From Sulfuricella sp. T08 (GTDB lineage: Bacteria > Pseudomonadota > Gammaproteobacteria > Burkholderiales > Sulfuricellaceae): a stretch of DNA of 56,219 nucleotides. Every line of letters begins with the position of its first letter. Position 1 is the stretch's first letter. The translations under genes were made by a program, and so were the position numbers. This document shows positions 1 to 56,219 of the stretch, piece by piece. The stretch is taken from the NCBI RefSeq assembly GCF_000971475.1, contig NZ_DF967541.1:1-56219 (forward strand), written 5' to 3'. The notes below the pieces were generated by a model. That model did no database searches. It had not been told where the DNA came from and saw only the letters and a list, made by a program, of their open reading frames with translations.

Positions 1-93
1 GCTGTTTCAGGCTAATTCCGGTGGAAAAAAGCCTGATGCCGCAATATGTTTAATTCGAGGTCCTGAATGATGACTTGTTCAGGGCTTCCCTAA

Positions 94-237
94 GCGGACG
101 TGCCTCTACCTATGTGCCTTGGCGGGCGCTCCCGGATTGCGCTGTGCTTCATCCGGGCTACTTGCTCAGGACTCAGGACTGTTTTATAAAGCGCCAGGTA
201 ATCCTCGGCGCTTTTTTTTAGCTGAAATCCCGCGTCA
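94..237 (-). repeat. Duplicated, decayed copy of the glgA 3' end plus downstream REP-like hairpin (copy 1)
   Basis: This segment matches 1000-1151 almost base for base. It covers the last ~25 codons of glgA on the minus strand, a TCAGGAC heptad repeat (two units here, three in copy 2) and a REP-like dyad at 131-157 (CCCGGAT...ATCCGGG). The glgA frame is broken: the Trp codon after Asp-Phe-Ser reads TAA, so this is a dead fragment. The two copies flank the toxin-antitoxin pair as direct repeats. The flank at 1-93 holds no gene that I can see. Confidence 0.85.
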
Positions 238-317
238 CAGTCACGGGGGTCTGTTCTAACATTCCAACATCCTATGCGGGTTTCCCTCTAATTTTCGAAT
301 TGCCCGCCACCATGACT

Positions 318-599
318 TCACCGCTTTGCGGCAGCTTTATAAACGGCGTTGCGCTCGCGTTTTCCGATGGCGACAACAACAACGATCAATTCGCTATCGC
401 GGACCTCGTAAATCAGACGATAACCGACACTCCTGAGTTTGATTTTGAATCTGTCATTGTGGCCTGACAGTTTCGACGCTGGAACACGCGGATTCAGCAA
501 GCGCTCTTCCAGCTTTTTCTTGAACTGGTCGCGCACATTGCTGTCGAGTTTTCGCCACTCCCTCAAGGCTTCCTCTTTGAAGGCGAGGCTATAGCTCAC
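318..599 (-). CDS. RelE/StbE-family toxin of a type II toxin-antitoxin pair
   Basis: A 93-residue basic protein of the RelE/ParE fold, the size expected for these ribosome-dependent mRNA interferases. The family core is visible: an N-terminal helix rich in Lys/Arg/Glu, then the strand segment LRSVGYRLIYEV, then a hydrophobic strand (LIVVVVAIGKRE) ending in a basic tail. The GTG start at 599 lies inside the antitoxin's last codons, so the genes overlap by 11 bp and are translationally coupled, antitoxin first. The RelE family assignment is firm; cleavage specificity cannot be read from sequence. Confidence 0.85.
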   Translation of the reverse strand: MSYSLAFKEEALREWRKLDSNVRDQFKKKLEERLLNPRVPASKLSGHNDRFKIKLRSVGYRLIYEVRDSELIVVVVAIGKRERNAVYKAAAKR

Positions 600-837
600 T
601 TAGCTTGACCTTGATTTCCGCCTGGCCCGAACGTGCATCGGCGATCGCATTCAGTTCAATGTCTTCCAGCCTATCCATAAGCGCCTCGTAGGCTTTCGCC
701 GGGACGCAATAGAAAGCCGGTTCGTTCCGGTTGAGGATCGCTACCGGAAAGCCGTCACCCGCGGCAACGGTACCCATTGGGTTCTTCTTCAATTCTGAAA
801 CGCTGGCGGTCGTTTCCGCCAAAATTACGTTTGCCAT
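589..837 (-). CDS. Phd/YefM (StbD)-type antitoxin
   Basis: An 82-residue antitoxin. The N-terminal half has the Phd/YefM DNA-binding pattern (SVSELKKNPM, then a Gly-rich turn and PVAILNRNEPAFYCVP), and the acidic C-terminal half should wrap the toxin. I chose the ATG at 837 over a GTG at 852 because GGAG lies six bases upstream of it, inside the longer frame. The first gene of the pair, it probably represses its own promoter together with the toxin through the adjacent palindromes. The Cys and aromatic residues in the middle match the StbD subgroup. Confidence 0.85.
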   Translation of the reverse strand: MANVILAETTASVSELKKNPMGTVAAGDGFPVAILNRNEPAFYCVPAKAYEALMDRLEDIELNAIADARSGQAEIKVKLSEL

Positions 838-847
838 GATGTTCTCC

Positions 848-884
848 AACACTCATAAGAGTGTTAATAGTAGCACTATTAACA
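848..884. promoter_or_regulatory. Two abutting palindromes: probable operator of the toxin-antitoxin operon
   Basis: There are two perfect inverted repeats in the antitoxin leader. One at 848-865 has 7-bp arms around ATAA. One at 862-884 has 10-bp arms around a 3-nt centre (TGTTAATAGT / ACTATTAACA). They overlap by four bases and sit 11-47 bp upstream of the antitoxin ATG, where a TACTAT-like -10 on the minus strand lies within the larger dyad. Paired operators are typical of conditionally cooperative Phd/RelB repression. Confidence 0.7.
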
Positions 885-999
885 GGTCTCGTAAGAATCA
901 TTTTGTGGGTAAAGGAGGCATAAGGGGGGCAGTAGGCGTAGACCGGATGGAATGAAATGGAATCAGGGGCATCCTGCCGTGGTGCGGGATGGTTGCCGG

Positions 1000-1151
1000 G
1001 CGGACGTGCCCCTGCCCATGTGCCTTGGCGGGCACTCCCGGATTGCGCTGTGCTTCATCCGGGCTACTTGTTCAGGACTCAGGACTCAGGACTGATTTAT
1101 AAAGCGCCAGGTAATCCTCGGCGCTTTTTTTCCAGCTGAAATCCCGCGTCA
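1000..1151 (-). repeat. glgA 3' end and REP-like hairpin, intact copy (copy 2)
   Basis: Partner of the repeat at 94-237. It includes the true glgA stop at 1072 and a REP-like dyad at 1037-1063 just beyond it, which could stop or stabilise the glgA transcript. The three TCAGGAC heptads at 1075-1096 encode the last residues of GlgA, so an intergenic-type repeat has entered the reading frame. Between this repeat and the antitoxin operator (885-999) I see no gene. Confidence 0.85.
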
Positions 1152-2538
1152 TGGCGTTATGCTGGATGGCGTGCCATGCTTGCTTGTCACGGTAGGTGGC
1201 GAGTGCGCGGTGGATGCTGGCCAGAAATGCCTTGGCGGTCATCGGTGAGAATATGAAGCCGGTGACGCCATCCTCTACCGTATCCGTCAACCCGCCGGTA
1301 GCATGCACGATCGGCGGGGTGCCGTAGCGCTGGCTGTACATCTGGTTGAGGCCGCACGGCTCGAAGCGTGAGGGCATCAGGAACATGTCTGCGCCGGCTT
1401 CGACCAGATGCGACAATCCTTCGTCAAAGCCGATCGTCACTCCCACGTTGTCCGGATGTGCGTGGGCGAGGTTCCGGAAGCCGTTTTCCAGCACGGTTTC
1501 GCCGGTTCCAAGCAGGACGATCTGCACGTTCTCTTGCAGCAGTTGCGGCGCAATCTCCAGCAGCAGGTCTCCGCCTTTCTGCTGGGTGATGCGGCTGATC
1601 ATGCCCAGCAGCGGGATGTCCGGGTCGCGCTTCAATCCCATCTTTTCCTGCAGGGCGAGCTTGTTGGCGGTCTTGCCGGCCATCTGCCCAGCGTCGTATC
1701 CCTGCACCAGATGCGGGTCGGTGGCTGGATTCCAGTCGCTAGTGTCGATGCCGTTGACGATCCCGGTCAGTTTATTGCTGCGGCGAGCGAGCAGCCCCTG
1801 CATGCCGAAGCCGAGCGCTTTCTGCTGGATTTCCTGAGCGTAGGTGGGGCTTACCGTGGAGATGTGGTCTGTATAATAGAGGCCAGCCTTGAGAGTCGAG
1901 AAATTGCCGTAGTATTCCACCCCTTCGATGCTGAAGCATGCCGGCGGCAGGCCAACCTCGTCCACGACGTGGGGAGGGAAGATGCCCTGGAAGGCTAGGT
2001 TGTGGATGGTCATGACTGTCGCTGCTTTCTTCCCATGCATGAAGTGCAGAAAAGCGGGTACAAGGGCGCTTTGCCAGTCGTTGCAGTGAACGATGTCAGG
2101 ACGGAAGGAGAGGGGCGAGGCATCGCTGCCAAGGATCGCGCCGATCCGGGAAAGCAGGGCAAAGCGCTGGGCATTGTCCGGCCAGTCGATGCCGGTTGGG
2201 TTCTGGTAGGGACCGCCGTCGCGCTGGTAGAGTACAGGGCAGTCGATGATCAGCAGCGGCACGCCACTGCCCGGCAGCGAGGCCGATAGCAGACGTACTT
2301 CGCCGGCTTCGGGCAGGTCGTGGAAGGTGTAGAGCAACCGCTTGTTCTTGGCACCGGCCAGCACTTTCGGGTAACCCGGCACCAGCACCCGCACTTCCGT
2401 ACCCAGCTCGCGCAATGCCGCGGGCAGTGCGCCGCTGACATCGGCCAGCCCGCCGGTTTTGATCAGGGGATGGATTTCCGGCGTGACGAAAAGAACTTTC
2501 AGGGATTTTTTTGGTTTTTTTGTGCTTGGGGCTGGCAT
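1072..2538 (-). CDS. glgA: Glycogen synthase, ADP-glucose dependent (GT5)
   Basis: Transfers glucose from ADP-glucose to the non-reducing end of growing alpha-1,4-glucan in the cytoplasm. At about 488 residues it is normal for bacterial GlgA. The ADP-glucose-binding loop KTGGLADVSGALP is near the N-terminus, and the C-terminal GT-B domain has MPSRFEPCGLNQMYSQRYGT with the conserved Glu-Pro-Cys-Gly loop. The ATG at 2538 is preferred because AAGG lies eight bases before it; GTG 2547 and ATG 2544 are possible. A TATAAT on the minus strand at 2564-2569 may be its -10. It completes the glgB/glgC set nearby. Its last residues are encoded by heptad repeats. Confidence 0.95.
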   Translation of the reverse strand: MPAPSTKKPKKSLKVLFVTPEIHPLIKTGGLADVSGALPAALRELGTEVRVLVPGYPKVLAGAKNKRLLYTFHDLPEAGEVRLLSASLPGSGVPLLIIDCPVLYQRDGGPYQNPTGIDWPDNAQRFALLSRIGAILGSDASPLSFRPDIVHCNDWQSALVPAFLHFMHGKKAATVMTIHNLAFQGIFPPHVVDEVGLPPACFSIEGVEYYGNFSTLKAGLYYTDHISTVSPTYAQEIQQKALGFGMQGLLARRSNKLTGIVNGIDTSDWNPATDPHLVQGYDAGQMAGKTANKLALQEKMGLKRDPDIPLLGMISRITQQKGGDLLLEIAPQLLQENVQIVLLGTGETVLENGFRNLAHAHPDNVGVTIGFDEGLSHLVEAGADMFLMPSRFEPCGLNQMYSQRYGTPPIVHATGGLTDTVEDGVTGFIFSPMTAKAFLASIHRALATYRDKQAWHAIQHNAMTRDFSWKKSAEDYLALYKSVLSPES

Positions 2539-2596
2539 GAGCATCACCTTGAATTTTGGCCAAATTATATCATGCCGGCAACACGCAATGGAGAAA

Positions 2597-2634
2597 GGGC
2601 CGCGATCCGGCCAGAAAGTCCGGGTTCGCGGCCC
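2597..2634 (-). terminator. Intrinsic-type terminator after the porin gene
   Basis: A perfect 9-bp inverted repeat (2597-2605 with 2626-2634, GGGCCGCGA/TCGCGGCCC) holds an inner CCGG pairing and is followed on the minus strand by CTTTCT. It sits 25 bases past the porin stop and before the glgA promoter region. Confidence 0.6.
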
Positions 2635-2658
2635 TATGCAGAGGTGCTATTGCTACTG

Positions 2659-4080
2659 TCAGAAAACCCAGGTCATCTGCGCGCTGAGTCGGTCGCCTAC
2701 TGAACCGCCAATAATTCCAGCGGCCGTGCCCTGGATTTTTTGGGGGTTGGTAAGTTGCGCCTCAGGGTGAACGACCTTGATGTCACGGATTTCGTAGTTC
2801 AGTGCAAAGCGCACTTTGGGGCTGTAGAAATACTGACCGCCCAGGGTCCAGGTGCTGGCTTTACGTTCGTCGTAGGCCGAATTCGTCATTTTGCTGAGTT
2901 CGTCATAGCGCAGGTCCACCTCCCATTTTGGCGCAAATTGCCAGCCCGCTTCCAGGTAGTAGCCGTCGGCCTTGTTGCTGGAATCTAGCGCCACATAATC
3001 GACCGGTTCGAAGGGGGTGGTGGTGGAAGTGGTGCCGCCCAAATCGTTGAATTGCGGCGTGGGCGCCACGTAGATCATACCTTTGGCGCGAATGTATTCG
3101 CCGCTCACCCGCACGCCATGGCGCAGGTACTTTGCGCCGATGCCTTCGCGGATGCGGTTGTAGTCGGTGCCGCCATAGGCGCGCTTGCCATCCTGATGCC
3201 AGGCGTAAGCCATGACGTCTTCCCGTTTCGGGCCGCTGCCCTGGAATACGTAGGCGGCCTGCACGCGGGCCGTCACATCGTGATTGCCACTGTTGAGGTC
3301 GTCACTGAAATCGATGCCATTGGCCTGGCTGGCCATCAGCGCATAGGCATACTCCCATCTGCCCCGGTTGAACCAGTCGTACACTTCGACACCGACATCG
3401 CGGAAGCCGCCAAATGCGCCATTGAGTTTCGACATCGCCATCGGCGCGCCCACCACGGGTGCATGATTACGCGACGCATTGGTATAGGGTTCGACGAAGC
3501 GCTCATTGAGCAACTGGTCGGTGACGGTGGTGAAGTTGATGTAATCCATGATATGGACGCCCACCATGGCTTCCTCGCCGAGCGGGAGGCGGCCCAGGCC
3601 AACGCGGATGCGTGCGCCGGGGATGTAATTGAAAGTCACCGTGGCGTCAGTGAATACTGCTTGCCTTTCGCGGGTCAGGCCGTTGTTGCCGAGTTCGGCC
3701 AGGGCGAAATAGTTGATCTTCTCATCCGTTCCCGGAATCACGCCGCGCACCCCGGGGCGTGCGCGGAACATCTGCAACTGATCGCTGTGGGCGAGATCAG
3801 GACCCACCAGATTGAACAGGGCAGTTTGTCCATTGTAAGCCCGAAGTCCCGCCGGCACTGCAACATTGGCGCCGTTTACAGGGGATACGACTGTAGCGGG
3901 AATGCCGCTGACTGTCCCGCCTTCGTTATGCGTATAGGTTGGCTGGATGAAGCCCCAGAAAGTATAGGGCGCAGCGCCCGGCTGCTCGTTGTTCTGCAGT
4001 TGGAACCAGTTGGTGGCGAATGAAGCGGGCGCATGCGCGAAAGCGGCGACCATTGCGGCCGCCAGTAAGGTTTTTTTCAT
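2659..4080 (-). CDS. Outer membrane beta-barrel porin
   Basis: A 473-residue protein with a signal peptide (MKKTLLAAAMVAAFAHAPASFA) and a long series of alternating polar/hydrophobic strands, ending in the C-terminal Phe (AQMTWVF) needed for barrel insertion. The fold and length resemble phosphate-selective or general trimeric porins, but I cannot assign a substrate. An AGGAGAGGA ribosome site precedes the ATG at 4080. The gene starts 61 bases after the dsrE-like gene on the same strand with no terminator seen between, so it probably shares the ECF-type promoter at 4657-4684. That would make it a downstream target of the sigma factor at 4788. Confidence 0.85.
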   Translation of the reverse strand: MKKTLLAAAMVAAFAHAPASFATNWFQLQNNEQPGAAPYTFWGFIQPTYTHNEGGTVSGIPATVVSPVNGANVAVPAGLRAYNGQTALFNLVGPDLAHSDQLQMFRARPGVRGVIPGTDEKINYFALAELGNNGLTRERQAVFTDATVTFNYIPGARIRVGLGRLPLGEEAMVGVHIMDYINFTTVTDQLLNERFVEPYTNASRNHAPVVGAPMAMSKLNGAFGGFRDVGVEVYDWFNRGRWEYAYALMASQANGIDFSDDLNSGNHDVTARVQAAYVFQGSGPKREDVMAYAWHQDGKRAYGGTDYNRIREGIGAKYLRHGVRVSGEYIRAKGMIYVAPTPQFNDLGGTTSTTTPFEPVDYVALDSSNKADGYYLEAGWQFAPKWEVDLRYDELSKMTNSAYDERKASTWTLGGQYFYSPKVRFALNYEIRDIKVVHPEAQLTNPQKIQGTAAGIIGGSVGDRLSAQMTWVF

Positions 4081-4141
4081 ATGTCCTCTCCTGAAGGGGG
4101 TATTTGAATTTTAATTTGGTCGGTCTACACGCTTTGCCGTT

Positions 4142-4597
4142 TTAGGGGCGAATGTAGGCGTAGCCTTCTTTTTGTTTTTTCATCAGTTCGATCACGCCGG
4201 CCGGTACATAGCTAAGGGATGAGAGCATGTCGTCCTTGGTGAGATTCTGTGCCTTCATGGTGTTCTCGCAGGCGACGATCTTGACGCCGCTTCCGATTGA
4301 TTCATCGATGCGGTTTGCGACAGCGGAATCGAATTTGAGCATGCCTATTCCGGGGCCATAGACCACGATTTCGATGTCGGCGTTTTGCGCACCGAGCTCT
4401 TGCTGTACGTTCTTGGCGTTGTTGAGTGTAAGGTTCCATATTTTCGGGTCGCCTGCGCTGACCTGGAATACCACTTTTTGCTTATCCGCGGTAGCTTGCG
4501 GGGCGGGAGCATCGACGGCCTGGGCGGTGCTCGAAGCGAAGGACAGTACCAGCGCGGAAGCGGCGGCCATGTGCTGGAATTGACGTAAAATTTTCAT
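4142..4597 (-). CDS. Secreted DsrE-family protein
   Basis: A 151-residue protein from the ATG at 4597; a frame open to 4672 lacks a ribosome site, whereas AGGAGA precedes 4597. Residues 1-27 are a signal peptide ending AQA, so the mature protein is periplasmic. Residues ~40-151 are a DsrE-like alpha/beta domain with the family's glycine-rich turn (VVYGPGIGML) and one conserved cysteine, C110, in VACENT. DsrE-family proteins carry or sense sulfane sulfur on such cysteines. The domain is homologous to the C-terminal half of the anti-sigma factor at 5345-6079, including the final aromatic motif (YAYIRP versus WVYIKV). The exact ligand is unknown. Confidence 0.85.
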   Translation of the reverse strand: MKILRQFQHMAAASALVLSFASSTAQAVDAPAPQATADKQKVVFQVSAGDPKIWNLTLNNAKNVQQELGAQNADIEIVVYGPGIGMLKFDSAVANRIDESIGSGVKIVACENTMKAQNLTKDDMLSSLSYVPAGVIELMKKQKEGYAYIRP

Positions 4598-4656
4598 TTG
4601 GTGTTGTCTCCTGTTTGTAATAATTGAGTTGTGGCGGTGCACTGCCACTGCAATTG

Positions 4657-4684
4657 ATGACGGCTGGAGCAAGGCATTTATTCC
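4657..4684 (-). promoter_or_regulatory. ECF-type promoter of the dsrE-porin unit
   Basis: Read on the minus strand: GGAATA, 16 bases, CGTCAT, ending 60 bases before the dsrE start. The GGAAT / CGTC elements and 16-17 bp spacing are characteristic of many ECF sigma promoters. The same pattern occurs in front of the sigma gene itself, in the opposite direction. Confidence 0.7.
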
Positions 4685-4719
4685 ACTTTTTTTAAAAAGT
4701 TAAATAATTCACCGGCGAT

Positions 4720-4747
4720 GGAATATTTTAGTTGGCTGCCACGTCGT
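4720..4747 (+). promoter_or_regulatory. ECF-type promoter of the sigma factor gene
   Basis: GGAATA, 16 bases, CGTCGT, 40 bases upstream of the sigma ATG. It is identical to the divergent promoter at 4657-4684 in the -35 hexamer, the spacing and five of six -10 bases. This is what autoregulation by the encoded sigma factor would require. Confidence 0.7.
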
Positions 4748-4787
4748 ATACTTTAATGTTCAATTTTCAGGCCGATATTCCGATACG

Positions 4788-5348
4788 ATGAAAATCCTTT
4801 CCCTGTTCAGCCGCTCCCATACCTTCCACGACCAATTGGAGCAAAGCCGAGTGCGTCTATATCGGGTTGCATACTCCTGGAGTCATGACGCGGCGCTGGC
4901 GGACGACCTGGTACAGGAAACCCTGGCCAAGGCGCTGAAGAATTACGGTCAGTTGCGTGACCCGGAAATGCTGATTAGTTGGCTGTTCAGCATTTTGACC
5001 AACTGCTGGCGCGATCATTTCCGGCAGCACCGAGAGATGGAGGATATTGATGAAATTGAGGATTACCGCTGTGTGCACGAAACCACACCTGAAGATGAGC
5101 ATGCGCAGACCCAGGTTGTGGGCCGGGTGCGCGGGGCGGTAGCCAGGCTCGCGCTGGGCCAGCGCCAGGTGCTGACGCTGGTGGATCTGGAAGAGTTTTC
5201 CTATGCCGAGGTCGCTACTATTCTGGAGATTCCGGTCGGTACCGTGATGAGCCGCTTGTGTCGTGCGAGACGGGCGTTGAAGGAGATGTTGCAGGAACTT
5301 GCACCAGTGCAGTCCGCGCAGATCAGCCATATCAGGAGAGTCAAGTGA
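4788..5348 (+). CDS. ECF-family RNA polymerase sigma factor
   Basis: A 186-residue protein with the two conserved ECF regions. Sigma region 2 (about residues 20-90) includes LYRVAYSWSHD and ADDLVQETLAKALKN. Region 4 (about 120-170) includes the helix-turn-helix FSYAEVATILEIPVGTVMSRLCRARRALK. The acidic linker between them is normal. The gene overlaps the anti-sigma gene by four bases (GTGA), so the two are translationally coupled. Matching ECF promoters before this gene and the divergent dsrE gene point to autoregulation and a local regulon of at least dsrE and the porin. The ECF subgroup cannot be settled from sequence alone. Confidence 0.93.
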   Translation: MKILSLFSRSHTFHDQLEQSRVRLYRVAYSWSHDAALADDLVQETLAKALKNYGQLRDPEMLISWLFSILTNCWRDHFRQHREMEDIDEIEDYRCVHETTPEDEHAQTQVVGRVRGAVARLALGQRQVLTLVDLEEFSYAEVATILEIPVGTVMSRLCRARRALKEMLQELAPVQSAQISHIRRVK

Positions 5349-6079
5349 AGCAGGATAATCAAGGCGTATCAGATGAATTCCTCAATGCATTTGTGGATGA
5401 TCAACTCGACGGGGCTGAGAAAAGCCAGGCGTTCGATGCGATCGAGCATGATGATGCGCTGAAGGAACGGGTGTGTGAACTGCGCGGGCTGAAGGAGAGG
5501 ATGCGGCACGCCTATGAGCACCCTCCTACCCGGGGCAGATCAGTGGAGAAAGGGCGGCGTTTGCGCGTACCGCTTCTTCAGGCGCTGGCTGCTTGCCTGC
5601 TGCTGTGCATCGGCGCAGCCTCCGGCTGGTTTGCCCACACCTGGACAGGGATGGGGGGCGACAAAGAAATGACGCGCCTGCTCCAGAGCGCGCAGCGCAA
5701 CGATGTCGGGGCGGAGTCCCAAAAATTCATTGTTCACGTGAGTTCATCCAATCCAATCCGGCTCAAAACAGCGCTGGACGAAACCGAGAACCTGCTGGAC
5801 AGCTATCGACGGTCCGGTCGAAAGCTCCAGATTGAAATCGTTGCCAATGGCGGGGGGGTCGATTTGCTGCGTGCGGATGTCTCTCCCTATGCCAAGCGTA
5901 TCGGCTTGATGCAGGAAAAATATCCTAACCTTGGTTTCATAGCCTGCGGCCAGACCATCAAGAAACTCCAGGGAAAAGGGGTGGACGTACAACTGCTACC
6001 GCATACAGGGGTTGCCTCTTCTGCCTTGGACCAGATCACCTTGCGTCTGAAGCAGGACTGGGTTTACATCAAGGTATGA
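5345..6079 (+). CDS. Transmembrane anti-sigma factor fused to a periplasmic DsrE-like sensor domain
   Basis: A 244-residue protein from the GTG at 5345, preceded by AGGAGA and overlapping the sigma stop. Residues ~9-60 form the anti-sigma helical region (SDEFLNAFVDDQLDGAEK), without the usual HxxxCxxC zinc motif. Residues 77-97 are one membrane helix. Residues ~124-244 are a DsrE-like domain placed in the periplasm, with C201 (IACGQT) aligning to C110 of the secreted DsrE protein at 4142. The arrangement implies that a sulfur or redox signal at C201, perhaps passed by the secreted paralogue, controls release of the sigma factor. The anti-sigma role is inferred from position, topology and the N-terminal pattern. 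Confidence 0.8.
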   Translation: MKQDNQGVSDEFLNAFVDDQLDGAEKSQAFDAIEHDDALKERVCELRGLKERMRHAYEHPPTRGRSVEKGRRLRVPLLQALAACLLLCIGAASGWFAHTWTGMGGDKEMTRLLQSAQRNDVGAESQKFIVHVSSSNPIRLKTALDETENLLDSYRRSGRKLQIEIVANGGGVDLLRADVSPYAKRIGLMQEKYPNLGFIACGQTIKKLQGKGVDVQLLPHTGVASSALDQITLRLKQDWVYIKV

Positions 6080-6224
6080 GGGTAGCCTGAGTCTCGCCTG
6101 GCCTGCTTATGCATTCGCCGCAATCGTTTTTTGCTGCAGATCGTGGCACCCACCCGAATCAGTTTGGACTCTGCATTCACTTTCCTGATCTATACTAAGA
6201 AATGTAATGGGAAAGGAAGGCAGC

Positions 6225-6281
6225 ATGAATATCTGCATGATAGGCCTCGGCAGTATGCTGCAGCGGCTTGTTCCATGGTGA
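6225..6281 (+). pseudogene. 18-codon remnant resembling the start of 6-phosphogluconate dehydrogenase
   Basis: A strong AGGAAGG site precedes ATG 6225, which encodes MNICMIGLGSMLQRLVPW and stops at 6281, five bases before the pgl start. The first eleven residues match the Rossmann-fold opening of Gnd (typically MxIGMIGLGRMG), after which the similarity ends abruptly. The likeliest reading is the 5' end of gnd joined by deletion to the region upstream of pgl. It may still serve as a translational lead-in for pgl. A chance small ORF cannot be excluded. Confidence 0.5.
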
Positions 6282-6285
6282 AGAT

Positions 6286-6984
6286 ATGACACCACCGCAA
6301 CTTTGCCGCTGGTATCTTTTTTCTTCGGCGCAGGACTTGCAGGCTGAAGCAGTCAGCATGATTGCTCGTGCCGCCGAGCAGGCGATTGTAGATTCCGGTG
6401 CCTTCCGTCTGGTGCTGGCCGGCGGCAATACCCCCCGTGCCTTGTATGAGCGGCTGCGAACTTTAAAGACCAACTGGGAAGCCTGGCATATCTATTTCGG
6501 CGACGAACGCTGCCTGCCCGCTGTTGACCCGGAGCGCAACAGCGCCATGGCGCGGGATGCCTGGCTGGACCATGTTCCTGTGCCGCAAAAGCAGGTTTAT
6601 GCAATTCCGGCCGAAATGGGGGCAAAAGCAGCTGCAGCAGCCTATTCCGCCACCTTGAAGCAGGTTGGGGAGTTCGATCTGGTGCTGCTCGGGCTGGGCG
6701 AGGATGGACATACCGCCAGCCTGTTCCCCGGCAACGATTGGGGCCAGGAGATGGACTCTCCTGTAGCTCTGCCGATATTTGATGCGCCCAAGGCACCGGC
6801 TGAGCGGGTAAGCTTGAGTGCTTGGCGCTTGGGCCAGACAAAGCAGGTGTTGTTCCTGGTGACCGGGGAGAGCAAGCATGAAGCCGTGATGAACTGGCGC
6901 GCCGGTGCCAATATTCCTGCCCGCGCCATTATTCCCCTGCATGGGGTGGATGTGCTGGCCGAAAGCGTCCTGGTTAAGGGTTAG
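6286..6984 (+). CDS. pgl: 6-phosphogluconolactonase
   Basis: Hydrolyses 6-phosphogluconolactone to 6-phosphogluconate in the oxidative pentose phosphate or Entner-Doudoroff route. A 232-residue protein of the NagB/SugF-like fold, normal length, with the family motifs LVLAGGNTPRALYERL near the N-terminus, WHIYFGDERCLP, and LLGLGEDGHTASLFPG. The ATG at 6286 is preferred over an in-frame TTG at 6268. Neither zwf nor an intact gnd is in the window, so the lactone must be supplied from elsewhere. It is convergent with pgi, 48 bases apart. Confidence 0.93.
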   Translation: MTPPQLCRWYLFSSAQDLQAEAVSMIARAAEQAIVDSGAFRLVLAGGNTPRALYERLRTLKTNWEAWHIYFGDERCLPAVDPERNSAMARDAWLDHVPVPQKQVYAIPAEMGAKAAAAAYSATLKQVGEFDLVLLGLGEDGHTASLFPGNDWGQEMDSPVALPIFDAPKAPAERVSLSAWRLGQTKQVLFLVTGESKHEAVMNWRAGANIPARAIIPLHGVDVLAESVLVKG

Positions 6985-7032
6985 CTCGTCAAGTCAACTG
7001 CGTGGGCGGCATCCATTCTCTGGTGTGGCGTC

Positions 7033-8676
7033 CTAACCCCTGCGTCCCTTGAAATAATTGATCAATCCGTTGGTGGAAGAGTCGTGGGAAGAGACGGCTG
7101 CCTTGCCGTCAAGTTCGGGCAGGATTTTCTGCGCCAGTTGCTTACCCAGTTCCACCCCCCACTGATCGAAGGGGTTGAGGTTCCAGATCATGCCCTGCAC
7201 GAAGACCTTGTGCTCGTAGAGTGCGATCAACGCGCCCAGGGTCCTGGGGTCGAGTTTCTGGAACAAAATCGAGTTGGTCGGGCTGTTGCCGGGAAATACC
7301 TTGTGCGGTAATAGCTGTTTAAGCGCTGCGCCCTTCATGCCTGCCGCTTCCAGTTCGGCGCGGGCTTCTTCAGCCGTTTTTCCCTTCATCAGCGCTTCGG
7401 TCTGGGCAAAGAAGTTGGAGAGCAGGATGGCGTGATGTTCGCCGATGGGGTTGTGGCTTTCCACCGGGGCGAGAAAATCCGCCGGCACCAGACGGGTGCC
7501 CTGGTGAATCAGCTGGTAGAAGGCGTGCTGGCCGTTGGTGCCAGGTTCGCCCCAGATCACCGGGCCGGTGGTGTAATCGACGGTTTTGCCGCTGCGGTCG
7601 ACACGTTTGCCGTTGCTTTCCATGTCGAGCTGTTGCAGGTAAGCTGGAAAACGCGCGAGGGATTGGTCGTAGGGCAGCACGGCGTGACTGTGGGCATTCC
7701 AGAAGTTGGCGTGCCACATCCCGATCAGGGCCATGATCACCGGCATGTTGCTTTCCAGCGATGCGCTGCGGAAGTGCTCGTCCATTTCGAAGGCGCCCGT
7801 CAGCAAGGCCTCGAAATGGTCCATGCCGATGAAAACAGCAATCGGCAGTCCGATCGCCGACCACAGCGAGTAGCGTCCGCCCACCCAGTCCCAGAATTCG
7901 AACATGTGCGCGGTGTCGATGCCGAACTGCGCGACGGCGGTGGTGTTGGTGGAAACAGCGACGAAATGTCGGGCGACGGCGGCTTCGTCGCCCGCCGAGC
8001 GGAGCAGCCATTCGCGCGCAGAGGCTGCGTTGGTCATGGTTTCCTGGGTGGTGAAGGTCTTCGAGGCGACGATGAACAGCGTGGTTGTCGGGTCGAGCCG
8101 CTTCAGCGTTTCCGCAAGCTGGGTGCCGTCGATATTGGAAACGAAGTGGGCATACAGCCCCGGCTTGCCATAGGGTGCGAGCGCCAGGCAGGCCATTGCC
8201 GGGCCGAGATCGGAGCCGCCGATGCCGATGTTGACGATGTCGGTGATTGGTTTGCCGGTGTAGCCCTTCCAGTGCCCCGAGCGCACACTTTCCGAAAATT
8301 CGCGCATCTTGCCGAGTACGCGCCTTATTTCAGGCATGACGTCTTGCCCGTCGAACATGACCGGACGACTGGAGCGGTTGCGCAACGCCGTGTGCAGTAC
8401 CGCGCGGTTTTCAGTGAAGTTGATCTTGTCGCCGGTGAACATTTTTTCGCGCCAGCCTTCGATATCCACTTTACGCGCCAGCGCCGCCAGCAGCGACATG
8501 GTCTCCGAGTCGATACGGTTTTTCGAGTAATCCAGCAGGATGCCGCAGGCCTCCAGGGAAAATTTGTCGAATCGCTTGGGGTCGGCGGCAAAAAGCTCGC
8601 GCAACGAGGTTGAGGCCAGTGTTTTCTGATGCGCTTTCAGCGCCTGCCAGGGTGTCGAGCGGGTGAGGGCGGACAT
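7033..8676 (-). CDS. pgi: Glucose-6-phosphate isomerase
   Basis: Interconverts glucose-6-phosphate and fructose-6-phosphate, linking glycogen turnover to central metabolism. At 547 residues it is the standard long bacterial form. Visible signatures include [13 protein letters not shown] in the sugar-phosphate site, [31 protein letters not shown], and the C-terminal [18 protein letters not shown] with conserved residues of the second PGI signature. It lies downstream of glgB on the same strand, separated by a heptad-repeat hairpin, and could be read through from it. Confidence 0.97.
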
Positions 8677-8690
8677 TTTATTTATTCATT

Positions 8691-8768
8691 CTGTGGAAAT
8701 GGGTAATGGGTAAAGAGTGATGGGTAATGGCGATGGTTTTCATCACTCATTACCCATCACTTTCACTC
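8691..8768. repeat. Period-7 repeat array with a 14-bp perfect stem
   Basis: Units run every seven bases (AATGGGT, AATGGGT, AAAGAGT, GATGGGT, then the complementary CACTCAT, TACCCAT). The two halves form a perfect 14-bp inverted repeat, 8716-8729 with 8748-8761, enclosing an inner GATG/CATC pairing. The array abuts the glgB stop codon at 8763 and lies before pgi on the same strand, so it may attenuate or terminate transcription. Confidence 0.75.
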
Positions 8769-10931
8769 GGCCAAAGCCAATACTATCCCCGCCAGCGGCG
8801 GTACGGTGATTACGATGGAATAAGGGTGGCCCATCCATGGCGTATTCTCGGCAACGGCACCTTCGCCGTTGCCCTGGTTGGAACCGTCGTAATATTGCGA
8901 GTCGCTGTTGAATATTTCCCGGTACAGGCCGGGTTGCGGCACGCCGATGCGGTAGCCGAGGCGCGGCACCGGGGTGAAATTCAGCATCACTGCCACGAAC
9001 GAGCCATCCCTGGCGCGCCGCAGGTAAGAAAGCACCGACTGGTCGGCGTCGTGGCAGTCGATCCAGGCAAAACCGTCGGAGGTGAAGTCGAGTTCGTGCA
9101 GGGCTGGCCAATCCCTGTAAAGATGGTTGAGATCGCGCATCATGTTCTGGACGCTGCTGTGGCAGCCATATTGCAGCAGCCACCACTCGAGTTCGCCGCC
9201 GACTTGCCACTCACGACCCTGGGCAATTTCATTGCCCATGAAATTGAGTTTTTTCCCCGGGTAGGTCATCTGGTAGGTGAACAGCAGGCGCAGGTTGGCG
9301 AATTTCTGCCAGTCGTCTCCCGGCATCTTGTTAAGCAGAGAACTCTTGCCGTGAACTACTTCGTCATGCGAGAACGGCAGCATGAAATTTTCGGTGTAGG
9401 CGTAGAGCTGGCCGAAAGTGAGCTCGTTGTGGTGGTAACGGCGGTGTACCGGATCGTTCTGCATGTAAGTCAGGGTGTCGTTCATCCAGCCCATGTTCCA
9501 TTTCATCGAAAATCCCAGGCCGCCGAGATACACCGGACGTGACACCATCGGCCAGGACGTGGATTCCTCGGCGAAGGTGAGTGCGCCTGGAAACTCGTCG
9601 TGCACCATGATGTTGAGCTGGCGCAGGAATTCGATGGCTTCGAGATTTTCCCGTCCGCCGAACTTGTTCGGCAGCCATTCGCCGGCCTTGCGCGAGTAGT
9701 CGAGGTAGAGCATTGAAGCAACCGCGTCCACGCGCAGGCCGTCGAGGTGGAACTCCTCCAGCCAGTAATGGGCGCTGGATAACAAGAAGCCTTTTACCTC
9801 GTGCCGTCCGAAATTGAAGATGTGGGTGCCCCAGTCGATATGCAGGCCCAGTCGCGGATCTTCGTGCTCGTACAACGCGGTGCCGTCGTAGCGTGCGAGC
9901 GCCCAGGCATCCTGCGGGAAGTGCGCCGGCACCCAGTCGAGGATGACGCCGATGTCTGCCTGGTGGCAGGCGTCGACGAAGGCGCGCAGATCGTCCGGTG
10001 TGCCATGACGCGAGGTCGGGGCGAAGTAGCCGGTGGTCTGGTAGCCCCAGGACTCATCCAGCGGGTGCTCGGAAATCGGCAGCAGTTCGATGTGGGTGTA
10101 CCCCATTTCCTTGACGTAGGGGACCAGGCTTTCGGCCAGTTCGCGCCAGGTGTAGAAGCGCCCGTCTGGGTGACGCCGCCACGAGCCGGCATGGATTTCG
10201 TAGACGTTGAACGGCGCGTGCAGCCAGTCGAGGTTCTTGCGTTTCTCCAGCCAGGTGCCGTCCTGCCAGGCATGGCCTGCAGGCGCAACGATGCGGGCGG
10301 CGGTATTCGGACGCAGTTCGAATTCTCTGGCGTAGGGGTCGGCCTTGACCAGCACCTGGCCGCTGTGGCGGTTACGGATTTCGAATTTGTACAGGCTGCC
10401 AGGAGGAAGCCCGGGGATGAAGATTTCCCACACTCCCGAGCTTCCCAGGCTACGCATCGGGTGGACGCGGCCGTCCCAGCCGTTGAAGTCGCCGACCACG
10501 CTGACTCTCTCCGCGTTGGGCGCCCATACCGCGAAGCGCACGCCCGCAATGCCGAGGCTTTCCATCGGCTGCGCGCCCAGCATGTGGTAGCCCTGATAGA
10601 GCCGGCCTTCGCCGAAAAGGAAGAGGTCGTGCTCGCTGATGGTGCTGGGGAAGGAATAGGGGTCGTGGCTGGTTTTCAGTACCCCGTTTTGCAGGTGGCG
10701 CAGACGGCACGGAGCGGACGGCGCTTCCTTGCCACGCCACTCGAACAGGCCATGCGAGTCGGTTTTTTGCATGTCCTCCCAGTCATCTCCCATCTGTAGC
10801 CAGAGTTTTTCGGAGAGGGGCGCAAAGACCCGGACTGTCCAGCTTTCGTTGGCTTGGTGCGCGCCGAGGAAGGCGAAAGGATCGTGCAGCCGAGCTTGAA
10901 GCAAAGACTTTATCCGTGGATTGACTTTCAT
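8763..10931 (-). CDS. glgB: 1,4-alpha-glucan branching enzyme (GH13)
   Basis: Creates alpha-1,6 branches in glycogen. A 722-residue protein, the usual GlgB length. It has an N-terminal carbohydrate-binding region, a second CBM48 module (about residues 115-210, including [20 protein letters not shown]), the GH13 barrel and a C-terminal all-beta domain. Catalytic motifs are visible: [13 protein letters not shown] (nucleophile Asp), [11 protein letters not shown] (acid/base Glu) and [10 protein letters not shown] (third carboxylate). It is divergent from glgC across a 168-bp promoter region. The ATG at 10931 is the only good start before the N-terminal domain. Confidence 0.97.
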
Positions 10932-11099
10932 GATTTGTCGTGTTTCTATAAATTTAGAAATATATTTGGATTATAACGGCAGTTACTCGGGTTGCGGGAG
11001 ATTTCGGTCTGCTATAATCCTTCCTTGTGTGCTCTCCTCGTTAAGCTGTGCTCGGATGGGCTTCAATAGGTTCCCGATAATCGTAAGTGGAGGTCAGTC
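10932..11099. promoter_or_regulatory. Divergent glgB / glgC promoter region
   Basis: Toward glgC, TTGCGG (10992-10997) and TATAAT (11013-11018) are separated by 15 bases. Toward glgB, TATAAT reads on the minus strand at 10970-10975 without a clear -35. A GGAGG at 11089-11093 lies six bases before the TTG start of glgC and supports that unusual start codon. Confidence 0.5.
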
Positions 11100-12377
11100 T
11101 TGGAGAAAGAATATCCACGTTTTGTCAGCTTGTTGACGAAAAACACCGTCGCACTGATCCTCGCCGGTGGGCGTGGTTCCCGCCTGAAGAACCTGACCGA
11201 GTGGCGCGCCAAACCCGCCGTGCCTTTCGCCGGCAAATTCCGCATCATCGATTTCCCGCTTTCCAACTGCGTCAATTCCGGCATCCGCCGCATCGGCGTC
11301 ATCACCCAGTACAAAGCGCATAGCCTGCTGCAGCATCTGCACCGTGGCTGGAGCTTCCTGCGCGGCGAATTCAACGAATTTGTCGAGTTGATGCCGGCGC
11401 AGCAGCGTATCGACGAAACCATGTGGTACCGCGGCACCGCCGATGCGGTGTTCCAGAACATGGACATCCTGCGCAACTACGATTCGACCTATGTCCTGAT
11501 CCTGGCGGGCGACCACGTTTACAAGATGGACTACGGTGAAATGCTGGCGTTTCATGCCGCCAGCGCGGCCGACATGACGGTGGCCTGCATCGATGTGCCT
11601 ATTGAAGATGCCAAGGAATTCGGCGTGATGTCGGTGGATGAGCAGCATCGCGTGGTCGCCTTCCATGAAAAACCTGAGCATCCGCAGCCGACCTCGGCCA
11701 ATCCCGATATGGCACTGGCGAGCATGGGTATTTACGTATTCAACGCTGAATTTCTCTACGAGCAACTGACCCGCGACGCCGACGATCCGAATTCCTCGCA
11801 TGATTTCGGCAAGGACATCATCCCCCATATCATGTCGCGCTACCGCATCTTCGCTCATCGCTTCTCCGACAGCTGTGTGGCCGCACCAGGGGAGGTGCCT
11901 TACTGGCGCGATGTGGGAACGGTGGATGCCTATTGGGAAGCCAATATGGAACTCACCAAGGTCACCCCTGACCTCAACCTTTACGACAAGACCTGGCCGA
12001 TCTGGACTTACCAGGCGCAACTGCCGCCCGCCAAGTTCGTGTTCGACGATGAGACTCGTCGTGGCTCGGCGGTGGATTCCCTGGTGTCGGGCGGCTGCAT
12101 CATCAGCGGTGCGACGGTGCGCCGCTCGCTGCTGTTCTCCAATGTCTATGTCCACAGTTTTGCCGAGGTCAGCGATTCGGTAGTGTTGACGGACGTGGAC
12201 ATCGGGCGTGGCGCCCGCCTGCACCGGGTGGTGGTGGACAAGGGCTGCAAGATCCCGGAAGGGCTGGTAGTGGGGGAAAACCCTGAGGAGGATGCCAAGC
12301 GCTTTCACGTGACAAAAAAGGGGATCACCCTGATTACGCCCGATATGCTTGGGCAGCAGCTGCATCATCTTAGATAA
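11100..12377 (+). CDS. glgC: Glucose-1-phosphate adenylyltransferase
   Basis: Makes ADP-glucose from ATP and glucose-1-phosphate, the committed step of glycogen synthesis. A 425-residue protein with the nucleotidyltransferase loop [27 protein letters not shown], the substrate motif [33 protein letters not shown], and a C-terminal left-handed beta-helix for allosteric control. The start is TTG at 11100, supported by GGAGG six bases upstream. It heads a co-directional run glgC-GH57-GH57-slyD, each gene separated by a heptad-repeat hairpin or array. Confidence 0.96.
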
Positions 12378-12384
12378 ATTCGAA

Positions 12385-12446
12385 TCCTGAGTTGAAAGTG
12401 CTGAGTCCTGAGTAATCACCAGGCACTCAGCACTCGTCACTGAAAC
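12385..12446. repeat. Period-7 repeat array forming a hairpin after glgC
   Basis: Seven-base units (CCTGAGT, TGAAAGT, GCTGAGT, CCTGAGT, then AGGCACT, CAGCACT, CGTCACT) fold into a stem of GTGCTGAGT (12398-12406) with ACTCAGCAC (12425-12433), extended inward by CCTG/CAGG with one bulged base. It fills nearly the whole gap between glgC and the next gene. Confidence 0.75.
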
Positions 12447-12448
12447 CT

Positions 12449-14215
12449 ATGACCGACAAAAAACTCCATCTGATCCTGTGCTGGCACATGCACCAGCCGG
12501 ATTATCGTAATCTGACTACGGGCGAGTACATGCTGCCGTGGACCTATTTGCATGCCATGAAGGATTATTCCGACATGGCCTATCACCTGGAAAGCCATCC
12601 CCAGGCCAAGTCGGTGTTCAATTTTGTTCCCGTGCTGCTGGATCAGCTGGAGGATTACAGTCGACAATTCGAGCAAGGCAAACTGCGCGATCCATTGCTT
12701 GCCTTGTTAATCGAAAAGGATCTGAATAGCCTCTCTTCCGTCAGGCGCGAACTGGTTTTTGACAGCTGTTTTCGCAGCAACCATACCAAGATGATCGACC
12801 CTTACCCGGCCTACAAGCGGCTGAGCGATCTGTACAAGTACCATGAGCTGAACGGTGAGGCGAGCCTGGATTTTCTTTCCGGGCAGTACCTGGCGGATCT
12901 GCTGGTCTGGTACCACCTGGTATGGTGCGGTGAAAGCGTGCGGCGCAGCAGCGAGCTGGTGGTCAATCTGATGGCGAAGGGTTCGCATTTCACCCTTGCC
13001 GATCGCCGTCTACTGTTCGACCTGATCGGAAAAACCATCCAGGGATTGATTCCGCGTTACCGAAAGCTGGCCGATTCCGGCCAGATCGAAATTTCCACTA
13101 CTCCCCATTATCACCCTATCGTGCCCCTCTTGATTGACTTCAAGGTGGCGCGGGAATGCATGCCCGGCGTTGCTCTGCCGGAAGCGTTATGCTATCCGGG
13201 CGGACTGAAGCGAGCTTCTTTCCATATTACGTCCGCAATCGAAAGCCACCGCGACCGTTTTGGCATCGCACCGCAGGGTGTCTGGCCCGCTGAGGGCGGT
13301 GTGTCTCAGGCGGCGGCGACGGTGTTTGCCGAACATGGGTGCCGCTGGATGGCGAGCGGAGAGGCCGTGCTGGTTAACAGCCTGCGTGGGCTGGACGGGA
13401 ACCAGCCGGTGCCGTCCAGAATGGACTATCTCTATCGGCCTTACCGCCTCGCTACGGGCGATCATGAGATCGTATCCTTCTTTCGTGACGACAAGCTGTC
13501 GGACAAGATCGGCTTCGAATATGCGAAGTGGTTCGGCAGGGATGCGGTGGATAATTTCATTGATGAGTTGGAGGAAATCTGGCGGCATACGCCGGAAGGC
13601 GAGAGCCCTGTTGTCAGCGTTATCCTGGACGGGGAAAATGCCTGGGAATACTACCCCTACAACGGATATTACTTTCTATCCGAGATGTACGATGCGCTGG
13701 AGTCGCACCCTTTCATCCGCACCACCACCTTCAAGGATTATCTCGACGGCTGCGTGGAAAATAACGGCATGCAGGCGCAATTGCCGCTAGGCCTGGTTGA
13801 GAACACAGGAAATACAAGTCCGGCGATGGGCAAATTGCCCTACCTGGTTGCCGGCAGCTGGGTGTATGGCACGTTTTCCACCTGGATCGGAGATCCCGCA
13901 AAGAACCGCGCCTGGGATCTGCTATGCTCCGCCAAGCAAAGCTTCGATCTGGTCATGGGTAGCGGCCGCCTGGACAAGCAGGAAGTTGACCTCGCACATA
14001 AACAGCTGGCCGATTGCGAGGGTTCCGACTGGTTCTGGTGGTTCGGCGATTACAACCCGCAGCACAGCGTAGAGAGTTTCGACAAGCTGTATCGGGATAA
14101 TCTGTCTAACCTCTATCGGTTGCTGAAACTGCCCGTGCCGGAACAGCTCGGCAAGCCGATCAGCCACGGCGGCGGCAGCCCTGAAGCGGGTGGAGCAATG
14201 CGCAGAGCAGCTTGA
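12449..14215 (+). CDS. Glycoside hydrolase family 57 protein (alpha-amylase/amylopullulanase type)
   Basis: A 588-residue cytoplasmic GH57 enzyme expected to act on alpha-glucans. Family motifs appear in order: motif 1 WHMHQPDY near residue 12, then the nucleophile region GVWPAEGGVS (Glu), then VILDGENAWEYY with the acid/base Asp, and a C-terminal helical domain (KNRAWDLLCSAKQSFD). No signal peptide is present. Its place between glgC and a second GH57 gene suggests a role in trimming or degrading stored glucan. No glgX or glgP is seen in the window, so these two enzymes may be the local degradative branch. Confidence 0.9.
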   Translation: MTDKKLHLILCWHMHQPDYRNLTTGEYMLPWTYLHAMKDYSDMAYHLESHPQAKSVFNFVPVLLDQLEDYSRQFEQGKLRDPLLALLIEKDLNSLSSVRRELVFDSCFRSNHTKMIDPYPAYKRLSDLYKYHELNGEASLDFLSGQYLADLLVWYHLVWCGESVRRSSELVVNLMAKGSHFTLADRRLLFDLIGKTIQGLIPRYRKLADSGQIEISTTPHYHPIVPLLIDFKVARECMPGVALPEALCYPGGLKRASFHITSAIESHRDRFGIAPQGVWPAEGGVSQAAATVFAEHGCRWMASGEAVLVNSLRGLDGNQPVPSRMDYLYRPYRLATGDHEIVSFFRDDKLSDKIGFEYAKWFGRDAVDNFIDELEEIWRHTPEGESPVVSVILDGENAWEYYPYNGYYFLSEMYDALESHPFIRTTTFKDYLDGCVENNGMQAQLPLGLVENTGNTSPAMGKLPYLVAGSWVYGTFSTWIGDPAKNRAWDLLCSAKQSFDLVMGSGRLDKQEVDLAHKQLADCEGSDWFWWFGDYNPQHSVESFDKLYRDNLSNLYRLLKLPVPEQLGKPISHGGGSPEAGGAMRRAA

Positions 14216-14217
14216 AG

Positions 14218-14292
14218 CGGACAGCTATCCGTCATCAGCTATCAGTTGGTGATGGGTGGCTGGATTGATAACTAACAACTAACAACTAAACA
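14218..14292. repeat. Period-7 repeat array between the two GH57 genes
   Basis: Consecutive seven-base units such as CAGCTAT, CCGTCAT, CAGCTAT, then TGATGGG, TGGCTGG, and finally ACTAACA repeated just before the next start codon. Here the units change character from block to block while the phase of seven is kept. Only weak inverted symmetry is visible, unlike the other arrays. Confidence 0.7.
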
Positions 14293-16299
14293 ATGACCCA
14301 ACCCATTTCCCTTCTGCTCGGCGTCCACGCCCACCAGCCCGTCGGCAACTTTCCGGAAGTGCTGGAGGATGCGCACCTGCGCTGCTACCGCCCGTTCATC
14401 CATACTCTGCACCGCTTCCCGGACTTCCATTTTGCGGTGCATTTTTCCGGCTGGCTGCTGGACTGGCTGTTCCAGCACTACCCCGAAGATATGGCGCTGC
14501 TGCGCGAGATGGTCAAGCGCGGGCAGGTCGAGCTGTTCGGCGCCGGAGACACCGAACCGGTGCTGGCGGTGATTCCCCATCGCGATCGAGTCGGGCAGGT
14601 GATGCGGCTGTCCGACAAGCTGGAAAAGAAGCTGGGCCAGCGACCCGCAGGCGCCTGGCTGACCGAGCGGGTGTGGGAGGCAACGGTGGTGCCGGCGCTG
14701 GCCGATTCGCAGGTCCGTTACGTCACCGTGGACGACTACCATTTCTTCTGCGCCGGCAAGACCGCGGCTGAACTGGATGGCTTCTACACGACCGAGGAGG
14801 ACGGGCGCAGGCTGGACTTGTTCCCTATTTCCGAGGAGCTGCGCTATCGTTTCCCGTTTTCGCCCGCCAACGAGGCTGTTGCCTATCTGGAGAGCCTGGC
14901 CGACGAAGGGCGCACCGCGGCGGTGTATTTCGATGACATCGAGAAATTCGGGATCTGGCCGGAAACCTACGAATGGGTGTACGAGAAGGGCTGGCTGGTG
15001 AGCTTCATCGAGGGTGTGCTCGCCTCGCCGAAAATCCGCACCCAGCGCTACGGCGATTACCATGCTGCTGCCAAAACGCGCGGCGTGGTGTACCTGCCCA
15101 CCACCTCCTACATCGAGATGAACGAGTGGAGCCTGCCGGCGCCTGCCGCCAACCAGTATGCGGACCTGGTGGCGCGCGCCAAGGTTGAAGGGTGGTTCGC
15201 CCAGGACAAGGCGTTCCTGCGCGGCGGCATGTGGAAGAATTTCCTTACCCGCTACCCCGAGGCGAACTGGATGCACAAGCGCATGCTGGGGCTGTCGGTT
15301 CGCCTGGACAAGCTGCCGTCGAACCGGAAGAAACCGGCGATGCTCGACGCGCTGTACCGCGCGCAGGCCAACGATGCTTACTGGCACGGGCTGTTCGGGG
15401 GGTTGTACCTGCCGCACTTGCGGCGCGCGGTGTACCACGCCATCGTCGAACTGGAGGGCAGCCTCGATCAATGCGATCCGCGTTCTGGAAGAACCCGTTT
15501 TGATTGCGACCTCGATGGCCAGGACGAGATTTTTCTGCACAATTCAGCTATCCAGGCGGTGGTGCGGGTGGATGGCAATGCCAGCGTGATCGAGTTCGAC
15601 AGCTACCCGCTGCACCACAATTTCGCCGACAGCCTGATGCGCCAGACCGAGCACTACCATCGAAAAATCCACTTGCGCGAGGAGCATGGCCAGCACGAAG
15701 GCACCGGTATTGCCTCGGCGCATGATCGCGTTGTCTTCAAGCACGAGATTCATCCGGAGGATCTGGCTACCGATGTGCGCCCGCGTGGCCTGTTCGTCGA
15801 CAGCATCCAGCCGGAGGGCGGCGAGTTCTCTGCCTTGCAGGATTACCAGCTGAAGACGGAGCGCGACCTGTCTCTGACCTTTGCCGGAGGCGGGGTGGAA
15901 AAACGGGTGCATTTGTCTGAAAACAGGCTGGAAGCGAGCTACCGCTTCGGCAAGGAATCCCGCGGCACGTTCACCACTGAAATCAATCTCGCCATGCCAA
16001 GCTGTGATGGTCCGGCCGGGAAGTTCGTCTTTGCGGGCCAGGTGCCGGGCGGCTTCGGCCAATTGATGGAACTGGATGCGGTCAGGGAATTGCAGCTCGA
16101 CGACGATGTTCTGGGCGGCATAGTAAAATTGACCTTGAGCGAGCCGGCGCGGCTGATAAGCCGGCCCCATTTCAGCGTCTCTCAGTCCGAGGCGGGCTTC
16201 GAAAAAATCATGCAGGCGGTAACGCTGACGCTTTCGTTCCCGCTGGATAAAATTCGGCGTGAACTGCACGTGTCGCTCGAAGTGCTGCCTAAATCGTGA
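14293..16299 (+). CDS. GH57 4-alpha-glucanotransferase with C-terminal DUF1925/DUF1926-like domains
   Basis: A 668-residue protein built like the Thermococcus-type GH57 4-alpha-glucanotransferase. It has a catalytic barrel with motif HAHQPVGNF near the start, LFGAGDTEPVL, the nucleophile motif LTERVWE, and YFDDIEKFGIWPETYEWVY carrying the acid/base Asp. Beta-rich domains from about residue 330 onward (SGRTRFDCDLDGQDEIFLHN and following) match the extra domains of that group. It would rearrange alpha-1,4 chains of the glycogen pool. It lacks a signal peptide. The start ATG follows directly on the ACTAACA repeat without an obvious ribosome site. Confidence 0.9.
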   Translation: MTQPISLLLGVHAHQPVGNFPEVLEDAHLRCYRPFIHTLHRFPDFHFAVHFSGWLLDWLFQHYPEDMALLREMVKRGQVELFGAGDTEPVLAVIPHRDRVGQVMRLSDKLEKKLGQRPAGAWLTERVWEATVVPALADSQVRYVTVDDYHFFCAGKTAAELDGFYTTEEDGRRLDLFPISEELRYRFPFSPANEAVAYLESLADEGRTAAVYFDDIEKFGIWPETYEWVYEKGWLVSFIEGVLASPKIRTQRYGDYHAAAKTRGVVYLPTTSYIEMNEWSLPAPAANQYADLVARAKVEGWFAQDKAFLRGGMWKNFLTRYPEANWMHKRMLGLSVRLDKLPSNRKKPAMLDALYRAQANDAYWHGLFGGLYLPHLRRAVYHAIVELEGSLDQCDPRSGRTRFDCDLDGQDEIFLHNSAIQAVVRVDGNASVIEFDSYPLHHNFADSLMRQTEHYHRKIHLREEHGQHEGTGIASAHDRVVFKHEIHPEDLATDVRPRGLFVDSIQPEGGEFSALQDYQLKTERDLSLTFAGGGVEKRVHLSENRLEASYRFGKESRGTFTTEINLAMPSCDGPAGKFVFAGQVPGGFGQLMELDAVRELQLDDDVLGGIVKLTLSEPARLISRPHFSVSQSEAGFEKIMQAVTLTLSFPLDKIRRELHVSLEVLPKS

Positions 16300-16376
16300 T
16301 GGTGAGGGGTGAGGAGCCACCCCGGCACTGCTTTTTGACTTTACTCCTCACTCCTATCTCCTCACCCCTCACTGGG
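16298..16376. repeat. Period-7 repeat array with a 15-bp perfect stem
   Basis: Purine-rich units (ATGGTGA, GGGGTGA) are followed by pyrimidine-rich complements (TCACTCC, TATCTCC, TCACCCC), all in phase of seven. Bases 16302-16316 pair perfectly with 16358-16372. The array begins at the stop codon of the glucanotransferase. A TTATACT -10-like element immediately follows at 16377, so it separates two transcription units. Confidence 0.75.
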
Positions 16377-16434
16377 TTATACTACCCCCCTTTTTTACCA
16401 GTGCCCTTTAGGCATTCAATCAGGAATTGCATTC

Positions 16435-16926
16435 ATGGCTGAGCAGAAAATCGGCAGGAACAAGACAGTACACGTGACCTACGTGATTCTGGACGAGAGC
16501 GGCAAGGTATTCGAACAGTACGATATGCCGATCGGCTACGTGCACGGCGCCAACAGTGGGCTGTTCGAGAAGATCGAAGCAGCGCTGGAAGACCGCGTGG
16601 CCGGCGACAAGATCGAAGTCATGCTGAATCCGAGGGAAGGGTTCGGTGACCACCATCCCGAACTGACCTTCACCGATGACATCGACAACGTGCCGCCGGA
16701 ATTCCGCCACATGGGTGCCGAGGTAGAGTTCGAGAACGATAAGGGCGAGGCGATGAAGTTTTTCGTCACCAAGATCGAGAACGGCAAGCTCACCATCGAT
16801 GCCAATCATCCCATGGCTGGCCAGACCGTGACCTTCGTTGTGAACGTGGTGTCAGTCAATGACGCCACTCCATCCGAAATTGCCAGCGGCAGGCCGGATG
16901 GGGAAGATATACCCAGTCTGCACTAG
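16435..16926 (+). CDS. FKBP-type peptidyl-prolyl isomerase, SlyD-like
   Basis: A 163-residue cytoplasmic chaperone/isomerase. The FKBP core is split by an inserted flap domain as in SlyD: YVHGANSGLFEKIEAAL and VAGDKIEVMLNPREGFGDHHPE belong to the core, and FTDDIDNVPPEFRHMGAEVEFEND to the insert. It then returns to the core with VDGNHP-like IDANHPMAGQTVTFVVNV. It lacks the His/Cys-rich metal tail of E. coli SlyD. It has its own likely promoter (TATACT near 16378), so its association with the glucan genes may be positional only. Confidence 0.9.
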   Translation: MAEQKIGRNKTVHVTYVILDESGKVFEQYDMPIGYVHGANSGLFEKIEAALEDRVAGDKIEVMLNPREGFGDHHPELTFTDDIDNVPPEFRHMGAEVEFENDKGEAMKFFVTKIENGKLTIDANHPMAGQTVTFVVNVVSVNDATPSEIASGRPDGEDIPSLH

Positions 16927-16958
16927 CCCTTCCTGGTTCGGTGGGAAAATGCAGGATG

Positions 16959-17324
16959 TCAGGAGAGCCGCTTGTGGGGCTCGAATGGCAATATCCTGGC
17001 CGAATGGGGAATGCGTTCTTCTCCCGCGGAAGGATCTGATCCCGTCAGCCTCCCGATTGCGGACATCAAGCCGTTCTCGCCGTTGAGTGATTTCCACATC
17101 ATGTTGTACAGCCTGATGCATGCCGAGAGCGGATTGCTCGCCCTGGCACGCTCCATGTCGATGCGCCATTGCAGGGCTCGTAACCGAGGTTGCATATGTT
17201 GCGGAGCCCGCGCAATGGTCTCCTCAATCACGCACCTGCGCCTTTCCTCGAAAGCAGTGGGGTCTGAACGGCTGAGTGCCATCCAGGCGTCGAAATCCCA
17301 AGGCTCCATATGCGGTGCGTTCAT
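16959..17324 (-). CDS. DUF3135-family protein
   Basis: A 121-residue soluble protein matching the DUF3135 pattern: an N-terminal DFDAWMALSRSDPTAFEERRRCVIEETI, then an Arg-rich helix LRALQWRIDMERARASNPLSACIRLYNMMWKSL. No function is known for the family and no catalytic motif is visible. It is convergent with the SlyD-like gene. The upstream 245-bp gap to the PCu(A)C gene is AT-rich and could hold its promoter. Confidence 0.75.
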   Translation of the reverse strand: MNAPHMEPWDFDAWMALSRSDPTAFEERRRCVIEETIARAPQHMQPRLRALQWRIDMERARASNPLSACIRLYNMMWKSLNGENGLMSAIGRLTGSDPSAGEERIPHSARILPFEPHKRLS

Positions 17325-17530
17325 GGTCCACTCCTCACACTCGGCAGCAGAAACGATTGCAGATTCGATGCGGACGCATTGATTTTTAGTTCAGACTATT
17401 AAATCCAGTATAGGTTCTTCTCTGGGATTAGTGCTGAAAAGGCAATATTGCAGGGGAAAGAGTGTTATAAAACCTAATTGACTGAATAGACAGTAATAAA
17501 ATTAATCGATGGAGATGTACGGCTGATGGT

Positions 17531-17562
17531 ACTCACCCGTCCGAGGAGGTGGGCGGGTGAGT
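17531..17562 (-). terminator. Strong hairpin after the copper chaperone gene
   Basis: ACTCACCCGTCC (17531-17542) pairs with GGGCGGGTGAGT (17551-17562) with one mismatch, eight bases past the PCu(A)C stop on the minus strand. No U-run follows, so it may protect the 3' end rather than terminate by itself. Confidence 0.45.
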
Positions 17563-17569
17563 GCGTGGA

Positions 17570-18070
17570 TTAGTGCTTCATTCCTTCATGGTCATGCATC
17601 ATTTCCATTTTCATTTCAGTCTGGATCTTGCGCACCGGCGCTTCAACTTTCTTGCTGCTGCCGTCCTCGAAGGTCAGCGTGATCGCTACGTTGTCGCCTT
17701 CCTTGATGTCCTGTTTCAGGCCGATCAGCATCACGTGCAAGCTGCCGGGTTTGAGCACGGCTTCGCCCTTGCTCTTGATCTCGATGTCCTTGACCGGGCG
17801 CATTTTCATTACGCCACCCTCGTTGGTATGGGTATGTAATTCAGTCGCCTTGGCAACAGTGCTTTCTGCCTTGACGACTTTGTGATCCTTGCTGTCGGCA
17901 TTTTTGAGCACCATGAACGCCCCGGTGTTGGTCATGCCGGGTGGTGCCAAGCGTACGAAAGGGTCGTTGGCTGAAACGCTCTCCGCGGCGGAACCCGCCA
18001 GTGCCGGCGCAGCAATCAAGGTGCCCAGAATGCAAGCGGCGATGCGGATGGAATGGAACTTGTCAGTCAT
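17570..18070 (-). CDS. PCu(A)C-family periplasmic copper chaperone
   Basis: A 166-residue protein with a signal peptide (HSIRIAACILGTLIAAPALAGSA). The copper site of the family is visible as Met/His ligands: GAFMVLKNAD, then ELHTHTNEGGVMKMRPV. A His/Met-rich tail (MKMEMMHDHEGMKH) adds possible copper ligands. These proteins carry Cu(I) to SCO or to the CuA site of cytochrome oxidase. It is the last gene of a three-gene unit with SCO and a FixH-like protein, 25 bases after SCO. Confidence 0.93.
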   Translation of the reverse strand: MTDKFHSIRIAACILGTLIAAPALAGSAAESVSANDPFVRLAPPGMTNTGAFMVLKNADSKDHKVVKAESTVAKATELHTHTNEGGVMKMRPVKDIEIKSKGEAVLKPGSLHVMLIGLKQDIKEGDNVAITLTFEDGSSKKVEAPVRKIQTEMKMEMMHDHEGMKH

Positions 18071-18095
18071 GCTTCTCTCCTTCGGTTGGTAAAAT

Positions 18096-18704
18096 TTATT
18101 TCATTTGCATTGCAGCGCGGATCGCTTCGACGACCTGTGCCGGGGGGGTGCCGTGATCGAGGGCCTTGAACAGGCTGCCGTCGGGTGCAATGACGTAAGT
18201 GTACGCGGAATGGTCTACTACGTAACCCCCGGCCGAGGCGGTATTCTGCTTTGCATAGCTCGCGCCGTAAAGTTTAGCAACTTTGGCTATTTCTTCCGGG
18301 GTGCCACTCAGGCCCACGATGCTGGGGTGGAAATAGGCGGTGTAGGTCTTGAGCTTGTCCAACTTGTCGCGCTCCGGGTCCACCGTGACGAACAGCATCT
18401 GCACTTTATCAAGTTCATCCTTGTCGAGCGAGGCAAGCGCCTGGGAGGTGAAACCGAGCGAAGTCGGGCAGATATCCGGACAGAAGGTATAACCGAAATA
18501 CAGCAGCACCACCTTGCCTTTCAGATCATGCAGTGCCAGCGGGCCGCTCGGCGAGTGCAGGGTGAAGTCTCCACCCCGGGGTACTTCCGCCAAGCCTAGC
18601 GGAGAGTGTATGCCGGATTGGGTGCCGGAGGGCTGCCACAGCGTAATGGCCCAGACGAGCAGCAGGCTGAGCGCTAAAATGATGCCGACAAGAAATTTTT
18701 TCAT
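18096..18704 (-). CDS. SCO1/SenC-family copper metallochaperone
   Basis: A 202-residue protein from the ATG at 18704; the longer open frame overlaps the upstream gene. One N-terminal membrane anchor (FLVGIILALSLLLVWAITLW) places a thioredoxin-fold domain in the periplasm. The copper ligands are the CxxxC in FGYTFCPDICPTS and the distal His in VDHSAYTYV. It works with PCu(A)C in assembling CuA of heme-copper oxidases, or in thiol redox control. No oxidase subunit genes are in the window. It begins four bases after the preceding stop. Confidence 0.95.
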   Translation of the reverse strand: MKKFLVGIILALSLLLVWAITLWQPSGTQSGIHSPLGLAEVPRGGDFTLHSPSGPLALHDLKGKVVLLYFGYTFCPDICPTSLGFTSQALASLDKDELDKVQMLFVTVDPERDKLDKLKTYTAYFHPSIVGLSGTPEEIAKVAKLYGASYAKQNTASAGGYVVDHSAYTYVIAPDGSLFKALDHGTPPAQVVEAIRAAMQMK

Positions 18705-18708
18705 GGTT

Positions 18709-19182
18709 TTATCGTTTTGTTTCAAATCTGAATGGCACCGCAATGCGCTTGCCGTCGGACTCGACCAGTACGGTCGCCTGCCAGGCCATTTTATCGCGTA
18801 CGCACACCGGCAGCGTGGCTTCTCCTGTGAACAGGCCATCCTTGCCGGGCACCAGGCGCGGGCGGTTGAAAGCCATCTTCATGTCCACGCCGGCGAAATC
18901 CACTTCCACCGAGCCGGCCTTGAAGCCGGTGGCCCGCACTTGCAGCCTGAGTGGTTTCAGCACCGGGATCGGCCGGGGCTCCAGGGAGAATTCCAGGCGC
19001 CCTCCACCGGGTAGTGAGGTGGCGCACGGCCCTTGTTGCAGATCGCAAGCCGCATTCAGCGGCAGGCTGATTTTTTGCGGCGGGTTGAGCAGGGGCGACA
19101 GCTTGACCGCTGCCGTAATGGCCAAGGCTGCAGCCAGCAATACTATAATGCCCCATAACAATTTATCCGAAAAAGATTTCAT
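18709..19182 (-). CDS. Membrane-anchored FixH-like protein
   Basis: A 157-residue protein with one N-terminal membrane helix (LWGIIVLLAAALAITAAV) and a periplasmic beta-rich domain resembling FixH/YtkA-type immunoglobulin-like folds. A cysteine pair (ACDLQQGPC) and a Met-rich strand (VDMKMAF) are the visible possible metal ligands. It is the first gene of the unit with SCO and PCu(A)C, which suggests a part in copper handling. The family match is by general appearance, so I leave the function open. The 253 bases upstream to 19435 show no gene. Confidence 0.6.
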   Translation of the reverse strand: MKSFSDKLLWGIIVLLAAALAITAAVKLSPLLNPPQKISLPLNAACDLQQGPCATSLPGGGRLEFSLEPRPIPVLKPLRLQVRATGFKAGSVEVDFAGVDMKMAFNRPRLVPGKDGLFTGEATLPVCVRDKMAWQATVLVESDGKRIAVPFRFETKR

Positions 19183-19435
19183 AGGCTTGTCGCAAGAAGT
19201 GTGCCTGAAATAGAGGCAATTAAATCAATGTGCTTCATGGCGGCGTCTGTGTCAAATGGCGCGTGTCGTGGAATGCCGCACACCAGATCGCGGTCTCGAT
19301 GCGCGCTCCGAGGAGGTCGTGGTATGAGCACGGTGGCTGTGCCGTCAGCATGACCGGGTCACCTATAGAATGGATTGTAACGCGAACCACAGCGTAATCG
19401 CCTTACGACAGGTAATTTACACTATCCCTGTATCG

Positions 19436-20200
19436 CTAAAATCGCAGCCCAACGGACAAACGGGTCTGATCCTCAGCCGTGAAATTGACCTTCCGGTCCT
19501 GCGCCAACCTGAAAAAGATATCCCGGTAGTCGTAGGTCACTGAAAGCGCTTTGCCGGACACTAATTCGTCATCGGCAGTTGCACGACCATGCTTGCTCGA
19601 CAAATCCACTGTCCACCGCTGATGCTCGTCCGGCAACATGCGCCAGACTGCGTGCGTAACAGTTTGGCCGGTGTGAAGGCGGTTGTCCTTGACGGTAAAT
19701 ATCGAGAGGGTTGATTTAGGCAGCAGGCGTGTCCCGAGCCCATAGACGATGGAATCGTTCGGGTCAAAATTGAGGTTGTAGTAGTCACGTGCGTTGGTCC
19801 TCCCAAAACCAAGCAGTGCATAGATTGAGTCGCCGATCTGGGCGTTGATGGAGCCCCCGACGAAGCCGTGAGTAGCCAGTTGCAATGAGGGTACCAACTG
19901 GCCGTAGGGAATTTGCGCCGTGTATTCGTAGCCGGTGCGGGTCTGCTCAAATTCGCTGCCGCGCTGGTAGTAGCCTAGCCAAATGGCATGGGGGCCATGA
20001 TTCGCACGCAGATTGAGATCGGTCGCATCCTTTTCGTGGGTGGTGACATAGTAGGAGGGGGTGAGCTTGAAAGCCCAGGCGTCGGCCGCTACAACACCCG
20101 CATCGCCCAGCGTTGCGGTATCTGCATACACCCCGGATATACCCAACAGCGTTCCATACACTCCAGCCCTGACGACCATCTTCAAGTTACCCACGAGCAC
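19436..20200 (-). CDS. Putative outer membrane beta-barrel protein
   Basis: A 254-residue protein with a signal sequence ending near VYA, repeated amphipathic strands, and a terminal Phe (RLSVGLRF) typical of outer membrane barrels. I do not recognise the family. The GTG at 20200 is chosen because GGAGG lies five bases upstream; ATG 20179 is the alternative. It is the last gene of the probable oprB-mgtA-DUF1345 unit, 48 bases after the DUF1345 gene. Confidence 0.65.
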   Translation of the reverse strand: MLVGNLKMVVRAGVYGTLLGISGVYADTATLGDAGVVAADAWAFKLTPSYYVTTHEKDATDLNLRANHGPHAIWLGYYQRGSEFEQTRTGYEYTAQIPYGQLVPSLQLATHGFVGGSINAQIGDSIYALLGFGRTNARDYYNLNFDPNDSIVYGLGTRLLPKSTLSIFTVKDNRLHTGQTVTHAVWRMLPDEHQRWTVDLSSKHGRATADDELVSGKALSVTYDYRDIFFRLAQDRKVNFTAEDQTRLSVGLRF

Positions 20201-20248
20201 CGCTTCCTCCGATTTGTTCGTCGCCAGTAAATCGCACTACATACATGC

Positions 20249-20935
20249 TTATATCAAGCCAGACGCAATATTAATGGTTAAGGCCACCAAAGTGGTATTG
20301 AAAAAGAATGCCAATACGCAGTGTACCAGCCCTGTTCTTCGCATCGCCCTGCTAGTGAAACTTACGTCAGCCGTCTGGCCAGAGGTTCCTATCACGCAGG
20401 CAAAATAAAGAAAATCGCTATAGTCCGGCGCAGATGCATTGGGGAATTCCAGCCCACCCGAACCGCCGCGCTCTTTAGTGACATAGAAGTCATGTGCATA
20501 ATGCAACGCAAACATTACTTGAGTAAATGCCCATGAAGACAGGATAGTCAGCACGGCGAGAGCGATGTGCGCATACCTGAGCATGCCGTGCATGTCCTTG
20601 ACTACACCAAGTTGCGCAAAGATTGCGCCGAGAGAGACAATGGCAGCGACGATCACCATTCCCAGAACGACAAATTTTCCATCGTCTTGCGCTATGGCGC
20701 GGGTGCGCATTTTTTCACGTTCAGTCCAGAACATCATGCGAGCCGCCAACATCAAATACAGCCACGCCCCGACATTCCAGCCGACAATCGCCCGTGTAAT
20801 TTCGTGCAACGCTAAAGATCTTGGTAAAAAAAATACAATCAGTACTCCGACCAGAATCGAGCTGAATAGTCTGGGTCGTGAAAGGATAAGGCGTAAGAAA
20901 ATTGGGCGGTAGGCTGAATTAGGGATGTCTGTCAT
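20249..20935 (-). CDS. DUF1345-family membrane protein
   Basis: A 228-residue integral membrane protein with about five hydrophobic helices and the DUF1345 signatures [18 protein letters not shown] and HYAHDFY, followed by [23 protein letters not shown]. The family is uncharacterised; the conserved central segment with TSGQTADV resembles the selectivity region of small two-helix channels only in outline. It starts 34 bases after mgtA on the same strand, which hints at a linked role in ion homeostasis. Confidence 0.85.
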
Positions 20936-20969
20936 GTGGTCATGGGAGCTGAATTTAATTTGAACGGGC

Positions 20970-23732
20970 TCATTGCCAGCCGTAGCGGCGAGTGTAATAC
21001 CTTTTCATCGCTTGAGTCAGCACCATATAGCCCACCAGGATTGCCGCCAGGAACGCGAAGTATAACGGCGGTAGCGCCTGGAGTTTGAAATAGTGAGCGA
21101 ACGGCCCCATCGGCACGAGAATGCCAGCGATCATGACGCCCATCGTCGTCACCAGTAACGGCCAACCAGGACGGCTCTGGATGAACGGGATTTTCTGCGT
21201 GCGGATCATGTGTACGATCAACGTTTGCGACAGCAGCCCCTCGATGAACCAGCCGGACTGGAACAGCGATTGATCGGCCGGTGTGTTGGCGCTGAAAACG
21301 AACCACATCAGTGTGTAGGTGGTGAGATCGAATATCGAGCTGACCGGTCCGAAGAACACCATGAAGCGACCGATATTTTCCGGGTTCCAGCGTTGTGGTA
21401 GCTTGACCTGTTCCTCGTCGACGTTGTCGAAGGGGATCGCGATCTGCGAGATGTCGTAGAGCAGGTTCTGCACCAGCAGATGCAGCGGCAGCATCGGCAG
21501 GAACGGCAGGAACACGCTCGCCACCAGCACCGAGAATACGTTGCCGAAGTTGGAGCTGGCCGTCATCTTGATGTACTTGAGCATGTTAGCGAAAGTCCTT
21601 CGACCCTCGATCACGCCTTCTTCCAGCACCATCAGGCTTTTTTCCAGCAGGATGATATCGGCGGCTTCCTTGGCGATATCCACTGCGGTATCCACCGAAA
21701 TGCCGATATCCGCAGCGCGCAGGGCGGGCGCATCGTTGATGCCGTCGCCCATGAATCCGACCACGTGGCCATTGCCGCGCAGTGCCTGGACAATGCGTTC
21801 CTTGTGGGCCGGGCTGAGCTTGGCGAAGATGTGGTTTTGCTCTGCCGCGATGGCAAGTTCAGCATCGTTCATCGCCTCGATGTCGGCGCCAAGCAGTACC
21901 TTGTCATCAGGCAGGCCGACCTCGCGACAGATCTTGGCCGTCACTCGCTCATTGTCGCCGGTCAGTATCTTGACGTCGACCCCGTGCCCTCGCAGCGCCG
22001 CCAGCGCCGGCTCGGCGGATTCCTTGGGCGGATCGAGGAAGGCGATGTAGCCGACCAGGGTCAGTTCCGATTCATCGGCTACGCCATAGATTTCCTTTGT
22101 CGGCGGCAATTCCTTGGCGGCAACCGCTACGACCCGCAAACCCTCCTCGTTGAGGGCTGCCGTCACCTCGCTCAACTGGGCGAGCAGTTCCGGCGTCAGC
22201 GGCTCAGTCCTTTCGGCGTGCTGAACACGGGTACACGCAGCGAGGATTTCCTCCACCGCACCCTTGCAGATCAGCAGATGATGCTCGTCATGCTCGGCGA
22301 CCACCACCGACATGCGCCGACGTGTGAAGTCGAACGGGATCTCGTCCACCTTGCGGAAGGCCGTGGCGATTTCCAGCTCCTGGTGCACCTCGGCATGCTC
22401 CAGCACCGCCACATCGAGCAGGTTTTTCAACCCGGTCTGGTAGTAGCTGTTGAGATAAGCGTATTCCAACACCGTGTCGGATTCCTCGCCGAACACGCCG
22501 GTATGACGCGCGAGAAAAATCTTGTCCTGGGTGAGGGTGCCAGTCTTGTCGGTGCACAGCACATCCATCGCGCCGAAGTTCTGGATGGCGTCGAGGCGCT
22601 TGACGATCACCTTCTTGCGCGACAGCAGCACCGCCCCCTTGGCCAGCGTCGAGGTGACGATCATCGGCAGCATCTCGGGCGTCAGGCCGACGGCGACGGA
22701 AAGCGCGAACAGGAACGCCTCCAGCCAGTCTCCTTTGGTGAAACCGTTGATGAGCAGGACCAGTGGTGACATCACCAGCATGAAGCGGATCAGCAGCCAG
22801 CTCACCTTGTTGATGCCAGACTGGAACGCCGTCTGCACGCGCCCGGTAGCGGTGACCCGCGCGGCCAGCGCGCCGAAGTAGGTGCTGTTGCCGGTAGTCA
22901 CTACCACCGCCATGGCTGTACCGCTCACCACGTTGGTGCCCATGAACAGGATGTTTTCGAGTTCAACCGGGTTGGAAGTATCCACTCTCTGGGTAACGAA
23001 TTTCTCCACTGGCAGGGATTCGCCGGTCATGGCCGCCTGGCTGACGAACAGGTCTTTCGCCGAAAGTACCCGCAGATCGGCCGGGATCATGTCGCCGGCC
23101 GAGAGCAGCACCAGATCGCCGGGCACCAGCATCTTGATCGGTACCTCCGTCTTGTGCGGACCTTTGGGATGCAGCATGGCATGGAAGTAGCGGCGCGCCT
23201 CCTCGGCGGCATCCTGAGCCAGGTCGCGGCGCAGCACGGTAGCGGTGTTGCTGACCATTTCCTTGAGCTTGTCGGCAGCCCGGTTGGACTTCGCCTCCTG
23301 CCAGAAGCGGAGCAGCGTCGACAGCACCACCATCGAGGAGATGACGATGGCCGCCTTCATATCCTCGGTGTAGTAAGAGATGGCGGCAAGCACCGTCAGC
23401 AGCAGGTTGAACGGGTTCTTGTAGCAGTGCCACAGGTGCGCCCACCAGGGCAGCGGCTTCTCGTGTTCGACCTCGTTCAGGCCGATGTGATCGCGGATGT
23501 TTTCGGCCTGGGTTTCGCTCAGACCATCCAGATGTGTGTCGAGCCGCGACAGCAAAGCGTCGGCATCGCTGCGCGAAGCCTCAAGCAAAGTATGGGCGAG
23601 CGTCGGCGGCACCTCACGCGGCACCGGCGTACCTCTGAGTGCTTCGAGGATCGCCAACCTGCGGTAGTGCCGCGAGATGGCGCGGGTGCGAACGAATCCG
23701 GCGAAAAATTCCTTCATGAAGGAAATGTTCAT
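20970..23732 (-). CDS. mgtA: Magnesium-translocating P-type ATPase (P3B)
   Basis: A 920-residue P-type ATPase of the MgtA/MgtB class, full length. It has an N-terminal cytoplasmic extension, the TGES actuator loop ([13 protein letters not shown]), the phosphorylation motif DKTGTLT, the hinge GDGINDAP and about ten membrane helices, with the class motif [16 protein letters not shown] in helix 4. It imports Mg2+ into the cytoplasm. It follows oprB by 20 bases and precedes DUF1345 by 34, so the four genes are likely one transcript. Regulation by Mg2+ would have to act upstream of oprB, where the long leader region lies. Confidence 0.93.
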
Positions 23733-23752
23733 ATTGCTCCCCCTTTCAGGCG

Positions 23753-25096
23753 CTAAAATTCGGTGTGCAGGCGTATCGAGCCAACAGTCAGCGGGCCACG
23801 ATCCGCGTTATAAGCGGGGTTCAGTATGCGCTGCGCATCCAGCGTGATCCAGGCGCCCTTGACGACATTCAGGCTGTAATACGCTTCGGCTATGGTTTCC
23901 GGCCGATAGTTGAGCCGCCCGTCGCCGATGAAGAAGGAAATGCCGCCGGCCTCCAGATACTCGCGCCGGTCTCTGGACAAGCCATTGCGCATCAAAGCCA
24001 GGCCGACGACATCCTGCGTCCGCCCCCAGGCAGAACCCTTGATCGACAGGCCACCAGCCAGTGACTGGTCGACCTCGGTGAAGGCCCAGGTTTCGGTGCG
24101 TCCGTCCGCCTGCATGGCGCGCAGGAAAACACCCAGATTGCTGCTGAGCGCTTGCTCGATATTGACCCCCAAGCCGTATTTGATCTGCTCGCCGTTGCGC
24201 ACTTTGAAGATGTCCGGCGCTTCGCCGTGGGCAGCGCCATAGTTGATGGCGTCACGGTATCGGGCCAGCACGGCGCGGTTGCGCCAAGCCAGCACACGTA
24301 CTTTGCCGGGCTGACCGCCGATCTCATGAGCATGCTCGATTTCTACCTGGTCGCCGTAATGCTTGCCGATACTGTGATCGATAGGCAGCATGTTGGGCTC
24401 CTTGGGTCCGGTCATGCGGCCGAAGCGCAGCACCCAGTCGCCCTGATACCACTCGCCGGCGAAACCCCAGCCGAATCCGCGCGAATCCGCGGCATAATCA
24501 TAGGCGGCATAGGTCATATTTCCCCAGTTCATGAACTGGATGCGCGGGTCCTTGGCGTAGGCATTCTCATCGAACACGTCGAGGGTCGAGAAGTTGCCGG
24601 CGGTGAGCACGAAACGGTTCTTGTCCACCACGCCGGCAAGCTGGTTGATGTCGGATTCCACTTTCTCCTCGCCGCCGCCCCGGTTCCAGGTCTGGCGCAG
24701 GAACAAGCGCTGACGGTAGGCTTTCGGATTAGGACCGGCAACGCGCGTTACCTCGCCATTGGTAAAGCCGCCCAGCCCGGTCAGGTTGGAAAACGGCTCG
24801 CCCTGGGTGACTTCCGGATTGAAGTAAAGCTCGCCGCCCTGCCAGGGACGAAAGCCCAGGTAGGCGGTGGTGGTGAAAGTATAGCTGATCTCCTTGTCAG
24901 GCCGCAGGCTGTTGGGGCCGGAATAGGCGGCATTGAATCCCGGCTTCTTCTGCCAGAGATAGGTGGCCTGGATTTTGGCGCCCCAGTCTTCCACTTCTGG
25001 AGACTGGGCCCAAACTAGTGCGGGTAATGCAGCGCCGATAAAAGCCCACAAGCTGCCATTCAGGCAGCGGCGATTCAGCAAAATGCTCATGCTCAT
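23753..25096 (-). CDS. oprB: Carbohydrate-selective porin, OprB family
   Basis: A 447-residue outer membrane protein with a signal peptide (ALPALVWAQS) and a C-terminal Phe (IRLHTEF). Family signatures include EDWGAKIQATYLWQKKPGFNAAYSG near the N-terminus, AGNFSTLDVFDENAYAKDPRIQFMNWG and GWGFAGEWYQGDWVLRFG. OprB porins pass sugars across the outer membrane, although several homologues sit with unrelated transporters. Here it leads an operon with a Mg2+ ATPase, so its substrate may differ from sugar. It is preceded by a 369-base region with a large hairpin. Confidence 0.88.
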   Translation of the reverse strand: MSMSILLNRRCLNGSLWAFIGAALPALVWAQSPEVEDWGAKIQATYLWQKKPGFNAAYSGPNSLRPDKEISYTFTTTAYLGFRPWQGGELYFNPEVTQGEPFSNLTGLGGFTNGEVTRVAGPNPKAYRQRLFLRQTWNRGGGEEKVESDINQLAGVVDKNRFVLTAGNFSTLDVFDENAYAKDPRIQFMNWGNMTYAAYDYAADSRGFGWGFAGEWYQGDWVLRFGRMTGPKEPNMLPIDHSIGKHYGDQVEIEHAHEIGGQPGKVRVLAWRNRAVLARYRDAINYGAAHGEAPDIFKVRNGEQIKYGLGVNIEQALSSNLGVFLRAMQADGRTETWAFTEVDQSLAGGLSIKGSAWGRTQDVVGLALMRNGLSRDRREYLEAGGISFFIGDGRLNYRPETIAEAYYSLNVVKGAWITLDAQRILNPAYNADRGPLTVGSIRLHTEF

Positions 25097-25465
25097 CCTC
25101 GAAAATCGGGTCGATGGAGGTGGAGCCGCGCAGCGGGCATGCGTTACGAGGCATCCGTGGATGCTCGGTCAGAATCTAGTGAGTGGAAGTTTTGAAGGCG
25201 CTGGCTGATGAAAGACCCGCGCCTGGATGCCGCTTCCCGCCTTCGGCGAGATAGCAGCAGGGGAAGTCCTGCGTGTTATCTTGCCGAGAAGCCGCCGCCC
25301 ATCAAGGGTCGGCTACTACTGTCACCCGAACAAATGCCCAAAGGGGTCTCCGCAATTAACAAAACGGTGCGAAGTATAAACCTGAAATACTGCGTCAGCA
25401 AAGTGACGATTTTTTACAATATGTGTTAACCGTTAGTGGTCGTTATTTATGTGGGGAGAGCCAAA
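25097..25465 (-). promoter_or_regulatory. Gene-free leader of the oprB-mgtA unit with a 47-nt hairpin
   Basis: No coding gene is evident. A two-level hairpin lies at 25242-25288: an outer 12-pair stem (25242-25253 with 25277-25288) and an inner 5-pair stem (25257-25261 with 25268-25272). Further GC-rich complementary blocks flank it (25206-25235, 25291-25315). On the minus strand this would be the long 5' leader of oprB-mgtA. I compared it by eye with the M-box and yybP-ykoY consensus and found no convincing match. It also holds the 3' flank of czcA. Confidence 0.4.
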
Positions 25466-28400
25466 TCATTCAGCCTCCACTTTCTCTGAAAAATAAGGAT
25501 ATACCAGCGGTATAAGCAATAACGTGAAGAAGGTGGCCGACACGATTCCTCCTACGATGACCACCGCAAATGGGCGCTGCGTTTCCGAGCCAATGCCATG
25601 AGACAGCGCGGCGGGTAATAACCCCAAGCCGGCCATTAATGCGGTCATCAATATTGGACGTAGTCGTGAAACGGCCCCTTCCACCGCGCTTTCGAACGCC
25701 GATTGATTGGTGCGTGCACCGTCAATGATCTGTTCCACCATGATGACGCCGTTCTGCACCGAGATGCCCGCTACTGCGATAAAGCCGACTGCGGCGGACA
25801 CGGAAAAATGCAGGCCGACGATAGCAAGGCCGACAATGCCGCCGATCAGGGTAAACGGCACGATCGACAACACCAGCAGCGCTTTACGCACAGAACGGAA
25901 TGCCCAGAATAACAACGAGAAAATCAGAAATACCGTGATGGGGACAATGATTTCAAGTCTCTTGACAGCGCGTTGCTGGTTCTCAAACTGGCCGCCCCAG
26001 GTAATCTGATAGCCTGGCGGCAAATGCACCTGCGCTGCAACTTTCTGCTGCGCCTCTGCTACGAAGCTGCCCTGGTCGCGACCGAGCAAGTTCGCTTTTA
26101 CTGAGGCGTTTCGCCCACCCGCCTCGCGACTGATACGTGCCGCGCCTTGCCGGATGTCGATACGCGCAAGATCACCTAGTGGCACGGTGCCTGCTCCAGC
26201 GGGAAGATTGATCTGAAGCTCGGCGATATCATCGATGGAATCGCGAAAGCTTTCCTTCAGTCGTATCGTGATGTCGAAACGCCGGTCGCCTTCGAAATAG
26301 GCATTGACGGCATTGCCAGCCAGCGCGGTCTGGATCGCCGAATTGACATCCGCGACGTTGATGCCGAGTCTGGCGATCTGATCCCGGTCAATCACGATAT
26401 CCAGCTCGCTTTGCCCGCCGATTTTCACAGCAGCGACATCGGCAGCACCGGCGATACCGTTTAATATCGCTGCGATCTGCTCGCTCTTCTGGGTTAGTAT
26501 CTCCAGGTCCGGTCCGAATATCTTGACTGCGATTTCCCCCTTAACACCAGACAGTGTCTCTTCGACGTTGTCTTCGATCACTTGGGAAAAATTAGTAGGG
26601 ACGCCAGGGATCGTGCGGATTTTTGCAGACATGTCCGCAATCAGGCTTTCCTTGTTGTCGAATTTCCAGGTGTTACGCGGCTTCAGATCGGCCAGAAACT
26701 CCATGTTGTTCGGCCCCTTCGGGTCGGTACCGTCATCCGGGCGGCCTACTTGTGAAATGATATTGCCGACTTCCGGATAGCTCTGCAATATGGCGCGAAC
26801 TCGATGCTCGATTTGTTCGGTTTTTTGTAGCGAGCTGGAAGTCGGCAGACTGATCGTTAACCAGATGTTGCCTTCATCAAGTTTCGGTAGAAATTCGCTG
26901 CCGAGCATCGGCGCAAGTGCAAGCGTGAGTGCCAGGATGGCTGTCGATCCTGCCATTACCAGCGTGCGTTTTTCCTGTGCTCGCACCAACACCATCCGGT
27001 ACCAGTCCTGGATATGGTGTAGCCATACGCTGTGTTTTTCCGCCATCGGATGGCGTTTCATGGTCCATGCCAACAGGGTCGGCACCAATGTCATCGTCAG
27101 GATGATCGCGCCCAGCATGGCAAAGCTAAGTGTGAAAGCGACCGGTGAGAAAATCTTACCTTCGACGCGCTGGAAAGTAAAAATCGGAATAAAGGCGACG
27201 ATGATGATCGCTTTTGCGAACAAAATAGGATGGCCGAGTTCGACCACCGTCTGTTTGAGCGTTTCCTTGCGCCATGCATAGGGAGTTTGCCCTGGCGTTG
27301 CGTCAAGATTCTGAATGGCGAGCCGCACGATCAGGGCTTCCACCAGCACGACAGCGCTATCGATGATGATGCCGAAATCGACTGCGCCGAGCGAAATCAG
27401 ATTGGCTGGAATGCCGCGCGCATCCAGCATGATGAAGGCGAACAGCAAAGACAGCGGGATAACGGTGGCGACTATCAGCGCCGCCCGCCAGTTGCCGAGG
27501 AACACGACCAGGATCGTAATGACCAGCGCAGCACCCACCAGCAAGTTTTCGGCAACCGTGTGTACCGTATGGTCGATGAGTTCGGTGCGGTCGTAGATGG
27601 TCTTGATACGCACGCCCTTGGGCAGTTTCGCATTGAGGTCGGAGATGCTTTTCTTGATGTCCGCCACCACCTTCGCGGCATTGCTTCCCTTGCTCATCTG
27701 CACGATGCCTTCGACCACGCTGTTGTCGTGATTGAAGGCGACCACGCCGGAACGCGGACGGTGTCCGATGGTTACGTCAGCGACGTCCGATACCAGCACG
27801 GTTTTGCCGTTTTTCGCACTGACAATAACGCGTCCGATTTCTTCGAGGTGCCTGAAAATACCAAAGCCGCGCACCACCAGCGCTTCATCCCCGCGCTTGA
27901 TCAGACCGCCGCCAACGTTTGCACTGTTGTTGGTCAACGCCTGACTGACCTGGTCTATGGTGATTCCATATCGTTTCAATGCATAGGGATTGATCTGAAC
28001 CTGGTATTCCTTAACGGTGCCGCCGAAACTGACGACGTCGGCGACGCCCTGAACAATTCTGAGATTGGGACGGATAACCCAATCCTGCAAAGCCCTTACT
28101 TCGTTTGCATCCATGCCTGGCGGTGTTTCGACGATATAGCGGTAAACTTCACCAACCGCCGTCGTCAGCGGAGCAAGGCTCGGCTGAGTGCCGTTGGGGA
28201 GACTGACATTTTGCAGTTTTTCCAGTACCTGCTGCCGCGCAAAATAATCGTCTGTACCGTCGGCGAAGGTCAGGGTAACCACTGACAATCCGGTGATCGA
28301 CACCGAGCGCAACTGGGTCTGGCTCGGCACACCGCTCATTTCCCGTTCGATCGGCAGCGTAATGGTGCGTTCGACTTCTTCCGGCGCCTGACCTGGATAC

Positions 28401-28555
28401 TGCGTGACAATCTGGACCTGCACATCCTGCACATCGGGAAATGCTTCGATCGGCAGGTTGGTGAGAGCCCGATAGCCGAATGCAACCAGTGCAGCCGTCA
28501 GAATGAGAACGAAAACGCGTTGCGCGAAGACAAAATCGATCAGCTTATTGAGCAT
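25466..28555 (-). CDS. czcA: HME-type RND metal efflux pump, CzcA-like
   Basis: A proton-driven inner membrane pump of about 1029 residues with the RND architecture: helix 1, large periplasmic loop, helices 2-6, second loop, helices 8-12. Transmembrane helix 4 reads VDFGIIIDSAVVLVEA, the DFGxxxD...E pattern of the divalent (Co/Zn/Cd or Ni) HME subgroup. The ATG at 28555 is chosen because GAGGTGG precedes it; a frame open to 28573 overlaps czcB further. It is the third gene of a czcCBA operon, divergent from a two-component system. Confidence 0.93.
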   Translation of the reverse strand: MLNKLIDFVFAQRVFVLILTAALVAFGYRALTNLPIEAFPDVQDVQVQIVTQYPGQAPEEVERTITLPIEREMSGVPSQTQLRSVSITGLSVVTLTFADGTDDYFARQQVLEKLQNVSLPNGTQPSLAPLTTAVGEVYRYIVETPPGMDANEVRALQDWVIRPNLRIVQGVADVVSFGGTVKEYQVQINPYALKRYGITIDQVSQALTNNSANVGGGLIKRGDEALVVRGFGIFRHLEEIGRVIVSAKNGKTVLVSDVADVTIGHRPRSGVVAFNHDNSVVEGIVQMSKGSNAAKVVADIKKSISDLNAKLPKGVRIKTIYDRTELIDHTVHTVAENLLVGAALVITILVVFLGNWRAALIVATVIPLSLLFAFIMLDARGIPANLISLGAVDFGIIIDSAVVLVEALIVRLAIQNLDATPGQTPYAWRKETLKQTVVELGHPILFAKAIIIVAFIPIFTFQRVEGKIFSPVAFTLSFAMLGAIILTMTLVPTLLAWTMKRHPMAEKHSVWLHHIQDWYRMVLVRAQEKRTLVMAGSTAILALTLALAPMLGSEFLPKLDEGNIWLTISLPTSSSLQKTEQIEHRVRAILQSYPEVGNIISQVGRPDDGTDPKGPNNMEFLADLKPRNTWKFDNKESLIADMSAKIRTIPGVPTNFSQVIEDNVEETLSGVKGEIAVKIFGPDLEILTQKSEQIAAILNGIAGAADVAAVKIGGQSELDIVIDRDQIARLGINVADVNSAIQTALAGNAVNAYFEGDRRFDITIRLKESFRDSIDDIAELQINLPAGAGTVPLGDLARIDIRQGAARISREAGGRNASVKANLLGRDQGSFVAEAQQKVAAQVHLPPGYQITWGGQFENQQRAVKRLEIIVPITVFLIFSLLFWAFRSVRKALLVLSIVPFTLIGGIVGLAIVGLHFSVSAAVGFIAVAGISVQNGVIMVEQIIDGARTNQSAFESAVEGAVSRLRPILMTALMAGLGLLPAALSHGIGSETQRPFAVVIVGGIVSATFFTLLLIPLVYPYFSEKVEAE

Positions 28556-29702
28556 TGTCCGCCACCTCGGCATTCAATAAGAACGCGCCCTCCGTCACGA
28601 CGCGCTCGCCATTCTCGAGCCCCGTATCGACAAAGCTTCTGTCGTGCCCCCTGACTTTTACGTTCACCCGCCTTTTTTCGAATGTACCGGCTTGTTTTTC
28701 GACAAATACATAGCTATACATTCCTTCAACGAAAAGACTGGTATTCGGCAGCGGTATTGCCTTCTTGCCGCCATCGTCGGCGAGAAACGATACGCGTGCA
28801 AACATCTCCGGCTTGAGCTTGAGGCCGATATTTTTGACCGAGCAGCGTACCTGAATACGGTGCGTGCCTGGATCGAGCACCAGTCCTACCTTGTCGATTC
28901 TGGCGTTAAACCGCTCGTCCGGATAGGCATCTGTTTCCAGGGTGACGGCTTGGCCCGGATGGAGCTCGGCGGCGCTACGTTCCGGCACATCGACGATTAC
29001 CCAGAGGCGGCTGAGGTCGGTGATAACAAATAGCGGATTCGGCAGGTCTGGGCGCACTTCGAGTCCAGGATTGATCTGCTTGTCAGCCACGATCCCGGCA
29101 ATGGGTGATTTCAGGCCGAATTTGCCATCCTCCTGACCGGTCGCATTCAGGTTTTTCATCCGCAGAACTGTCCGCCTGGTCTCAGCTTTTGCCTGTTGAT
29201 AGTCGGCCTCTGCGGATTCGTAATCCTTGCGTGCGAGCACTTCACCATCAAACAGCGTTTTAGCACGCTCAAATGCCAGTTTTTTGCGCAATTCGTCTGC
29301 CTTTGCTTTGCGCCAGTCGGCTTCAGCGGTAGCCAAATCCGGTGAATCGATGTCCACCAGCACGGTGTTGCGTCGTACTGCGTCGCCAACCTCCGCATGC
29401 AGCGCGGTTACCCGTCCGACGATAGGTGAAGTGACGCGTGTGGTCGCATTCTCGTCATACGTGATGCGGCCATTGACAGGATCGGATACCGGTAACGGCA
29501 CCGCGGTTACTGCGGCTATTTTGAGTGACGACAACTGCGGCGCATTGGGCGCGAACTTCAACACGCCGGGTTGCGAGTGATCTTTGGGAGGAGGATCAGC
29601 TTTGTGGTCTTGAGACGCATTGAGGTAATGAATGCCAGCTATTGCTGCACCGACGACAGCGATGGCTATGGCGACTTTGAGAATGTTCGATTGCAGAGTC
29701 AT
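28545..29702 (-). CDS. czcB: Periplasmic adaptor (membrane fusion) subunit, CzcB-like
   Basis: A 385-residue adaptor that joins the RND pump to the outer membrane channel. The true start is ATG 29702, overlapping the czcC stop as ATGA; the longer open frame runs back into czcC. One N-terminal membrane segment (VAIAIAVVGAAIAGIHYL) is followed by a lipoyl-like hairpin (RVTSPIVGRVTALHAEVGDAVRRNTVLVDIDSPDL), a coiled coil (~160-220) and beta-barrel domains. It lacks the long His-rich tail of Cupriavidus CzcB, although HKADPPPKDHSQP near the N-terminus has scattered His. Confidence 0.92.
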   Translation of the reverse strand: MTLQSNILKVAIAIAVVGAAIAGIHYLNASQDHKADPPPKDHSQPGVLKFAPNAPQLSSLKIAAVTAVPLPVSDPVNGRITYDENATTRVTSPIVGRVTALHAEVGDAVRRNTVLVDIDSPDLATAEADWRKAKADELRKKLAFERAKTLFDGEVLARKDYESAEADYQQAKAETRRTVLRMKNLNATGQEDGKFGLKSPIAGIVADKQINPGLEVRPDLPNPLFVITDLSRLWVIVDVPERSAAELHPGQAVTLETDAYPDERFNARIDKVGLVLDPGTHRIQVRCSVKNIGLKLKPEMFARVSFLADDGGKKAIPLPNTSLFVEGMYSYVFVEKQAGTFEKRRVNVKVRGHDRSFVDTGLENGERVVTEGAFLLNAEVADNAQ

Positions 29703-30991
29703 TGCGTATTGCTTTCCGAAACGGCCGACTGCCAGGCGGCCAGTGATTTTGCATAGTCCGCGCGTGCGGCCAGCGCGTCGAGCTGGCTCGCGCGATAGGT
29801 TCGCCTGGCATCCAGCACATCCATGACGCCCAGCGCACCATGTTTGAACGCGAATTCGGCCGCATCCGAGGATTTTTTTGCGGCGGCCAGCAAGCCGTCG
29901 TCGTAGCGCTGGATACGATCGAAGGAAGAGCGTGCATCTTGCCAACTTTTCACCAAATCATTACGCGCCAGATCACGTGTCATTTCGAGATTTTCTTGCG
30001 CCGAGTCGACCGCCGCTTCCGCGGCCCGAATTTCGCCGTCGAATGTATAGCGTGCGAATAGCGGTATCTGCACCGCGATGCCATAACTGTTGCCGCTGCC
30101 TTGAGGGTTGGCATCGCTGAGTGGAAAATGTTCATACTGAACGCCGACCGTAACGTCCCTGGTGCGCGAGGCTAGTGCGAGCTTGCGTGCCACAAATGCA
30201 GCGTCAACACGGGACTTCGCGGCAAGCACGTCAGGACGCCGCTCGATCAATGCTTCCGGGGATGGTGCTGCGGCGTTGAATTGCAGCGCTGGCCAACTGT
30301 CGGCCAGTTTGATTTGCGTTGCATAGGTGATCTGCCCCAGCACCAGTGCGAGCGCTTGTCTCGCCTTGCCCACATCCGCTTCAGCCTGCGTCAAATCGTT
30401 CTTGGCACGCAATGCATCGACCTGTAGTCGCGCGACGTCGGAGCCTGCAATGTCCCCCGCCTTCTGGCGCTTTTGTGCAGCGGTGAAGGTGTTCTCATAG
30501 AGAACCACCGTCTGGCGAGTGATGTCGAGCTTTTCTTCTGCCGCCAGGAGGTCGTAATACGACTGGCTAACGCTTACATGAAGCTGTCGGCGCACATCCT
30601 GAAGGTCGTTGCGCGCGGCGTCTTCAAGATGAGAAGCATTTTTCGTTCTTAATTCTCGCTTGCCGCCGCGCTCAATCAGCTGGTCGATCCGAAGCGTGCT
30701 ATCGACGGTCTTGTTGCGTAGGTTGCCCGCTCCGATTCCAGCTTTAGGATTAATATTTAGAGTTTGTACTGTCAGCATCGGATTGGGCGCCGCCGACGCG
30801 ATGACTGTTGCGGCGTCTGCATTTGCGACCGCAAATCCAGATAAACGGAGCTCATGGTTGTGCTCCTCGGCGATTTTGATCGCCTGTTCGAGGCTTAATT
30901 TCTGGAGGTTAACGGGTTGTTCAGCAAATGAGAACGTTGAAAGAAATAGTGCTATAAGCCCAACATAGCGAGTCAACTGATGTGAAACCAT
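29699..30991 (-). CDS. czcC: Outer membrane efflux channel, CzcC/TolC family
   Basis: A 430-residue TolC-like protein with a signal peptide (VGLIALFLSTFSFAEQ) and two repeats of the long helical-hairpin/strand unit (LSLEQAIKIAEEHNHELRLSG...; RRPDVLAAKSRVDAAFVARKLA...). I prefer ATG 30991, which has AAGGGA seven bases upstream, over TTG 31015 or ATG 31009. It is the first gene of czcCBA and is transcribed divergently from the response regulator across 244 bases containing three spaced TGACA repeats. Confidence 0.9.
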   Translation of the reverse strand: MVSHQLTRYVGLIALFLSTFSFAEQPVNLQKLSLEQAIKIAEEHNHELRLSGFAVANADAATVIASAAPNPMLTVQTLNINPKAGIGAGNLRNKTVDSTLRIDQLIERGGKRELRTKNASHLEDAARNDLQDVRRQLHVSVSQSYYDLLAAEEKLDITRQTVVLYENTFTAAQKRQKAGDIAGSDVARLQVDALRAKNDLTQAEADVGKARQALALVLGQITYATQIKLADSWPALQFNAAAPSPEALIERRPDVLAAKSRVDAAFVARKLALASRTRDVTVGVQYEHFPLSDANPQGSGNSYGIAVQIPLFARYTFDGEIRAAEAAVDSAQENLEMTRDLARNDLVKSWQDARSSFDRIQRYDDGLLAAAKKSSDAAEFAFKHGALGVMDVLDARRTYRASQLDALAARADYAKSLAAWQSAVSESNTQ

Positions 30992-31140
30992 AGACCGTCC
31001 CTTTTTCATACCCAATAGATCTCAGCTTTTTGTTTGGCCTGCCTGTATTAACCAATCCGCTGCATTAATAAACAATCCAAAGTATCATGCGGCTATCGGC
31101 GTTAGGGTCGGTAGACTAACGCGCTATCCTGTCGCAAACA

Positions 31141-31167
31141 TGACATGAAGCTGACAAAATCCTGACA
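31141..31167. promoter_or_regulatory. Three TGACA direct repeats at exact 11-bp spacing: likely response-regulator site
   Basis: TGACA occurs at 31141, 31152 and 31163, one helical turn apart, in the divergent region between czcC and the OmpR-family regulator. OmpR/PhoB-type regulators bind such direct repeats as dimers. The three half-sites lie 69-95 bases before the regulator start and could serve both promoters. Confidence 0.6.
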
Positions 31168-31235
31168 GGGTTAGTATCAAGAGCAAAGTTGCTCTACGAT
31201 TTCATTCAAAAGTCGACCATAGGGATTAATTCCGC

Positions 31236-31904
31236 ATGCATGTTCTTTTAGTAGAAGACGACTCAACTCTTGCCGATGGGATATCTCGAATCTTGAAATC
31301 CCACGGCATGGCTGTTGACGTCGTGGATAACGGCAGCGATGCGGATTCGATTTTGCAGCACGCGGAAATTGCGGTCATGATCCTGGATATCGGCCTTCCC
31401 GGTATCGATGGCTTTGAAGTGGTGCGACGGTTGCGTGCGCGGGGCAGTCATCTTCCTGTGCTGTTGCTGACAGCGCGTGACGCCATTCAGGATCGTGTCC
31501 ATGGATTGGAACTTGGCGCCGACGACTATTTGGTCAAACCCTTCGCTACTCCAGAACTCGTCGCTCGTTTGAAGGCATTGGTAAGGAGGAGCAACCCTAA
31601 GCCGGTTGAATGGCGCGTCGGTGGATTGTCTTTGGATACATTTACCAAACGTGTCCGCATTAACGATCAACCGGTAGAGTTGTCCGTCCGGGAATGGGCG
31701 GTTCTCGAATATCTGATTCAACAAGCATCTCGGGTGGTGTCCAAACAACAGATCATTGATGCGATCCTTCCGTGGGGGGAAGAATTGACGCTGAATGCCG
31801 TAGAGGTATATGTCTCCCGAATCCGTCTGAAAATCTCAGGCGCCGGCGTTGTGATACGCACGATTCGGGGCTTCGGTTACATGCTGGAGAAAGAGGTTCC
31901 GTGA
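31236..31904 (+). CDS. OmpR-family response regulator of metal efflux
   Basis: A 222-residue regulator. The receiver domain has the acidic pocket (VEDD, residues 7-9), phospho-acceptor D51 in MILDIGLPG, the switch Thr in LLLTARD and the Lys in LVKPFA. The C-terminal winged helix (ELSVREWAVLEYLIQQASRVVSKQQI...IRTIRGFGYML) places it in the QseB/PmrA-like group. It overlaps the sensor kinase gene by four bases and is divergent from czcCBA, so it most likely switches that operon on in response to metal. Confidence 0.94.
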   Translation: MHVLLVEDDSTLADGISRILKSHGMAVDVVDNGSDADSILQHAEIAVMILDIGLPGIDGFEVVRRLRARGSHLPVLLLTARDAIQDRVHGLELGADDYLVKPFATPELVARLKALVRRSNPKPVEWRVGGLSLDTFTKRVRINDQPVELSVREWAVLEYLIQQASRVVSKQQIIDAILPWGEELTLNAVEVYVSRIRLKISGAGVVIRTIRGFGYMLEKEVP

Positions 31905-33301
31905 CGCCAAGCATTCGGCTGAATCTGCTTAAGTGGCTCATTGCCCCCCTTTTGTTGATTAATTTAATTGGGGCGGGTCTTACTTACTGGCTTGCATGGG
32001 CTCCCGCACAAATTGCGTTTGACCAAAGTCTGGCAGATGCAGCATGGGCACTTGTCCCCAGACTGAGGGAAACACGGGGAACTGTCCTGGTCGACCTGCC
32101 GCAGGAGGCGGAGCAGGTTCTGCGAGTGGATCATTTCGATGCCATCTATTTTACCGTTCGCAATGCGGCAGGAATGACGATTACAGGCGATATGGATTTC
32201 CCGACATTGTTTCCGGCTGAGAGATTGAACGATCCTGCGGCCTATGATGGATCAATGCGAGGAGAATCTGTTCGCATCATCGCGCTTAAAACAAATGTGG
32301 GTACAGAACCCGTGTTCATAGGCGTGGCCGAAACATTGCGGAAGCGAACCCATATACGATCCGTGATTTTGGTTTCGTTGCTGTTGCTGGAAGGTCTTTT
32401 GGCTTTTGTTTCTATTTTCATAGTTTGGTGGGCGGTAACGAAAGGGCTGCTGCCTCTCAAAAAAATGCAGACGGACTTAAATTCACGTAATTATGATGAC
32501 CTGTCACCTGTCAGGGAATACGATGTTCCATTGGAACTGCGCCCCGTGGTCAATGCGATCAATGGCTTGCTCAGTAAAGTGCTAATAGGTGCCAGTGCGC
32601 AGCAGAATTTCCTTGCCAATATTGCTCACCAACTCCGGACGCCCTTGGCCGGAATTAAAATGCAACTCGAATGGCTACAGCGACGCTATGCTGCTGAGTC
32701 CGAAACGGCTCATTCGGCCAAGCTGATGATGTCCTCGACAGAAAGGATGATTCGACAAACCAACCAGTTATTGGCGCTCGCACGTGCCGAGCCAAGCCAG
32801 TTCGAGAAAGCACGCCTTGAGATAGTTGAATTGGATAAGCTGGTCGAGGAATCCATTCAACATTTTGTGGAGGAGGCTAATAAAAAAGACATTGATTTGG
32901 GATTCAATTTGCATCCGACCAAAGTGATGGGCGACCGTTTTCTGCTGCGCGACATGATCGACAATCTAATTGACAACGCGATTCGCTACTCTCCAAATGA
33001 GGGCGTGGTTACAATAAACTGCTTTCAAAATGCGCATCAGGGAATCTTATCGGTAGAAGATTCCGGTCCAGGCATCGCGCCGTCTGAGAAGGATCTGATA
33101 TTTAATCGCTTTTATCGCCTCAATGACAAAATAGCTGGTAGCGGTTTAGGATTGGCTATTGTGCGGGACATCGTTAAAGATCATGGTGCAGAGATTGAGC
33201 TGACATCCGGTTCGTATGGGAAAGGAACGATTATTTCTGTGCAGTTTCCCAGAATCATCTCGGAAAGTTCCGACAGCTCCGTACGTGGTGGTGCGCCATA
33301 G
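31901..33301 (+). CDS. Membrane sensor histidine kinase partner of the regulator
   Basis: A 466-residue kinase from GTG 31901 (GTGA overlap with the regulator). Topology is helix (LLKWLIAPLLLINLIGAGLTYWLAW), about 130 periplasmic residues, helix (ILVSLLLLEGLLAFVSIFIVWW), then HAMP, the DHp box with the phosphorylated His in NIAHQLRTPLAGIK, and an ATPase domain with NLIDNAIRYSP, DSGPGIAPSE and GSGLGLAIV. The N-terminal periplasmic part matches the 2CSK_N-type sensors paired with PmrA/QseB regulators. It likely senses periplasmic metal, and base composition here is more AT-rich than in flanking genes. Confidence 0.93.
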   Translation: MTPSIRLNLLKWLIAPLLLINLIGAGLTYWLAWAPAQIAFDQSLADAAWALVPRLRETRGTVLVDLPQEAEQVLRVDHFDAIYFTVRNAAGMTITGDMDFPTLFPAERLNDPAAYDGSMRGESVRIIALKTNVGTEPVFIGVAETLRKRTHIRSVILVSLLLLEGLLAFVSIFIVWWAVTKGLLPLKKMQTDLNSRNYDDLSPVREYDVPLELRPVVNAINGLLSKVLIGASAQQNFLANIAHQLRTPLAGIKMQLEWLQRRYAAESETAHSAKLMMSSTERMIRQTNQLLALARAEPSQFEKARLEIVELDKLVEESIQHFVEEANKKDIDLGFNLHPTKVMGDRFLLRDMIDNLIDNAIRYSPNEGVVTINCFQNAHQGILSVEDSGPGIAPSEKDLIFNRFYRLNDKIAGSGLGLAIVRDIVKDHGAEIELTSGSYGKGTIISVQFPRIISESSDSSVRGGAP

Positions 33302-33392
33302 GCGGATGTGCTTTAGACTGTGGACGCCATTCAGGCGAAATGCGAGTCAATAAAGATTGTCGCCCGTGGAAATTCTGGTTTAGAATGTGTCT

Positions 33393-33779
33393 ATGAGTAA
33401 GACTATAAAGAATTACTGCCTGATTCTGGTGCTGACATTCCTGCAATGTCTGGTGCCGATTCTGCATGCCCATGCAGGTGGTGTGCATGCTTCATCTCAT
33501 GTGCATGTACATGACCACGGACTGGAGTTGTCGGCTTTCCATGCGGCGCATGCAACGGAACTCAAGGCCGACATGAGCGACTCGCCCGTGGTGGGCGCCG
33601 CCTGTGAATTCAGGCGCGACCTCGCGAATGACGGCTTTAACGGGGCGCTGCCTGGCACCCTCTGCTTGATCGTGCCATATTTGGCATATGTTGTTGTTAT
33701 TGATTCATCTTCTATACTTCCCTATATGCCCTTTCGGGCCGGGCCGCCTCCGTCTCAGGCGCCGCCTGCAATCGTTTAA
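33393..33779 (+). CDS. Small secreted His-rich protein preceding the second efflux operon
   Basis: A 128-residue protein with a signal peptide (YCLILVLTFLQCLVPILHAHA), then a dense run of histidines (about ten within 35 residues), a central cysteine and a Pro-rich end. Such His-rich leaders commonly precede HME-RND efflux operons and are thought to buffer periplasmic metal (CzcI/CopK-like in position, not in clear homology). ATG 33393 is preferred over the GTG two codons earlier. It is 89 bases before the adaptor gene. Confidence 0.65.
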   Translation: MSKTIKNYCLILVLTFLQCLVPILHAHAGGVHASSHVHVHDHGLELSAFHAAHATELKADMSDSPVVGAACEFRRDLANDGFNGALPGTLCLIVPYLAYVVVIDSSSILPYMPFRAGPPPSQAPPAIV

Positions 33780-33868
33780 GCATTCCTTAAGTTAGCTAGT
33801 TCACAATCTTTGCTGCCGTTCTCGCTGGAGAAACGGCAGGATCTATTCGTATTTTCAAGGAGACAGAT

Positions 33869-34987
33869 ATGCGGAAAGCGCAATATTTGCGCGCTTCCCT
33901 GGGAGCGCTGCTGCTATGCGGTTTTATTGTCATAACACCGCTTTATGCCGGCGATGAAATCAAGTTGTCCCCGACCCAGGCCAAGGCCATGGGCGTGGTT
34001 ACGGCTCCGCTCGCCAGTACTGTCATGACGGCCGGAAAAGGGTTGCCGGCGAGGGTGGTGATACCGAACCATCAGTTGCATATCGTAGCCGCACCGCTCG
34101 CCGGGTTGGTGGAAAGCATGTCGGTGGCGCCCAGTCAGGCGGTAAAAAAAGGCCAGGTTCTGGCCCGTTTGCAAAGCCCGGGCTTGGTGGAAATTCAGCG
34201 CGGCTTCCTGCAGGCGGCGACCCAGGCACAGTTGGCACGCGATTCCCTGAGCCGTGACGAGAAGCTGTTCAAGGAAGGCATTATTGCCGAAAGCCGATAT
34301 CTTGCCGCCAGGAGCCGTCAGGTCGAGGCCGTGGCGGCATTGTCCGAGCGGCGCCAGGCTCTTGCACTTGCAGGCCTGAGCGGAGCCGCATTGCAGCGGC
34401 TGGAAAAGAGCCATGCCATGTCCGGTACCATCGAGATCACCGCGCCAGTCAACGGCGTAGCGCTTGAGTTGATGGCGGTGCCGGGCCAGCGTATCGAGGC
34501 TGCCTCGCCACTGGTGAAGCTGGCGCAGATCGTGCCGCTGTGGCTGGAAATTCAGGCGCCAATTGCTCAGGTTTTCGGCCTGAAGGCTGGCAGTGTGGTT
34601 AGTGTGCCGGCTTATCAGGCGAGCGGGAAGGTGGTGCAAATCGGTCGTGGCGTGGAGGAAGGCAGCCAGACCGTAACGGTGCGCGCCGAGATTCGTCAGG
34701 GTGCAGAGAATCTGCGTCCGGGCCAGTTCGTCGAGGCCGTGCTGGCCGTCGACGGTGATGACAAGCACTGGCATGTACCCAATAGCGCATTGGTGCGACA
34801 GCGTGATCAGGCCTATGTATTCGTTCAGACTGCGACGGGTTTTCTCGCCCGGTCAGTGAAACTGGGTGGCGAGACGGCTGGGAACACTGTGGTGATTGCG
34901 GAATTCAAGGGTGACGAGCGCATCGCAGTGGGCGGCACGGTTTCACTCAAGGCGATGTGGCAAGGGCTGGCGGCGGGGGGCGAATAA
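33869..34987 (+). CDS. Periplasmic adaptor subunit of the second RND efflux system
   Basis: A 372-residue membrane fusion protein with a signal/anchor segment (LGALLLCGFIVITPLYAG), a lipoyl-like motif (HIVAAPLAGLVESMSVAPSQAVKKGQVLARLQSPGLVE), a helical hairpin (~105-160) and a beta-barrel. AGGAGA precedes the ATG. The stop codon shares one base with the pump's ATG (TAATG), indicating tight coupling. It shows none of the Met-rich copper-binding N-terminus of E. coli CusB. Confidence 0.9.
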   Translation: MRKAQYLRASLGALLLCGFIVITPLYAGDEIKLSPTQAKAMGVVTAPLASTVMTAGKGLPARVVIPNHQLHIVAAPLAGLVESMSVAPSQAVKKGQVLARLQSPGLVEIQRGFLQAATQAQLARDSLSRDEKLFKEGIIAESRYLAARSRQVEAVAALSERRQALALAGLSGAALQRLEKSHAMSGTIEITAPVNGVALELMAVPGQRIEAASPLVKLAQIVPLWLEIQAPIAQVFGLKAGSVVSVPAYQASGKVVQIGRGVEEGSQTVTVRAEIRQGAENLRPGQFVEAVLAVDGDDKHWHVPNSALVRQRDQAYVFVQTATGFLARSVKLGGETAGNTVVIAEFKGDERIAVGGTVSLKAMWQGLAAGGE

Positions 34988-37900
34988 TGCTGACGCGGAT
35001 AATCGAATTTGCCCTCACCCAGCGTCTGGCGGTGATAGTGACCACTCTGGTGCTGATCGGTGCTGGCGCGGTCGCCTTCAAGCAGTTGCCGATCGACGCT
35101 TTCCCTGACGTTTCATCGACCCAGGTCAAGGTCATTATCAAGGCACCGGGGATGACGCCGGAGGAGGTTGAATCGCGCATCGTGGCGCCGATCGAGGTGG
35201 AGCTCCTGGGTATCCCCTACAAGAAAATCCTGCGTTCGGTGTCGAAGTATGCCCTGACCGATATCACTATCGATTTCGAGGACGGCACCGACATCTACTG
35301 GGCGCGCAACCAAGTGGCGGAACGCCTGGGCAGCGTGATGAAAGACCTGCCTGCCGGCGTCAGTGGCGGGCTTGCGCCGATCACCACGCCGCTGGGTGAG
35401 ATGCTGATGTTCACCATCGATGGCGGCGACCTCACCCCGCTGGAACGGCGCGCCTTGCTCGACTGGGTGATCCGTCCGGCGTTGCGTACCTTGCCGGGCG
35501 TGGCGGACGTCAACGCTCTGGGTGGCCTGGTGCGCACCTTTGAAGTGGTGCCGGACAACGCGGCCATGCAGGCGCGCGGCATTGCCATGGCACAGTTGCA
35601 GCAGGCACTGGAGGTCAATAATCGCAATGACGGCGCTGGCCGTCTCAAGGATGGTGAGGAAGTTCTGCTGGTACGTAGCGAGGGGGCGATCAAGAGCCTC
35701 GACGACCTGCGCGCCATCGTCGTCAGTAGCCGCGACGGCCAAGCGGTGCGCGTGGGGGATGTGGCGACGGTGCGCATCGGCCACCTGAGTCGTTACGGAG
35801 CTGTCACCAAGGACGGCAAGGGTGAGGCAGTGGAAGGGCTGGTGCTGGGTTTGCGCGGCGCCAATGCACAGACCGTGGTGAACGGCGTCAAGGCGAGGTT
35901 GAAGGAAATCGCGCCTTCGCTCCCGCCCGGCGTCAAGACCGAGATTTTCTATGACCGCGGCAGCCTGGTTGAGCGTGCCGTCGGCACAGTTTCCAGGGCG
36001 TTGATGGAAGCGATCGTGCTGGTGGTGATCCTGCTCCTGCTGTTTTTGGGCAATCTGCGTGCCGCCATCGTGGTGGCGGTAACGCTGCCGCTGGCGGCAC
36101 TGTTTACCTTCATCCTGATGCGCCTGTTCGGCATGTCGGCCAACCTGATGAGCCTGGGCGGCCTCGCCATCGCCATCGGTATGCTGGTGGACGCTGCCGT
36201 GGTGGTGGTTGAGAACGTGGTTTCCCATCTCGCCCACGACCGGAGCTCGAAGAATATCCCGCACCTGCATGTGATTTTCCGGGCGGTCAAGGAAGTGGTG
36301 ATGCCGGTGGCTTCCGGCGTGGTGATCATCATCGTGGTGTTCCTGCCTCTGCTGACCTTGCAGGGTCTGGAAGGCAAGCTGTTTATCCCGGTGGCGCTGA
36401 CCATCATATTCGCGCTGGCCGGCTCGCTGATTCTGTCGCTTACCGCTATTCCGGTGCTGGCATCCTATATGTTGAAACAGGGCGCCCATGGCGACCCGTG
36501 GCTGGTGCGCAAGCTCACCGCGGTTTACATGCCCGCGCTCGGCTGGGCGCTCAGGCATGCCAAGCTTGTTGCCATCGGCGCGGTGGCTGCGCTGGCCTTG
36601 ACGGTGGCGGTGTATCCGATGATCGGCAAGACCTTCATGCCGACGATGGATGAGGGCGACATCATCATTGGCGTGGAAAAACTGCCTTCCATCAGCCTGG
36701 AGGAATCGACGGCGCTGGATCTGCGCCTGCAGCAGGCGATCATGGCGCGGGTGCCGGAAGTGAAGGGGGTAGTGGCGCGTGCGGGCTCGGACGAACTCGG
36801 TCTCGACCCGATGGGCTTTAACCAGACCGATACTTTCCTGGTGCTGAAGCCGCGCGAGCAGTGGCGCAAGCCCGATAAGGAATGGCTTACCGACCAGTTG
36901 CGCGAAGTGCTCAAGGACTTTCCCGGCATCGCCCACAGCTTCACCCAGCCCATCGACATGCGTGTTTCCGAGATGGTCATCGGCGTGCGCGGCGACGTCG
37001 CGGTGAAGGTTTTCGGTCCCGATCTCGCCACCCTCAACCAGCAGGCGGAAAAAATCGAGACCGTGCTCAAGGGTATCAAGGGTAACGAGGACGTTTACCG
37101 GGTGATGAACGATGGGGTGCAGTACATGAAAATCGAGATCGACCGCCTTGCCGCCGGACGTATGGGGCTGACGGTGGATGAGATCGGTAACGCCCTGCGT
37201 TCCCAGCTTGAAGGCCAGGTGCTGGGCATGGTGCTGGAAGGCGTGCGACGTACGCCGGTACTGCTGCGCGGCAGCGATGCCGTGCGCGATATCCCGGCGG
37301 TGTTTGCTGATCTGCGCCTGACCCTGCCTTCCGGCCAGAGCGTGCCGTTGGCGAGCGTGGCTCACCTCAAGCGGGTGGATGGACCGGTCAAGATCGATAG
37401 GGAAAACTCGCAGCGCTACGCGGTGGTGCAAAGCAATGTGCGCGGTCGCGACCTGGTCAGTTTCGTTGAGGAGGCGAAGCTGGCGGTGGAAAAACTGGCG
37501 CCATCACCGGCCGGCTATAGTCTCACTTGGGGGGGGCAGTTCGAGAACCAGCAGCGCGCCGCGGCACGGCTCGCCATTGTGGTGCCGGTCGCCTTGGCCC
37601 TGATCCATCTGCTGCTGTTCGTCACTTTCGGTTCGATGCGCCAGGCGTGGTTGGTGTTCGCCAATATTCCCTTCGCCCTGATCGGGGGAGTATGGGCTCT
37701 GTGGCTTTCGGGTGAATACCTGTCGGTCCCGGCGTCGGTCGGATTCATCGCTCTGTTGGGTATTGCGGTGCTGAACGGCGTGGTGATGGTGAGTTATTTC
37801 AACCAGCTTCGGGATCAGGGCATGGCACTGGCCGAAGTGGTGGTGGAGGGCTCCCGGCGCCGCCTGCGGCCGGTAATGATGACCGCCAGTATTACCGCCT

Positions 37901-38064
37901 TCGGCCTGATCCCACTGCTGTTCGCCAGCGGTCCCGGATCGGAGATCCAGAAGCCGTTGGCGATCGTGGTGATCGGCGGGCTACTGAGTTCGACACTGCT
38001 GACATTGATCATCCTGCCGCTGCTCTACCAGCGGTTCGGCATGGTTGGAGAGGATAAACAATGA
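34987..38064 (+). CDS. HME-type RND metal efflux pump, CusA-like
   Basis: A 1025-residue pump from ATG 34987; the longer frame overlaps the adaptor. Helix 4 reads GGLAIAIGMLVDAAVVVVENVV, the AIxxGxxVDAAxVxxEN pattern of the CusA/SilA subgroup that exports monovalent copper or silver, unlike the DFG pattern in the pump at 25466. Both periplasmic loops and all twelve helices appear intact. It overlaps the DUF3240 gene by four bases. I could not confirm the periplasmic methionine ligands, so metal specificity is by subgroup only. Confidence 0.9.
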   Translation: MLTRIIEFALTQRLAVIVTTLVLIGAGAVAFKQLPIDAFPDVSSTQVKVIIKAPGMTPEEVESRIVAPIEVELLGIPYKKILRSVSKYALTDITIDFEDGTDIYWARNQVAERLGSVMKDLPAGVSGGLAPITTPLGEMLMFTIDGGDLTPLERRALLDWVIRPALRTLPGVADVNALGGLVRTFEVVPDNAAMQARGIAMAQLQQALEVNNRNDGAGRLKDGEEVLLVRSEGAIKSLDDLRAIVVSSRDGQAVRVGDVATVRIGHLSRYGAVTKDGKGEAVEGLVLGLRGANAQTVVNGVKARLKEIAPSLPPGVKTEIFYDRGSLVERAVGTVSRALMEAIVLVVILLLLFLGNLRAAIVVAVTLPLAALFTFILMRLFGMSANLMSLGGLAIAIGMLVDAAVVVVENVVSHLAHDRSSKNIPHLHVIFRAVKEVVMPVASGVVIIIVVFLPLLTLQGLEGKLFIPVALTIIFALAGSLILSLTAIPVLASYMLKQGAHGDPWLVRKLTAVYMPALGWALRHAKLVAIGAVAALALTVAVYPMIGKTFMPTMDEGDIIIGVEKLPSISLEESTALDLRLQQAIMARVPEVKGVVARAGSDELGLDPMGFNQTDTFLVLKPREQWRKPDKEWLTDQLREVLKDFPGIAHSFTQPIDMRVSEMVIGVRGDVAVKVFGPDLATLNQQAEKIETVLKGIKGNEDVYRVMNDGVQYMKIEIDRLAAGRMGLTVDEIGNALRSQLEGQVLGMVLEGVRRTPVLLRGSDAVRDIPAVFADLRLTLPSGQSVPLASVAHLKRVDGPVKIDRENSQRYAVVQSNVRGRDLVSFVEEAKLAVEKLAPSPAGYSLTWGGQFENQQRAAARLAIVVPVALALIHLLLFVTFGSMRQAWLVFANIPFALIGGVWALWLSGEYLSVPASVGFIALLGIAVLNGVVMVSYFNQLRDQGMALAEVVVEGSRRRLRPVMMTASITAFGLIPLLFASGPGSEIQKPLAIVVIGGLLSSTLLTLIILPLLYQRFGMVGEDKQ

Positions 38065-38372
38065 AACAACCAGATTGCTGTCTGACCATCGTTTTTTCCA
38101 AGGCGCTGGAAGATGACATGATTGACCACTTGCTTGAACACCCCGAACTGGCAAGTGGTTTTACTACATACGAGGTTGAGGGGCACGGGCAGGTTGCCGT
38201 CTACCACAGCGTCAACGAGCAGGTGCGCGGCCGGGCGCGGCGGGTGAAGATGGAAGTGGCGATGGAGCATGAGGATGCACAGACGCTGATTGCCCATTTC
38301 AAGGAAACCCTGCCGAGCCGGGATATCGTCTACTGGATTGCTCCGATCAATGAATTCGGGAGGTTCGCATGA
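38061..38372 (+). CDS. DUF3240 (PII-like) protein of the efflux operon
   Basis: A 103-residue soluble protein of the DUF3240 family, predicted to have a ferredoxin-like fold as in PII signal proteins. It begins with a cysteine pair (QPDCCLTIVFSKALEDDMIDHLLEHP) and ends DIVYWIAPINEFGRF. The gene overlaps its neighbours on both sides by four bases (ATGA), so it is made in step with the pump and the channel. Its repeated company with HME-RND pumps suggests a cytoplasmic sensing or regulatory role, unproven. Confidence 0.85.
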   Translation: MKQPDCCLTIVFSKALEDDMIDHLLEHPELASGFTTYEVEGHGQVAVYHSVNEQVRGRARRVKMEVAMEHEDAQTLIAHFKETLPSRDIVYWIAPINEFGRFA

Positions 38373-39637
38373 ACAGAATGCTTTTATTCATCATGCTCTC
38401 GGCCTCACTGCCCGCAATGGCAGCTGAAACATTGGCCAATTATCCCGATCTGCCGTCGCCGGCAACCGTTGAGGCAGCGATCAGGAACAGCCCGGATGTG
38501 CTGTCCGCCCAGGCTGGCATCAAGGTCGGTGAGGCGGTGCGCCAGCGCCTGCAGGCTGGCGAGCATGAGGTCACCATGCGCGTGATGGGGCAGCGGCGCA
38601 GCATTAATCCCTCCGAGCGCTACCGGGAGTGGGATATCGGGCTGGAGCGGGCTATCCGCCTGCCCGGCAAGGCCGCGCTCGACGGCAAGATGGGAGACGT
38701 CGAGGTGGAGCGTTCGCACACCCTGTATGGCGATGCGCTGCATGAAACGGGGCGTGTTCTGCTGAAGGCATGGTTTTCCTGGAACAGGGAGCGGTCTCAG
38801 TCGCAGCAATGGGCGGATCAAGTGGAACTATTGAAGAACCAGGCTGGAATCGTCGCCAAGCGGGTGCGCGCGGGCGATGCGCCGCGGCTGGAAAGCGACC
38901 TTGCCGAAGCCGCTGTGGCGCAGGCGGAAAGCACGCTGTACCAGGCTAGGCTGCGTCAGCAGGTGGCTGCCAATGAGCTCGGTCAGCGCTTTCCGGCGAT
39001 TTCCTTGCCGACAGCGGTGCCTGCATCGGCTCCTGTGCCTTTGCAGCAGGGGCTGGAATACTGGCAGGAAGAAATCCTCAAGCACAACCACGAACTTGGT
39101 GTGGCACGCAGCGAGGCGTCGCTGGGAAGGCTGCACTCGGAGCGTTCGTCCGCCGACAAACTTCCCGACCCCACCGTTGGCTTGCGTTTTGGCGGTGAGC
39201 GGGACAGCGCCGAGCACATCGTCGGCCTGCATGTGTCGTTTCCCTTCCCCGGTGGCGCGCGCTCGGCCCGGGCAGACGAAGGCAGGGCAATGGCGGAGAT
39301 GGCGGCACAGCGCGAGGCGGCCATCTTGCGCAAGGTCACTGCCGAGTCGGTCAACAGTTTTGCGGCAGCCCAGGCTGCCTACGGCGGCTGGCAAAGCGCC
39401 CAGAGCGTAGCCGAGAAGATGCGCGGCAATGCCGAATTGATGGCGCGCGCCTATTCGCTAGGCGAGATGGGCTTGCCGGAAGTGCTGACAGCGCGCAGAC
39501 AGGCGCTGGAAGCTAATCTAGCGGCCGCTCTGGCGCGCCTGGATGCGGCCGAAACCCGTTATCGCTTGTTGCTCGATGCGCACCAACTATGGCCGCTGGA
39601 TGCCGACGAAGAGGGCGAGGGTCACGCGCACCATTAA
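38369..39637 (+). CDS. Outer membrane efflux channel, TolC/CzcC family
   Basis: A 422-residue TolC-like channel with a signal peptide (LLFIMLSASLPAMAAE), two helical-hairpin repeats and a C-terminus rich in acid and histidine (DADEEGEGHAHH) that might bind metal. It is the last gene of the second efflux operon. It differs markedly from CzcC at 29699, so the two systems were not made by a recent local duplication. Confidence 0.9.
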   Translation: MNRMLLFIMLSASLPAMAAETLANYPDLPSPATVEAAIRNSPDVLSAQAGIKVGEAVRQRLQAGEHEVTMRVMGQRRSINPSERYREWDIGLERAIRLPGKAALDGKMGDVEVERSHTLYGDALHETGRVLLKAWFSWNRERSQSQQWADQVELLKNQAGIVAKRVRAGDAPRLESDLAEAAVAQAESTLYQARLRQQVAANELGQRFPAISLPTAVPASAPVPLQQGLEYWQEEILKHNHELGVARSEASLGRLHSERSSADKLPDPTVGLRFGGERDSAEHIVGLHVSFPFPGGARSARADEGRAMAEMAAQREAAILRKVTAESVNSFAAAQAAYGGWQSAQSVAEKMRGNAELMARAYSLGEMGLPEVLTARRQALEANLAAALARLDAAETRYRLLLDAHQLWPLDADEEGEGHAHH

Positions 39638-39725
39638 AGGCAATGCGCCAGGAATTCGATTTTTCCTTTTGTCTGCCTGTCGGGTACTACAATGAAGGAA
39701 TCTACTCTGTCCTGATGCGGTCGCC

Positions 39726-40379
39726 ATGATCAACCCGGAAATGAACAAGCTGGTGGAGGTCCTGCTGGAAGGGGGCCACGCTGCTGCACTGTCCGAGGCA
39801 CGGCGTCTGCGCACTGCAGGCATGGCGTCCGAGCGGATCGTGACGGAAGGGCTGGAAGCGGCGATGCAGCGGCTCGATGACAAGTGCACCGTGGAAAGCT
39901 TCAACCTGCTCGAAATCATGCTGGTCGGGCGCGCGGTATCCGCCGTGGTGAACGAGCTTTATCCGGAGGGTGTACCGCCGGAGCAGGGTCGCGATACCTT
40001 CGTCATCGCCACGCTGGAGGGCGATGTCCATGACTTGGGCAAGAACATCACCAAGATGGTGCTGATCGGCAAGGGTTACCGGGTGGTCGATCTGGGCAAG
40101 GACTGCCCGGTGGAAGCCCTGGTGAATGCGGCCGAGCGCGAGCACGCCCATGCCGTTCTGGTAAGCGGCCTGATCACGCCAGTTATTCCGCAGGTGCGCA
40201 AGGTCAGGTCCGCGCTGGTCGAGCGCGGCCTGGGTGGCATCAGGGTAGTGGCGGGCGGCGCCGCGCTGAAGCAGTCCTCGGCCGAGGCGCTGAACGTGGA
40301 TTACGTGGCGGAAACAGCGTTCGATGGAGCGCGCTACCTGGATAGCCTAGTGGTGCATAAGGCGGAGGGGGCGGCATGA
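39726..40379 (+). CDS. Cobalamin-binding corrinoid protein of a methyltransferase system
   Basis: A 217-residue two-domain corrinoid carrier as in MtaC/MtbC. It has an N-terminal helical cap (residues ~1-85) and a Rossmann B12 domain with the base-off signature D100-x-H102-x-x-G105 (EGDVHDLGKN), where H102 is the lower cobalt ligand, followed by the GG-containing loop VVAGGAAL. It carries the methyl group as methyl-cobalamin between a substrate and an acceptor. It is first in the co-directional run with a UroD-fold methyltransferase and a reactivase. Confidence 0.93.
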   Translation: MINPEMNKLVEVLLEGGHAAALSEARRLRTAGMASERIVTEGLEAAMQRLDDKCTVESFNLLEIMLVGRAVSAVVNELYPEGVPPEQGRDTFVIATLEGDVHDLGKNITKMVLIGKGYRVVDLGKDCPVEALVNAAEREHAHAVLVSGLITPVIPQVRKVRSALVERGLGGIRVVAGGAALKQSSAEALNVDYVAETAFDGARYLDSLVVHKAEGAA

Positions 40380-40485
40380 GCAGGGAGCAGGGGCTCCGCG
40401 CAGCGGGGATGCGACCGTCCGCGATTGCCGCCGGTCTCCCGACGCCTTGTCGCCGGGTCTGCACCACATGTTCGGAGGGAGCGGC

Positions 40486-41496
40486 ATGAACAGCCTGGAG
40501 CGGATCAAGGCCGCGATTTCTTTTGCTCCGGTCGACCGCACCCCGGCCGTGCCGCAGCTGTTCGGCCACGCTGCCGCGCTGGCCAGCGTGGCGCTGGGGG
40601 ATTACCTGCGCGACGGCGGCCTGCTGGCGCGCTGCCAGATCGAGGCCCTGGAACACTATGGACACGACGTCGTGTTCGCCTTCATGGATTTGTGCGTGGA
40701 GACCGAGGCGGTCGGCTCCATTCTGCGATACCGCGACAACCAGTATCCGGATGTGGCTTCCTATGTGCTCGCGCCCTCCAGCAGCGTGTCGGCGCTGGCC
40801 GTGCCCGACCCCACCGTTGCCGGGCGCATGCCGGAGCTGCTGCGGGCGGCGGGAATCCTGCGCCGCGAGCTGGACGATACGGTGCTGGTGGCCGGCTGCG
40901 TTGCCGGTCCGATGACCCTGACGACCCAGTTGCTCGGCATCGAAACCGCGCTCTACCTGGCGGCGGACGATCCGGTGAGGTTCGAAAAAATCCTCGATTT
41001 TTCCGCCTCGGTCGCGATCCGCTACGGCACTGCCCAGATCGAGGCGGGCGTCCATCTGCCCATCGTGTTCGATCCCTCCGCTTCTCCGGCGGTGGTGCCG
41101 CCGCAGTTCTTCCGCGAACTGCTGCTGCCCAGGCTGCAGCGGGTCTTCGCCTCGTTCCGGCAGGCCGGGGCACTGGCCAACTGGCTCAACATCGCCGGGC
41201 CGACCGAAACCACCCTGCCTTATTATCCGGAGGCCGGGGCGGATATCGCCAACTTCGACTACTACGTCGAGCCGCAGCGGGCGCAACAGCTGCTCCCCCA
41301 CATCTGTCTCGACGGCAACCTGAAGTCGCTGCTGTTCGTCGAGGCGTCGCCGGACGAAGTGACCGCCGCCGCTTCCCGGCTGGTCGCTGCATTTGCTGAC
41401 CGGGGCGGCTTCCTGCTTTCATCCGGCTGCGAAATCCCGCCCGAGGCGAAGCCGGAAAATATCGCCGCCATGGTGGCGGCATGCCGAGGAGGATGA
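40486..41496 (+). CDS. UroD/MtaA-fold zinc methyltransferase
   Basis: A 336-residue protein from ATG 40486 with GGAGGGA upstream. It has the URO-D barrel but carries the zinc ligands of cobalamin-dependent methyltransferases: H272 and C274 in LPHICLDGN and C315 in SSGCEIPP. True uroporphyrinogen decarboxylases lack this set, so a corrinoid-linked methyl transfer is much likelier than heme synthesis. Substrate is unknown. It lies 106 bases after the corrinoid protein gene (a gene-free gap) and 3 bases before the reactivase. Confidence 0.88.
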   Translation: MNSLERIKAAISFAPVDRTPAVPQLFGHAAALASVALGDYLRDGGLLARCQIEALEHYGHDVVFAFMDLCVETEAVGSILRYRDNQYPDVASYVLAPSSSVSALAVPDPTVAGRMPELLRAAGILRRELDDTVLVAGCVAGPMTLTTQLLGIETALYLAADDPVRFEKILDFSASVAIRYGTAQIEAGVHLPIVFDPSASPAVVPPQFFRELLLPRLQRVFASFRQAGALANWLNIAGPTETTLPYYPEAGADIANFDYYVEPQRAQQLLPHICLDGNLKSLLFVEASPDEVTAAASRLVAAFADRGGFLLSSGCEIPPEAKPENIAAMVAACRGG

Positions 41497-41499
41497 GGC

Positions 41500-43104
41500 A
41501 TGCCGGAGCTGATCCTCGGCATCGACGGCGAGACCCACCGCATTCCTTTCGAACTCGGTCCGTCAGTCCGCGAGATTCTGGATGCGACCGATTTTCGCGT
41601 GCGTTCCGGCTGCCGCGGCATCGGCGCGTGCGGTCTGTGCCGGGTGCGCGTGGCTGGAGGCGAAGCCGGGGAGCCGACACAGAACGAGCGCCTGCACCTG
41701 ACTTCGGCACAGCTTTCCCAAGGCGTACGGCTGGCCTGCCAAGTCAGTCCACGCCACGACATGCAAGTCGAAATTCTCAACTCCGCGCCGCCGTCGAACT
41801 GGAAATCGTCCCCGGATACGGCTTTGCTGCATACCCTCCGCGAACAGGCGGTTGAGGGGAGGTGGCTGCCGCCGGGAGTCAAGCATCCGTGCGGCGTGGC
41901 GGTGGATTTGGGCACGACGCATGTGTGCCTGTCGCTATTCGATCTGGCCAAGGGGCAGTGGCTGGCCGATCGCTGGGGGCGCAACCCGCAGCAGAATTTC
42001 GGTGCTGACGTTATCACCCGCCTCGCGGCGGCGGCAGAATTGCCCGGTGCGGCGCGGGAAATGAGCCGGCTGGCGGTGGCGGCGATCGGTGAGGCGCTGC
42101 TCGACATCGCTACGCGCGAGGGCTTCGATCCGCGCCGCATCGTCAATGTCACTCTGGTCGGCAATACGGCGATGCTGGCCCTGCTTTCCAGCCGCAATTT
42201 CGAGCTGCTGCTGCAGCCGGAATACTGGACGCAACCGGTGGATTGCCAGCCTCTGGAAACTTCGGGCTGGGTGGCGGAGTGGGAGATCAACCCGGTGGCC
42301 GAGGTTGATGTGGTCGCCCCGCTGGCCGGGTTCGTCGGCTCCGACCTGCTGGCGGGGCTGGTGTCCACGCGCTTTACCGAGGATGCGGCGCCGGCGCTGT
42401 TCATCGATTTCGGCACCAATTCCGAGATCGCGTTGTGGAGCGGCGAAGAGTTGTGGGTGACCGCTTCTGCGGGTGGACCGGCCTTTGAAAGCAGCGGTAT
42501 CAGCTGCGGCGCGCCGGCGGAGGTGGGTGCGGTGTTCCGGGTGAGTCTGGATTCCGCGGGCGACCTGGCCTGCCAGATCATCGGCGACGACCGTGCCAAG
42601 GGGGTGTGCGGGTCGGGTCTGGTGGATCTGATCGCTTGCCTGCTCGACTCAGGCAGGTTGACTAGCGCCGGCAAGTTCGCCAGCGGCGAAACGGGGTATA
42701 CCTTCAGCGCGGGCGGAAGGGAGCTGACTCTGACCAAGGGCGATGTGGACCTGATACAGCGCGCCAAGGCCGCCATCGGAGTCGGCATCGGGGCGCTGTG
42801 CGGCCATGCCGGGGTGGGCCTTAAGGAACTGCGCCGGGTGTGCGTGGGCGGAGCATTCGGGCGCTATCTGGATGTCGGCAGCGCCCAGGCGATCGGGCTG
42901 CTGCCGCCGGTTCCACCGGAAACTGTGGAGCTTGCCGGCAACACTGCTCTGGCTGGCTGCTGCGATGTCATGCTGTCGTCGCTGGCGGCGGAGCGACTGA
43001 AGGAGTTGCGCAGCCGCGCCCGGCTCGTCAACCTGGCGAGCTATCCCGATTTCGACCAGGCATTTTTCGAAAATCTGTACCTTCAGCCGTTGCAGGTGCT
43101 CTGA
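41500..43104 (+). CDS. RACo-type ferredoxin-ASKHA reactivator of corrinoid proteins
   Basis: A 534-residue protein with an N-terminal 2Fe-2S domain (C38, C44, C47, C80 in CRGIGACGLC...RLACQ) and a DUF4445/ASKHA ATPase (VDLGTTHVCLSLFDL, LVGNTAMLALL, FIDFGTNSEIALW, RVCVGGAFGRYL). Such proteins use ATP and an electron to return oxidised Co(II) corrinoid to active Co(I). Its presence shows that the cassette runs a methyl transfer sensitive to cobalt oxidation. Its stop overlaps the ATG of the HD-GYP gene (TGATG). Confidence 0.92.
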   Translation: MPELILGIDGETHRIPFELGPSVREILDATDFRVRSGCRGIGACGLCRVRVAGGEAGEPTQNERLHLTSAQLSQGVRLACQVSPRHDMQVEILNSAPPSNWKSSPDTALLHTLREQAVEGRWLPPGVKHPCGVAVDLGTTHVCLSLFDLAKGQWLADRWGRNPQQNFGADVITRLAAAAELPGAAREMSRLAVAAIGEALLDIATREGFDPRRIVNVTLVGNTAMLALLSSRNFELLLQPEYWTQPVDCQPLETSGWVAEWEINPVAEVDVVAPLAGFVGSDLLAGLVSTRFTEDAAPALFIDFGTNSEIALWSGEELWVTASAGGPAFESSGISCGAPAEVGAVFRVSLDSAGDLACQIIGDDRAKGVCGSGLVDLIACLLDSGRLTSAGKFASGETGYTFSAGGRELTLTKGDVDLIQRAKAAIGVGIGALCGHAGVGLKELRRVCVGGAFGRYLDVGSAQAIGLLPPVPPETVELAGNTALAGCCDVMLSSLAAERLKELRSRARLVNLASYPDFDQAFFENLYLQPLQVL

Positions 43105-44543
43105 TGAATGAAGTGTTTTCAGGGAAAGACCCGCACTTCGATGCCGTGATCAAGACTGCGCAATATCTGGCAGGCCTCACCAGCGACCGGGATATCTGGG
43201 CAGAGCTGGGGAAGGTGGTGACCCAATTTTTTGGCGCGGACATCGTTGCTTTCGCCGGACGGCGCCCGGATGGCAGGGTCATCGTCCACTCCTGCAGTCC
43301 GGCTGATGCAAGCCTTTGCCCCCGCCTGGTCGAAGCGGCCGGGAAGACCATTTCCCAGGTGCTGGAAAGCGGCTTTCTTGCAACCGAAACGCTGGAGCTG
43401 CCACAGGCCTGTTCAGTCGCCTTCCTGCCGTTGACCGAGGGCCGCCGCACCGCGACCGTGATGTTGGTGGGGTATCGCAACGACGCGCCCTTGTCCAGGG
43501 AGCTGCTCAATGTCTATCTTGCCGTGGCGGGCCTGTTCGATACCACGCTTGCGCGCATCGCCTCGGAGCACCGTTTTATCAGCATGGCGGACAACGTGCC
43601 GGAAATGCTGTACCAGATGCTGCGTTATCCGGATGGAAAGGCCCGCTTCACCTACGTCAGCAAGGGCTCCAGCGGGGTGCTGGGGCTGCCTCCGGATGAA
43701 CTGCTGGCCGATGCGGCGGCGTTCGTCGACGGATTTCACGTCGAGGACCGGCAAGGCTACGAGGCGGCGCTGGCCCGGTGCGAGGCCGGGTCGATCCGCC
43801 TGAACCAGGCCTTTCGCTGGCTTGACCGGGCGGGTGGGGTCAGGCATATCCTGCTTAATGCCATGCCGAGCGCGCAGGAGGACGGCAGCGTGGTGTGGGA
43901 CGGCGCCGCCCAGGACATCACCGAGCGCGAGCGGCTCGAAGCCGAGCGCAAGCACAGCCTGGAGCAACTGGAAAACAGCATGGAGGAAACCGTTCAGGCC
44001 ATCGCCACGACCATCGAGATGCGCGATCCCTACACCGCCGGGCACCAGCGCCGCGTCGCCGGGCTCGCCCAGCACATCGCCGAGGAAATGCGCCTGCCGG
44101 AGGAGGAGGTTCACGGCATTTACCTTGCCGCCACCATCCACGACATCGGAAAAATCCACATCCCAGCCGAAATCTTGAGCTTCCCCGGCAAGCTTGGGGA
44201 GATTGAATATGCACTGATCAAGGTTCATGTCCAAGCTGGCTATGACATCCTGAAAAATATCGAATTCCCCTGGCCGGTGGCGCAGATGGTGTACCAGCAC
44301 CATGAACATCTGGACGGCAGCGGTTACCCGCGCGGGCTGAAGGGCGACGAGATCATGCTCGGTGCGCGCATCCTGTGCGTGGCTGACGTGGTTGAATCAA
44401 TGGCCTCGTTCCGCCCCTATCGGCCGGGGCTTGGCGCCGAGAAGGCGCTGGCGGAGATCAGGGAGAACCGCGGCAGGCTGTACGACGCCGCGGTGGTGGA
44501 TGTATGTCTGGGGTTGTTCGCGAAGGGCTACGAGTTCAGGTAG
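43104..44543 (+). CDS. GAF-PAS-HD-GYP protein, putative c-di-GMP phosphodiesterase
   Basis: A 479-residue protein from ATG 43104. A GAF-like region (~15-150) is followed by a PAS region (~160-285), a short coiled coil (ERLEAERKHSLEQLENSMEE) and an HD-GYP domain with metal-binding HDIGK, the HHEHLDGSGYPRGL motif and DVVESMASFRPYR. All catalytic motifs are present, so it should hydrolyse cyclic-di-GMP. It is translationally coupled to the corrinoid reactivase, which is an unusual pairing. It abuts the convergent murI stop. Confidence 0.92.
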   Translation: MNEVFSGKDPHFDAVIKTAQYLAGLTSDRDIWAELGKVVTQFFGADIVAFAGRRPDGRVIVHSCSPADASLCPRLVEAAGKTISQVLESGFLATETLELPQACSVAFLPLTEGRRTATVMLVGYRNDAPLSRELLNVYLAVAGLFDTTLARIASEHRFISMADNVPEMLYQMLRYPDGKARFTYVSKGSSGVLGLPPDELLADAAAFVDGFHVEDRQGYEAALARCEAGSIRLNQAFRWLDRAGGVRHILLNAMPSAQEDGSVVWDGAAQDITERERLEAERKHSLEQLENSMEETVQAIATTIEMRDPYTAGHQRRVAGLAQHIAEEMRLPEEEVHGIYLAATIHDIGKIHIPAEILSFPGKLGEIEYALIKVHVQAGYDILKNIEFPWPVAQMVYQHHEHLDGSGYPRGLKGDEIMLGARILCVADVVESMASFRPYRPGLGAEKALAEIRENRGRLYDAAVVDVCLGLFAKGYEFR

Positions 44544-45350
44544 TTACCATTTCACCACATGCACATTGGACAACGTGCGGCCGAGGAAGCGCTCGCCGAT
44601 GGTCTGGAAGCGGAGCGGCACGTCGGTGACGTAAAATTCGTAGCGAGGTGCAGTGCGCTGGGGATTGGACAGGTTCATTTCGGTGAGCAGTGCAGCGGTT
44701 TCCTCCGCCATCGCCTCGGCCGAATCCACCAGCCTCACACTTGGCCCCACTACCTCCTGCAGCAGCGGCTTGAGCAGGGGGTAATGGGTGCAGCCCAGCA
44801 CCAAGGTGTCAATGTCCTGTGCCAGTACCGGTTTCAGGTATTCCTGCGCGGTCAGTCGCGTGACCAGGTGATCCAGCCAACCTTCCTCGACCAGCGGCAC
44901 GAAGAGCGGGCAGGCCTGGGAGAAAATCCGCACCTCCGGCTCGTACTGATGAATGGCGCGGGCATAGGCGTTGCTGTTGATGGTGGTAGGGGTGCCGATC
45001 ACACCCACCTGTTTCTTCGTCGTGGTGGCGATAGCGCCGAGCGCGCCGGCGTCGATCACGTCCAGCACCGGCACAGGGGAAAGATCCTTCACCACCTGCG
45101 AGGCCACCGCTGCCATGGTGTTGCAGGCAACGACCAGCAGCTTGACCTCCTTGGCGAGCAGGAATTCAGCGATCTGGGTGGTGTAGTGGGCGATGGTTTC
45201 GACCGATTTCACGCCGTAGGGTACGCGCGCGGTGTCGCCGAAATAGACGATGTTCTCGAACGGCAGGCGCTCCATCAGGGCGCGTACCACAGTGAGGCCG
45301 CCTACGCCTGAATCGAATACGCCGATGGGGTTGCTGGAGTCGGGATGCAT
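44544..45350 (-). CDS. murI: Glutamate racemase
   Basis: Makes D-glutamate for peptidoglycan. A 268-residue protein from ATG 45350, with an alternative ATG at 45386 that no ribosome site supports any better. The two catalytic cysteines are visible in VVACNTMAAVAS and VLGCTHYPLL, with IGVFDSGVGGLTVVRAL at the N-terminus and the substrate loop GDTARVPYG. It lies downstream of the broken MFS gene on the same strand. Its 3' end meets the HD-GYP stop with no gap. Confidence 0.95.
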   Translation of the reverse strand: MHPDSSNPIGVFDSGVGGLTVVRALMERLPFENIVYFGDTARVPYGVKSVETIAHYTTQIAEFLLAKEVKLLVVACNTMAAVASQVVKDLSPVPVLDVIDAGALGAIATTTKKQVGVIGTPTTINSNAYARAIHQYEPEVRIFSQACPLFVPLVEEGWLDHLVTRLTAQEYLKPVLAQDIDTLVLGCTHYPLLKPLLQEVVGPSVRLVDSAEAMAEETAALLTEMNLSNPQRTAPRYEFYVTDVPLRFQTIGERFLGRTLSNVHVVKW

Positions 45351-45390
45351 GGGGTTGCCAGGAATTTTCCAGGAAGAATGCGGCATTATA

Positions 45391-46466
45391 TTACGGATGT
45401 GGCGTGTGCTGCTTTGGCGCCACCCAGAATTTCAGCATTATTGCTGCCAGAATCGCGCAGCCGGCGGAAAAGCCGAATGCCGTTTCCGGCCTGAAGCTCT
45501 GCCACAGCCAGCCGAACAGAATCGAGGCGGGTAGCAGCATGATGCCGGCGGTGAGGTTGAACCAGCCGTAGGCAGTGCCGAGCAGTTCCTTGGGCGCGAG
45601 GTCGGCGACCAGCGCCTTTTCCGCGCCTTCAGTCGCCGCCATGAACAGGCCGTAGAAGGCGAACATTGGCCACAGCAGCCACAGCACATCGCCGTTCAAG
45701 CCTAGAAACAGGTAGAACAGGCCATAGATTCCCCAGCCGGAAACGATCAGCCGGGTCCGGCCGAAGCGGTCGGACAGCGCCGACAGCGGCGTGGAAAACA
45801 GCATCGCGGTAAGCGACACCAGCGCCCACAGTATGGGCACCTGGTAGTCGGGCAGCCCCATCTCTTTCGCGCGCAGCAGCAGGAACATGTTGGAGGAGTT
45901 GCCCAGCGTGAACAGCGCCAGCACCAGCAGATAGCGCTTGAAGACGGGCGGGAAGCCCTGCATCGTCCAACTAAAGGCGGGTTTTTTCAGATGTTCTCGT
46001 GCTGGCTCACGGATGAACAGTGCCAGCGCGACGGTGATGGCGGTCCATAGCAGAATTTCGCGGATTGGCGTATGTCTCGCCAGGAGCCACGCCGTCAAGA
46101 GCGGACCGACCACCGCGCCGGCATTGTCCATGGCGCGGTGGAGCCGAACGCCAGCCCGCGCTGGCCGGGCGATACGCTCAGCGCCAGTAACGGCCGCCCC
46201 AGCGCTGCAAGGCTATAGCCGCCCACCACCCAGTATTTGGTAGTGCGCATTCTGTCCGCCAGCACGCCGGAAAACAGTTTGAGCAGGCTGCCGGTCGCTT
46301 CCGCGATGCCCTCGATAATGCCCAGAGCCTTGGGTCCGGCCATCAGCACCGATGCCAGGTAAAGAGGCACAAGCGGGTAGATAAGCTCGCTCGCTGCATC
46401 GTTGGAGAAGCTGACCAGGCCGAGCAGCCAAACGGTGGAGGGAAGGCTAAGTAATGATTTCAGCAA
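45391..46466 (-). pseudogene. Broken MFS transporter gene (frameshift plus internal deletion)
   Basis: Two frames together make one MFS transporter. The first frame (46466 to about 46146) covers helices 1-4, ending LALSVSPGQRGLAFG. The rest (to 45391) continues as HRAMDNAGAVVGPLLTAWLL in another frame. One base is missing near 46144, where TTC-GGC-TCC should read TTC-GGN-CTC-CAC. In addition, the segment normally found between helix 4 and RGLAFG, with the conserved DRxGKGxRxxPRDA motif, is absent. Two independent lesions make it inactive unless the sequence is wrong. Confidence 0.8.
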
Positions 46467-46531
46467 GATATTTTCTCATGATGGGTTGGCGCCAGTTTAG
46501 AGCCGCCTCGAACTTATGACAACAGTGGCTG

Positions 46532-46581
46532 TTGGTCGGGCCCGGAATTTATCGTACAATCATTTCCCTGATCTGGATCAG
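46532..46581 (+). promoter_or_regulatory. Promoter of the cytochrome gene with an FNR-like dyad at the start site
   Basis: TTGGTC (46532-46537), 17 bases, TACAAT (46555-46560) form a reasonable sigma-70 promoter. Right after it, CTGATCTGGATCAG (46568-46581) is a perfect 6-bp dyad matching the FNR/Anr consensus (TTGAT-N4-ATCAA) at eight of ten positions. Centred near +8, it would repress rather than activate. Confidence 0.45.
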
Positions 46582-46605
46582 ATAAACTCCCAGGAGGATA
46601 TTTAA

Positions 46606-47398
46606 GTGTTTGGTAAATCAACAAATTATTTGTATCTGATAATGGTTGTTGTGGCGCTTTCGCCGATGGGCGGTATCGCGGCGGACAAGCCGGTGGACAA
46701 GACATCTGCCAAAAAAACAGCCAAGACATCGGTCAAGAAGCCGGCAGCCGAGACGTCGGAACCCGCATCCACCAATAAGCCTGTTGCCACCCATATTTCC
46801 GCCGCAATCGCGGCGCTCAAGGCCGATCCGGAAACCGGGCGCCAGATCAATGGCGTTTGCGCAGCCTGCCACGGTGATTCCGGGCAGGGCGGCAAAAAGG
46901 GCGAATATCCGCGGCTGGCGGGGCAGCATGTCGAATACCTGATGGATCAACTGCACAAGTTCAAAGATCGCAAGCGGACTAACCTGCCGATGTTCCCCTA
47001 CACCGAGGAGCGCGAGTTGCCGGACGAGGATCTTGTCCATATTGCGGCTTATTTGGCTTCGATCAAGCTGGATACCACCTTTCCTGTCTTCAAGGAATCG
47101 GATGACGCGCTGACCCGGTTGCTGGCGGTGGAGAAAGTGCTGAACATTCCGCGTTCAGAAGGGGATGTGGATGCCGGGGCCAAGATCTACAAGACCGAAT
47201 GCTCTTCCTGCCACAAAAAGGACGGAATGGGCCACAAAACCGTGCCGATGCTGGCTGGCCAGTACACAACTTACCTGAAGCGCCAGATCGACAAATTCAT
47301 CAAGGGTGAGCGCATTCACGACGAGGAAATGAAGGATCCCAGCAAGGATGTGCTGAACCTCCTCAAGCCTGAAGAAATTCGCGATATCCTGGCTTACC

Positions 47399-47418
<20 letters not shown>
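46606..47418 (+). CDS. Diheme c-type cytochrome, c4-like
   Basis: A 270-residue periplasmic electron carrier. It has a signal peptide (LYLIMVVVALSPMGGIA), a long Lys/Thr/Pro/Ala-rich linker (residues ~27-60) and two cytochrome c domains with heme motifs CAACH and CSSCH; distal Met ligands are likely in LPMFPY and VPMLAG. The GTG start has AGGAGG seven to twelve bases upstream. The Lys-rich linker after the signal is unusual for c4. It overlaps the convergent queG 3' end by about 20 bases. Confidence 0.9.
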
Positions 47419-48472
<1,054 letters not shown>

Positions 48473-48478
<6 letters not shown>

Positions 48479-48958
48479 AGTTTAGATGAAAACCGTCAGC
48501 CGTCGAAAATAACACGCCATCTGGCCGATGAAGCCGCGACCGATGCGTTCGGCGCGGAGCTGGCTAAGATGCTGAAACCGGGGCTGATGATTACCCTCAG
48601 CGGCGACCTTGGCGCCGGCAAGACCGCATTGGTGCGCGCCATGCTGCGTGCGCTGGGTTATCTTGGAAAAGTAAAAAGCCCTACTTATACTCTGGTTGAA
48701 TTTTATGTGATTTCTAGCTTATACTTATATCACTTTGATTTTTATCGCTTCAATGATCCGGATGAGTGGCACGAGGCGGGCTTTCGGGAATATTTCAACG
48801 AAAACTCGGTGTGTCTCGTCGAATGGCCGGAAAAGGCGGGTGGTCTGTTGCCCTCGCCGGACATCAGGATTTCCCTGGACATCCGGGAATCTGGCCGGGA
48901 TGTTTCGGTTGAAGCGGGCAGTAAAAAGGGTAGGCTATGTTTGCAGGAATTAGAATAG
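48473..48958 (+). CDS. tsaE: tRNA threonylcarbamoyladenosine ATPase subunit
   Basis: Drives the TsaBDE complex in t6A37 tRNA modification. The P-loop GDLGAGKTALVRAML and the KSPTYTLVEFY motif are clear, followed by HFDFYRFNDPDEWHEAGFREYF and LVEWPEKA. Start uncertain: GTG 48473 gives 161 residues, and a TTG at 48446 is also open. An unusual Tyr-rich stretch (VISSLYLYHFDFY) replaces the shorter loop common in homologues. It overlaps amiC by 22 bases. Confidence 0.93.
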
Positions 48959-50259
48959 CTCTTGTATTTCTGCTGGTCGCGGCGGCAAGTGCCCATGCAG
49001 AAAACGGCATTACCTCGGCGCGGGTCTGGCCGGCGGCCGATTACACGCGGGTCACGCTGGAATCCGCAAGTCCGGTCAAATATCAGTTTCTCGCGGTCAA
49101 GAACCCCGATCGCCTGGTGATCGACCTTGAGGGCGTGGACGTCAATTCCGCGCTGGAAGGGCTTGCAGCCAAGGTCGCGGCGGATGACCCTTACATCAAG
49201 CTGGTGCGAGTCGCCCGCAACAAGCCGGGCGTGGTACGAGTGGTGCTGGACCTGAAGGGCGAGGTCAAGCCGCAGATGTTCACCCTGCTGCCCTATGGCG
49301 AATACGGTCACCGCTTGGTGCTGGATATTTATCCATTACAGCCGGCGGACCCGCTGATGGCACTGCTGGGACAAAAGGAAGTCGCTGTGCCGGGGGGGGG
49401 CAAAGAGCAAGCAGAGAAGTCGCGTGAGCTGGCTTTTGCCACCACTCAGGAAAATCCGGCCAGCGATAAGCCTGCTGAGCTTGCAAAGCTGGCAGACAAA
49501 CCGGCTCGGACTGAAATGCGTGCCTGGAAGCCGGAGGTGTCGCGCCTCATCACCATTGCGATCGACGCCGGACACGGCGGCGAGGACCCTGGCGCACATG
49601 GCAAAAATGGCTCCCGAGAAAAGGACGTGACCCTGGCAATCGCCCGCCGTTTGAAAGCACAGGTTGACGTGGAGCCGAACATGCGTGGCGTGCTGATCCG
49701 TGACGGCGATTTTTTCATCCCTTTGCATGGCCGCGTGGTCAAGGCGCGCAACGTAAAGGCCGACCTGTTCGTTTCGATTCATGCTGACGCATTCGTCAAG
49801 CCAGATGCGCGAGGTTCCTCGGTGTTCGCGCTGTCGGAGCGTGGCGCTACCTCCGCCGCGGCGCGCTGGCTGGCAAAGAAAGAGAACGATGCCGACCTGA
49901 TCGGCGGCGTCAATATCGACGTCAAGGACGTCTATCTCAAACAGACTCTGCTCGATTTGTCGCAGACTGCTACGATCAACGACAGCCTCAAGCTCGGCAA
50001 GGCTGTGCTCGGCGAACTTGGTGGGATAAACGACCTGCACAAGGGCTCGGTAGAACAAGCCGGCTTCGCCGTGCTGAAATCGCCGGACATCCCTTCTATC
50101 CTGGTGGAAACCGCATTCATTTCCAACCCCGAGGAAGAGCGTAAGCTTTCGGATGATGGTTATCAGGACAAACTGGCGGCGGCAATACTTGGCGGGATCA
50201 AGCACTATTTCGCGAAGAATCCGCCGCTGGCACGCTCAAAGATGGCTAGCGCCGAATAA
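48937..50259 (+). CDS. amiC: N-acetylmuramoyl-L-alanine amidase with AMIN domain
   Basis: Cleaves the peptide from muramic acid during daughter cell separation. A 440-residue protein with a signal peptide (IRIALVFLLVAAASAHAE), an AMIN septal-targeting domain (~20-135), a Lys/Ala-rich linker, and an Amidase_3 zinc domain with IDAGHGGEDPGA, REKDVTLAIA and SIHADAF carrying the zinc ligands. The gene is followed by a clear terminator and not directly by mutL, its usual neighbour in related genomes. Confidence 0.95.
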   Translation: MFAGIRIALVFLLVAAASAHAENGITSARVWPAADYTRVTLESASPVKYQFLAVKNPDRLVIDLEGVDVNSALEGLAAKVAADDPYIKLVRVARNKPGVVRVVLDLKGEVKPQMFTLLPYGEYGHRLVLDIYPLQPADPLMALLGQKEVAVPGGGKEQAEKSRELAFATTQENPASDKPAELAKLADKPARTEMRAWKPEVSRLITIAIDAGHGGEDPGAHGKNGSREKDVTLAIARRLKAQVDVEPNMRGVLIRDGDFFIPLHGRVVKARNVKADLFVSIHADAFVKPDARGSSVFALSERGATSAAARWLAKKENDADLIGGVNIDVKDVYLKQTLLDLSQTATINDSLKLGKAVLGELGGINDLHKGSVEQAGFAVLKSPDIPSILVETAFISNPEEERKLSDDGYQDKLAAAILGGIKHYFAKNPPLARSKMASAE

Positions 50260-50269
50260 GGTGCTGGAT

Positions 50270-50296
50270 GCACCGGCGAGCGCCGGTGCGAGTTTT
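50270..50296 (+). terminator. Intrinsic terminator of the tsaE-amiC unit
   Basis: GCACCGGCG (50270-50278) pairs perfectly with CGCCGGTGC (50281-50289), followed by GAGTTTTG. It lies 11 bases past the amiC stop and just before the convergent DsrC-like gene end. Confidence 0.65.
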
Positions 50297-50299
50297 GAA

Positions 50300-50593
50300 T
50301 CAAACGCAGCCAGTAGGCTTGGGCAGACCGCCATACTTGGTGATCGGCTTCATTGGTCCGGTCATCCAGAGTTTAAATACGGTGTTTTGTTCTTCGCCCA
50401 GGTATTTGGCGAACTTCCGTATCGGTGGCACGCTACCGAATTCTTCGAAATATTCACGGGCTTTTAAGACCTGAGCCCATTTGGCATCATCGAGCACATA
50501 ACCGTCTGCTTCAGCCATTGCTCGGCCAATCTCCTCTGTCCAAATGTTCATGTCGTCGAGATAACCATCTCCGTCGCGCTCTGGAAGTTCCAT
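50300..50593 (-). CDS. DsrC/TusE-family sulfur carrier with a single C-terminal cysteine
   Basis: A 97-residue protein from ATG 50593 (AGGA nine bases upstream); longer frames to 50644 lack support. It has the DsrC family pattern DGYLDDMNIWTEEIGRAMA, AREYFEEFGSVPPIRKFAKYL and the C-terminal arm GGLPKPTGCV with the penultimate cysteine. The second cysteine of true DsrC, ten residues earlier, is replaced by Lys/Thr, so it resembles TusE-type carriers rather than the DsrAB partner. Neither tus nor dsr genes are adjacent. Confidence 0.88.
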   Translation of the reverse strand: MELPERDGDGYLDDMNIWTEEIGRAMAEADGYVLDDAKWAQVLKAREYFEEFGSVPPIRKFAKYLGEEQNTVFKLWMTGPMKPITKYGGLPKPTGCV

Positions 50594-50831
50594 ATTAAGC
50601 ATTCCTTTCTGAAATCTGAAATTATTGATAACTACACAGTGCATGATTATTTGCTGTAACTGTGTTTAGTCAACGTTAACTGTAATGCCTCTGTTTAGAC
50701 CATGTCTCGACATTAGACAATACCCAAGCTAAACAGTCAAGAATTATTTACATAGACGATTTAGAAAATTCTGATGTGCCACAGTGGCATGGCGCCCAGA
50801 TCTGTATGGAGCATGCATGGCGACATGGGTG

Positions 50832-50865
50832 CTGTCATTATTCTGTCATCTGACTTTCTTAGAAT
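50832..50865 (+). promoter_or_regulatory. Pho box and -10 of the glycosyltransferase gene
   Basis: CTGTCAT (50832-50838), TATT, CTGTCAT (50843-50849) is a near-perfect PhoB box: direct heptamers repeating every 11 bp. Ten bases later TAGAAT (50860-50865) is a -10, so the box replaces the -35 as in classic Pho promoters. It lies in the 318-base gene-free gap 50645-50962, whose remainder is AT-rich and contains the upstream flank of the DsrC-like gene. Confidence 0.75.
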
Positions 50866-50962
50866 GACTGTTCCCTATTTTTCCAGGCCTGTTCAAAATG
50901 ACTGATGGGCGTGATGGAGAGGACAGCTCCGTGCTGTTCCAACTTGAGAAGAGGAATGAACA

Positions 50963-52156
50963 GTGAAAATCCTGATGATCTCGGATGTCTACTTTCCCCG
51001 CGTCAATGGGGTTTCCACCTCTATCGCCACATTCCGGCGTGAACTGGTGGCGCAGGGACACGAGGTACACCTGATCGTACCGGACTATGGTCGGATCACC
51101 GAGGATGAGCACAATATCCACCGCATTCCTTCCCGCAACCTGATTCTCGACCCTGAAGACCGGATGATGAAGACCGGGCACGTGATGGCGATGAGGGAAT
51201 GGCTGCATCAGTCCGATTTCGATATCGTGCACATTCAGACCCCATTCGTGGCTCACTATCTGGGGGTGCGTCTGGCCAAGGAGCTGGGCGTGCCTCGGAT
51301 CGAAAGCTACCATACCTTCTTCGAGGAATACCTCTACTTCTACGTACCCTTCCTGCCGAAACAGTTTATGCGCTTCATGGCGCGCCGCCTGTCCAGCCAC
51401 CAGTGCAATAATCTCGACGGGATGGTGGTGCCATCGTCTGCAATGCTGGAAGCCTTGCGTAACTATGGCATCGAAACGCGTGCCAAGGTGATTCCAACCG
51501 GGCTGGATCCGAAAAGCTTCGAACCCGGCGATGGCGCAGCCTTCCGCCAGCGCCATGCCATCGCGGCGCAGCGTCCGGTAATGTTGTATGTAGGAAGGGT
51601 GGCGTTCGAGAAAAACATCGGCTTCCTGATCAAAGTGCTGGTTCGTGTTCGGCTGGATATTCCAGACGTGCTGCTGGTCGTGGCTGGCGAAGGGCCGGCG
51701 CTTTCCAGTTTGAAGCAGGATGTGGACAAGTTGTCGTTGTCGAGCAACGTATTGTTTGTGGGCTACCTCGACCGGCGCCGTGAACTGCCGGGCTGCTACC
51801 GTTCGGCGGATGTTTTTGTATTTTCATCGCACACCGAAACGCAAGGGTTGGTGCTGCTGGAGGCCATGGCCCAGGGAGTACCGCTGGTGTCACTCGCCGA
51901 GATGGGTGCCAAGGATGTACTCAAACCTGGGCAGGGGGTATTGATTGCCGACAATGATATCGAGGATTTTTCGACAAAATCGGTAAGGTTGTTGCGTGAC
52001 AAAGAATACGCCTCCAGCCTGGGGGCAATTGGCAGGAGCTATGCGGCGACCTGGTCCGCAGCGGTACTGGCACAGAGATTGGCCGGGTTCTACCAGGCCA
52101 TGATCGAGCGCCATGCCGAGGTGCCTACCGCCAGCCTCGATCCGCAGCACAACTGA
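50963..52156 (+). CDS. GT4 glycosyltransferase, probable glycolipid synthase (Agt-like)
   Basis: A 397-residue GT-B fold enzyme of the GT4 family. The N-terminal SDVYFPRVNGVSTSIATFRREL and C-terminal LLVVAGEGPALSSLKQ, FVFSSHTETQGLVLLEAMAQG give the nucleotide-sugar site with its Glu pair. No signal peptide; it would act at the cytoplasmic face of the membrane on diacylglycerol-like acceptors. The Pho box upstream and the adjacent PlcP-like gene, one base apart at their stops, suggest lipid remodelling in phosphate limitation. Sugar donor and acceptor are not deducible. Confidence 0.82.
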   Translation: MKILMISDVYFPRVNGVSTSIATFRRELVAQGHEVHLIVPDYGRITEDEHNIHRIPSRNLILDPEDRMMKTGHVMAMREWLHQSDFDIVHIQTPFVAHYLGVRLAKELGVPRIESYHTFFEEYLYFYVPFLPKQFMRFMARRLSSHQCNNLDGMVVPSSAMLEALRNYGIETRAKVIPTGLDPKSFEPGDGAAFRQRHAIAAQRPVMLYVGRVAFEKNIGFLIKVLVRVRLDIPDVLLVVAGEGPALSSLKQDVDKLSLSSNVLFVGYLDRRRELPGCYRSADVFVFSSHTETQGLVLLEAMAQGVPLVSLAEMGAKDVLKPGQGVLIADNDIEDFSTKSVRLLRDKEYASSLGAIGRSYAATWSAAVLAQRLAGFYQAMIERHAEVPTASLDPQHN

Positions 52157-52157
52157 T

Positions 52158-52946
52158 TCAGAGCGGGAGATCCTCGGCCATGGTCGGCAGCTCTTTGCCA
52201 CTGGTCAGGCTGCCGTTCCAGTGGATCAGTTCCATCCGGCCGTCCAGATGCTCGACAATGGCAGTGCAATTGTCGACCCAGTCGCCGCAGTTCAGGTAAG
52301 CCAGGCCGCCGATTTCCTTCATCGCTGGCCAGTGGATATGGCCGCAGATCACGCCGTGCAGGCCGCGCTCACGGGCATGGTGGATGACGGAATCTTCGAA
52401 ATTGAAAATAAAGCTGATTGCGGTCTTGACCTTGCGCTTGGCGTAGCCGGCAAGCGACCAGTAGCCTGGACGGCGCAAAGTCCTGCGCAGCCAGGAAAGC
52501 CAGCTGTTGAGCCACAGCAGGAAATTGTACGAGATGTCGCCGAGCACCGCGACCCAGCGGTGGTGTCGGGTTACCTGGTCGAACTCGTCGCCGTGCAGGA
52601 GCAGGTAATTCTCGCCGCTGACCGTGGTGTGAACATATTCGTATTCGACACGGATGTCACCAAATGAGGTGCCGACATATTCGCGCAGCGCCTCGTCGTG
52701 ATTGCCCGGGATGAAAAATACTTTGGCGCCATGCCTGGAGCGCCGCAGCAGCTTCTGCACGATGGTGTTCTGAGCCGGTGACCAGTAAATCCCGCCACGG
52801 CTCATGGCCCAGAAGTCCACGATATCGCCCAGCAGGAACAGGTGTTCGGAAGGATGTTCCTTGAGGAAATCCAGTAGCCGTTCAGCCTGGCAGGCACGGG
52901 TGCCCAAGTGCACGTCGGAAATGAAAACGCTGCGGACCTGAGCCAT
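52158..52946 (-). CDS. PlcP-like metallophosphoesterase (LpxH/COG2908 superfamily)
   Basis: A 262-residue calcineurin-fold enzyme with all metal-site motifs: FISDVHLG, LLGDIVDFW, IPGNHDE, LLHGDEFD and GHIHW. The pattern DVHLGTRACQAERLLDFL and the C-terminal NCGDWVDNCTAIVEHLDG resemble PlcP, the phospholipase C that removes phosphate headgroups from membrane lipids under phosphate starvation, more than E. coli LpxH. A Pho box upstream supports this. A role as LpxH in lipid A synthesis is the main alternative. Confidence 0.75.
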   Translation of the reverse strand: MAQVRSVFISDVHLGTRACQAERLLDFLKEHPSEHLFLLGDIVDFWAMSRGGIYWSPAQNTIVQKLLRRSRHGAKVFFIPGNHDEALREYVGTSFGDIRVEYEYVHTTVSGENYLLLHGDEFDQVTRHHRWVAVLGDISYNFLLWLNSWLSWLRRTLRRPGYWSLAGYAKRKVKTAISFIFNFEDSVIHHARERGLHGVICGHIHWPAMKEIGGLAYLNCGDWVDNCTAIVEHLDGRMELIHWNGSLTSGKELPTMAEDLPL

Positions 52947-52990
52947 TATTGACTTTTTGCCGAGCTGAATATTGCATATGCCATGAGGCG

Positions 52991-53024
52991 ATATTACGCA
53001 GCGATTGTGACAAAGGCGTTACAC
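52991..53024 (-). promoter_or_regulatory. Pho box and -10 of the PlcP-like gene
   Basis: On the minus strand GTGTAAC, GCCT, TTGTCAC (53024 to 53007) keeps the 11-bp heptamer spacing of a Pho box with some mismatches. TAATAT (52996 to 52991) follows after exactly 10 bases. This is the same geometry as at 50832-50865. Confidence 0.6.
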
Positions 53025-53164
53025 GGGGCGGCTGCCTGCAGGTGCTACGTCTGAATTGATGCCGGTACGATCAGTTTATGGCGGCTGCGGCGAGGGGATG
53101 GTTTCGAATAGTCCGGGCAGAACGGATATAATCATGAACCTTAGTGTTCTGTTCGGATTGTTAT

Positions 53165-54919
53165 ATGTCTGTCATCCGGGTTTTGCCCGACCTGCTCATT
53201 AACCAGATCGCCGCCGGCGAGGTGGTGGAGCGTCCTGCTTCGGCCTTGAAGGAGCTGCTGGAAAACAGCGTGGACGCAGCGGCAAACGAGATCGCAGTTA
53301 CCCTGATGCAGGGCGGGATCAAGCAGCTTCGCGTTGCTGATGACGGTATCGGCATTGTCGCGGAGGAACTGGCGTTGGCGCTGGCGCGCCATGCCACCAG
53401 CAAGATCGCTACACTCGACGATCTGGAGTCGGTGAATAGTCTCGGTTTTCGGGGCGAAGCGCTGGCCAGTATCGCCGCGGTGTCGCGCCTGTCGTTGACC
53501 AGCCGCCGACGGGGGGAGCGTCACGCCTGGAAAGTCGAGGCTGCCGGCGGCGATGTCACCGGGATACAGCCCGCTGCACTGGAATCGGGGACGGCGGTGG
53601 AGGTGCAGGACCTGTACTTCAACACCCCGGCGCGGCGCAAGTTCCTCAAAAGCGAGGCGACCGAATATGGTCACTGCGAGGAAATGTTCCGGCGCCTTGC
53701 GTTGAGCCGTACCGATATCGGCTTTGCCCTGCAGCATAACGGACGCAAAATCTGGCAGCTTCCTGCGGGTACGATGGAGCGCCGTGCCGCCACTCTGCTT
53801 GGCGATGAGTTCGCTGCTGCTTCGGTCATTCTGGACGAGCGTGCCGGCAGCTTGCGCCTGTGGGGTATGGCGAGCCTGCCCGGATTTTCGCGCGGCGGAC
53901 GCGATGCCCAGTATTTTTACGTCAACGGTCGTTTTGTGCGCGACAAGCTGATCGCTCATGCTATCCGCGAGGCATACAAGGATATTCTGCATAACGACCG
54001 CCATCCGGCGTTCGCACTGTTTCTCGAAATCGATCCGGAAGGGGTGGACGTCAATGTGCACCCCACCAAGATCGAAGTGCGTTTCCGCGATGCACGTGCC
54101 ATCCACCAGTTCATTTTTCATGCCCTGAACAAGGCGCTATCGGCACCGATCCGGGCGCGCCAGGAATCCACTGTTGCACCTATGGTGGAACCGGCGCACC
54201 CGGCGTCATTCGCTAGTTATCCTCGGCAGCAGGCCATGCCGCTGGGCGTGGCGGAACGCACCGATCTCTATGCCACCATGTTCGGCCGGATCGGCAGGCC
54301 GGAAGCGGCACTGCCGACCGAAGCAGCACCGGAAATTCCCCCGCTCGGCTTCGCTCTGGGGCAGCTGCACGGCGTTTATATTCTGGCCCAAAACGCCAAG
54401 GGGCTGGTGATCGTCGACATGCACGCCGCTCATGAGCGGGTGACCTACGAGAAGCTGAAAGCGGCTCTCGACAACCGCGCCGTCGCCATGCAGCCACTAC
54501 TGATCCCGGTGTCGTTCCATGCCGGGGCGCTGGATGTTGCCGTGGCCGAGGAACATGCCGCCGCATTCAGCGCACTGGGTTTCGACATCGCCATGCTGTC
54601 GCCGACCACGCTGGCAGTGCGGGCGCTGCCGGCGCTGCTGCAGGATGCCGATCCGGTATTGCTGGCACGTGATCTGCTCAAGGAATTGCGCGAATTCGGC
54701 GCCGACCGGGTGCTCGCCGAGCGGCGCAACGAACTGCTCGCCACGCTGGCCTGCCATGCTTCGGTGCGCGCCAACAGAAAACTGGCCGTGCCGGAAATGA
54801 ATGCCCTGCTCCGTGAAATGGAGGCCACCGAGCGAGCAGACCAGTGCAATCATGGCCGTCCCACCTGGCGCGAGATTTCCATGGAAGAGCTGGACAAGCT
54901 ATTCATGCGGGGGAAATAA
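53165..54919 (+). CDS. mutL: DNA mismatch repair protein MutL
   Basis: Couples MutS mismatch recognition to strand incision. A 584-residue protein from ATG 53165; upstream codons to 53144 lack a ribosome site. GHKL ATPase motifs: NQIAAGEVVERPASALKELLENSVDA, DDGIGI and GFRGEALASIAAVS. A Pro-rich linker (~335-400) leads to the C-terminal dimerisation domain (HAAHERVTYEKLK). The final stretch has CHASVRANRKL and QCNHGRPTW. The endonuclease motif DQHAxxER is present only as MHAAHERVTYE, as in E. coli-type MutL that relies on MutH; no mutH is in the window. Confidence 0.96.
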   Translation: MSVIRVLPDLLINQIAAGEVVERPASALKELLENSVDAAANEIAVTLMQGGIKQLRVADDGIGIVAEELALALARHATSKIATLDDLESVNSLGFRGEALASIAAVSRLSLTSRRRGERHAWKVEAAGGDVTGIQPAALESGTAVEVQDLYFNTPARRKFLKSEATEYGHCEEMFRRLALSRTDIGFALQHNGRKIWQLPAGTMERRAATLLGDEFAAASVILDERAGSLRLWGMASLPGFSRGGRDAQYFYVNGRFVRDKLIAHAIREAYKDILHNDRHPAFALFLEIDPEGVDVNVHPTKIEVRFRDARAIHQFIFHALNKALSAPIRARQESTVAPMVEPAHPASFASYPRQQAMPLGVAERTDLYATMFGRIGRPEAALPTEAAPEIPPLGFALGQLHGVYILAQNAKGLVIVDMHAAHERVTYEKLKAALDNRAVAMQPLLIPVSFHAGALDVAVAEEHAAAFSALGFDIAMLSPTTLAVRALPALLQDADPVLLARDLLKELREFGADRVLAERRNELLATLACHASVRANRKLAVPEMNALLREMEATERADQCNHGRPTWREISMEELDKLFMRGK

Positions 54920-54920
54920 C

Positions 54921-54990
54921 AGTTGTGGGTGATGAGGAATGGGAGATGAAAACCTCTCGATCAGCCCCCTATCACCTATCATTCCATTTG
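54921..54990. repeat. Period-7 repeat array between mutL and miaA
   Basis: Units such as GGTGATG, AGGAATG, GGAGATG and then the complementary TATCACC, TATCATT run in phase of seven. Partial pairing between the purine-rich first half and the pyrimidine-rich second half gives a weak hairpin. It starts a few bases past the mutL stop. Confidence 0.65.
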
Positions 54991-55029
54991 GCTTCCGGCT
55001 GGTCCGGCTTAGGCTGATGGCTTAAATAT

Positions 55030-55995
55030 ATGTCAACTCATCACTCGTTACCCATTTCCAATTCCCCTCAACTTCCCCCGGCAATTTTCCTCATGGGCCC
55101 CACTGCCAGCGGCAAGACCGGCGTGGCGGTCGATCTGGTGCAGCGCCTGCCATGCGAGATCATCAGTGTGGATTCGGCCATGGTCTATCGTGGCATGGAC
55201 ATCGGTACTGCCAAGCCCGATGCAGAGACATTGGCGGTAGCGCCGCACCACCTGATTGACATTATCGATCCGAGATTAAGTTATTCCGCCGCGCAGTTCC
55301 GGCAGGACGCGCTCCGGTTGATGGCAGAGATTACTGCACGCGGCCGTATTCCCCTGCTGGTGGGCGGCACCATGCTGTACTTCAAGGTGCTGCGGCAGGG
55401 GCTGAATGACCTGCCTCAAGCTGATCCGGCAACCCGCGCAAGCATCGATGCCATGGCCGCTGAAAGCGGTTGGCCCGCAGTGCATGCGAAACTCGCCCGG
55501 CTCGACCCGGTCACTGCTGCGCGCCTAAATCCTGCCGATGCGCAGCGCATCCAGCGTGCCCTGGAAGTGTGTATTCTCAGCGGCCAGACGATGTCTTCGC
55601 TACTCGAAAAGGAAGCCATTGCCGACCTGCCTTATAACGTCCATGCCCTAGCCCTGTTGCCGAGTGACCGCGCCGTACTGCACCAGCGCATAGCCCAGCG
55701 TTTCGACATCATGCTGGAGCAGGGCTTGATCGATGAGGTGGAGCAATTGCGGCGGAATGATGAGCTTGATCTTTCCCTGCCGTCGATGCGCTGTGTCGGA
55801 TACCGCCAAGCTTGGCAGTACCTGGATGGAGAATTCGATTTGCCCGAGTTGCGCGAGAAAGGCATCGCCGCCACGCGCCAGCTGGCGAAGCGGCAGTTGA
55901 CATGGTTGCGTGGCATGGAAGGGATAGTCGAGTTTGACTGCCTGGAGAGAAACTTGACTGCTGTGGTTTTCGACTGGCTCCGTGGGAAGCTATAA
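55030..55995 (+). CDS. miaA: tRNA dimethylallyltransferase
   Basis: Adds the isopentenyl group to A37 of UNN-reading tRNAs. A 321-residue protein with the P-loop [17 protein letters not shown], the motif [29 protein letters not shown], and the C-terminal [12 protein letters not shown] and [15 protein letters not shown]. The first ~16 residues (Ser/His/Pro-rich) are encoded by a seven-base repeat (55032-55078) and are not part of the fold. An internal start closer to AIFLMGP is not available as ATG except at Met22. No clear ribosome site precedes 55030. Confidence 0.95.
55032..55078 (+). repeat. Period-7 repeat inside the miaA N-terminus
   Basis: Seven-base units (CAACTCA, TCACTCG, TTACCCA, TTTCCAA, TTCCCCT) run through the first 16 codons of miaA. 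They are of the same pyrimidine-rich type as the intergenic arrays and give the Ser/Pro/His-rich leader of MiaA. Confidence 0.6.
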
Positions 55996-56205
55996 AAAAG
56001 CGGGGATGTAAAAACCGGGTGTCCGGAATCTATTGTTGAAAATTTCCCATCTGTAGCCGTTGTTTTCGCTATTGTGAGTTGTCATCCAGCATTGAATCAA
56101 TTTTGGGCGGGGACTGCTTAGTGCCAATTCTGTTGAAAAACCCCACCCTTTAGCCCCCTGTTTGTGATATGATATAGACATATTATGGATACAAGGAATC
56201 ACGCC

Positions 56206-56219
56206 ATGATGGGTCATCA
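56206..56219 (+). CDS. Start of a truncated gene at the window edge
   Basis: ATG 56206, with AAGGA eight bases upstream, opens a frame that runs off the end (Met-Met-Gly-His-...). An in-frame ATG at 56185 is an alternative start. These few residues do not match the start of Hfq, which usually follows miaA. The preceding 210 bases (55996-56205) show no gene that I can support. Confidence 0.4.

Follow-up and report, generated by a model that had tools for sequence, protein, structure and literature searches.

A DsrE-type transmembrane anti-sigma factor paired with an ECF26-like sigma factor in Sulfuricella sp. T08

Gene layout of the locus

The window, that is, the whole stretch of 56,219 nucleotides of Sulfuricella sp. 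T08 that was analysed (contig NZ_DF967541.1), carries an ECF sigma factor gene, a downstream gene for a transmembrane anti-sigma factor and, on the opposite strand, genes for a secreted DsrE-family protein and an outer-membrane porin. The features are as follows.

2659..4080, minus strand: outer-membrane porin Porin_O_P, 473 aa (Pfam 4.5e-7)
4142..4597, minus strand: secreted DsrE-family protein P0003, 151 aa, with conserved C110 (Pfam DsrE 2.2e-9)
4659..4684, minus strand: divergent, reverse-oriented copy of the ECF promoter, towards the secreted DsrE gene
4720..4745, plus strand: ECF promoter of the sigma/anti-sigma genes, GGAATA-N16-CGTC, a motif conserved in relatives
4788..5348, plus strand: ECF sigma factor P0002, 186 aa (Pfam Sigma70_r2 and Sigma70_r4_2)
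5345..6079, plus strand: DsrE-type transmembrane anti-sigma factor P0001, 244 aa, whose GTG start overlaps the sigma stop
5345..5518, plus strand: predicted N-terminal cytoplasmic anti-sigma domain, residues 1-58 (model helices; C44 codon 5474-5476)
5570..5647, plus strand: predicted membrane helix, residues 76-101 (hydropathy peak and model helix)
5717..6076, plus strand: predicted periplasmic DsrE domain, residues 125-244 (pLDDT and Foldseek; C201 codon 5945-5947)

An earlier, sequence-only reading had given the sigma, anti-sigma and secreted DsrE ORFs, their coordinates and a GTGA overlap between sigma and anti-sigma genes, all of which stand: the GTG at 5345 lies on the TGA stop of the sigma gene. 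Counting the window, 63 of 78 loci share this arrangement. Relatives were collected with the pattern LNAF[VI]D[DGN][EQ]L, so that invariance at the positions it covers follows from the way they were collected; C44 and C201 fall outside it. The best 80 of the 159 relatives confirmed in the genome collection were kept, and alignment A1 omits the two contig-end loci L027 and L028. Adjacency to an ECF gene, one of the points put forward for checking, is supported: such a gene lies upstream of the anti-sigma gene in 79 of the 80 loci, the remaining locus beginning at a contig end. Conservation across 80 loci, with matched stretches free of stops, rules out a chance ORF or a wrong start.

By eye, a Sec-type signal sequence can be recognised in the secreted protein P0003, whose C110 is kept in 77 of 78 alignment rows, the other row having a gap. 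Constant adjacency of a secreted DsrE gene, likewise put forward for checking, is not supported. Of the loci with enough flank, 66 with the window counted, 47 have one within 1.5 kb (48 with L075, which the script mis-called). Porin relatives occur in 28 of 81 loci at a median 2.6 kb to the left of the anti-sigma gene, and in the window the porin gene, 61 bases from the secreted DsrE gene, is probably co-transcribed with it.

The anti-sigma factor and its group

The AlphaFold model of P0001 places N-terminal helices at residues 10-17, 23-35 and 37-58. We take residues 1-58 as the predicted sigma-binding domain, putatively homologous to the N-terminus of the anti-sigma factor of the Sinorhizobium meliloti RpoE6 system, which matches the family HMM (E 8e-7). 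Pfam matches to this region are weak, both for zf-HC2 (23/56 family members at E <=0.1, best 1.2e-4) and for RseA_N (4/56 at the same threshold, best 0.016). Zinc-binding anti-sigma (ZAS) domains carry the motif HxxxCxxC. Here, C44 is invariant (81/81 proteins) and is the sole conserved cysteine of the cytoplasmic domain, with no conserved CxxC among the 81. Hydropathy picks out a single clearly hydrophobic segment in P0001 (Kyte-Doolittle 2.06 at residue 75), and the model has a helix at 76-101; in 57 of 81 relatives the 19-residue hydropathy peak exceeds 1.6, the lowest being 1.21. Basic residues ahead of the helix (by eye) suggest an N-in/C-out topology.

P0001 itself gives no Pfam match at E <=1, and the DsrE assignment of its periplasmic part comes from the family and from structure. 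An HMM built from secreted DsrE proteins alone matches 84 of 84 anti-sigma proteins (E <=8.4e-9), Pfam DsrE is matched by 20 of 56 members scanned singly (E <=0.1, best 1.2e-7), and a PDB search with the family profile finds MTH1491 (1l1s) at 8e-17. In the AlphaFold model, residues 131-244 reach a pLDDT of 93-98 (whole-model pTM only 0.57), and with this predicted domain Foldseek returns 1l1s as the best PDB match (E 1.3e-8, TM 0.90 on the target), together with DsrEFH chain A (2hy5_A, TM 0.61) and 2pd2. The sequence HMM and the fold search thus rule out a chance resemblance and bear out the earlier proposal of a DsrE domain after the membrane helix. BLASTP likewise confirms the proposed homology between P0001 and the secreted P0003 (E 7e-6, 29% identity across 84 columns, with C201 aligned to C110), although the matching last residues are so only approximately (WVYIKV against YAYIRP).

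All 81 proteins have C201, and none has another cysteine in its periplasmic part. In the model C201 sits at the end of the domain's third strand, directly before a helix. A predicted DsrE fold with a conserved cysteine places the domain in the DsrE/DsrF family, and by analogy C201 is a candidate sulfur-binding residue. The same fold and a conserved cysteine are found in the DsrE/DsrF/TusD carriers (DsrEFH, DsrE3A, MTH1491). Known DsrE-type sulfur carriers are soluble cytoplasmic proteins, whereas the present domain lies in the periplasm, joined within one protein to a membrane helix and an anti-sigma domain. In a tree, the 81 anti-sigma DsrE domains form one clade, and the secreted DsrE proteins encoded next to the sigma gene split into three well-supported groups.

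P0002 consists of regions 2 and 4 only, as expected of an ECF sigma factor (Sigma70_r2 2.5e-13, Sigma70_r4_2 1.8e-15), and shares 37% identity over 143 residues with S. meliloti RpoE6, a member of group ECF26. Published work gives the ECF26 promoter consensus as -35 GGAAT(A) and -10 CGTC and assigns to these sigma factors the control of sulfite oxidation in alphaproteobacteria (PMC6527743, PMC6180224). It also describes a response to sulfite-generating compounds for S. meliloti RpoE1/RpoE4 and Starkeya novella SigE, and one to tetrathionate for S. novella RpoE1 (PMC3511301, PMC6180224, PMC6527743). As in RpoE1/RpoE4/RpoE6-EcfR and SigE/RpoE1, an ECF sigma factor is followed here by a three-part anti-sigma factor (N-terminal domain, membrane helix, periplasmic C-terminal domain), and GGAAT-N17-CGTC precedes the sigma gene in 68 of 78 regions (window included; none in shuffled sequences). 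By promoter, architecture and RpoE6 identity, we describe the pair as ECF26-like. The periplasmic part sets it apart: the RpoE6 anti-sigma factor gives no DsrE HMM match, and EcfR periplasmic domains are described as somewhat RsiW-like (PMC6180224).

The sequence-only reading knew of no named family of this anti-sigma/membrane helix/DsrE architecture, and Pfam, NCBIfam and the literature searched likewise show none; what that reading missed was the resemblance to ECF26. No paper within that literature, a scope that leaves out the 2021 ECF reclassification tables, is recognisable as dealing with a DsrE-domain anti-sigma factor, and the word 'DsrE' is absent from PMC7406223, PMC8999054, PMC8103513, PMC6180224, PMC6527743, PMC10880074 and PMC3817407. 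It is also absent from the main text of PMC3445524, whose ECF/anti-sigma pairs alter sox gene expression and resemble the present one by description only. The DsrE-type anti-sigma factor is a real, apparently undescribed sensor variant of an ECF26-like system.

Promoter, predicted regulon and distribution

Both the sigma and the secreted DsrE genes are preceded by a bidirectional promoter, GGAATAAA-N14-CGTCTTA, and the sigma-facing and divergent sites are the only two in the window. The reverse-oriented site recurs in 46 of 78 regions. Across the 80 loci (1.25 Mb) there are 129 promoter sites and no match to the reversed pattern, and a DsrE gene lies downstream of 44 of the 129. Two remote DsrE genes also carry the promoter (HMM E 1e-36 and 3e-37). 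Under a strict pattern, 41 sites (2 control matches) were found in 43 genomes with the system against 5 (0 control) in 43 others, and 14 of the 43 system genomes have no strict site. The term 'self-contained', used earlier for the system, is too narrow because the promoter is found elsewhere in genomes.

In relatives, the promoter also precedes soxY, soxX, soxB-like and TsuA-like genes, and in some loci without an adjacent DsrE gene a soxY, soxB-like or TsuA-like gene takes its place. SoxY (L055, L095) and SoxX (L120) score above the NCBIfam cut-offs, and the TsuA-like, SoxB-like and YeiH targets below them. Of the 19 'other' promoter targets in the loci, eight are usable (L055, L056, L058, L061, L063, L066, L095, L120); another eight are alternative frames over the sigma or DsrE genes, five of these eight being long ORFs in the anti-sigma frame that match the DsrE HMM. 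Three further targets comprise one (L085) with an adenylyltransferase-like neighbour (by eye) and two (L108, L123) that are unexplained. Sulfite oxidase genes are among the targets reported for those ECF26 pairs, whereas here sox, secreted DsrE/porin and transporter genes are found.

In the Sulfuricella sp. T08 genome, neither pattern search finds a promoter site on the contig with soxB (C50). The sole strict site precedes a YeiH-family gene. This site is absent upstream of a 97%-identical gene in G004 and in four other relatives, of which only G002 has the system, and we rejected YeiH as a conserved regulon member. The pattern GGAATA-N15..17-CGTC proved too loose for this genome (12 matches against 10 control matches).

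Within the order, a sample of 300 genomes has near full-length anti-sigma matches in 37, more than chance would give. Among culturable sulfur oxidisers, Sulfuriferula multivorans, Sulfurisoma sediminicola, Thiohalobacter thiocyanaticus and Parasulfuritortus cantonensis are carriers of the system. By raw counts that ignore kinship, soxB is present in 36 of these 37 against 103 of the 263 others, and dsrA in 31 of 37 against 33 of 263; a comparison of positions, made by hand, puts soxB and the anti-sigma gene within 5 kb of each other in 11 of the 37. Together with sox genes under the same promoter, this co-occurrence upholds the link with sulfur chemistry that had been drawn from the DsrE domain. 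The system is not widespread in the phylum, with full-length matches in at least 3 of 398 sampled genomes (up to 7 candidates per genome scored). Two of the remaining phylum matches are confined to the N-terminal half; the others cover the DsrE part, and some of them extend over the membrane helix. Among 12 such partial-match loci, the five with proteins listed all encode DsrE proteins without the anti-sigma N-terminus. Nor is it plasmid-borne: none of 72,556 plasmid records covers 80% of P0001, and eight match the DsrE part only.

Sensing model and rival readings

Comparison of sequences and structures establishes the architecture, the single invariant C201, the overlapping sigma gene and the common promoter motif. 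Since the anti-sigma factor ends outside the inner membrane in a single-cysteine DsrE domain, the cell probably reads periplasmic sulfur chemistry and thereby turns on sulfur-oxidation genes. We consider it fairly likely that the locus is an ECF26-like switch with the DsrE domain as periplasmic sensor of sulfur species and the secreted DsrE protein as output. In a resting cell, the N-terminal domain would keep the sigma factor membrane-bound. During oxidation of reduced sulfur, sulfane sulfur/polysulfide, tetrathionate or sulfite would become attached to C201, much as the archaeal DsrE3A takes thiosulfate on its cysteine, forming a Cys-S-thiosulfonate with tetrathionate (PMC4175335). The loaded domain would change its shape, oligomer state or protease sensitivity and release the sigma factor, which would transcribe the operon encoding it together with a small regulon for periplasmic sulfur handling. 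That regulon would comprise the secreted DsrE carrier and porin in one set of species, and in another either sox genes or a thiosulfate-type transporter. The secreted DsrE protein may bind the same sulfur species and provide feedback, as an output and not a required part of the sensor. The signal would be sulfane sulfur, tetrathionate or sulfite on C201, and a single cysteine suits a persulfide, thiosulfonate, S-sulfonate, sulfenate or intermolecular disulfide equally well. Counting against this model are the lack of a promoter site on the T08 contig with soxB, the 14 system genomes free of strict sites and the MsrP neighbour of a distant relative; invariant C44 and the sigma cysteine C73 (80 of 83 sequences) have no role in it. 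SoxR/sHdrR also provide sulfane-sulfur-responsive control of thiosulfate oxidation, but are ArsR-type transcriptional repressors, another class of protein (PMC12423496).

The main competing reading concerns the secreted protein. DsrE-type proteins form oligomers (for example, DsrEFH), and with homologous domains, aligned cysteines, a common bidirectional promoter and adjacency in 47 of the 66 loci, it could take up sulfur and bind the anti-sigma DsrE domain, as a hetero-oligomer or through a C110-C201 disulfide, thereby releasing or restraining the sigma factor. We judge such a ligand or decoy unlikely: 19 of the 66 loci have no adjacent DsrE gene by script (L075 really has one; only the locus neighbourhood is covered), the partners come from three groups against one sensor clade, and in some species the promoter stands before sox genes in place of DsrE. 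Incomplete adjacency, the tree and these sox-type targets make the secreted DsrE protein better read as a regulon member, a possible carrier or feedback element, than as the obligatory ligand or decoy proposed earlier; it may still bind the anti-sigma factor where present.

The other two rivals concern the cysteines. Periplasmic oxidants or hypochlorous-type species could oxidise C201 to a sulfenate or mixed disulfide, and the link with sulfur oxidisers would then be indirect. A single cysteine is compatible with this; C44 and C73 could be redox-active too, and a divergent relative in G277 adjoins MsrP (methionine-sulfoxide reductase) under the same promoter, pointing to a redox signal in that case. 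The G277 protein is a distant relative, however, with an unsure tree position (long branch), and it lacks C44, while the main family is tied to soxB/dsrA genomes and its promoter precedes sox genes in several relatives. We hold this redox sensor to be quite improbable. The lowest probability goes to cytoplasmic sensing, in which C44, perhaps with C73, reacts with cytoplasmic persulfides and the DsrE domain serves for anchoring or stability. The conservation of both cysteines speaks for it, yet it leaves the sole periplasmic cysteine and a DsrE domain in every collected member unaccounted for, and G277 has a DsrE cysteine but no C44; we consider it very unlikely.

Within the favoured reading of C201 as a periplasmic sulfur sensor, we tentatively raise the possibility that sulfur, as persulfide or thiosulfonate, passes straight to C201 from SoxYZ or the secreted DsrE protein, making the anti-sigma factor a branch point of a periplasmic sulfur relay. 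What the cell gauges would then be how far its sulfur carriers are loaded, not a free small molecule, with a fold used in sulfur trafficking acting as a covalent transmembrane receptor.

How ECF26 anti-sigma factors sense is recorded as unknown in the Discussion of PMC6527743, and sensing in sulfite-responsive ECF systems is an open question in print. Here it narrows to one residue, because a recognisable sulfur-carrier domain has a single invariant cysteine. Among betaproteobacterial and gammaproteobacterial sulfur oxidisers, the system is a candidate regulator of the Sox pathway whose promoter can be predicted. In it, a sulfur-carrier fold would have been recruited as a transmembrane sensor domain.

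Architecture and conservation of the anti-sigma locus

The contig (NZ_DF967541.1) belongs to a 3.42-Mb genome, and the gene positions and orientations found on it bear out the coordinates and main description of the sequence-only reading.

Features of the gene cluster
2659-4080, - strand: porin gene, leftmost of the cluster
4142-4597, - strand: secreted DsrE gene, right of the porin gene
DsrE to sigma gene: two promoter-like sites, divergently oriented, in the intergenic region
4788-5348, + strand: ECF sigma gene
5345-6079, + strand: anti-sigma gene, its GTG start overlapping the sigma stop

The anti-sigma protein shares 90% identity with that of a Sulfuricella MAG. Elsewhere in the window (318-852, - strand), a small gene pair resembles, by eye, a RelE/Phd-type toxin-antitoxin module.

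The 244-residue anti-sigma factor had no match in Pfam and only a weak 'antisigma' match in NCBIfam (E 0.052, far below cut-off), so its DsrE identity was tested by other routes. Alignment with the secreted DsrE protein (E 7e-6) places C201 opposite C110, the cysteine pairing noticed earlier. An HMM derived solely from secreted DsrE proteins found 84/84 anti-sigma proteins from the window and 80 related loci, and a PDB search with the family profile reached MTH1491 (1l1s) at 8e-17. AlphaFold2 modelling (56 relatives) gave pLDDT 93-98 across residues 131-244 and 86.5 for the whole protein (pTM 0.57). With the predicted domain, Foldseek ranked MTH1491 top (TM 0.90 on target), followed by ST0148, a designed cage protein (DsrE-like by description) and DsrEFH chain A (TM 0.61). 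The periplasmic part is thus DsrE-like and homologous to the secreted protein, as proposed. In a tree, the anti-sigma DsrE domains form a single clade (100/100), and those secreted DsrE proteins that adjoin a sigma gene make up three groups, each well supported.

C201 is kept in 81/81 proteins (window and 80 loci), in each as the sole cysteine C-terminal of the membrane helix. C44 of the cytoplasmic domain (codon 5474-5476) is also present in 81/81; the locus-collecting search pattern includes neither residue. The sigma cysteine C73 (codon 5004-5006) is kept in 80/83, and a cytoplasmic thiol pair with C44 is possible.

A constant ECF neighbour, which the earlier reading had put up for checking, was indeed found: in 79/80 loci a sigma gene precedes the anti-sigma gene in the same orientation, the exception (L116) being a sequence that starts at the anti-sigma gene. 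Start-on-stop overlap occurs in 63/78; L110 has ~300 bases from the sigma end to the anti-sigma match. Three loci (L072, L105, L085) hold two full sigma/anti-sigma copies close together. The secreted DsrE gene, by comparison, does not always adjoin the anti-sigma gene. Of the 66 loci with sufficient flank, 47 have it as a neighbour (48 if L075 is counted). This frequent but incomplete pairing argues against an obligatory role as the ligand suggested before.

Promoter motif and candidate regulon

A dyad search found GGAAT-N17-CGTC upstream of the sigma gene in 68/78 regions, including the window's, and in no shuffled region over three rounds. Two of the other ten regions end at a contig edge, six carry an N16 version (by inspection), and L085 and L091 showed neither spacing when the region upstream of sigma was inspected. 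A reverse-oriented copy faces the divergent gene in 46/78 regions.

The 1.25 Mb of the 80 loci hold 129 promoter sites and no match to the reversed control pattern. The gene 3' of the site is sigma in 66 cases, DsrE in 44 and another in 19, eight of which were usable. These precede SoxY (L055 and L095, both above the NCBIfam cut-off; L058 and L061, assigned by resemblance), SoxX (L120, above cut-off), a SoxB-like protein (L066, below), a TsuA-like transporter (L063, below) and a DsrE protein (L056, HMM E 3e-10).

Genome-wide, a strict pattern gave 41 sites against 2 control matches in 43 system genomes; 29 were matched and 14 had no site. A set of 43 genomes picked for the absence of the system yielded 5 sites (4 genomes) and no control match, and 2 of the 5 belong to a divergent system in genome G277. 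Remote sites stand before DsrE genes (G086, G262) and, in other places, before a gene for a secreted haloacid-dehalogenase-type protein and a sulfate-type substrate-binding protein gene (match below cut-off). By eye, further ones precede genes of thioredoxin-like and GGDEF-type proteins, among others, and behind some sites no plausible gene lies. The single strict site of the window's genome (contig C67, 88452; L135/L167) lies 106 bases before a YeiH-family gene for a putative sulfate exporter. The 97%-identical gene in G004 has no such site, nor do the relatives looked at keep it, and pattern search found none on the soxB contig of the window's genome.

Distribution and origin

Near full-length matches (about E 1e-20 or better, >=200 residues covered) occur in 37/300 sampled genomes of the order. 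SoxB scored above cut-off in 36/37 of these (G018 being the exception) versus 103/263 others (Fisher p 1.3e-12), and dsrA (E <=1e-50) in 31/37 versus 33/263 (p 1.3e-18), phylogeny being ignored in both tests. The anti-sigma gene lies <=5 kb from soxB in 11/37 (hand comparison). Within the available flank of the 80 loci and the window, a sox or TsuA-like gene occurs in 13 and a porin gene in 28. The system is rare in the phylum at large, with full-length matches in at least 3/398 genomes. Elsewhere in the phylum, DsrE proteins without anti-sigma fusion (L189, L193, L196, L200) have signal-like N-termini (by eye) and end in W-S-Y-L-R-P.

The promoter matches the consensus published for sigma group ECF26; among the members of this group in S. 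meliloti and Starkeya, some respond to sulfite or tetrathionate (PMC3511301, PMC6180224, PMC6527743). Its published promoter sequences served to find the RpoE6 gene of S. meliloti on pSymA. The encoded sigma is 37% identical to that of the window, and the family HMM recognises the N-terminus of its anti-sigma partner (E 8e-7). The DsrE HMM matched neither this anti-sigma factor nor, at L002, L211 and L212, the ones next to three further related sigma genes. From these sequence comparisons, the simplest history would be an ECF26-like pair whose sensor part became DsrE. L002, on contig C54 of the window's genome, is a second ECF pair with a similar N-terminus, next to a gene for a small secreted protein; this pair is a relative of the non-DsrE type within the same cell.

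G277 carries a distant DsrE-type pair (L185, ~3400-6340) divergent from an MsrP gene and, by eye, a cytochrome b561-like gene; both sides carry the same promoter. Its anti-sigma relative lacks C44 and sits on a long branch outside the anti-sigma DsrE clade, which makes its origin unsure; it may be an independent fusion.

How the switch may work

Our literature search found no published experiments on any member of the DsrE-type anti-sigma family. The G277 pair's place beside MsrP points to oxidants as the signal there. This we count against sulfur sensing, together with the conservation of C44 and sigma C73, which the scheme does not explain, the 14/43 genomes without a strict site and the siteless soxB contig. 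Sulfur sensing through C201 is the most likely scheme. Sequence and structure comparison establishes the architecture, its conservation, the promoter motif and the gene linkage; the chemical signal, sigma binding, use of the promoter and the mode of release are proposals. The anti-sigma N-terminus would hold sigma at the membrane until C201 takes on a periplasmic sulfur species that arises when thiosulfate, sulfide or tetrathionate is oxidised, a step backed by the reaction of DsrE3A with tetrathionate to Cys-S-thiosulfonate (PMC4175335). A conformational, oligomeric or proteolytic step would then release sigma, and we infer that freed sigma would turn on its own operon and sulfur-handling genes.
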